Virus record (IMG/VR): IMGVR_UViG_3300013133_000026
Location: 1 to 34,438 of that record
DNA from: a virus
Length of the DNA: 34,438 nt
Strand: one strand, 5' to 3'
The notes below the pieces were generated by a model. It ran no database searches. It was not told the origin of the DNA and saw only the letters and a program-made list of their open reading frames with translations. Each line of letters starts with the position of its first letter. Positions within the stretch are counted from its first letter, which is position 1. Made by a program: the position numbers and the translations under genes. Shown here piece after piece: positions 1 to 34,438 of this stretch.

Positions 1-2
1 GT

Positions 3-1506
<1,504 letters not shown>

Positions 1507-1514
<8 letters not shown>

Positions 1515-1540
1515 CAGTATATCATCAACTACTAAATATT
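1507..1540 (+). repeat. 34-bp direct repeat, copy 1 (fibre gene 3' end plus AT-rich promoter-like tail)
   Basis: This 34-base sequence recurs exactly at 2414-2447. It contains the last codons and stop of the glycine-rich gene and ends in actaaatatt, which resembles the late-promoter box TATAAATA (6 of 8 positions at 1531-1538). It lies directly upstream of the methyltransferase start. Confidence 0.9.
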
Positions 1541-1545
1541 AATAT

Positions 1546-2307
1546 ATGAAAATTCATGATTTTTCGATGCAATATAATGAACATAACATACAATTAAAAT
1601 TTAAGAATCTAGCCGAATTTCAGAAATATTTCATGTTTCAAAACAGCAATAATTGGTGGTGGATAAAAGAAACCAATGGTTTTGAAAAATGGGTGAAACA
1701 AAAAGTAAAAAATATTCTAGACATTACTTTGTCAATGACACATCTAAATTTTAATAGCATTCTTGACATTGGCAGTGGTATGAGTTTATTTACTATTGCT
1801 TTAAAGCAGATAAAACCCGATCTTAAAATATATTTACTAGACTATGATGGCCACTCTCTTAAAAAAGGTCAAAAATTTTACAATTTGGACTCCACAATTT
1901 CTTATTACAACTCTTGGGCAGTAGTAAAGGATATTTTGGAATCAACTAATCTTGACAAGAATGACTTTACTTTTTTAAGTCCTGATGATAAATTTCCAGA
2001 AAATTTAGACTTTATTAGAAGCAAGGCTTCTTGGTGCTGGCATTACCCGTTCGAGGTATATTGGAATAAAGTAAAGGAATCATTGATCACCGGCGGTCAA
2101 CTATGGGTGGACATCGTCTGGAGGCAGGACAAAGATGTTGTAAAAGAGATAAGTGATTTTATGAATAGTGCTCCAAAACACATACAATTGATGCATAAAG
2201 ACATTTTTAAGAATAGAATTAGAAAAGATAATCCGCCACAGGAATGTTATATTGTTAATGATCATATCGGAGGCAGTTACTGCTGGGATAAAATAATTAA
2301 CAAATAA
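1546..2307 (+). CDS. Class I SAM-dependent methyltransferase
   Basis: This 253-residue protein has the Rossmann methyltransferase motif I ILDIGSGMSLFTIAL (about residues 67-81), followed about 15 residues later by an acidic strand end, IYLLDYDGHS, as expected for the SAM ribose contact. A later DFIRSKASWCWHYPFEVYW segment fits motif IV/post-IV, and GGQLWVDIVWR fits a late strand. The substrate cannot be read from the sequence; a small-molecule or sugar target is as likely as a nucleic acid. There is no clear Shine-Dalgarno before ATG 1546. The gene sits between two copies of a 34-bp repeat, so it looks like an inserted cassette downstream of the tail-fibre gene. Confidence 0.75.
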   Translation: MKIHDFSMQYNEHNIQLKFKNLAEFQKYFMFQNSNNWWWIKETNGFEKWVKQKVKNILDITLSMTHLNFNSILDIGSGMSLFTIALKQIKPDLKIYLLDYDGHSLKKGQKFYNLDSTISYYNSWAVVKDILESTNLDKNDFTFLSPDDKFPENLDFIRSKASWCWHYPFEVYWNKVKESLITGGQLWVDIVWRQDKDVVKEISDFMNSAPKHIQLMHKDIFKNRIRKDNPPQECYIVNDHIGGSYCWDKIINK

Positions 2308-2329
2308 AGACTCTACAAATTTATATGCT

Positions 2330-2337
2330 TATAAATA
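2330..2337 (+). promoter_or_regulatory. T4-type late promoter box TATAAATA
   Basis: This is an exact match to the T4 late -10 element recognised by gp55-RNA polymerase. It lies 22 bases after the methyltransferase stop and ahead of the oxygenase gene at 2486. The only open frame directly behind it is a 28-codon stretch (2363-2449) with no family resemblance. Confidence 0.5.
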
Positions 2338-2393
2338 AAAATAGTATCAGTTAATCTCAATTATGAAAACGTTTGTTATATGTTTACCACACA

Positions 2394-2447
2394 CTGGATT
2401 GTATAAGGTAAACTCAATTGACAGTATATCATCAACTACTAAATATT
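2394..2447 (+). pseudogene. Remnant of a glycine-rich fibre gene 3' end, including 34-bp repeat copy 2
   Basis: Bases 2414-2447 repeat 1507-1540 exactly. Just upstream, ctggattgtataaggtaaac resembles the 3' end of the fibre gene at 1486-1506. Read in the matching frame it gives G-I-V-stop-G-K-L-N-stop, against G-I-V-I-I-K-I-N-stop in the intact gene. It therefore looks like the decayed tail of a second fibre gene copy rather than a stand-alone promoter repeat. The short upstream homology is only about 20 bases and could be chance; the 34-bp identity is not. Confidence 0.45.
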
Positions 2448-2485
2448 GATTCAAATATATTTTCACCACATACAAAAAATCAAAC

Positions 2486-3088
2486 ATGCAAATACACAAT
2501 CTTTTTCCTATCCCAGTGGGATTCTTTGATCGCAATGTCACAGACCAAGAAAAAAAATTTTTACTCGAACTAGAACAACGACCCAATCAGGGCAATAATA
2601 CCAGCAAAAATAATGTGATTCTTCAGGATCCCACTATTTCCGATCTAAAAACATTTTTAGAAACCAGTGTCAACGAATATTTTAAAAATGTCTATCAACC
2701 CAAATACCACGTCAATCTGCGTATTACACAATCATGGGTCAATTATTCAGCATCAGGACAATACCATCATAAACACTCGCATTCCAATAGTTATATTTCG
2801 GGAGTGTATTATATACAAACAAATCCAAATGATCGTATCTATTTTTATCGAGATGGATGGCAACAAATCAAATTCTCCAGCGAACATTTCAACCCTTATA
2901 ATTCGGATTCTTGGTGGTTTGAAGCCATACAGGGTAAACTGATTCTGTTCCCATCTAGCTTGACACATATGGTTCCTACTGTGCAAGGTGATGTAGTAAG
3001 AGTTTCGTTGTCGTTTAATACGTTCCCAATGGGTATCATTGGTGAAGAAATGGACTTAACAGGATTACAATTGTCAACTCAGGAGTGA
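2486..3088 (+). CDS. 2OG-Fe(II) oxygenase-like protein (TIGR02466 type)
   Basis: The 200-residue protein opens with LFPIPVGFFDRNVT, the usual N-terminus of the short phage 2OG-Fe(II) oxygenases. The core follows: WVNYSASGQYHHKHSHSNSY (about residues 88-107), SGVYYIQ, then LILFPSSLTHMVPTV and VRVSLSFNTF near the C-terminus. The His-x-His cluster and the later T-H-M with a downstream Arg fit the facial triad and 2-oxoglutarate anchor of this fold. These proteins are frequent in T4-like cyanophages; their substrates are generally unknown. There is no Shine-Dalgarno. The next gene starts four bases after this stop. Confidence 0.8.
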   Translation: MQIHNLFPIPVGFFDRNVTDQEKKFLLELEQRPNQGNNTSKNNVILQDPTISDLKTFLETSVNEYFKNVYQPKYHVNLRITQSWVNYSASGQYHHKHSHSNSYISGVYYIQTNPNDRIYFYRDGWQQIKFSSEHFNPYNSDSWWFEAIQGKLILFPSSLTHMVPTVQGDVVRVSLSFNTFPMGIIGEEMDLTGLQLSTQE

Positions 3089-3092
3089 TGTC

Positions 3093-3383
3093 ATGAACGA
3101 TGATAAAATAAATAAATTTAATCAACCACTGACTACCAAAGTATATCGTCTAGTGGGGATAGACACAGCAATGTATCTTTTGAGACCTGGTGCTAAATGG
3201 GAAATCAGTAATAATGTATTTACTAGATGGGAAGATCCAAGACCATGCCCTAGCATGGAGGAAGTCTATGCAACTATCGAAAAGATCAAAGAATTTGAAG
3301 ATAGCATTAATACAATTTGGTTACCAGAACAACTTGAAAAGATGGGTATTGAACAACAACAAATAGAACAAGCATTTAGCTAA
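3093..3383 (+). CDS. Small conserved phage protein of unknown function
   Basis: This is a 96-residue acidic protein with a good ribosome site (aggag, 9 bases before ATG 3093). The middle reads YLLRPGAKWEISNNVFTRWEDPRPCP, and a predicted helix (EEVYATIEKIKEFEDSINTIWLPEQLE) follows. It contains no catalytic motif I recognise. Similar small proteins sit beside tail-fibre and 2OG-oxygenase genes in T4-like marine phages, so a structural or fibre-accessory role is possible. It is sandwiched between the oxygenase and another small phage protein on the same strand, with 10 bases to the next start. Confidence 0.6.
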   Translation: MNDDKINKFNQPLTTKVYRLVGIDTAMYLLRPGAKWEISNNVFTRWEDPRPCPSMEEVYATIEKIKEFEDSINTIWLPEQLEKMGIEQQQIEQAFS

Positions 3384-3393
3384 GGAGTTATAA

Positions 3394-3753
3394 ATGGCAC
3401 ACTTTGCAGAAATAGATCAAAATAATCGAGTTCTTCGTGTATTGGTAGTGGACAATCGCAATACATCTGACGCCCAGGGGTTCGAAAAAGAACATATTGG
3501 TGCTGCATTTTTGGAAAGTATTCTCGGTGGAACTTGGAAACAAACCAGCTATAACGCTAATTTTCGCAAAAATTATGCCGGAATAGATTACACATTCGAT
3601 CAACAACGTGATGCATTTATACCACCAAAACCCTATGCCAGCTGGGTTTTGATTGAAGAAACATGTCAATGGACTGCACCAGTGACCATGCCAACTGATG
3701 GTAAAAAATATGTTTGGGACGAAAATCTAGTTAATTGGGTCGAAGTAGTCTAA
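3394..3753 (+). CDS. Conserved T4-like cyanophage-type protein, possible virion component
   Basis: The 119-residue protein begins MAHFAEIDQNNRVLRVLVVDN and continues with TWKQTSYNANFRKNYAGIDY, then DAFIPPKPYASWVL and a closing YVWDENLVNWVEV. This layout is familiar from a small protein present in many T4-like marine phages, where it is usually annotated as hypothetical or structural; its biochemical role is not known to me. The ribosome site (taaggag, 6 bases before ATG) is the strongest in this part of the window, which suits a protein made in quantity. It is the last gene before an AT-rich inverted repeat. Confidence 0.7.
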   Translation: MAHFAEIDQNNRVLRVLVVDNRNTSDAQGFEKEHIGAAFLESILGGTWKQTSYNANFRKNYAGIDYTFDQQRDAFIPPKPYASWVLIEETCQWTAPVTMPTDGKKYVWDENLVNWVEVV

Positions 3754-3782
3754 TATATTTCCATTGATTGAAATTTCACTGT

Positions 3783-3805
3783 GATTAAATTTTAAAAATT
3801 TAATC
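3783..3805. terminator. AT-rich perfect inverted repeat (weak terminator or operator)
   Basis: Gattaaatttt and its exact complement surround a single central A, giving an 11-bp stem of mostly A-T pairs. It lies 30 bases after the stop at 3753 and 30 bases before the sugar operon. There is no GC clamp and no U-run, so it is not a classical terminator, but its position between two gene groups is suggestive. Confidence 0.3.
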
Positions 3806-3834
3806 TATACACAGCATCTATATTAAATAACAGC

Positions 3835-4887
3835 ATGAAACCAAGACTTCATGTATTATCTAATCCATTTGGTATTACACATAGCCGATATCGAATGGAA
3901 CCTTTTAATCAAGCAGTATTGAAATTTATTCATAATATGCTACCCAAAGGCTATGACATTGTTCATTATGGTCACGAATCATCTGATGTTCCTTGTGAAT
4001 CAGTGATCGCAGTGACTAATACTGAAATGTTCCCTCCGGAAAATCATAGTCTCATGCCCGAACTACCTGGTATTAGACAAATATGGACTCAACGAGTCAG
4101 CACTGAACTAGGACGTAGAAAAAGACCTGGAGACCAAGTATTGTGTTTTTATGGTCGAGCACACGAAGATGCTGTGCGAGATCATCAAGACTTGATTATT
4201 TCTGAACCCAGTATAGGCTATGGCCCAGCTGCAGTGTTTTCTAACTATCGAGCATTTACCAGCTATGCACAAATGCACTATTTTTATGGTCTACATAAAA
4301 AATTGTTGAGCCCCAGTTGGTTCGACATAGTGATACCCAACGCATTTACTCCCAGCGAATTTGAATACAGTCAAGAAAAAGATGACTACTTTGTATATCT
4401 AGGGAGATTAAATCCCGACAAGGGTGTTGATATTGCCATTCAGATCACTAGAGAACTAGGTAAGAGATTGGTCATTGCCAGTCCTGGCAATCTTAGAAAT
4501 CTTGGATATAGCGAAATTCCCAAACACGTGGAACCCATTGGTTATGTTGATGTTGAACAAAGAAAACAAGTGTTGAGTCGAGCACAATGTCTAATGGCAC
4601 CAACTCACTACATCGAACCATTTGGTAATATAGTAGTGGAAGCATTGATGAGCGGAACTCCGGTGATATCCACCGATTGGGGTGGATTTGTTGACACAGT
4701 GATCAATGGTGTCACTGGATATCGATGCAAAAGTTATCCGGCTTTTATATCTGCAGCAAAAAATATATCTGATATCAAATCAGAAAACTGCAGAAAATTT
4801 GCCATGGATAATTTCAGTGATCGAGTTGTGCATGAGAAATTTGATCATTGGTTGACAAGACTACAACACAGGAACTTTTATGAATAA
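3835..4887 (+). CDS. Glycosyltransferase family 4 (GT-B fold)
   Basis: A 350-residue protein with a GT-B C-terminal half. It shows VYLGRLNPDKGVDIAIQI (about residues 192-209), then the E-x7-E donor-binding region EPFGNIVVEALMSGTPVISTDWGGFVDTV (about residues 261-289) and a closing NGVTGYRC. These are standard motifs of GT4 retaining glycosyltransferases that use nucleotide sugars. The N-terminal half is the acceptor domain and is less conserved. It is the first gene of the sugar operon; the next gene starts 8 bases before its stop. It may attach the sugar made by the downstream enzymes to host surface polysaccharide, virion protein or DNA; the target is not evident. Confidence 0.88.
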   Translation: MKPRLHVLSNPFGITHSRYRMEPFNQAVLKFIHNMLPKGYDIVHYGHESSDVPCESVIAVTNTEMFPPENHSLMPELPGIRQIWTQRVSTELGRRKRPGDQVLCFYGRAHEDAVRDHQDLIISEPSIGYGPAAVFSNYRAFTSYAQMHYFYGLHKKLLSPSWFDIVIPNAFTPSEFEYSQEKDDYFVYLGRLNPDKGVDIAIQITRELGKRLVIASPGNLRNLGYSEIPKHVEPIGYVDVEQRKQVLSRAQCLMAPTHYIEPFGNIVVEALMSGTPVISTDWGGFVDTVINGVTGYRCKSYPAFISAAKNISDIKSENCRKFAMDNFSDRVVHEKFDHWLTRLQHRNFYE

Positions 4888-5290
4888 AATATACAGTCGT
4901 TTGGAACCCCAAAGACTTTGCCATATAGTTAATAGACTTGATGAAATCACCGAACGAACCAATATAGCCGATGATCATCAATTTTTACAATTGGCAACAT
5001 TAAAAATGCAGCGTGGACAAACATTTAAACCACACCAACATATTTGGAAACCCACACCGACAGATCAGATCATTGCACAAGAAAGTTGGATGGTATTTCA
5101 AGGTTCAGTGGAGGTGTCATTTTTTGATATAGATGGCCAATTATTAGAAAAACAGATTTTGTCAGCCGGTGATTGCAGTATGACATTTGAAGGTGGTCAT
5201 ACATATTTGATACTCGAAGACAATACCATTGTCTACGAATATAAAACCGGACCATATCAAGGACAACAACTAGACAAAGTGTTTATATGA
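4880..5290 (+). CDS. Cupin-fold protein
   Basis: The 136-residue protein has the cupin layout: LKMQRGQTFKPHQHIW (about residues 48-63, with the metal-type His pair), then ESWMVFQGSVEVSFFD, then the second cupin strand region LSAGDCSMTFEGGHTYLILED. It resembles the WbuC-type cupins found in O-antigen clusters more than a sugar epimerase, but the exact activity cannot be assigned. It overlaps the glycosyltransferase by 8 bases and the acyltransferase by 4, so it is translated as part of the sugar operon. Confidence 0.7.
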   Translation: MNKIYSRLEPQRLCHIVNRLDEITERTNIADDHQFLQLATLKMQRGQTFKPHQHIWKPTPTDQIIAQESWMVFQGSVEVSFFDIDGQLLEKQILSAGDCSMTFEGGHTYLILEDNTIVYEYKTGPYQGQQLDKVFI

Positions 5291-5814
5291 AAGTAGGCAT
5301 TGATGTTGTCATTGATTCTGATCACAGAATCACTAGACCGGAATTGGCAGAAATTGGAAATCATGTGGCCATTGACAAAGGATTTTATTGCACCACCGGG
5401 CTATCAATTGGTGACTATGTGCATATCAGTCCTTATGTCACAGTGATTGGTGGGCGACATACCAGACTTGACATCGAAGATTTTTGTTTTATCAGTGTGG
5501 GTGGTCGAATGATTTGCGGTAGTGAATTATTTCAAGGCGAGGGTCTTATTGGACCGTTGATCCCTGATGAATTCAAAGATCAACAATTATTGCAGCCCAT
5601 TCGATTGAAAAGATTTAGTGGTGTTTGTGCTAATAGTTTGGTTATGTCGGGTGTGATCATGGCCGAGGGCAGTATATTAGGTGCAAATTCATTTTTAAAG
5701 ACTCATACTGAACCTTGGACTATATATGCCGGTAATCCAGCTAGACCCATAAAAACAAGAAAATCTCATAAAATGATCGATTATGCAAAAAAATTAGGAT
5801 ATAACTATGAGTAA
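5287..5814 (+). CDS. Sugar O-/N-acyltransferase, left-handed beta-helix (hexapeptide repeat)
   Basis: The 175-residue protein carries degenerate hexapeptide repeats: IGNHVAIDKGFYC, LSIGDYVHISPYVTVIGG, LDIEDFCFISVGG, then after an insertion SLVMSGVIMAEGSILGANSFL. It ends in the hallmark WTIYAGNPARPIKTRK, which caps acetyl-CoA-dependent sugar transferases such as the galactoside and serine acetyltransferase-like families. Next to a DegT aminotransferase and a GDP-mannose dehydratase it could N-acetylate an amino sugar, as PerB does for GDP-perosamine (inference). The ATGA overlaps the cupin stop, and the next start overlaps its own end by 8 bases. Confidence 0.82.
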   Translation: MKVGIDVVIDSDHRITRPELAEIGNHVAIDKGFYCTTGLSIGDYVHISPYVTVIGGRHTRLDIEDFCFISVGGRMICGSELFQGEGLIGPLIPDEFKDQQLLQPIRLKRFSGVCANSLVMSGVIMAEGSILGANSFLKTHTEPWTIYAGNPARPIKTRKSHKMIDYAKKLGYNYE

Positions 5815-6502
5815 TTATACAAGTTGGCCCAGTGGAAAACTACCACTGGAATTTCAAAGACCTGAAATACAACAACTACGTCAACGTGGTTACACTGTCA
5901 ATGATGCCAGAGATGCAGTAGATATTTTTGAACGTAAAGTAGCTGAATTTGCAGGAGCCCGTTATGGGGTTGCTGTTGATTGTTGCACACATGGTGTATT
6001 TCTCAGTTTGAAATATCTCAATGCCACTGGCACAATCACTATCCCCAGTAGATGCTATGTCAGCATACCACAGCACATTGTTCATGCTGGTTGTCAAGTT
6101 GAATTTGAGGACATAGAATGGTCCGGGGTATATCAATTAAAACCTTATCCTGTCTATGATGGTGCCACACGCTGGCAAAAAGGCATGTATAAAGGTGGAT
6201 TCCATGTGGTGAGTTTTCAAATTAAAAAACGTATACCCATTGGTCGAGGTGGTATGATATTGACCGACGACCCAGAGGCCTATCGATGGTTGAAAAAAGC
6301 CAGTTATGATGGACGAGATCTAGCAGTTCCTCAATGGGAAGATGACTATGAAATCATGGGTTGGCATTATTATATGACGCCCGAAGATGCCGCACGTGGT
6401 ATCATGTTAATGGATCAAGTTCCAGAATATACCGAAGATTGTGGGACACATGAACATTATTCAGATCTCAGAGAAAAAACATTATTCAAGAAACAATCAT
6501 GA
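5807..6502 (+). CDS. Short DegT/DnrJ/EryC1-type aminotransferase
   Basis: This 231-residue PLP-fold protein has the DegT features in order: FERKVAEFAGARYGVAVDCCTHGVFLSL (about residues 43-70), TITIPSRCYVSIPQHIVHAG, the SFQIKK segment (about residues 136-141) with the candidate Schiff-base lysine, and GRGGMILTDD. It then reaches W-H-Y-Y-MTPEDAARGIML near residue 200 and stops soon after. Family members are usually 360-400 residues, so the C-terminal small domain is missing. The end overlaps gmd by ATGA and shows no relic sequence, so this is probably a naturally short phage form. With GMD, which yields GDP-4-keto-6-deoxymannose, a PerA-like C4 transamination is plausible. Confidence 0.75.
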   Translation: MSNYTSWPSGKLPLEFQRPEIQQLRQRGYTVNDARDAVDIFERKVAEFAGARYGVAVDCCTHGVFLSLKYLNATGTITIPSRCYVSIPQHIVHAGCQVEFEDIEWSGVYQLKPYPVYDGATRWQKGMYKGGFHVVSFQIKKRIPIGRGGMILTDDPEAYRWLKKASYDGRDLAVPQWEDDYEIMGWHYYMTPEDAARGIMLMDQVPEYTEDCGTHEHYSDLREKTLFKKQS

Positions 6503-7473
6503 AAAAACGAGCATTAATAACAGGTATCACCGGTCAAGATGGTAGTTATCTCAGCGAACATCTATTGGATTTGGGCTATGAAGTTTTTGGTATGGTGCGA
6601 CGACATAGTGTGGCCGAAAATCAAAGCAGTAGATTACAACACATCAACGATCGTATCACTAGAATATATGGTGATCTCACTGATGAATGGTCTGTGACCA
6701 AAGTGATCAATGAAGTTCAACCCACTGAAATTTATAATTTAGGGGCAATGAGTCATGTGAGAATCAGTTTTGATATGCCGGCATTTACTATCAAGACCAA
6801 CAGTCTTGGGGTATTAAACATGTTGGAATCATACCGACAATTTTGTCCCACAGCACGATTTTATCAAGCCAGCAGCAGTGAAATGTTTGGTAATAGTATA
6901 GATGCCGACGGTGTGCAAAGATTAACTACTCCCATGACTCCAGTCAGTCCCTATGGATGTAGTAAAGTCATGGGATTTAATCTCACTAGACATTATAGAG
7001 ATGCATATCGATTACATGCCTGTAATGGTATACTTTTCAATCACGAAAGTCCTCGACGAGGGACAAATTTTGTCACTAACAAAGTGGTAAAAACTGCAGT
7101 GGAAATCAAAAAGGGATTGACAGATAAATTAGAACTAGGTAACCTTGACAGCAGTCGTGACTGGGGGCATAGTTATGATTATGTTCGAGCCATGCACATG
7201 ATTGTCAATCATGATCAACCACGTGATTGGGTTGTGGCCACTGGTGAATCCAGAACTGTAAGACAACTATGCGATTATACCTTTTCAGCTTTGAATCTCG
7301 ACTATCGAGATTTTGTGATTCAGAATCAGAAATTTATTCGTCCGGAAGAATTACGGTATCTCAAAGGTGACAGCAGTGACATCAGACAAGTATTGGGGTG
7401 GAAACCACGATATACATTTGAATCCATGTTGGATGAAATGATTGAATATTGGGATCAGCAGATACAAAAATGA
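6499..7473 (+). CDS. gmd: GDP-mannose 4,6-dehydratase
   Basis: This 324-residue short-chain dehydrogenase converts GDP-mannose to GDP-4-keto-6-deoxymannose. The NADP-binding GITGQDGSYLSEHLL is at about residues 8-22. The catalytic S-S-S-E (QASSSEMFG, about residue 128) and the Y-x3-K pair (YGCSKVMGF) are present, followed by NHESPRRGTNFVTNK, which is diagnostic of GMD, and LGNLDSSRDWGHSYDYVRAM. No GDP-fucose synthase or GDP-rhamnose reductase is in the window, so the 4-keto intermediate may go to the adjacent aminotransferase or to a host enzyme. Start and stop overlap neighbours by four bases (ATGA) on both sides. Confidence 0.95.
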   Translation: MKKRALITGITGQDGSYLSEHLLDLGYEVFGMVRRHSVAENQSSRLQHINDRITRIYGDLTDEWSVTKVINEVQPTEIYNLGAMSHVRISFDMPAFTIKTNSLGVLNMLESYRQFCPTARFYQASSSEMFGNSIDADGVQRLTTPMTPVSPYGCSKVMGFNLTRHYRDAYRLHACNGILFNHESPRRGTNFVTNKVVKTAVEIKKGLTDKLELGNLDSSRDWGHSYDYVRAMHMIVNHDQPRDWVVATGESRTVRQLCDYTFSALNLDYRDFVIQNQKFIRPEELRYLKGDSSDIRQVLGWKPRYTFESMLDEMIEYWDQQIQK

Positions 7474-9086
7474 AATTTGTTTATCTAGTGGGTAGTGTTG
7501 TTGAGATTTCCAACAACCATCCTCTTAAACATGCTGCCACACGTAGTTATTTCGACAATCAACAGCGATTGTCTCAAACTCAACATACCATTGACAATAT
7601 CAGAAAAATTGATCCCGACGGGGTAATTTATTTGATTGATTGTTCCCAACGAGAATTTCAACAGTTTATTGATTTGGAACAACAAGACAACAAATTTCAT
7701 TATATACAAATTGACAAACTCAATCCTCAATTAGCGGCAACAGTCAGAAGCCATCGATCAAAATCTCATGGTGAGTGTTTGTTATTTTTAGAATTTTTCC
7801 GACATTATAAAAAAGATCTAAGAAATTTTGATTATCTAGTCAAACTCAGTGGACGTTATAGTATAAACCAATATCAGTATAGTCAAGAATTTCTACAAGA
7901 TCAACAACGTGATTGTATCTATTTTATCGGACCATATACTTGGGATAGATCGTCTTGGCAACATGTGTCAAACTATCATCCCGACGATTTTGTTGACAAA
8001 AATGATCAAGTCAAAAGTGTATTGACTTCTTTATATGTGGCTGGAATAAATCTATTGGATAAATTGGAGATTTGTCTATCGGCTGCAACAGCATTGACTG
8101 ATGTCAACGGTAAAATGCATTTCATAGACATTGAATATGTATTATATTATGTGCTAAGACAGTTAGATCTAGTAGATAGAATAAAATTACTACCTTGGCG
8201 AGTTGAAGGTTATAGTGGTGTAACTGGTGAATATCAAAGTTTCAGTAAAATTCCAATGACCAGAATAAAAACACCACAACATCCCATTGTCAAGTTTGGT
8301 TATATGCCGGCTTATATGGGCAATACCAAATATGATTTCACTAAAACTTTTCCCAAACGTGTAGCAGTGAGTTTTGATAATGTCAACACTGACATGTCAG
8401 CAGATTATAGAGTTGTAGTGCAATGTGAGCCTCCACATCTCTATAGTGCATTTCCCAAAATGATTCTTGACAACATTGAAAAATTTGATTTAGTTTTGAC
8501 TTATAATGAATCATTGTTTAATTTGCCCAATCACGAAAAATTCATACCCATTGGATGTTTCATAGATCAGTTAGATCTTGACAAGACCAATCAAATCAGT
8601 TACATCATGAGCAGTAAAATCATGACCAATGAGCACAGAATGAGATTTATGATTTTACGTGAAGTGGAGTATAAAAACAAAATTGGTGAGTTTGATTTCA
8701 TAATGCATAGGAATCCTCCGGAGATTGATTCCAAAAATAAATTTTTTATCAATGCAAAATTTCATATCACTTGTGAAAATGCCGTGATGAACAACATGTT
8801 CAGTGAAAAGCTCATTGATTGTTTTAGATCACGAACTGTGCCATTATATTATGGTTGCACCAACATTGAAAAATATTTTGATGAACGAGGTATAATTAGA
8901 TTTTATACCATCGATCAATTTAGAAAAATTTGCAATGAAATCACACCCCAATGGTATGATGAAAGATTGCCCTACATTGAAGAAAATTATCAACGAGCAA
9001 GACAGTATTGGGAAAAATCAGTGTATCAACGAGTCGAAGATATCATTGAACAACATCTCAAAAAAAGATTTCCAGAATGTTTTTAA
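7470..9086 (+). CDS. Large putative glycosyltransferase with GT10 (fucosyltransferase-like) C-terminal domain
   Basis: Start ATG 7470 is chosen because it overlaps the gmd stop as ATGA, giving 538 residues; an upstream TTG is unlikely. The N-terminal half (MKFVYLVGSVVEISNNHP onward, about residues 1-230) is an uncharacterised domain with a DYLVKLSGRYSIN segment that resembles sugar-transferase cores. The C-terminal half (about 290-538) has the GT10 pattern: YRVVVQCEPPHLY, DLVLTYNESLF, then FHITCENAVMNNMFSEKLID and RTVPLYYGCTNIEKYF. In GT10 enzymes the E-N…E-K-L and V-P-x-Y-x-G motifs bind GDP-fucose. Coupling to GMD therefore suggests a GDP-6-deoxyhexose donor. Two fused domains may transfer two sugars, but this is inference. 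Confidence 0.68.
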   Translation: MKFVYLVGSVVEISNNHPLKHAATRSYFDNQQRLSQTQHTIDNIRKIDPDGVIYLIDCSQREFQQFIDLEQQDNKFHYIQIDKLNPQLAATVRSHRSKSHGECLLFLEFFRHYKKDLRNFDYLVKLSGRYSINQYQYSQEFLQDQQRDCIYFIGPYTWDRSSWQHVSNYHPDDFVDKNDQVKSVLTSLYVAGINLLDKLEICLSAATALTDVNGKMHFIDIEYVLYYVLRQLDLVDRIKLLPWRVEGYSGVTGEYQSFSKIPMTRIKTPQHPIVKFGYMPAYMGNTKYDFTKTFPKRVAVSFDNVNTDMSADYRVVVQCEPPHLYSAFPKMILDNIEKFDLVLTYNESLFNLPNHEKFIPIGCFIDQLDLDKTNQISYIMSSKIMTNEHRMRFMILREVEYKNKIGEFDFIMHRNPPEIDSKNKFFINAKFHITCENAVMNNMFSEKLIDCFRSRTVPLYYGCTNIEKYFDERGIIRFYTIDQFRKICNEITPQWYDERLPYIEENYQRARQYWEKSVYQRVEDIIEQHLKKRFPECF

Positions 9087-9098
9087 ATGAGGTAAAAC

Positions 9099-9650
9099 AT
9101 GAAAACCAATGTAATTATTGTAGACGATTTTTATAGTAACCCTGACAGTGTGAGATTATTTGCTTTACAACATGAATTCAATGTCACAGGAAATTATCCT
9201 GGAGCAAGAACCAAAACCTGTCTCAATCAAGGTACCAAAGATGCAGTTCAATCTGTGTTATGGAATGCTGCTGGAAAAATTACCGATTGGCATGAACGAG
9301 ACGGGTTGTCCGGTAGTTTTCAAATGGCCACTGCCAAAGAACGTAGTTGGATACATACCGACCATCATAATACCTGGGCCGGGGTAGTATACCTAACTCC
9401 CAATGCACCTATCAGTGGTGGAACAGGATTGTTTAAATATCGTGCCAATGGTGCTAGATATGCTCATGAGATTCAGGCCTATGAAGCACAGGACATGACC
9501 AAATGGGAGATGGTTGATAGAATCGGTAATGTCTATAATCGGTTGATATTATATCGCAGCAATATGTTTCATAGCAGTTTGGATTATTTTGGTTCAGGAC
9601 CGGATGATGGAAGATTGTTTCAACTATTTTTCTTGACCACACAATACTAG
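9099..9650 (+). CDS. DUF6445-like putative 2OG-Fe(II) oxygenase
   Basis: The 183-residue protein opens with VIIVDDFYSNPDSVRLFAL, typical of this family. The metal site appears as SWIHTDHHNTWAGVVYLTP (H-x-D, about residues 86-104), G-G-T-G-L-F, then LILYRSNMFHSSLDYFG (distal His) and DGRLFQLFFL (the Arg that would bind 2-oxoglutarate). The substrate is unknown. In phage genomes these genes commonly sit near glycosylation genes. It begins 12 bases after the large glycosyltransferase with a gaggt ribosome site and converges with the minus-strand Nudix gene, sharing four bases. Confidence 0.72.
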   Translation: MKTNVIIVDDFYSNPDSVRLFALQHEFNVTGNYPGARTKTCLNQGTKDAVQSVLWNAAGKITDWHERDGLSGSFQMATAKERSWIHTDHHNTWAGVVYLTPNAPISGGTGLFKYRANGARYAHEIQAYEAQDMTKWEMVDRIGNVYNRLILYRSNMFHSSLDYFGSGPDDGRLFQLFFLTTQY

Positions 9651-10135
9651 ACATTGATTAGAGATTTTTCCTGTTCCATTATGGAAATTTTGTCCTTCAA
9701 TACTGATTCATTGACCACATTCCAAAGACCTGGATGCATGGGTCGGGGCCAATGTCCCGAAGAAACCCATGCCCAACCAATGTGTTCGTGATTGAGTCGA
9801 GGACAAAATTCATTAGACACACTGGCCCAAAAAGTATAATATTCAAATTTTTTATCTATACTGGTAAATTTTTCCAAAGGTAATAGTTCAATATATTCGG
9901 GTACCATGCCTAGTTCTTCTAGACATTCTCTAGAGATAGTGTCCAATAGACTCTCTTGATGTTCTTGTTTACCACCAGGCAATCCCCAATGTCCGGGATT
10001 TTTGATGTCATTGCGTAATAGATACAAATATCTATTAGTGGCTATGGAATAAAACCAAACACCGACTGCGGAACATGACGATATCATATATAAAGATTGG
10101 TGTAAATTAACCGATGTTAGAGCACTAAATTCCAT
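9647..10135 (-). CDS. Nudix hydrolase
   Basis: A complete Nudix box, G-x5-E-x7-R-E-x2-E-E-L-G-M, follows LPG: GKQEHQE … RECLEELGM. This is the Mg-binding pyrophosphatase signature for nucleoside diphosphate derivatives. FYSIATNRYLYLLRN is the first strand of the fold. I favour ATG 10135, which has ggtgg upstream and overlaps the gp15 stop by 19 bases. ATG 10087 (about 146 residues) is an alternative that fits the domain edge better but lacks a ribosome site. T4 has a Nudix enzyme, NudE; orthology is not shown. It lies downstream of gp15 and gp14 on the same strand. Confidence 0.88.
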   Translation of the reverse strand: MEFSALTSVNLHQSLYMISSCSAVGVWFYSIATNRYLYLLRNDIKNPGHWGLPGGKQEHQESLLDTISRECLEELGMVPEYIELLPLEKFTSIDKKFEYYTFWASVSNEFCPRLNHEHIGWAWVSSGHWPRPMHPGLWNVVNESVLKDKISIMEQEKSLINV

Positions 10136-11523
10136 GAACCACCAGAATATAAACCGTCGATGCTTTTGGTCCAAGCAGTTTCTGACCATCTATATTGTAG
10201 ACCAGTCATGATATTTGTGACATATTGAATATCTTGTTGTCGATAAACACTGTCAAAAACCACACGCCATTTGATCCCATCAAATTCAATGATGTCATTG
10301 GCCTCTGCGTATAGAGGTTGATTATTAATACCTCGCCAGGCCAATGGATTACTGGTGTTGCTTCTATTGCCAGTGGATTCAGTCAACAGATATCTTTGTC
10401 CTATGATACTGGAATCAAGACCATCACCGGGTGCACTCAACAATGGATTTATAACAGCATCTACTGGTGCCAATGTATTGGCTGGTGCAGTGTCAGGATC
10501 AATATTGTAAATCAACAATCGATCGTCGGCAGGATTTACGCTGATAGTTCCTACGATTTCAGTGTCAGGTTCCCAGGGATTACTCAATGTGATATAACTG
10601 ATCCCGGGTCTAAGAACTCCATATGCTGCAATTGCAGCAGGCCAAACAATTTGTGGATCTTCGATGACAGGAAAATTAAACGGGGCAAGACTTTGAACTG
10701 AGTTAGAAATCACTGCATTGTTATTGAGAATTTGTAGTTGACCGTCCAACAACAATACTTGATAATTGTAGGGTGTTATTTTGACTCGTGTGCCCAGTAA
10801 CAAGTCATTGTTGGTAATGGCATTAAGTGGATCGCCTTGACTGTCATAGATAGATGCCACAATTCGTTCGACGACACCCAATTTTCTGACTTTGACTGGA
10901 CTGCTGATCCAAATTGGAATTCCAAATGTCATGGTCATGATATCAATGGGATTTTCTGTGCCCATTGGAATAGATCTACTAGACCATTGCACTCTGTCGA
11001 GATCTACCACACTGAGACTAGTCCAATCAATGTAGTTGTCGGTGCTTTGTATTTCCAAACTGGGATTAAACAATACAGCCAGTTGTTCAAACAATTGCAT
11101 TTTCTGATTGGTATTTGAAGTCCATATATCTAAATTGATAGTCATTTTATATGGAACAGGCATCATTCTTTCTATGGTAAAGGCGTTGCCTTGTGTGGTT
11201 TCGTAGCTGTCGGTATTTGAATCATATGTGCGTTGACGAACTTGCATTTTATTAATGTAGTAGGGTTCTTGAATTCTTCCGCGGTCATAGTCCATGCCTG
11301 TGATATAAAAACTCATCATGGGTGTTGATGGGAGACTATTAGCACTGTTGTTTTGAAGAATTGTTTGAGCTTGTCTACTGGCATCGCCGTAACGAATTGG
11401 CACACGTATGAGATCTTTGTTGCCCTCGGGATCTCTACCATATTCCACTTGAAAATTACTCAGCATCCTGGTAAATTGCAGTAGATATCTGCGTATCTGT
11501 TCATCGTAAAAATAACTTTGAAT
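10117..11523 (-). CDS. 15: Tail terminator / sheath stabiliser gp15, apparent ATT start
   Basis: The product caps the tail tube and sheath and joins tail to neck. The body reads IRVPIRYGDASRQAQTIL, then SFYITGMDYDRGR and VPYKMTINLDIWT, a pattern of T4-like gp15. The first ATG (11466) lacks a ribosome site and would omit an in-frame S-Y-F-Y-D-E-Q-I-R-R-Y-L-L-Q-F segment that matches the family N-terminus (T4 gp15 begins M-F-G-Y-F-Y and then F-R-R-Y). That segment starts at ATT 11523, seven bases after a perfect AAGGAG (11536-11531). No ATG, GTG or TTG is available there. The length would be 468 residues, longer than T4's 272. It follows gp14 by 21 bases. Confidence 0.82.
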   Translation of the reverse strand: MQSYFYDEQIRRYLLQFTRMLSNFQVEYGRDPEGNKDLIRVPIRYGDASRQAQTILQNNSANSLPSTPMMSFYITGMDYDRGRIQEPYYINKMQVRQRTYDSNTDSYETTQGNAFTIERMMPVPYKMTINLDIWTSNTNQKMQLFEQLAVLFNPSLEIQSTDNYIDWTSLSVVDLDRVQWSSRSIPMGTENPIDIMTMTFGIPIWISSPVKVRKLGVVERIVASIYDSQGDPLNAITNNDLLLGTRVKITPYNYQVLLLDGQLQILNNNAVISNSVQSLAPFNFPVIEDPQIVWPAAIAAYGVLRPGISYITLSNPWEPDTEIVGTISVNPADDRLLIYNIDPDTAPANTLAPVDAVINPLLSAPGDGLDSSIIGQRYLLTESTGNRSNTSNPLAWRGINNQPLYAEANDIIEFDGIKWRVVFDSVYRQQDIQYVTNIMTGLQYRWSETAWTKSIDGLYSGGSWNLVL

Positions 11524-11544
11524 TTTAAGTCTCCTTAAAACTTA

Positions 11545-12909
11545 TTAACTTGAAGGTTGACCCGGTTGTGTGCCTGGGTAGGGATTCGCAGTTTTATTCC
11601 CGCCTTGATTGCCATTGTCGGCCAGTGGTTTCAGTGCCTCACTGAGACTTTGTCTACTGGGTATATTTCCTTGATCATTAGTGGGAATAGTATATGAGTT
11701 ATTTACAAAACTACTACGTTGGGTGGAATTATTTGTGCCAGGGGTCAGTTGAGTTCTTACCTTGTCCTCGATTTTAATCCATCGATTTCCGTTATATCTA
11801 AACAGTCTATTGGGAAAGTAATCCAACCTCAAACAATAGTCACCGGGCACTGGGTTTATGGGAAATTGTAGTCCTGCTGTGACAGGTAATCCATTAGGAG
11901 CAATACCATCACCCGTCAAGTATCCAGCAGTATATCCATCTGTTCGTGGGGTGTCTTCGAGATTTACCACAGTGCGACTGGCATCACTCAAAGTATAATC
12001 GGCAGTATAGGTATCCGGGTCACCCAAACTACCGTCGAGATTTGTGGGCAGAATCCAAAATTTCACAGTGTCATAGCCGCTCAAAGGAACTTCGGCTTCG
12101 GCTTGAAGAATAATAGCATCATTGATTTCTAAATCACGATTTCTGGTGCTGATTTCGTCGGCTATGCTGTCTGGTGTAGTCGATTGCCAATATTGAGTAT
12201 CAGTGATATCTATGCCTGGTGGAACAGGTTTAACAGCGATATAATATTGGTCTCCAGAATTCACAATGCTGCCAGTGGGATAAAAATTACCATTGTCCCA
12301 AATTTGTTCAGGCATAAATGGTTTGTCTAGAATATCATTGTATTCTTGCGCATTAACCAGTGGTGTGGCTTTGACACGCCACAAGTGTGGTAGCCATGTT
12401 TGACTAAAACCTTCACTGGCATAAGCCGCATCTTGTATGACATAATATTTAGGAACTGCTCGAGGTATAGTGCTGTCTAGTGGATAATAATCTTTGAGAT
12501 TAGGAACTTCGATGACATCTCCACTCATGAGTTTTCTGCCAATGAGATCGATCATGTTATTGAAATGAAAAGTAATAAACAATGTATCGTTGTTTAAAAA
12601 CAAACCAAATTGTGTGAGATCAAAATCTATATCTTGAGTATTATAAACACCTCTGATGATATAGACATCTGCATCATATGCACGATCTCGATTTTCCAAC
12701 AATAACAAATCTTCAATAAACAAAGGATTGCTTTCGCTGTATTTGGGCAAAGTGGCATCATTGCTGCCCTCTTCTCCAGCAACTTTGGGTCCTAGATACT
12801 TGTGAACAAATATGTCCAAGCCGCCCACTGTATACATTTCTTTGATAGTTCTATCCAGAAATTGATAGTCAGAGGTTCTATTTGGCCTATATAAACTGAG
12901 TCTTGGCAT
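11545..12909 (-). CDS. 14: Neck protein gp14
   Basis: The 454-residue protein matches T4-like gp14, which with gp13 forms the neck closing the filled head and receiving the tail. Visible family features are FLDRTIKEMYTVGGLDIFVHKYLGP near the N-terminus, DLLLLENRDRAYDADVYIIRG, and FGLFLNNDTLFITFH followed by SGDVIEVPNLKDYYPLD. It is longer than T4 gp14 (256 residues), with a C-terminal extension rich in Asn, Ser and Pro (about residues 395-454). It begins just downstream of a CATAAATA box on the minus strand. It and gp15 are inverted relative to gp13. Confidence 0.78.
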   Translation of the reverse strand: MPRLSLYRPNRTSDYQFLDRTIKEMYTVGGLDIFVHKYLGPKVAGEEGSNDATLPKYSESNPLFIEDLLLLENRDRAYDADVYIIRGVYNTQDIDFDLTQFGLFLNNDTLFITFHFNNMIDLIGRKLMSGDVIEVPNLKDYYPLDSTIPRAVPKYYVIQDAAYASEGFSQTWLPHLWRVKATPLVNAQEYNDILDKPFMPEQIWDNGNFYPTGSIVNSGDQYYIAVKPVPPGIDITDTQYWQSTTPDSIADEISTRNRDLEINDAIILQAEAEVPLSGYDTVKFWILPTNLDGSLGDPDTYTADYTLSDASRTVVNLEDTPRTDGYTAGYLTGDGIAPNGLPVTAGLQFPINPVPGDYCLRLDYFPNRLFRYNGNRWIKIEDKVRTQLTPGTNNSTQRSSFVNNSYTIPTNDQGNIPSRQSLSEALKPLADNGNQGGNKTANPYPGTQPGQPSS

Positions 12910-12914
12910 AAATT

Positions 12915-12922
12915 TATTTATG
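12915..12922 (-). promoter_or_regulatory. Near-consensus late promoter box (CATAAATA) before gp14
   Basis: Read on the minus strand the box is CATAAATA, 7 of 8 to the T4 late element. It ends 6 bases before the gp14 ATG, so transcription from it would start at or inside the start codon. Either gp14 is nearly leaderless or this match is coincidental. Confidence 0.25.
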
Positions 12923-12924
12923 TC

Positions 12925-12941
12925 TTGACCAAATTGGTCAA
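12925..12941. repeat. 17-bp inverted repeat in the divergent gp14 / 386-residue gene spacer
   Basis: Ttgaccaa and its complement ttggtcaa flank a single A. The symmetry lies between the divergent starts at 12909 and 12986 and may be an operator-like or cruciform site; no binding protein can be named. Confidence 0.35.
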
Positions 12942-12985
12942 TGATGTTATAATTACTAGACGATCATAGATTTTAGGAGTTTTCA

Positions 12986-14146
12986 ATGGCATCTTCTATG
13001 AAATTGCTCAATCCTCGCAATGCCGATACCAAATATATCGGAACTGAACCCGAGTGGAAAACACAACCACAAGACCACGAACGGCAAAGTGCTATCACAC
13101 GAGCATTTAATTTTTACAATTATTTTTATGCTCAAAAAGATGCCAAGGAAATGATTCTAGTTTGGCTGTCAAGACACAAACGACAAAAAGAACATGATCT
13201 TTTTCGCAGTATCCCCGACGGGAATGTTGTGCCCACATTGGGATGGATCTGTCGTATGAACACTGTGGGATTGGAGTTGACTGCAACTGAGCGTGCCACA
13301 ATCGAAACTTTGATCGAACGGCAATTGCAACCTTTGCAAGTCAGTCAAATCAAGGGAGATAAAAAAACCACAAAATCTGCCAAGACCTCCGCCTCTGAAA
13401 TTGTGTTACAACCCACGATTCAAGATCGTCTTCGCGAAAAAATCAGTGAAGCAGCCGGTGAGATTGAGGGCAAATTTGATGAATTTGTCAAACAAAAATG
13501 TCGACAAGTTGAAAAATTTTCTGTGATTGACATGTTGAGGTCTCGCAATCTCAGTCCACAACTGATCTATATTATTTCGGATATCTGGCGAAATAAAAAA
13601 TCCGAATTTGAACAAGTGCAAAAGGCTCGTGATGCACAGTTAGTGGAGGGCTATCAACAATTCAATAAAATTGCAGTCAAGAATATCATCAAGTTTGCTG
13701 AACAAGTGATCAATGATTGTGCCAGTTATGTGCAAATCAAAAAGGTCGAACGTAAACCACGTGTTAAAAAACCAGTCAGCGCAGAAAAGTTGGCAGCTAA
13801 ATTTCGCTATTTAAAAACATTTGCTCAATACAAATTGACCAGCGAATCTCCGACTAAATTGGTCAATGCCACTGAGGCTTGGTTGTTTGACACTAAATCG
13901 AGAAAACTCATACATGTAGTAGCAGATGCACACAGTGGCAATTTCACTGTGAAAAATAATTCCATTATTGGGTTTGATGCAGCACAAAGTCAGCAAAAAA
14001 TTCTCAGAAAACCCGCTGAACAACTCAAGAGCATTATGACGGGTGGGCGTCCTGCTGCTAGAAAATTCTTTCGCGATATCAAAAGTATGGAAACTAAATT
14101 CAATGGACGTAGCAATGAGCACACGGTGATACTCAAAGTCTGGTAA
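12986..14146 (+). CDS. Conserved T4-like phage protein of unknown function
   Basis: The 386-residue basic protein has a taggag ribosome site 7 bases before ATG. It opens with PRNADTKYIGTEPEW and FNFYNYFYAQKDAKEM, has a Lys/Thr/Ser-rich linker near residues 125-140, and continues with a long helical, charged region (about 140-250). Its C-terminal segment contains EAWLFDTKSRKLIHVVADA and ends in RSNEHTVILKVW. I recognise the layout as one carried by many T4-like marine phages next to structural genes, without a known function. It sits directly before gp13 on the same strand. No enzymatic motif is visible. Confidence 0.65.
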   Translation: MASSMKLLNPRNADTKYIGTEPEWKTQPQDHERQSAITRAFNFYNYFYAQKDAKEMILVWLSRHKRQKEHDLFRSIPDGNVVPTLGWICRMNTVGLELTATERATIETLIERQLQPLQVSQIKGDKKTTKSAKTSASEIVLQPTIQDRLREKISEAAGEIEGKFDEFVKQKCRQVEKFSVIDMLRSRNLSPQLIYIISDIWRNKKSEFEQVQKARDAQLVEGYQQFNKIAVKNIIKFAEQVINDCASYVQIKKVERKPRVKKPVSAEKLAAKFRYLKTFAQYKLTSESPTKLVNATEAWLFDTKSRKLIHVVADAHSGNFTVKNNSIIGFDAAQSQQKILRKPAEQLKSIMTGGRPAARKFFRDIKSMETKFNGRSNEHTVILKVW

Positions 14147-14149
14147 AAC

Positions 14150-14157
14150 CATAAATA
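14150..14157 (+). promoter_or_regulatory. Near-consensus late promoter box (CATAAATA) for gp13
   Basis: This is a 7-of-8 match to TATAAATA. It lies 20 bases upstream of the gp13 ATG, with a tggag ribosome site between them, so spacing is right for a late promoter. Confidence 0.5.
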
Positions 14158-14177
14158 CTCTTATATTGGAGTAGACA

Positions 14178-14945
14178 ATGGCCGAAACTGCAGACACCCT
14201 AGAAAATCTCAAACAAAATCTTTTTGATTATGTAAGACTAAATCTTGGTGATCGTGTCATTGACATAGAACTTGATCCAGAACACTACGAAGCTGCATAT
14301 CAACGAACCATTGGAGTGTATCGCCAACGTGCCAATGCTGCTTATGAAGAAAGTTACAGTTTCATGGAGTTGGTCAATGATGTCAACATCTATACACTAC
14401 CACAGGAAGTAGTGCAAGTCAGGCAGATATTTCGTAGAACGTTTGGTATTGCCACTGGACCATTTGGTAGTAATTTTGATCCATTTAGTCAAGCACAGAT
14501 GAATGTCTACTTGATTAATTTCAATCAAGCTGGCGGTCTAGCCACTTATGATTTTTATACACAATATGTGGAATTGGCTGCAAGAATGTTTGGTGGATTT
14601 ATCAATTACACTTGGAATCCAGTGACCAAAAAATTACAACTAATTCGTGATCCCAAAGGCAATGGAGAAGTGGTATTGTTATGGACTTATAATCTCAAAC
14701 CCGAGATCAATTTGCTCAGTGATTTTCAAATCAGCCAATGGATTCGTGATTACATGATGGGTGCATGTAAAATGATCATAGGTGAAGCCCGAGAAAAATT
14801 TGCATCAATTGCTGGACCTCAAGGTGGAAGTCAATTAAACGGCACTGCCATGAAAGCCGAAGGGCAAGCCATAATGGATGCCAAAGTGATAGAATTGATA
14901 AATTATGTCGACGGCAGTCAACCACTTTACTGGGTAATTGGTTAA
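14178..14945 (+). CDS. 13: Neck protein gp13
   Basis: This 255-residue protein fits the gp13 family, which binds the portal vertex and with gp14 completes the neck. Recognisable parts are LNLGDRVIDIELDPEHYEAAY, YRQRANAAYEESYSFMEL, YTLPQEVVQVRQIFRRTFG, a central RMFGGFINYTWNP followed by KLQLIRDPKGNGEVVL, and ISQWIRDYMMGACKMIIGEAR near the C-terminus. T4 gp13 is 309 residues. Ribosome site ggag is 8 bases before ATG. Its partner gp14 lies nearby but on the other strand, an arrangement unlike T4. Confidence 0.8.
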   Translation: MAETADTLENLKQNLFDYVRLNLGDRVIDIELDPEHYEAAYQRTIGVYRQRANAAYEESYSFMELVNDVNIYTLPQEVVQVRQIFRRTFGIATGPFGSNFDPFSQAQMNVYLINFNQAGGLATYDFYTQYVELAARMFGGFINYTWNPVTKKLQLIRDPKGNGEVVLLWTYNLKPEINLLSDFQISQWIRDYMMGACKMIIGEAREKFASIAGPQGGSQLNGTAMKAEGQAIMDAKVIELINYVDGSQPLYWVIG

Positions 14946-14969
14946 TGTTTATAATCGGTTAAACAACAT

Positions 14970-14997
14970 TTGATTTTTTTTTAAAATTCTCTATAAT
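14970..14997 (+). promoter_or_regulatory. Sigma-70-like promoter before the exonuclease/dNMP kinase pair
   Basis: TTGATT (14970-14975) and TATAAT (14992-14997) are separated by 16 bases, a near-consensus host-type promoter and unlike the TATAAATA late boxes elsewhere. The expected transcription start is about 15004, next to ATG 15005, so the transcript may be leaderless. An early promoter suits nucleotide-metabolism genes. Confidence 0.45.
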
Positions 14998-15004
14998 ATC
15001 TCGC

Positions 15005-15529
15005 ATGACTGCTTGCATGATAGATATCGAGACCGTGGGAACTGACAGAGATGCAGCTATTCTTACTGTGGCTGCACAGACATTTGACCCATTGGGCCAA
15101 GGATATTTTGATAAGTTCTACTATGCTCGTGTAGATATCGACAGCCAACCCGACAGGTCCATTGATCAATCCACAGTGGATTGGTGGACTCAACAACCTC
15201 GGGCATCTTTTGATGAAGCATTTAATCCAGAAAATCGACTAGCTCTAAAACAAGTATTAGAAGAATTAACTCCCATACTTTGGCAAAGTGATCGAATTTG
15301 GGCCAATGGGTCCACGTTTGACATGACTATTTTGGAAAATGCTTATCGAAGCTATGACATGAAATTGCCATGGAAATATTATTGTGTTCGTGATGCCAGA
15401 ACTATATATTCGTTATATCCTGATTTGAAAAAGCCACCTACTAGTCATCATGCATTAGAGGATTGTCGTCGACAAATCAGTATGCTACAAGACACATTGA
15501 AATTTTTGAAAATTACTAGACTACTATGA
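15005..15529 (+). CDS. dexA: DexA-like 3'-5' exonuclease (DEDDh family)
   Basis: The 174-residue protein carries the DEDDh nuclease residues: D7-I-E9 in MIDIETVGT, an Asp in WANGSTFDMTILENAY (about residues 100-115), and H-x4-D in HHALEDCRRQ (about residues 146-155). Between them SIDQSTVDWWTQQ resembles the STIEWWKNQ of T4 DexA. T4 DexA is 227 residues and degrades host DNA from 3' ends; the phage RNase-type relatives of this clan are an alternative. A second start at ATG 15017 would begin just before the catalytic motif. The end overlaps the kinase start by ATGA, so the two are coupled. Confidence 0.8.
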   Translation: MTACMIDIETVGTDRDAAILTVAAQTFDPLGQGYFDKFYYARVDIDSQPDRSIDQSTVDWWTQQPRASFDEAFNPENRLALKQVLEELTPILWQSDRIWANGSTFDMTILENAYRSYDMKLPWKYYCVRDARTIYSLYPDLKKPPTSHHALEDCRRQISMLQDTLKFLKITRLL

Positions 15530-16176
15530 AAATCATTGCAATATCGGGATTCATCGGCAGTGGCAAGGACACTGTGGCAGAATATCTAGTCAATAAAAAA
15601 GATTATTGTAGAGAAAGTTTTGCTTCATCTCTAAAAGATGCAGTGGCAGCAGTGTTCGGATGGGACCGTGAACTGTTGGAAGGTAATACTTCCGAAAGTC
15701 GAGCGTGGCGCGAACAAGTTGATGTTTGGTGGGCTCACCGTCTTGATATTCCACATCTAACTCCTAGATGGGTATTGCAGTATTGGGGCACTGAAGTTTG
15801 CCGACACGGGTTTCATGATGATATTTGGGTTGCCAGTCTGGAAAAAAAACTGCAACAAAGTCATCGTGACGTAGTGATATCTGATGCAAGATTTCCCAAC
15901 GAATTTGCCATGTTAAAAAAACTTCAGGCAATCACTATCTGGATTAAACGTCGCCCGTTTCCAGATTGGTTTTATGATGCAGTCATGGCCAATCAAGGTA
16001 ATACTGAATCTCAACAGAAATTGCAATCTTGTAATGTTCATACCAGTGAAACCAGTTGGGTAGGTCATGATTTTGATTATGAAATTGAAAATAATTTCAC
16101 GTTATCTTATCTTTACCGACGTATCGATAATCTTCTTGAAGATCATTTATTGCCCAAGGATCATCTGACCGCTTGA
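15526..16176 (+). CDS. 1: Deoxynucleoside monophosphate kinase (T4 gene 1 type)
   Basis: The 216-residue protein has a P-loop GFIGSGKDTVAEYL (residues 8-21) of the GxxGxGKDT type, typical of T4 gp1. FASSLKDAVAAVFGW and TPRWVLQYWGTEVCR follow, as in this family, and DVVISDARFPNEFAMLK gives the second nucleotide-binding strand. The enzyme phosphorylates dNMPs to dNDPs for phage DNA synthesis, recycling host DNA breakdown products. Coupling to the DexA-like exonuclease just upstream makes sense: one frees dNMPs, the other recovers them. The 3' end overlaps the convergent HNH-like gene by 80 bases. Confidence 0.92.
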   Translation: MKIIAISGFIGSGKDTVAEYLVNKKDYCRESFASSLKDAVAAVFGWDRELLEGNTSESRAWREQVDVWWAHRLDIPHLTPRWVLQYWGTEVCRHGFHDDIWVASLEKKLQQSHRDVVISDARFPNEFAMLKKLQAITIWIKRRPFPDWFYDAVMANQGNTESQQKLQSCNVHTSETSWVGHDFDYEIENNFTLSYLYRRIDNLLEDHLLPKDHLTA

Positions 16177-16468
16177 CTTCTTCGATACAATTTAGACAAA
16201 TCGTTCTGAGATTGTTTAATGTATTGTTATTGAGATTGCCATCACAATTTACTACCAGTAATTGACTTTGATAGCGAGCTTTAAAACCACAACGATCACA
16301 ATGTGATTTTTTTCGATAACCACCCGATTGCCATCTTGGTATAGGTGGTTTTATTTTTCTTTTTCGCGATATACAGAATCCACAGATTTTACGATAGTAA
16401 ATTCGTGATTCTGTGCGGTAATTAATTGCACAGGGGCGTTGTCGACAAATTACACAGACTGGTCTCAT
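16097..16468 (-). CDS. HNH-like zinc protein with altered catalytic histidine
   Basis: ATG 16468 is used; the codon before it is TTG and is not needed. The 123-residue basic protein has two CxxC pairs forming zinc sites: C5-C8 with C29-C32, and C57-C60 with C91-C94. LVVNCDGNLNNNTLNNLRTICLNC corresponds to the HNH core, but where active members have V-(H/Y)-H-x-D-G-N this protein reads V-N-C-D-G-N, so the usual metal-activating His is replaced by Cys. It may be an inactive or DNA-binding relative. It sits between dNMP kinase and gp18 on the opposite strand, with its own late promoter. Confidence 0.68.
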   Translation of the reverse strand: MRPVCVICRQRPCAINYRTESRIYYRKICGFCISRKRKIKPPIPRWQSGGYRKKSHCDRCGFKARYQSQLLVVNCDGNLNNNTLNNLRTICLNCIEEVKRSDDPWAINDLQEDYRYVGKDKIT

Positions 16469-16486
16469 CAAAAACCTTTATAAAGG

Positions 16487-16494
16487 TATTTATA
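16487..16494 (-). promoter_or_regulatory. Late promoter TATAAATA for the HNH-like gene
   Basis: There is an exact minus-strand match 18 bases upstream of ATG 16468. A 14-bp palindrome, acctttataaaggt (16474-16487), lies between box and start and also supplies the aaagg ribosome site. The box is back to back with the gp18 promoter 23 bases away. Confidence 0.65.
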
Positions 16495-16517
16495 TCGATG
16501 ATTTTTTTTGGTTTCTG

Positions 16518-16525
16518 TATAAATA
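16518..16525 (+). promoter_or_regulatory. Late promoter TATAAATA for gp18
   Basis: Exact match 25 bases upstream of ATG 16551, followed by a strong taaaggag ribosome site (16538-16545). This fits high late expression of the sheath protein. Confidence 0.75.
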
Positions 16526-16550
16526 TTACAAAGTCAGTAAAGGAGCCAAA

Positions 16551-19500
16551 ATGGCATTAATCAGTCCAGGCGTAGAAGTTTCCATCATCGATGAAAGCAC
16601 ATATATACCATCTGCTACCAACAGTGTGCCCTATATTTTATTAGCCACGGCACAAAACAAAGCCACCCCGTCGGGAGTGGGAGTAGCAGCAGGAACATTA
16701 GCCGCTAATGCAAATCAAATATATTTAATCACCAGTCAAAGAGATCTAGTCAATACATTTGGTAATCCATTTTTCTATAAAACCACAACAGGAACTCCTA
16801 TCAATGGTTATGAACTCAACGAATATGGACTACTTGCAGCTTACAGTGCATTGGGTGTCAGCAATCGTGCATATATTCAACGTGTTGATGTGGACTTGTC
16901 TGAATTAACTGCTAGCTTGACCAGACCCACTGGAGAACCCGACAATGGAACCTATTGGTTGGTATTGGGTGCCACCGCATGGGGTATTTTTGAATGGAAT
17001 CAAACCACCGGGGCATTTACTAACCGTGTGCCATTGGAAATCACTGATACCAGTAACTTGACAGCAGGTGTTCCGAATACTGATTTTGGATCCATCGGTA
17101 ACTACGCTGTGGTCACAACCAATACAGCTAATCCACTTTACTACAAAAATGGCACAGTAACAACTGCACAATCCAATGCCACTGAATTGACTGATCTTTA
17201 TAATAGTTGGGTATTGGTTGGTAGCGATGCTTGGAGATTAAGTTGGCCTACTTATCAAGCCAGCAATACCTATACCGGAACACTGACTGTTGGTGCAGAA
17301 TTATTTGTCAATGAAAACAGTGTGTTGGTGCCATCGTCGCCCAATAACACAGTGTTGGGTCTAGCCAATGCTGTCAATGCAGCGGGTATTCAAGGTGTAT
17401 ATGCTGCTAATATTGATGGTAAACTGAGTTTGTTTGCTGATAGTAGCGCAGAAAGTGATGGATCTACATTGGACGGTGGTATTCGTTTAGAACAAGGAAA
17501 CACCGGTGGTAGTGCAAACTTGATATCTGATTTGGGTATTGTGGTTGGAACATATCTCAGCCCATCATTACAACAAAGTCCAAATTATACTGTGCCACGT
17601 TGGAGAACCACTGACACAAGTCCACGTCCCAGTGGCAGTATTTGGAATAAAGTCACTCCGGTGAATCTTGGGACCAACATGGTAGTCAATAAATGGAGCA
17701 CACTATTGGGTGCTTGGGTTCAACAAGATGCATTAGTATATCAAAACGACCAAAGTGCCAATAAGGCATTAGATCCCTCTGGTGGTGGTTTAAATATTCC
17801 GCAAGGAACTACTTATACACAATACAACGTGTCCCCAGAAGAAAATCTCACAACTGGAGAATTCAATCCCACATTCACATTAAAATTGTTCGAAAGAACA
17901 GTCGAGGGTGCAACAGTAATTACAGGAAGTGTCAGTAATCCCACATTCATCAATGGTGACGAATTCACAATTCAAACCAGCACTGCTAACAGCAATACAT
18001 TGACTAGTTCAGTGACAGTGACTATCAATGGAACTACTCCAGCAGCTTTTGTGGCAGCAGTCAGTGCAGCCAATGTTCCGGGAGTCAGTGCCAGTGTTGA
18101 TACATCTGGTAACATGGTTTTGACACAAAATCTAGGCGGAGTCATGTATGTGGAAAACGCCACTGGAACACCTTTGACCACTGCTGGATTTACAACCAGT
18201 GTGGCAGGAATCAGAGCCAATCCTGAAGGTGGCTTGATACTCAGTAATTGGAATGAGTTAGAGTATACTGCCAGTGCTAATGCACCCAGTATTGATCCTC
18301 CCAATGGAAGATATTGGTATTATAGTGCCAGCAATCAAGTTGATATCATGATCAACAATGGCAATGGATGGTTTGGATATAGAAATGTCAGCAATGATGT
18401 TCGTGGTTATAATTTAACTAATACTGATCCAGCTGGTCCAATTATCACTCCCACTGAACCAATAGAACAAAGTGATGGCACTGATCTGGTCTATGGAGAT
18501 CTATGGATTGATACCAGCAACCTTGAACTATATCCAGTAATCAAACGATTCGAAAATGTCGATGGTGTTGATCAATGGGTCACTGTCGACAACACAGATC
18601 AAACCACAGAAAATGGTATATTATTTGCTGATGCCAGATGGGACACTGATGGCACATCAAATGTGGTCACAGACAATTTGGCATCAATTGCCAGTTTATT
18701 GGTCAGCAATTATACTGATATTGATGTTCCAGATTATCAACTCTACCCCACTGGTATGCTGTTGTTTAATACAAGACGCAGTGGGTTCAATGTCAAAGAG
18801 TTTCGTGTAGATTATTTCAATGCCACAGATTTCAGTTTTGATTCGTGGAGTAACAGTGTCACTTACACAACTGGTTCTAAAGTGTTGTATAATACCACAT
18901 TATATGTGGCCATTGATAACCCACCAGTCAGCACTGTGCCCACTAATACCAGTTATTGGTCTCCATTGGAAACCAATGCTTGGGTCAATGCCAGTGGCAA
19001 TCGCAGTGATGGCAGCCCATATATGGGCAGAAATGCTCAACGAGCAATTATTGTTGCAGCATTAAAATCTGGAATCGATTCCAGTGTTGGTATCAGAGAA
19101 GAACAGCGCCAGTTTAATTTAATAGCTTGTCCAGGATATCCTGAACTCATTACCAATATGGTGGCATTGAATAATGAAAGAAGCAATACAGCTTTTGTTA
19201 TTGGCGACACCCCAATGAGATTAGCTGCCACTGGAACTGAAATATTGGCTTGGACTAATAACACCACAGTCACTGGCGAAGGATTGGTCATCGAAGGAAC
19301 TACTACAGGTGATCCTTATGTGGGTCTATTTTATCCCAGCTGTCAAACCACTGATTTATCAGGTAGTCCAGTTGTGCAACCACCCAGTCACATGATGATT
19401 CGCACAATTATACGCAGTGACGAAGTGGGTTTTCCTTGGTTAGCTCCTGCCGGTAGTCGACGAGGTGTAATCGACAATGCTGAAAATATTGGTTATATCA

Positions 19501-19994
19501 ATGCACAAACTGGAGAATTTGTGAGTTTGGGTGTAAATCAAGGATTGCGTGATGTGTTGTATGAAAATCGTGTCAATCCCATAACATTTATACCAGGTGT
19601 GGGTATTACTAACTTTGGTAATAAAACCACATACTCAATTACTAGTGCATTGGATCGTATCAATGTGGCAAGATTGATTGCGTTTATTCGTGCTAGACTG
19701 GAATCCATTGGCAAACAATTCTTGTTTGAACCCAACGACCAAATTACTAGAGACGAAATCAAGAATTCAATTAACAGTCTCATGATTGATTTGGTCAATA
19801 AACGTGGTATCTATGACTTCTTGGTGGTTTGCGATTTGACTAACAATACTCCGGCAAGAATCGATGCCAACGAATTATGGGTGGACATTGCGATTGAACC
19901 TGTCAAGGCTGTTGAATTCATTTATATACCGTTACGTATAAAGAACACAGGTGAGATAGCAGGTTCTATCAGCACACAAGTCTCAGCTGGTTAA
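16551..19994 (+). CDS. 18: Contractile tail sheath protein gp18
   Basis: The 1147-residue protein polymerises around the tail tube and contracts at infection. The N-terminus MALISPGVEVSIIDESTY and the C-terminal block (about residues 825-1147) identify it: MMIRTIIRSDEVGFPWLAPAG, RRGVIDNAENIGYINA, INVARLIAFIRARLE, GIYDFLVVCD and the final KAVEFIYIPLRIKNTGEI are the conserved sheath core. T4 gp18 is 659 residues, so about 490 extra residues lie in the middle (roughly 200-780). These are rich in Thr, Asn and Ser and include two look-alike beta domains (LTVGAELFVNENSVLV…, and NGDEFTIQTSTANSNTLTSS…). Such insertions sit on the outer surface in T4. Own late promoter and terminator. Confidence 0.95.
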   Translation: MALISPGVEVSIIDESTYIPSATNSVPYILLATAQNKATPSGVGVAAGTLAANANQIYLITSQRDLVNTFGNPFFYKTTTGTPINGYELNEYGLLAAYSALGVSNRAYIQRVDVDLSELTASLTRPTGEPDNGTYWLVLGATAWGIFEWNQTTGAFTNRVPLEITDTSNLTAGVPNTDFGSIGNYAVVTTNTANPLYYKNGTVTTAQSNATELTDLYNSWVLVGSDAWRLSWPTYQASNTYTGTLTVGAELFVNENSVLVPSSPNNTVLGLANAVNAAGIQGVYAANIDGKLSLFADSSAESDGSTLDGGIRLEQGNTGGSANLISDLGIVVGTYLSPSLQQSPNYTVPRWRTTDTSPRPSGSIWNKVTPVNLGTNMVVNKWSTLLGAWVQQDALVYQNDQSANKALDPSGGGLNIPQGTTYTQYNVSPEENLTTGEFNPTFTLKLFERTVEGATVITGSVSNPTFINGDEFTIQTSTANSNTLTSSVTVTINGTTPAAFVAAVSAANVPGVSASVDTSGNMVLTQNLGGVMYVENATGTPLTTAGFTTSVAGIRANPEGGLILSNWNELEYTASANAPSIDPPNGRYWYYSASNQVDIMINNGNGWFGYRNVSNDVRGYNLTNTDPAGPIITPTEPIEQSDGTDLVYGDLWIDTSNLELYPVIKRFENVDGVDQWVTVDNTDQTTENGILFADARWDTDGTSNVVTDNLASIASLLVSNYTDIDVPDYQLYPTGMLLFNTRRSGFNVKEFRVDYFNATDFSFDSWSNSVTYTTGSKVLYNTTLYVAIDNPPVSTVPTNTSYWSPLETNAWVNASGNRSDGSPYMGRNAQRAIIVAALKSGIDSSVGIREEQRQFNLIACPGYPELITNMVALNNERSNTAFVIGDTPMRLAATGTEILAWTNNTTVTGEGLVIEGTTTGDPYVGLFYPSCQTTDLSGSPVVQPPSHMMIRTIIRSDEVGFPWLAPAGSRRGVIDNAENIGYINAQTGEFVSLGVNQGLRDVLYENRVNPITFIPGVGITNFGNKTTYSITSALDRINVARLIAFIRARLESIGKQFLFEPNDQITRDEIKNSINSLMIDLVNKRGIYDFLVVCDLTNNTPARIDANELWVDIAIEPVKAVEFIYIPLRIKNTGEIAGSISTQVSAG

Positions 19995-20014
19995 CAGTTG
20001 ATTTTTTAATCGAC

Positions 20015-20046
20015 AACAATAGGGGAATATTCCCCTATTGTTTTTT
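20015..20046 (+). terminator. Intrinsic terminator of gp18, overlapping the convergent homing gene stop
   Basis: The 28-base perfect palindrome (each arm aacaataggggaat, 20015-20042) gives a stem of about 12 bp with a short AT loop and runs into a T6 tract at 20041-20046 on the plus strand. It ends the sheath transcript 20 bases after its stop. The last codons and the TAG stop (20037-20035) of the minus-strand homing endonuclease lie inside it. Confidence 0.88.
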
Positions 20047-21561
20047 CCAAATCCATTTAGAACTTCCGCAATCCCAAATTCTGTTATATCCTTGAAGTTG
20101 TCGATTTTGCACTTCGGTAAGATCTGGATGGTCGTTGACAGTTTTTCTAAGATTAAATCTGTGTATTCTTGACTGATCAGGAAGAAAATACCAATAATTT
20201 GGAGTTCCGTTGGAAATTTTTTCAAATCCCAATTTGTCATAAAGGTCTCCGCGACTCCAACGATTGTCAGAGTAAGAAACTATTTCTTCGGGATCAATAT
20301 GTTTAACAAAGTAATAGAATAGTTTACTAGCAGCACCGATTACATTGTAATGGCATAAGGAAGCAAATCTATTCAGCTCCCATCCTTGAATTTTTCTTGA
20401 CAAGTTGTTTTTACAAAAACTCATTGCTGATACTAGTTGATCTTGATAAAATAATCCCACTCGAAAATTACTACGACCGTGACTCATTAAATGATTTTGT
20501 TGAAAGAATTGTCGAGCAGTTTTGGTATCAATTTCTCTGATGATGCATTGCCGTGCAAAAATTTTGTTGGTTATTTTTCCTAATATATTAGCAACTCTGC
20601 TTTTGACAATGTCTTGTTTATCTCGCCACTCGTCCTCGAATATTTCTATCAGTTGTATACCTTGTTGAGCAAAGTATTGTTGTTTTTTGTGATCTCTTTG
20701 TGGAGATTTATTATTAGACAATAACACAGATTCGGAATGCCAGTATAGTCCAGTGAATTCAAATCCCAAATTTAAATCAGATATAAAAATATCAATTTCG
20801 GGATTGTGATAATTAGATCGATAGTTCATTGTAGCGTTGGGTTTTAATGACACAATATAATTGAATAATTCTTGTTGTCCTGCACTGATTTTGTTGTAGA
20901 TGTATGGATGACATTTCGGACAAAGATCTGGGCGAAATTTTGAAGTATTGAAATATTGTTTTGTATAACTGAACTGTGTTTGACAGGTCTGACATTGCAG
21001 TGATAAAGAATTATCGTGACTAGCTAACACTGTCAAGTTGGCTGTTTGCACTGATTGACAAATTTTCTCCCAGCTGGCAATTTGTTTTTTTTCATTATGC
21101 TGAGACAGTAATTGTTTTAATTTTTTGATGGTTTCTAGACTATGTTTTTTACCAGTCATAGGGCCAGGCCCGGGACCACGGAGTTGCCGTGTTTGTGATG
21201 CTTTTTGTGCTCTTTGAATCATGTCATTGGGATGTTCTTGAGCATACTTTTTAATACTTTGGCTAATTTTGTTTTTAGTTTGTTGACTGGCAGGTTTCCT
21301 TCGCCTAACCAATTGACCACTTTGATATTTCTCCTCTCTCTTGGCCATAGATTTTTTTATTTTGTTTAATTTTTCTGGGTCAGTGACTTTTTTTCCTTTA
21401 TTGTGCGGTATTCTTGATTGAAATAATTCTAAAGTTTCTTGACTATAGACAGATCCAAATTGTTTTTTATAATCTTGTCCAGTGATGTTGTGTTTTTTTA
21501 AGTGTTGCCATGGAATAATTCGATCAAATGATTGTTGACAAATTTGACAGATAATTGACAT
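20035..21561 (-). CDS. Free-standing homing endonuclease, Vsr-like (PD-(D/E)XK), with N-terminal zinc finger
   Basis: The 508-residue protein reads as a modular homing endonuclease. The N-terminal finger is C5-x2-C8…H20-x3-H24 followed by DYKKQFG, like the MucR/ROS-type fingers of phage homing enzymes. Basic linkers with PHNKGKK and MTGKKHSLETIKKLKQ (NUMOD3-like) come next. A second CxxC…CxxC zinc site lies near residues 190-220. The catalytic part is NYHNPEIDIFISDLNLGFEFTGLYWHSE, as in Vsr-like EDxHD homing nucleases. The C-terminus GYNRIWDCGSSKWIWKK is typical of these proteins in cyanophages. It would cut genomes lacking the insertion between gp18 and gp19 and spread itself. Start has a weak agga site. 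Confidence 0.85.
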   Translation of the reverse strand: MSIICQICQQSFDRIIPWQHLKKHNITGQDYKKQFGSVYSQETLELFQSRIPHNKGKKVTDPEKLNKIKKSMAKREEKYQSGQLVRRRKPASQQTKNKISQSIKKYAQEHPNDMIQRAQKASQTRQLRGPGPGPMTGKKHSLETIKKLKQLLSQHNEKKQIASWEKICQSVQTANLTVLASHDNSLSLQCQTCQTQFSYTKQYFNTSKFRPDLCPKCHPYIYNKISAGQQELFNYIVSLKPNATMNYRSNYHNPEIDIFISDLNLGFEFTGLYWHSESVLLSNNKSPQRDHKKQQYFAQQGIQLIEIFEDEWRDKQDIVKSRVANILGKITNKIFARQCIIREIDTKTARQFFQQNHLMSHGRSNFRVGLFYQDQLVSAMSFCKNNLSRKIQGWELNRFASLCHYNVIGAASKLFYYFVKHIDPEEIVSYSDNRWSRGDLYDKLGFEKISNGTPNYWYFLPDQSRIHRFNLRKTVNDHPDLTEVQNRQLQGYNRIWDCGSSKWIWKKQ

Positions 21562-21595
21562 TGGTATTAATCCTGTTAAAACTATTTACGCAAAA

Positions 21596-21603
21596 TATTT
21601 ATA
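21596..21603 (-). promoter_or_regulatory. Late promoter TATAAATA for the homing endonuclease
   Basis: Exact minus-strand match 34 bases upstream of ATG 21561. It is divergent from the gp19 promoter 37 bases away. Confidence 0.62.
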
Positions 21604-21640
21604 ATAAAATATATGTAGATAATGATTTTTGTCAAACGGT

Positions 21641-21648
21641 TATAAATA
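21641..21648 (+). promoter_or_regulatory. Late promoter TATAAATA for gp19
   Basis: Exact match 24 bases upstream of ATG 21673, with a taggag ribosome site at 21658-21663. It probably drives gp19 and the tightly packed genes after it. Confidence 0.75.
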
Positions 21649-21672
21649 CTAGCAGTATAGGAGAACACACAA

Positions 21673-22305
21673 ATGGCAGTTTCCTCATTAACAAGAATGA
21701 CCGTTCCGGTTGCCAGTGATCAAAGCAATCCCAATCAGGGTTTGTTAATGCCCAAGCTCAAGTATCGATTTCGTGTGATATTTGAAAATTTTGGAGTCAG
21801 CACTCCCAGAACGGAACTGACCAAACAGGTCATGGATTTTCGTCGACCTTCATTGAGTTTTGAAGACATACTCATACCCATCTACAACAGCACATTAAAA
21901 CTAGCTGGCAAAGGTAGTTGGGCCGAGGTCACCTGTAATCTTCGTGATGATGCCAGTGGTGCTGTGTCTAAACTAGTGGGCGAACAAGTTCAGAAACAAA
22001 TGGACTTTTTAGAAATGGCCAGTGCCAGTTCGGGTATTGACTACAAGTTTCTCACTAGATTTGAAATTCTAGATGGTGGTATGGGTGCATTTGAGCCCAC
22101 AGTGTTAGAAACCTGGGAGCTCTATGGTTGTTATCTCAAACAAGTTGATTATGGTGATGTCAATTATGGCAGTAATGAGCCGGTCACTATTGCATTGACC
22201 ATACAATTTGATAACGCCAATCAAACACCACAAGGAACTGGTATTGGTAGTGCAGTTGGTCGCACATTGGGCGATGTAGTAACAGGTATTGGACAAGCAG
22301 CCTAA
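21673..22305 (+). CDS. 19: Tail tube protein gp19
   Basis: The 210-residue protein forms the inner tube of the contractile tail. It has the gp19 layout: LLMPKLKYRFRVIFENFG (about residues 25-42), TKQVMDFRRPSLSFEDILIPIYNSTLKLAGKGSW (about 53-86), then ETWELYGCYLKQVDYGDVNY and EPVTIALTIQFDNANQ near the C-terminus. T4 gp19 is 163 residues; most of the extra length is a Ser/Ala/Gly tail and N-terminal leader. In T4 it directly follows gp18; here a homing endonuclease has been inserted between them. Confidence 0.93.
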   Translation: MAVSSLTRMTVPVASDQSNPNQGLLMPKLKYRFRVIFENFGVSTPRTELTKQVMDFRRPSLSFEDILIPIYNSTLKLAGKGSWAEVTCNLRDDASGAVSKLVGEQVQKQMDFLEMASASSGIDYKFLTRFEILDGGMGAFEPTVLETWELYGCYLKQVDYGDVNYGSNEPVTIALTIQFDNANQTPQGTGIGSAVGRTLGDVVTGIGQAA

Positions 22306-22314
22306 GGATCAAAC

Positions 22315-23463
22315 GTGGCTTTTGGGCAGGACTTTTTAAAAGGTTTTATTGGTAGACAAAATCTCAAAGATTATGCTCATGCCAGTAAAACCTTTTTAAC
22401 CAATGGGTATGAACTTGTTCCCAAGAACAAGTTTTTATTTCATGTCTACATGAATGTCAATACTGCGGAAATACCAGTATTAAGGACAGTGTTCCCTCAG
22501 GATGATGTCACGGCCATTGGTCTAATGGTCAAAACTATACAATTGCCTCAATTTCAAATCGACACAGAAACATTAAATCAATATAACAGAAAAAGAGTAA
22601 TACAAAAGAAAATTAACTATCTTCCGGTTCGAGTTGAATTTCATGATGATGGTGGCAATATCACACGAAATCTCTGGTATAATTATTTTTCATATTATTA
22701 CAAAGACCCCAATCAACAATATCTTGCTGCTCCAAATAGCAACGGTAAACTGGGTCCGTTGAATAGTCCGCCGGGTTTTGCTTATCAAAACCGTGACACA
22801 TATTCTGCCAAACGAGATGTCAATGACTGGGGTTTTGTAGGTGAAAGTTATGATCAAAGCAGTGCCGGGGGCCCGGGTGGGTTCAGTGGTGGTGATCAAA
22901 GCAGTGGTAAACCGGCATTTTTTAGAGATATCACTATCTATGGATTTGATCAGCATGAATATGTCATGTATGTATTAATCAATCCTGTGATACGAGAATG
23001 GAATCATGACACCTATGACTATAGCCAAGGCAATGGGATCATGACCAACACCATGACAGTGGAGTATGAAACTGTGAAATATTACACAGGGGCCATAGGT
23101 CGTGTTAGACCAGATACCAATGTCAAGGGATTTGCTGATCCGGCCAGATATGATACTGTGCCCAGTTCACTAGCTCGTCCAGGCAGTATTGCCACAGTAT
23201 TGGGTCAAGGTGGATTACTAGACACCGGTATTGGTATCATTGAAGATTTGCAAAGTGGCAGTGTCACTGGTATCATAGGTGCAATACAAAAATCTGTGGC
23301 CACAAGAGACACTTTCAAGGGAAAGAATTTAAAATCAATAGCATCCGAGGAAGCAGTCAATGGTTTCAAACAGACATTGAGAAATCTAAATCCATCGGCT
23401 ACACGACAAACCATTGGTAAATTAGGTGGATTTAATTTCCCCAGTCCGCCGGGTCCTCGATAA
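22315..23463 (+). CDS. Tail-tube-fold structural protein (gp19-related, possibly gp54-like tube initiator)
   Basis: A GTG start at 22315 is required (aagga ribosome site 7 bases upstream; no ATG nearby). The 382-residue protein repeats the tube-fold pattern of gp19 with larger loops: KNKFLFHVYMNVN, IGLMVKTIQLPQFQIDTETLNQYNRKRVIQKKINY (compare gp19's mid-region), VRVEFHDDGG, then DITIYGFDQHEYVMYVLINPVIREW and MTVEYETVKYYTG. A Gly/Ser-rich insertion (FVGESYDQSSAGGPGGFSGG) separates the halves. T4 has tube-fold relatives gp48 and gp54 at the base of the tube, so a baseplate tube-initiator role is likely but not proven. It starts 9 bases after gp19. Confidence 0.7.
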   Translation: MAFGQDFLKGFIGRQNLKDYAHASKTFLTNGYELVPKNKFLFHVYMNVNTAEIPVLRTVFPQDDVTAIGLMVKTIQLPQFQIDTETLNQYNRKRVIQKKINYLPVRVEFHDDGGNITRNLWYNYFSYYYKDPNQQYLAAPNSNGKLGPLNSPPGFAYQNRDTYSAKRDVNDWGFVGESYDQSSAGGPGGFSGGDQSSGKPAFFRDITIYGFDQHEYVMYVLINPVIREWNHDTYDYSQGNGIMTNTMTVEYETVKYYTGAIGRVRPDTNVKGFADPARYDTVPSSLARPGSIATVLGQGGLLDTGIGIIEDLQSGSVTGIIGAIQKSVATRDTFKGKNLKSIASEEAVNGFKQTLRNLNPSATRQTIGKLGGFNFPSPPGPR

Positions 23464-23466
23464 ATC

Positions 23467-23826
23467 ATGAGCACAATAAATTATATCAATCCCAGGATAG
23501 ATTTAACTGTCAGAGTATTTGATAATTTTTTTAATTTTGATGTTGATGTTCCTGCTGAAGAATATGACATTGTCTATAGTTTTTTTCGTAGTGTATTCAC
23601 GACTGCAGAAGCAGCAGGCAATTTCACAGTGACATTGTTTAGAATTGCACAGCAAACATCAACACCTGTATTGACATTATTAGATCAAATACAAGGACAA
23701 AATCAAATACAAATCACAGCCACATTGGCTTATTATCTCAATGGGTTACGTAGTTCCAGCACGTTGTTGGGTTACAGTAATGCAGTAGTGCCAAATTTTT
23801 ATACAGCAAGAAATGTCAAAGCATGA
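23467..23826 (+). CDS. Small conserved T4-like phage protein, probably structural
   Basis: The 119-residue protein contains VDVPAEEYDIVYSFFRSVFTTAEAA, FTVTLFRIAQQTSTPVLTLLDQ and LAYYLNGLRSSSTLLGY, ending NFYTARNVKA. I recognise this as a short protein found beside tail and baseplate genes of T4-like cyanophages; no specific function is known to me. It starts three bases after the tube-like protein and overlaps the gp4 start by four, placing it inside the tail/head completion operon. A virion accessory role is inferred from place only. Confidence 0.68.
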   Translation: MSTINYINPRIDLTVRVFDNFFNFDVDVPAEEYDIVYSFFRSVFTTAEAAGNFTVTLFRIAQQTSTPVLTLLDQIQGQNQIQITATLAYYLNGLRSSSTLLGYSNAVVPNFYTARNVKA

Positions 23827-24260
23827 AAAAATGGGCACAGGGCATATATGAAATAAAAAATCCTGAGAAATATGTCGGGCGTGGTGTGCCCAAATACAGA
23901 TCGTCATGGGAATGGGCATTTATGAGATTTTGCGACAACAACGATCATATATTGCAGTGGGCCAGCGAAAGTATTTTTATACCTTACCGTAACCCCATTA
24001 CTGGTAAAATGAGTAATTATGTTCCGGATTTTTTAATCACTTATAGAACTCGAGACAATCAAGTTCGTGCTGAACTAATTGAAATCAAGCCCAGAAATCA
24101 AAGTCTAATTGAAGGCCGTATGAGTGAGAGTGATCGTGCTGTAGTAGCAGTTAATTATGCCAAGTGGGATCAAGCCACTAAGTGGGCTCGTCGCAATGGT
24201 ATGATTTTTCGCGTTATCAATGAAACTGACATGTTCCATCAAGGTCAAAAACGCAAATAA
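23823..24260 (+). CDS. 4: Head completion protein gp4
   Basis: This 145-residue protein matches T4 gp4 (150 residues), which finishes DNA-filled heads and helps them accept tails. Family features are PKYRSSWEWAFMRFCDNN (about residues 25-42), PYRNPITGKMSNYVPDFLI and AELIEIKPRNQ. The last two supply P-D and E-x-K of a PD-(D/E)XK-like nuclease fold. NYAKWDQATKWARRNGMIFRVI follows as in the family. The start overlaps the previous stop (ATGA). Confidence 0.9.
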   Translation: MKKWAQGIYEIKNPEKYVGRGVPKYRSSWEWAFMRFCDNNDHILQWASESIFIPYRNPITGKMSNYVPDFLITYRTRDNQVRAELIEIKPRNQSLIEGRMSESDRAVVAVNYAKWDQATKWARRNGMIFRVINETDMFHQGQKRK

Positions 24261-24279
24261 CAATCAAAATCTTCATAAT

Positions 24280-24300
24280 ATGATATTAGATAAATATCAT
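24280..24300 (+). promoter_or_regulatory. Hairpin/late-promoter-like element upstream of gp16
   Basis: Atgatatt and its complement aatatcat are separated by agata, an 8-bp stem ending two bases before the gp16 ATG (24302). A GATAAATA box (7 of 8 to late consensus) lies within it at 24289-24296. No Shine-Dalgarno is seen, so the hairpin may lower gp16 translation, or the box may be a promoter giving a very short leader. Confidence 0.35.
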
Positions 24301-24301
24301 T

Positions 24302-24787
24302 ATGACCGATCGACTTGTTGAATTATTTAATCTTCCTGAACAAGAAAAAACACCTGCAATTGAAACTCAAGTAGCAGAATCGCGATCTTTGTTGACCGAT
24401 ATAGATCAAGCCATAGACAAAATAGATCAGGCACTGCCTACAGTGACAAATCTCGACGGCAGTGATCGAGAGCTTGACGAGTTAGCAGATCTTGCCCGAG
24501 AAAAATTTCAAGATCTCATGGATTTGGGTTTTAATGTCGACAGTAGATTTGCCGGAGAAATATTTTCTGTGGCCAGTAATATGTTAGGACATGCCATCAA
24601 TGCTCGCACTGCCAAACTCAATAAAAAATTACGTGTAGTGGAATTACAATTAAAAAAAGCTCGATTAGATCAACAATCTCCCAATGAAGATCAGCCGTTG
24701 CCTGTGGGACAAGGACAAGTATTGAGTAGAAATGAATTACTTGAAAGATTATTGTCTGATCGAAAGCAAAATTCTAAAAAAGAATAA
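24302..24787 (+). CDS. 16: Terminase small subunit gp16
   Basis: The 161-residue protein is close to T4 gp16 (164 residues) in length and layout. The N-terminus is MTDRLVELFNLP, there is a long central helical region (about residues 25-125) that forms the ring coiled-coil, and a charged C-terminus with NELLERLL. LDELADLAREKFQDLMDLGFNVDSRFAGEIFSVASNML is the recognisable core. It regulates DNA recognition and packaging by gp17, which in T4 follows directly; here about 6.8 kb of other genes lie between them. Confidence 0.85.
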   Translation: MTDRLVELFNLPEQEKTPAIETQVAESRSLLTDIDQAIDKIDQALPTVTNLDGSDRELDELADLAREKFQDLMDLGFNVDSRFAGEIFSVASNMLGHAINARTAKLNKKLRVVELQLKKARLDQQSPNEDQPLPVGQGQVLSRNELLERLLSDRKQNSKKE

Positions 24788-24790
24788 ATA
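24783..24790 (+). promoter_or_regulatory. Near-consensus late promoter box (AATAAATA)
   Basis: A 7-of-8 match overlapping the gp16 stop codon, 21 bases before ATG 24812, with a tagga-type ribosome site in between. It could drive the run of putative internal head proteins that follows. Confidence 0.4.
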
Positions 24791-24811
24791 TCTAATAGGA
24801 TTATAGAAAAA

Positions 24812-25420
24812 ATGAAAACATTTCAGCATTATCTAGCCGAAAGTCAACGAACTTATGATTACAGGATCAAAGTAGTCGGGGACATCAACGACAGTTTTTT
24901 CAGTGAGTTAGAAACAAAATTATCGCAATTCGACATTGCCAAAATGGGCAAGCCCAAAACCACACCTGTGATGACCACACTAAAAGACTTCCCCAATGAA
25001 AAAAATCAAACAGTGACTTCGGTGGATGTCAGTTTTCGTTATCCAGCAATCGAACCTCAGATACAGCAATTAGCACAAATATTGGGAGTAAACCCCAGTC
25101 GTGTTCGTATGTTAGATTTGAAATATGATGACAGTATCAACAAAGAAATTCAGGATATCAATAACGAAAATCATGACTTATTAAGTGACACTGATTATCC
25201 AGCAAATAATGCCGAGCAAGATGAGTTAAAGCGTGATTATTCAGCAGAACCACATCAACATGCTGTATTAAAAAATTCATACCGCAGTGATTTCACAGTG
25301 GCCGGTGGTAAAACTCCAACAGCTGAAACCACAAACAGTCTACCACAAGGAACTCGTAGTCCTATTTCCAATATCAAGCGTCCACCTAAACCCGCCACCG
25401 GCGCACAACCAAGAGGATAA
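24812..25420 (+). CDS. Putative internal head protein with capsid-targeting-like N-terminus
   Basis: The protein begins MKTFQHYLAES. T4 internal protein III begins MKTYQEFIAEA (from memory), and the prohead protease motif (I/L)-x-E falls at residues 8-10 in both. The rest (202 residues) has a DYRIKVVGDINDSFFSELETKL beta-alpha start and VTSVDVSFRYPAIEPQIQQLAQILGV (about 70-95), which look like a small alpha/beta domain. A disordered C-terminus rich in Pro, Asn and Thr follows. It resembles proteins common near the terminase in T4-like cyanophages, of unknown function. It is the first of the tight packaging-region run. Confidence 0.68.
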   Translation: MKTFQHYLAESQRTYDYRIKVVGDINDSFFSELETKLSQFDIAKMGKPKTTPVMTTLKDFPNEKNQTVTSVDVSFRYPAIEPQIQQLAQILGVNPSRVRMLDLKYDDSINKEIQDINNENHDLLSDTDYPANNAEQDELKRDYSAEPHQHAVLKNSYRSDFTVAGGKTPTAETTNSLPQGTRSPISNIKRPPKPATGAQPRG

Positions 25421-25426
25421 AAAATC

Positions 25427-28165
25427 ATGACATTTTTTTACGATATCAACCGACGTCTAGCCGATTTAGATCAAATCAAACCCATACTCAATGAGAGTCA
25501 ACATGTGGATGAAAAATACATGGGGTTTGATAAAACTGTGGCTGCTATCAAAAAAGGCGGCAGTGCCGACGACCCTGAGGCTGTGGCTGCTGCCATTGGT
25601 CGTAAAAAATACGGTAAAGAACGTTTTCAAAAAGCTGCTGCTGCTGGCAAGAAATTAGGTGAACAGCAAGGTGTGGCGGAAGGCTCCTTGAATGAGTTCG
25701 CACAAGGTGGCGATGGTGATTATCTAAGGGCTTTGGCCAGTGCTTGGTATAATGACACATTCAACACTGGTAGCCTACAACAGGGCATTAAAAGTCAAGA
25801 AGATGTTGAGCGTGTGTTGGCACGTGGCATTGTATGTCCTGATGGCAAAACAAGAAAATACAACATTGACTACAATGGTGACTTTGATGGTGTTCAAATC
25901 TACAGCGATGACTATTACGAACATGGCGATGTAGACGGTAGTACCGATACACGAACCGGTCGACCGTTTGGACCATATGACCACATTGAATTCAAAGGTC
26001 AAGATTTAAATGAAGGTATAGCGGAAGGCTCTTTAGAAGAAGTCAGTTTAGATTTAGCCAAACGGGCCAGAGACAAGGCTGAGTATTTTGTTGACATGGA
26101 CTATGACGACATGCGGGATCGGCCCTACGGTTATAGTGAAAAACAAAGAAGCAAATTTCAGAGATACATTGACCGTAAAGAACCCCGAGCTAAGGGAGAT
26201 CGAGATTGGGATCCACCAAAGAAGAAAGGTGTGGCGGAGGGCACGGCTGTGCCTTGGCAAGTTGTTATAAATGCCTTAGCTAGTGGATATCCGGATTCAG
26301 ATCCTACAGACAGCCTGGCTCCCATAATGCGTAAATATGGTGTAGAGTTTGATGACTTAAATCTTTTAGCTAGAAGAAATGGCTACAATGATATCTATGC
26401 TGTGTTGGATGATTTTGGTCAAAAACAAGGTGTGGCGGAAGGCAAAGGTAAAAAACCTGACTACATCGATCTAGATGGTGATGGTAAATTAGAAAAAAGT
26501 GATTTTGCGAAACTTAGATCAAGAAGCAATGAAGAACAGCTAGATGAGAAAATGTATTTTGATCCAGCTACAGGACAAACCACCGACAGGACTTTCAAAC
26601 CTCCGGTTGGGGGGTTCAAACCCCCAATAGCACAGTCTGCTCCTGTTGATAATACTCAATTTAAAGCTGATGTAGATAGAGCTAAATCAGGGTTAACTAT
26701 GAAACCTGGTGATCCAACTGTTTATAGTAAAGAAAGAGGGTTAGGTCCTACCATAGCTGCTGATCGCCTTCAAAAAAGAGGAGTAGATATTCCTGGACTA
26801 GTGGGCAATAGAATAAATCCAGCAACATTAGATGCCGATTTTGGAATGTATGAAGATGATGTCGATGAAGGTAATGAATTCAGTGGTGAATTGGCAAAAG
26901 CAAAAGCATCAGGTGCTAAAGAGTTTGAAGTAGATGGCAAAACTTATCCAGTCAAGGAAGGTCGTAGTGAAAAGACCGCAAAAGGACTACGTCATCATGG
27001 CACATATGGTACTGATTATCAAGGCGACGATGACGAAGATACTGATAAAAAACAAAAACATGTCAAACATGATCGTGTTGGTAGACCCTCGGGGCCCAAA
27101 CACACCTATGATGAACCCTTTGGCACAGTCAAAGTTCCTGCATGGAAGGGACCAAAAACAGTGCATAAAATCGGTGACAATGAACCAGGCAAAGAAGCAC
27201 CACGTCGTGGTAGACCCAAGAAAGTTCGAGAACAACATGACGACATGATTGACATTGTTGATCGTGGTGAATATGATCGTGAAGGCGATATGGCGCATGA
27301 TCAACTTCGCACAATTGTAGACGCAGCCAAAGAATTACGCAGTATTTTAAAGGCCGATGAAAATTTACCCGAATGGGTTCAATCAAAAATTACCAAGGCC
27401 TTGGATTATATTGACACTGCACGTGATTACATGAAAAGTCAAAAAAGTGATCTTGCAGAACCCATCGCCGAAAAAGCAGTCAGTCAAGCACAACAACAAG
27501 CAGCCGCGATTGCTTTAAAAGCTCGACGTTCCGGAAAAAAACTTCAAGCCGGAACTGCATCAGCCGAAATGGCCAAAATGCCCAAGGCCGAATTGGAAAA
27601 GTTTGCCAGCACAGCACGTAAAGGATTGCCCAAACATAAAGACAAAGAAGTCAAAGAGACCACAACCAGTGGCAGTGTGGCAGTGGCAGATGCAGGTGAA
27701 ACTAAAAAATCCAAAGGCAAAGGCAATATGAGTTTTGGTCAAGGTATCTACGACAGTTGGAATAGAGAACTGGAACAAATGATCTCCGAAAGCATGAATA
27801 TCACAGTGTCACAAAACACCAGCGAGACAGGAGAATTAGAAAAATCCATTAGTATTAATGCCACCGGTGATGATGCTGATCGATTGGCCGAATTGCTGAA
27901 TCTTTCTGGTATGCACGACGACCACAGCGATCATAGTTGCCCAACGTGTAACCAAGAACCATATGGATGTGCAGAGATGGTTGATGAAAATAGTCCAGAC
28001 TGGCCAACCAATACCGAATACAATCAAGATGCATTACAGTATAGTGGCGGTTTAAATCGACCCAAAACCACCGGGCAAACCACAGTGCCGGTGATTGCCA
28101 GTCAATTAGATCGTCAAATGTCTGAAAACAACGAGCTTGATTATATTAAAAAAATGCTAGGATGA
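25427..28165 (+). CDS. Large modular protein with GVAEG repeats, putative virion internal protein
   Basis: The 912-residue, highly charged, mostly disordered protein has a candidate targeting leader (residues 1-23, ending I-L-N-E). A KTVAAIKKGG…AAAAGKK segment (36-76) is followed by four in-frame GVAEG/GIAEG repeats at residues 81, 196, 267 and 334. These separate unrelated modules, e.g. SAWYNDTFNTG…GPYDHIEF, and DYDDMRDRPYGYSEKQRSK. After the last is an EF-hand-like DLDGDGKLEKSDF. The C-terminal third has an Ala/Lys-rich helical part (675-755) and a conserved tail with MSFGQGIYDSWNRELEQMISESM, SCPTCNQEPYGC and YSGGLNRPKTTG. I know no function for it. Similar modular proteins occur in marine T4-like phages. 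Confidence 0.65.
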   Translation: MTFFYDINRRLADLDQIKPILNESQHVDEKYMGFDKTVAAIKKGGSADDPEAVAAAIGRKKYGKERFQKAAAAGKKLGEQQGVAEGSLNEFAQGGDGDYLRALASAWYNDTFNTGSLQQGIKSQEDVERVLARGIVCPDGKTRKYNIDYNGDFDGVQIYSDDYYEHGDVDGSTDTRTGRPFGPYDHIEFKGQDLNEGIAEGSLEEVSLDLAKRARDKAEYFVDMDYDDMRDRPYGYSEKQRSKFQRYIDRKEPRAKGDRDWDPPKKKGVAEGTAVPWQVVINALASGYPDSDPTDSLAPIMRKYGVEFDDLNLLARRNGYNDIYAVLDDFGQKQGVAEGKGKKPDYIDLDGDGKLEKSDFAKLRSRSNEEQLDEKMYFDPATGQTTDRTFKPPVGGFKPPIAQSAPVDNTQFKADVDRAKSGLTMKPGDPTVYSKERGLGPTIAADRLQKRGVDIPGLVGNRINPATLDADFGMYEDDVDEGNEFSGELAKAKASGAKEFEVDGKTYPVKEGRSEKTAKGLRHHGTYGTDYQGDDDEDTDKKQKHVKHDRVGRPSGPKHTYDEPFGTVKVPAWKGPKTVHKIGDNEPGKEAPRRGRPKKVREQHDDMIDIVDRGEYDREGDMAHDQLRTIVDAAKELRSILKADENLPEWVQSKITKALDYIDTARDYMKSQKSDLAEPIAEKAVSQAQQQAAAIALKARRSGKKLQAGTASAEMAKMPKAELEKFASTARKGLPKHKDKEVKETTTSGSVAVADAGETKKSKGKGNMSFGQGIYDSWNRELEQMISESMNITVSQNTSETGELEKSISINATGDDADRLAELLNLSGMHDDHSDHSCPTCNQEPYGCAEMVDENSPDWPTNTEYNQDALQYSGGLNRPKTTGQTTVPVIASQLDRQMSENNELDYIKKMLG
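25667..26443 (+). repeat. Four-copy in-frame 18-nt repeat (GVAEG units) bounding modules
   Basis: The unit caaggtgtggcggaaggc is exact at 25667-25684 and 26426-26443. Variants lie at 26012-26029 (GIAEG) and 26225-26242 (one synonymous change in the Glu codon). The start-to-start spacings are 345, 213 and 201 bases, all multiples of three. The intervening protein segments do not resemble one another, so the repeats bound cassettes rather than forming a tandem array. Confidence 0.9.
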
Positions 28166-28172
28166 AAAATCA

Positions 28173-28838
28173 ATGAAAACTCTCAGTAGTTATCTAATAG
28201 AAGCCGAACAATGGTATAATAATCCAGACATTGGAGACGATTTTGCCATCGAACTCGAGGATCTAACATTGATAGAAACATATGTTCTTGATCGCGATGA
28301 TCAGGGCAATATTCTATTAGATAGCACTGAAGAAATTTGGGCTATACTGGAGAGTTGGAATTTTCTCGAAGAAGATAATCCCGATGACGATGATGCAGAT
28401 ATAGATTACGATCAAGTTCGTCAACAACAAGATCGCGAGTCTGACAAAGAGTTTGATGATCGACAATTAGATGCCACAAAGCCCATTGATTATACTGCAC
28501 CTGAAAGACCTATATATACAGATCCAAAATTAAAACACCTACAACCCATCGATTCAAATTTGAAAGAAGCTGAATATCAAGGTCGAAAAGTGCCATTGGG
28601 CAAGCCCATGCGAGGTGATGTAAAAAAATTCAAAGTCTATGTTCGAGATCCCAAAAGTGGCAATGTCAAAAAAGTCAATTTTGGACACGGAGGCACTAGT
28701 GCTAAACGTGCCGGACAAAAAACCATGAAAATAAAAAAATCAAATCCTGCACGTAGACGTAGTTTTCGTGCAAGACACAATTGCGATAATCCTGGTCCGA
28801 GAACTAAAGCTCGTTATTGGAGTTGTAGGGCTTGGTAA
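28173..28838 (+). CDS. Putative internal head protein with basic, cysteine-containing C-terminal domain
   Basis: The 221-residue protein begins MKTLSSYLIEAEQ, with L-I-E at residues 8-10, the same placing as the T4 capsid-targeting motif. The first half is very acidic (LEEDNPDDDDADIDYDQ, about residues 69-85). The second half is strongly basic: GRKVPLGKPMRGDVKKFKVY, VRDPKSGNVKKVNFG, KIKKSNPARRRSFRARH, and it ends in NCDNPGPRTKARYWSCRAW. This basic domain is recognisable from many cyanophage and marine phage proteins and has no assigned activity known to me; the charge suggests nucleic-acid contact. The mixed acidic/basic layout would suit a protein packed with DNA in the head. Confidence 0.68.
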   Translation: MKTLSSYLIEAEQWYNNPDIGDDFAIELEDLTLIETYVLDRDDQGNILLDSTEEIWAILESWNFLEEDNPDDDDADIDYDQVRQQQDRESDKEFDDRQLDATKPIDYTAPERPIYTDPKLKHLQPIDSNLKEAEYQGRKVPLGKPMRGDVKKFKVYVRDPKSGNVKKVNFGHGGTSAKRAGQKTMKIKKSNPARRRSFRARHNCDNPGPRTKARYWSCRAW

Positions 28839-28845
28839 CAATATC

Positions 28846-29211
28846 ATGAGAGCACGAGAATTTATAACAGAAAGTCGCTATGATATCATAGATGGAAAAT
28901 TGCATCCTCATTATGATCAAGCTAATCCGGGTGCATTAACGGGTCATGACATCAATAAATTTTATGATCTTTATCGTGCAGGAGTATTAATGGGCGTTGA
29001 TCCCGCAGATATCGGCAAAATAGATTCTGTTAGTTGGATCAATGACAATGCTTATTTCGGTGCCTATACTCAAGTAGAAAAAGATAAAATCGTCAAAGCA
29101 TTGAATAAATTAAAATTAAAAGTCAAAACACTGATTGAACCCGGCAGTTTAGAAATGCCTGACACAAATAAATCCAGTCCAATAAAATCATTTAAGGGTT
29201 ATCCAAGATGA
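28846..29211 (+). CDS. Small putative internal head protein (MRAREFI…SFKGYPR family), copy 1
   Basis: Start ATG 28846 is chosen over the upstream in-frame ATG 28768, which would overlap the previous gene by 71 bases. The start gives MRAREFITES, the same first 7 residues as the gene at 30704. The 121-residue protein has I-T-E at residues 7-9 (prohead protease motif) and ends in SSPIKSFKGYPR, an ending also shared with the other copy. The middle (HDINKFYDLYRAGVLMGVDPADI, YTQVEKDKIVKALNKLK) is predicted helical and has no catalytic motif. The stop overlaps the next start (ATGA). Confidence 0.7.
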   Translation: MRAREFITESRYDIIDGKLHPHYDQANPGALTGHDINKFYDLYRAGVLMGVDPADIGKIDSVSWINDNAYFGAYTQVEKDKIVKALNKLKLKVKTLIEPGSLEMPDTNKSSPIKSFKGYPR

Positions 29212-30707
29212 AATTCAATGAATTTGATAAAATTATTTCTGAAGCCACCGGCGATTCTCGGTTTGATGCCATGATGACCAACATTGTCAAAGGTGCTGCT
29301 GCTAACAAAAACATTGAAACATTAAAATCATTACCTGACAAATCTACTCCGGAATCCATGTTGGGCAAATTTGGTATGGAACTAATCAGTCAATTAGAAA
29401 AATTATGTCAAGCTAGGTGTGGCCCAAATCGAACCATGCAAGACAAGCCTGACATTGAACCTCGATTGTCTGCAATGGCCGGTCGAGATGATGGCGGAGA
29501 ACAAGTTGCAAATATACTGATGAACTTGTATAAAATTTCTTCCACTGATATCAAAGAATTTGCTCGAGCTTTTAATCAACATGGCGATTGGCCATGGCAA
29601 TATTTTGCCACCGCTTGGACTCAAGGTGAATGGGCAGATTACAAAAGACAATGGACCGATGGATATCTTGGCAGTTTGGGCTCTAAATCAGTTCCTGAGG
29701 CCAAATTAACTGGAAAATATCGCCCTCGACAATCTGCACAAGAAAAATTTCGATCTGGAATGAAAGCGGCAGGATATGACATGGCTGCTGCTGGACAACG
29801 TTTGTCGGCATTTTTGAATCAACAAGCTCAAGAAAGACAAGAAATCGACCGTCGTTATGCCGAACTAGACAAAAAACATCAAGATCTTATAGGCAAAGGT
29901 CGACACAAATCAGATATAGCTGAACAATTTGGTCTAGAGTTTGACCAACATCTTAACGAAAATCTGCGCAACTGGTTTCAAGAAAAATGGGTTCGGTTTG
30001 GGCCCGACGGAAAAATTCGTGGCCAATGTGCTCGTGGTGATGACAGCGAAGGCAAACCAAAATGTCTACCACAAGCCAAGGCACATGCATTGGGTCAAAA
30101 AGGTCGTAAGTATGCAGCAAGCAAAAAGCGTAGAGAAGATCCCAATCCCGAACGTCGTGGTCCTGCTAAAAATGTAGCAACAAAAAAACCATCCAATGAG
30201 GCCTATGGCAGGAGATTTTCAGACAATAGGCGATATCACCAGGTCTATGGTGATCCGGGCGAAAATCCCAATCGTCAAAGAATTCGTTACGAAGTAGATC
30301 CCTATGGTGCTAAAACCTATTACAATGTTCCCAAAGATAAAGAAGATATTGCCAAACAATTACATATGAAACAAGATCAAGATGGTCGATGGTATCTACC
30401 ATCATTTGTAATTGGTAGTCCGCCGGATGACGATCTATCCCAACTTATCTACACAATAGAAACTTATTTTGGTCGAGGTGAAAGAGTAGAACCCAAATCC
30501 TGGTTTGAAGGTCTAGCACAAGAACAACAACAATGTCCGGAATGTGGAGGACCGGCATATTCAAATCGTATATTAGCAGAAAAAAAAGATGCGTGTTATC
30601 ACAAAGTTCGTAGTCGTTACAAAGTATGGCCCAGTGCTTATGCCAGTGGTGCATTAGTGCAATGTCGTAAAAAAGGTGCCAAAAACTGGGGTAAAAAATC
30701 TCAATGA
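29208..30707 (+). CDS. Large putative internal head protein with Cys-bearing basic domains
   Basis: The 499-residue protein starts MKFNEFDKIISEATG (I-S-E at 10-12). Residues about 20-170 are helical (LMNLYKISSTDIKEFARAFNQ). Residues 255-325 hold EKWVRFGPDGKIRGQCARGDD, KPKCLPQAKAHALGQKGRKYAASKKRR, a basic domain also met in other marine phage proteins. Near the C-terminus QQCPECGGPAYSN gives a CxxC, and ACYHKVRSRYKVWPSAYASGALVQCRKKGAKNWG is a motif I recognise as recurrent in cyanophage virion-type proteins, of unknown function. The overall charge is basic. It overlaps the genes on both sides by four bases. Confidence 0.7.
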   Translation: MKFNEFDKIISEATGDSRFDAMMTNIVKGAAANKNIETLKSLPDKSTPESMLGKFGMELISQLEKLCQARCGPNRTMQDKPDIEPRLSAMAGRDDGGEQVANILMNLYKISSTDIKEFARAFNQHGDWPWQYFATAWTQGEWADYKRQWTDGYLGSLGSKSVPEAKLTGKYRPRQSAQEKFRSGMKAAGYDMAAAGQRLSAFLNQQAQERQEIDRRYAELDKKHQDLIGKGRHKSDIAEQFGLEFDQHLNENLRNWFQEKWVRFGPDGKIRGQCARGDDSEGKPKCLPQAKAHALGQKGRKYAASKKRREDPNPERRGPAKNVATKKPSNEAYGRRFSDNRRYHQVYGDPGENPNRQRIRYEVDPYGAKTYYNVPKDKEDIAKQLHMKQDQDGRWYLPSFVIGSPPDDDLSQLIYTIETYFGRGERVEPKSWFEGLAQEQQQCPECGGPAYSNRILAEKKDACYHKVRSRYKVWPSAYASGALVQCRKKGAKNWGKKSQ

Positions 30708-31087
30708 GAGCACGAGAATTTATTTCCGAAAATCGAGCTATTTTGGCACCAGAATATGCTGATCCTATGAGATATACTTATACCATACCTGAATTAAAAA
30801 CCAGTGATCCTTATTCCACATATAGATTTAGTGTGGCATTGGCTCGGGCTCGAGCCGAACAAGATCCCCAGGCAAAGTTTGATCAAGATTGGACTACAGA
30901 AACTGCATTTAGTAATCAAGCTATTGTGTCGGGATTCGATGACAGAATTGAACAAGTCATTGACAAAGGTTTGACTATGATTGGTAAAGCAACTCAAAAA
31001 GAATTAATCAGCAGCCCAGAAAGTGTAGAACCTGACTTTGTTGGAACAGTTAGTCCAATCAAAAGTTTCAAAGGATATCCACGATAA
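30704..31087 (+). CDS. Small putative internal head protein (MRAREFI…SFKGYPR family), copy 2
   Basis: The 127-residue protein starts MRAREFISENR and ends VSPIKSFKGYPR. It shares both ends with the 28846 gene, while the middle (YTIPELKTSDPYSTYRFSVALARARAEQDPQ…) is unrelated except for a few helix residues. The first 20 bases of both genes are identical. I-S-E lies at residues 7-9. Paired ends with divergent centres suggest that the tips, not the core, are under common selection, for example targeting or processing. It starts within the previous stop (ATGA) and its TAA overlaps the next ATG. Confidence 0.7.
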   Translation: MRAREFISENRAILAPEYADPMRYTYTIPELKTSDPYSTYRFSVALARARAEQDPQAKFDQDWTTETAFSNQAIVSGFDDRIEQVIDKGLTMIGKATQKELISSPESVEPDFVGTVSPIKSFKGYPR

Positions 31088-31618
31088 TGACCACACCTAA
31101 TCCCACAGAAGTCGCTCCATGGTATTTGCGTAATATCAATCAAGCATTGGCATTAGATGAAGCCACAGGCAATGTCTATGTGCGCACTGGTTTCACTGGA
31201 AATATTGTGATCGAAGGCAATGTCAATATTCCAGGAAATATTGACGCACAGATCGTGCGTGTGAACGACGGCGATACTGTGGTGATCTCAGCACCGTTCT
31301 TGCCAGCCCCGCTCAAACCTGAATTAGCAGTGCGTGTGTTTGGTGTAGATACACCAGAAAAAAATCATCTGGCTAAATGCGAATCTGAACGACAACGAGG
31401 TCTAGCAGCCACTGATTTTACAAAAAAAAATGATAGCTGCAAGTCAACAGAGACAAGTTGTTCTTTATGGTTGGGATAAATTTGGAGGCAGAGTATTAGG
31501 TGACATCTTGTTAAATGACCAGAGTCTTCGAACAATGCTGATTTAAAACGGCTTTGCCAGAGAATACTACAACGAAGCCAAAATCTTCTGGGTTGATCCA
31601 AGACTTGTAAATAACTGA
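31087..31618 (+). pseudogene. Staphylococcal-nuclease-like (thermonuclease) gene with frameshift and nonsense change
   Basis: The first frame (31087-31479, 130 residues) has a short fibre-like lead-in ATGNVYVRTGFTGNIVIEGNV, then the SNase core VRVNDGDTVVIS … LAVRVFGVDTPEKNHLAKCE (active-site Arg and Asp-Thr-Pro-Glu). It then breaks at a run of 9 A (31422-31430). Shifting frame there by one base restores MIAASQQRQVVLYGWDKFGGRVLGDILLND, the rest of the SNase fold including the second catalytic Arg. That frame then meets TAA (31543-31545) where Gln is expected, followed by NGFAREYYNEAKIFWV. The restored frame ends at TGA 31616-31618, overlapping the gp17 ATG. An intact gene was coupled to gp17. 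Sequencing error could explain one lesion but not easily both. Confidence 0.75.
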
Positions 31619-33189
31619 TGAGTAAATTCAGCGAAGAAGTTCTTATTAAGGCACCATACAGGCGCCAGACCTGGGATGATAGTCAACTGGAAGAATTTCT
31701 TAACTGTGCAGATCCATCCAGCGGCCCTGATTATTTTTTAAAAAACTTTTTCTATATACAACATCCCACACGTGGAAAATTAAAATATCAGCCCTTTGAC
31801 TATCAAAACAAACTGATTGACACTTATCACCGATATCGTTTCAGTATCAGCATGCTGCCAAGACAAACTGGCAAAACCACCAATGCTGCTGGTTATCTAT
31901 TGTGGTATGCTATGTTTGTTCCAGATTCCACGATATTAGTGGCAGCACACAAGTATGTGGGCAGTCAGGAAATCATGCAGAGAATTCGTTATGCCTACGA
32001 ATTGTGCCCGGATCATATTCGTGCCGGAGTGACTAGCTACAACAAAGGCAGTATAGATTTTGAAAACGGCAGTAGAATTATCAGTACCACAACCACTGAA
32101 ACCACTGGCCGAGGCATGAGTATTTCTCTGCTTTACGCAGACGAATTCGCGTATGTGCGTCCCACTATCGCTCGGGAATTTTGGACCAGTATTAGTCCTA
32201 CTTTGGCCACCGGTGGCAAAGCCATTATTACCAGCACTCCCAACAGTGACGAAGATCAATTTGCATTTTTGTGGAAAGGTGCCAACAAATGTCTTGATGA
32301 ATACGGTAATACTACAGAGTTGGGTATCAACGGTTTTCGCGCATTTAGAAGTTATTGGTGGGAACACCCAGATCGAGATCAGGCCTGGGCAGATCAACAA
32401 CGTGAGGCACTCGGGGTTGATCGTTTCAAGAGAGAGATGGATTGCGAATTCATCATCGATGCCGAAACGTTAATAGCACCTGCTAAATTATTGGATCTAG
32501 AACCCTCTGAACATGTCTATAAAACAGGACAAGTCCGTTGGTTTAACCGACCACAAAAAGATAAAATATATGTAGTAGGTCTAGATCCCAGTCTAGGCAC
32601 AGGTGGAGATCCGGCTGCTATACAAATTTTTGAGGCTGGTAATACACAACAAATAGGTGAATGGACCCACAATCGCACTACCATTCCTGAACAAGTTCGA
32701 ATTCTCAAAGACATTGTCAATCATATCTACGAAGTCACACAAGATGAAAATCAAGTGTATTATACCATAGAAAATAATACCATTGGCGAAGCTGCACTGA
32801 TCAGTATCAACGAATTAGGCGAAGAAAATATCAAGGGATATTTTTTGTCCGACACCTCGGTGCTGACCAATGGTAGAAGATTTAGAAAAGGCTATAATAC
32901 CACAGCAAAAACCAAATTAACTGCTTGTAGCAAATTAAAAAATCTCATCGAAAGCGGTAAAATGAAGATACACAGTCGAGCTTTGATCAGTGAGTTAAAA
33001 ACTTTTGTATCATCGGGCTTGAGCTATGCAGCTAAAATTGGCGAACGAGATGATTTGGTAATGGCCACTATTTTAGTGGTAAGAATGTTACAGACTTTGC
33101 AAACTTATTATTCCGATGTTGATCGCCATCTCAGAGATCACGATGACGTGGTGTTAGAACCCATGCCGTTTATTGCCATGATTAGATAA
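31618..33189 (+). CDS. 17: Terminase large subunit gp17 (packaging ATPase/nuclease)
   Basis: The 523-residue protein has the T4 gp17 signatures. Walker A is PRQTGKTT (81-88; T4 has SRQLGKTT). Walker B is LLYADEFA (171-178), and ITSTPNS (204-210) is the coupling motif. The RNase H-like nuclease domain starts GLDPSLGTGGD with D323, then E385 in YTIENN and D478/D479 in GERDDLVMA. It pumps DNA into the prohead and cuts it. T4 gp17 is 610 residues; the shorter length is mostly N-terminal. It begins in the end of the broken SNase-like gene and is followed by a near-late box overlapping its stop (GATAAATA 33185-33192). Confidence 0.96.
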   Translation: MSKFSEEVLIKAPYRRQTWDDSQLEEFLNCADPSSGPDYFLKNFFYIQHPTRGKLKYQPFDYQNKLIDTYHRYRFSISMLPRQTGKTTNAAGYLLWYAMFVPDSTILVAAHKYVGSQEIMQRIRYAYELCPDHIRAGVTSYNKGSIDFENGSRIISTTTTETTGRGMSISLLYADEFAYVRPTIAREFWTSISPTLATGGKAIITSTPNSDEDQFAFLWKGANKCLDEYGNTTELGINGFRAFRSYWWEHPDRDQAWADQQREALGVDRFKREMDCEFIIDAETLIAPAKLLDLEPSEHVYKTGQVRWFNRPQKDKIYVVGLDPSLGTGGDPAAIQIFEAGNTQQIGEWTHNRTTIPEQVRILKDIVNHIYEVTQDENQVYYTIENNTIGEAALISINELGEENIKGYFLSDTSVLTNGRRFRKGYNTTAKTKLTACSKLKNLIESGKMKIHSRALISELKTFVSSGLSYAAKIGERDDLVMATILVVRMLQTLQTYYSDVDRHLRDHDDVVLEPMPFIAMIR

Positions 33190-33199
33190 ATATATTACT

Positions 33200-34438
33200 A
33201 TGATTACCAACGACATTTTACCAAGAGCTGTGCACGATATGTTGACCACTAGAAATTTTGATGTTAGATCAGTGGATTCATCTACTGGACAAACACCATT
33301 GGACGAACAAGGTAATATAGACTTTGGTCAAGTTGATTTGATGATTTTTCAGTATATTGGTCCTTCGGGCAAAAACTATGGAACTGTGACCTTGGTTTTA
33401 GATAATGGTAATCTGCAATTATTTTTTGGTGATAGATTTGCTAAATCCATGGAACCCGAAGATAAAAAAGATTGGTTTGGTAATTCAAATTCTCCGGGAT
33501 TTTTGGAACAATTAAAAAAAATGTCTGTGCGACATAACTTCAGCAGTTTTCAACTGTCTAATCCCAGTAAACTCAAATACACTAAACAAGGAATCTCGGC
33601 TATAAAAAAAGGATTGTTAGAAGAAAGTTTTTCTGGTAATCGTAAAATCAGCTACAGTGGAGATCCCAAATCGGCCAGATTAATGATACGTCATAGTCGT
33701 CCCATGGACACAAACGAGTCTAGACATCAACACATCGAAAGTCTATTCATTGAAACAGCCGACGGAGAAAGATTCAAATTACCGTTTAGAAAACTCAGTG
33801 GTGGGCGAGCCATGCTGGAACATGTTCGACAAGGTGGTCGTCCTTGGGATCTACGAGGTCAACACATACAAGAAATAGTAGAACAAATAAATTTGTTGTC
33901 ACAATTTCGGCGAGCCAGCCAGACTCGTGTATTTGAAGGCCAAGCACAGAATTTGGTTGTTGCTGCAGAATCACATTATCAAAACCTTAGAAAAAATCTC
34001 AAAAGTTTGATATCTCCTAGAGGATATCAAAAATATTTTGAAAACTGGTCTGCAGATCGCATTGACATTGCCGAGATAGTAGTAGAAGATATTAAAAATT
34101 TATTTGTAGAACAAGTCATTGATCCCAGAATTGTCAATGCTCTACCTATTTTATCTAAAATCACAACTGGTCTCCGCGAAGCCGATGAATTCGAAAATTG
34201 GGCCGACCGAGTCGTTGATCCACGTGAGTTAGCTACTCGAGGACAACAACAAGAACTTGAAGAATTATTTAAAAATCCATTGACCGTGGGTCCCGAAGGC
34301 ATTAATGCCAACGAACAACTCTACGATTTACTGCACGACAAAACATTGGCCGAAATAATTCAGAATTATGCCGAGCAGCAAGGTCCAGAATCTAATGCAT
34401 GGGATAGTCCAGAAGTGTTGGCAAGATTGGCAGAATTA
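33200..34438 (+). CDS. Large uncharacterised phage protein, 3' partial
   Basis: From ATG 33200 the frame stays open for 413 codons to the right edge. The N-terminal 100 residues (NDILPRAVHDMLTTRNFDVRSVD…GKNYGTVTLVLDNGNLQLFF) look like an alpha/beta domain. The most conserved-looking part is PKSARLMIRHSRPMDTNESR, HQHIESLFIETADGERFKLPF and LSGGRAMLEHVRQGGRPWDL (about residues 154-215). I recognise this central part from long proteins of T4-like marine phages found near gp17, but know no function. The remainder is helical and acidic. No membrane segment and no catalytic motif are seen. Confidence 0.7.
   Translation, partial: MITNDILPRAVHDMLTTRNFDVRSVDSSTGQTPLDEQGNIDFGQVDLMIFQYIGPSGKNYGTVTLVLDNGNLQLFFGDRFAKSMEPEDKKDWFGNSNSPGFLEQLKKMSVRHNFSSFQLSNPSKLKYTKQGISAIKKGLLEESFSGNRKISYSGDPKSARLMIRHSRPMDTNESRHQHIESLFIETADGERFKLPFRKLSGGRAMLEHVRQGGRPWDLRGQHIQEIVEQINLLSQFRRASQTRVFEGQAQNLVVAAESHYQNLRKNLKSLISPRGYQKYFENWSADRIDIAEIVVEDIKNLFVEQVIDPRIVNALPILSKITTGLREADEFENWADRVVDPRELATRGQQQELEELFKNPLTVGPEGINANEQLYDLLHDKTLAEIIQNYAEQQGPESNAWDSPEVLARLAEL

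Follow-up and report, generated by a model that had tools for sequence, protein, structure and literature searches.

A handful of genes are known to use natural AUU initiation codons, which are usually read as fixed regulatory devices. AUU initiates the bacterial genes infC and pcnB, and an internal start of T4 gene 26 is of the same kind. The gp15-like tail gene reported here resembles these three in having an AUU initiation codon behind a Shine-Dalgarno sequence (SD), and distinguishes itself from them in that its AUU is polymorphic, swaps with AUG among close relatives and is linked to a mobile cassette. A strong and extended SD also accompanies the non-canonical AUU start of cvfC1 in Staphylococcus aureus, where, unlike in gp15, the AUU is conserved by descent in the staphylococci and no mobile element is involved (PMC13009471). 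AUU and AUA starts with extended SDs were found to give about 10% of the output of AUG in that species (PMC13009471).

The cassette itself has relatives of another kind among the homing endonuclease genes (HEGs). Free-standing HEGs of T4 are found at the boundaries between genes, with a few instances of split genes (PMC2988022). With the T4 Seg endonucleases the gp15 cassette shares the GIY-YIG domain, the lack of an intron, the position at a gene boundary, a late promoter (reported for SegB) and the expected co-conversion of flanks (PMC2988022), but it differs from them in breaking a coding sequence after codon 6 and in supplying a full replacement 5′ end. Aeh1 mobE in nrdA and T4 mobA in gene 60 likewise reside inside a coding sequence, and these split the protein in two (PMC2988022), whereas the downstream copy of gp15 is rebuilt to full length. 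Closest in architecture are the mobile ORFs of fungal mitochondria (atp6, atp9, cox2 and nad3), which also carry a recoded replacement gene end and leave the old copy as a relic (PMC3630166). The fungal elements replace the C-terminal end of mitochondrial genes, while the gp15 cassette replaces the N-terminal end of a phage gene and brings a new ribosome-binding site and an AUU. A literature search of incomplete coverage found no earlier report of a phage N-terminal cassette with a new SD and AUU.

The start site of the gp15-like gene

The window is the whole stretch of DNA that was analysed, 34,438 nt of the IMG/VR virus record IMGVR_UViG_3300013133_000026. The features of its gp14/gp15 junction are as follows.

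10117..11523, minus strand: gene for a gp15-like tail sheath stabilizer/terminator, of 468 codons counted from the ATT, with PF16724 and PHROG matches
11506..11520, minus strand: codons 2-6 of the gp15-like gene (CAA AGT TAT TTT TAC), the stretch replaced by GIY-YIG cassettes in relatives
11521..11523, minus strand: very probable gp15-like start codon, AUU (ATT), where the conserved N-terminus has residue 1
11524..11544, minus strand: spacer of 21 nt from the gp14-like stop to the ATT, proposed remnant of the end of a homing-endonuclease cassette
11531..11536, minus strand: SD AAGGAG, 7 nt ahead of the ATT
11545..12909, minus strand: gp14-like virion gene with ATG start (phrog_11591), upstream of the gp15-like gene
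12915..12922, minus strand: late promoter element of T4 type, CATAAATA, whose first base is at -13 relative to the gp14-like ATG; a leaderless mRNA is predicted

The minus-strand context ...TTCAAGTTAATAAGTTTTAAGGAGACTTAAAATTCAAAGTTATTTTTACGATGAACAG... holds AAGGAG at 11536-11531 and ATT at 11523-11521, and re-reading of the sequence bears out the seven bases that the original prediction had placed between them; its coordinates for the ATT, the SD and the first ATG were all right. The gp15-like frame is open back to the TAA at 11544-11542 (GTT TTA AGG AGA CTT AAA ATT) and, as had been claimed, harbours no ATG, GTG or TTG between that stop and the ATT. Its first canonical start is ATG 11466, which lies 19 codons past the ATT and indeed has no SD. 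Read from the ATT, the protein acquires an N-terminal extension, IQSYFYDEQIRRYLLQFTR. These 19 in-frame codons had been proposed to match the N-terminus of the gp15 family, and this holds in the Pfam comparison, where T4-gp15_tss (PF16724) aligns to residues 4-231 of the window protein from profile position 1 (E 1.5e-27). Two PHROG tail families were also matched (phrog_11196, 3.9e-86; phrog_227, 1.1e-24). Residue 3 of T4 gp15 (PDB 4huh/3j2m) was aligned to residue 3 of the window protein, although with a weak E-value of 0.0018, and the ATT thus occupies the place of Met1 in T4. A hairpin, GUUUUAAG-GAGA-CUUAAAAU, could form over part of the SD and the AUU (window 11520-11541, minus strand), with an energy that was not exceptional relative to shuffled sequences. 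No tRNA gene was found in the window.

Relatives were collected by a protein search, which gave 80, and by two DNA-pattern scans of IMG/VR, which gave more. Removal of identical gp15 5′ ends left 184 distinct alleles, near relatives still being included among the distinct ones. Their starts were ATG in 136, ATT in 40, GTG in 5 and TTG in 2, with none recognizable in 1, and neither ATA, ATC nor CTG occurred at the gp15 start site in any of the 184. Since the pattern used in one of the scans demanded ATT, the unbiased rate is taken from the scan that was blind to the start codon, where 6 of 110 had ATT (ATG 99, GTG 3, TTG 2). All AUU-bearing relatives are uncultured metagenomic contigs, with no isolate found among them. 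There were no relatives among the GTDB genome collection and therefore no host link. Among named phages, Atu_ph07 and PA5oct were inspected; they show 33-35% identity and have an ATG start, as does L001, a close relative and sister of the window with the same codons 2-6.

The original prediction had left room for one misread base, ATG to ATT, by sequencing or assembly error. The two codons are one G-to-T change apart and the close relative L001 does start with ATG, but the gp15 start is ATT in 54 IMG/VR contigs that come from numerous separate metagenomes, the ATT alleles have an SD that ATG alleles mostly lack, and ATT is found at the gp14-like gene as well. Since numerous independent metagenomes have this codon and it is scattered over the gp15 tree, a misread base is rejected and is given next to no probability. 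Translation might also begin at the internal ATG 11466 or elsewhere, leaving the upstream codons untranslated. That ATG is in frame, yet it has no SD, the N-terminus is homologous to T4 gp15 from residue 3, and the next canonical start after the ATT is as far as 63 codons on in L005 and 40 in L075. Moreover, codons 2-19 of the ATT alleles have a pN/pS of 0.10 compared to 0.27-0.29 in the rest of the gene, which indicates strong purifying selection, as expected of translated sequence, and we regard an internal start as highly unlikely. The AUU is very probably the true start of the gp15-like gene; the proposed initiation at ATT 11523 is borne out by the conserved N-terminus together with ATT in 40 distinct relatives.

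AUU as a general start codon was considered and rejected for G001, G003 and the window. The codon is gene-specific: across the window, the 349-kb G001 and 140 kb of G003, gp15 alone has a credible SD-ATT start. G007 combines an ATG start at gp15 with an SD-ATT at its gp14-like gene.

Start codons and SD strength in two neighbouring genes

The ATT codon of gp15 was never found apart from a strong SD. All 40 ATT alleles had an aSD duplex energy of -6.2 kcal/mol or stronger, and the medians were -7.1 kcal/mol for ATT and -2.9 kcal/mol for ATG alleles (p 7e-20). Most ATG alleles have no SD and have their start between -1 and +5 nt relative to the gp14 stop, which is by its layout the usual arrangement for translational coupling; a strong SD was found in a few of them (6/128). 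Among independent phylogenetic pairs differing in ATT, the SD differed in the same direction in 19-20 of 21 and in the opposite direction in 0 (p about 4e-6).

The gp14-like gene was represented by 164 distinct alleles, starting with ATG (147), ATT (12) or GTG (5). An SD was present in 12/12 of the ATT alleles, 5/5 of the GTG alleles and 14/145 of the ATG alleles with readable upstream sequence. The SD of the ATT alleles was GGAG (L007 3104, L032, L044, L046, L072, L073, L112, L183, L198, L199, L255 and L268). A T4-like late promoter preceded the gp14-like ATG in 139 of 145 alleles, most often 11-15 nt away, and by the T4 rule such spacing would put the transcript start at the AUG, making the mRNA leaderless. 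In the ATT alleles the late promoter, where found, was located further upstream than in the ATG alleles. HEGs were absent from the gp14-like ATT alleles, and SD-AUU can thus arise without a HEG.

The late-promoter motif NTAAATA had two preferred distances from ATG, about -12 to -16 and about -24 to -38, the nearer class being mostly without SD at gp14 and predicted to yield leaderless mRNA. This spacing was seen at window 12909-12922 (minus strand), in L285-L317 and in the gp14-like genes of relatives, and these phages may have many leaderless late genes.

With AUG occurring where the SD is absent and AUU or GUG where the SD is strong, compensation is the most economical interpretation. AUU behind a strong SD would give approximately the same modest initiation as an SD-less AUG coupled from gp14, and at gp14 the SD-AUU would match the output of an AUG reached by leaderless initiation. 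The alternative offered in the original prediction, a late gene translationally damped by its AUU, is compatible with these observations but incomplete, since AUU always has a strong SD and AUG mostly none; AUU probably keeps output in range and does not simply lower it. While the correlation is well supported, the mechanism by which a strong SD would compensate for AUU as a weak start can be called likely.

The distribution of ATT on the gp15 tree, a quick tree from which the first 25 residues were left out, required at least 25 changes between ATT and other starts for 31 ATT tips. Shuffled tip labels gave 21-31 changes with a mean of 28.7. AUU at gp15 is accordingly not conserved by descent, its scatter being close to that of random labels, and nearly identical gp15 bodies have different starts, as in L099 (ATT) and L205 (ATG) or L059 (ATT) and L035 (ATG). 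Relative to their nearest canonical relatives, ATT alleles had an identity of 0.775 over codons 2-6 and 0.860 over the codons that follow (given both as 7-12 and as 7-30), compared to 0.840 and 0.873 in control pairs. The divergence of codons 2-6 fits a short 5′-end exchange, either by homing co-conversion or by ordinary recombination. Across the alleles compared, the SD-AUU 5′ end shows itself to be a recurrent allele that swaps with an SD-less AUG beside the gp14 stop.

This scatter bears on the possibility that the AUU is an IF3-responsive regulatory start of the infC or pcnB type, with HEG cassettes as incidental passengers of a hot spot. Consistent with such a role, it is AUU specifically that occurs, never AUA or AUC, the gp14-like AUU alleles have no HEG, and output from AUU and AUA with extended SDs is as low in S. 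aureus as cited above (PMC13009471). The near-random distribution on the tree, however, is not that of a start conserved by descent, and in five alleles described below the AUU was brought in by the cassette and the resident start, now broken, is ATG. A search of 12 large contigs from relatives (88-353 kb) turned up no IF3 gene. We consider an IF3-responsive start with incidental cassettes to be rather doubtful.

GIY-YIG cassettes at the gp14/gp15 junction

In L026, L030, L062 and others, gp14 and gp15 are separated by an ORF of about 155-188 codons that encodes a GIY-YIG domain (PF01541, E 1.5e-8 in L030 and 4.7e-9 in L026). Such cassettes do not figure in the original prediction. A search with the HEG protein led to 37 loci, and all informative ones were at this junction. 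The insertion point is between codons 6 and 7 of the old gp15. Upstream of the cassette the old gene reads ATG-CAR-CAR-TTY-TTY-TAY and is broken after codon 6, where a few codons of the cassette lead into a stop, and a late-promoter-like CATAAATA is found between this broken start and the start of the HEG. The 3′ end of the cassette consists of an SD, a new start, recoded codons 2-6 and an in-frame fusion to codon 7. Broken resident and recoded replacement ends therefore flank the HEG in these relatives, as they do in the fungal mobile ORFs.

In 30 distinct HEG alleles the broken start codon and the codons following it were kept in 16, as ATG in 15 and as ATT in 1, and partially in about 8. 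Of the new starts, 11 (about 40%) are ATT and about 16 are ATG or GTG. Five distinct alleles (L062, L100, L109, L268 and L277) have a broken resident ATG and a new ATT, so in these it was the cassette that introduced the AUU. In L273-L275 the HEG is preceded by a broken gp15 start that is itself ATT, meaning that an allele already carrying AUU was invaded. Judged from the two gene ends that flank the endonuclease, delivery of SD-AUU by the cassette is demonstrated in the HEG-bearing alleles.

The same architecture might be produced by a HEG residing in a self-splicing intron, in which case splicing would join the old ATG to codon 7 and the ATT would never serve as a start. The broken start and codon 7 would in fact join in frame at the HEG-bearing loci. 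The part of the insert not coding for the HEG is only about 20-60 nt, however, no Rfam intron match was found in eight relatives or in the window region, and the window and most ATT alleles are without any insert, which leaves the intron only a very slight chance. The cassettes are free-standing HEGs, having the GIY-YIG catalytic domain and no self-splicing intron around it.

Selection for immunity is another candidate explanation of the AUU, with ATG as part of the endonuclease target and the ATT allele remaining uncut. A filled allele must resist its own enzyme, and the cassette does recode the first six codons. Other cassettes nevertheless have ATG or GTG starts, and the HEG of L273-L275 was inserted into an allele already ATT; immunity as the cause of the AUU appears improbable.

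HEG presence was also tried as the sole predictor of ATT and was rejected as such, the association in independent pairs not being significant (median p 0.125), and the claim was for this reason widened to the SD-AUU module. On these comparisons the HEG is one demonstrated route to the SD-AUU end and not the only possible one.

Some loci have less regular starts. In L058 4169 gp15 follows a GIY-YIG ORF without a recognizable start (TGA ACT AAA TCG CAA), and a nearby ATG is out of frame, which may reflect an indel, an error or another start mode. The gp15 ATG of L055 1272 is one base out of frame before a T run, as a result of sequencing error or slippage. In L283, a 231-kb contig, there is no ATG, GTG, TTG or ATT near the gp15 start just past a short GIY-YIG fragment, and the nearest candidate is an ATC without SD. 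The junction can also contain other genes: L011, L012, L013, L015, L019 and L080 have a heme oxygenase gene there (PF01126, E 3.8e-17 in L011) as well as a second ORF of about 226 codons, possibly cyanophage bilin genes.

Endonuclease loss and the 5′ end in the window

Alleles without a HEG can retain the end that a cassette supplied. L095, which has ATT and no HEG, corresponds to L118 after excision of the HEG between CCA microhomologies. In L056 about 80 nt of the HEG end survive together with the old ATGCAACAATTC; a few tens of nt of the HEG appear to survive in L106, and 11-21 nt survive in others. Loss of the endonuclease, as read from such remnants, leaves the AUU behind. Over positions -14..+18 the HEG-less ATT alleles had a median identity to cassette ends of 78% and the ATG alleles 59%, while their gene bodies were equally distant from the cassette alleles (65% and 63%, respectively).

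The window has no HEG and is among the best HEG-less ATT matches to cassette ends. Its positions -14..+18 are identical to the HEG-borne end of L026 at 30 of 32 (94%), compared to 61% for the gene bodies. This match is suggestive of a cassette origin, but it is not proof, because function constrains the SD and the start, and codons 2-6 are the same in the ATG sister L001. Delivery of the window's SD-AUU by a cassette seems moderately probable. HEG homing with co-conversion of the flanks would carry the SD-AUU end into gp15, and the HEG would later be lost by deletion, leaving that end behind. Homing, co-conversion and HEG deletion would then be the main route of the SD-AUU end into gp15, that of the window included.

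Taken jointly, an AUU start, its pairing with a compensating SD, the swapping of 5′ ends and delivery by a HEG cassette followed by HEG loss form an explanation in which we have good confidence. Evenly balanced, in our judgement, is the more specific proposal that the HEG spreads the SD, the AUU and the recoded codons into an essential tail gene and that, once the HEG is lost, the AUU persists because the SD-AUU matches the output of the displaced SD-less AUG.

If true, gp15 has start codons that are mobile alleles, and two neighbouring virion genes trade the strength of the start codon against that of the SD. A selfish endonuclease can, by bringing a new start, land in a coding sequence without harm. 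Gene callers limited to ATG, GTG and TTG would miss the first 13 to 63 residues of such proteins in the alleles examined. The 40 distinct natural AUU alleles, standing beside AUG, GUG and UUG alleles of the same gene, constitute a ready-made series for the trade-off between SD and start codon and for the role of IF3.
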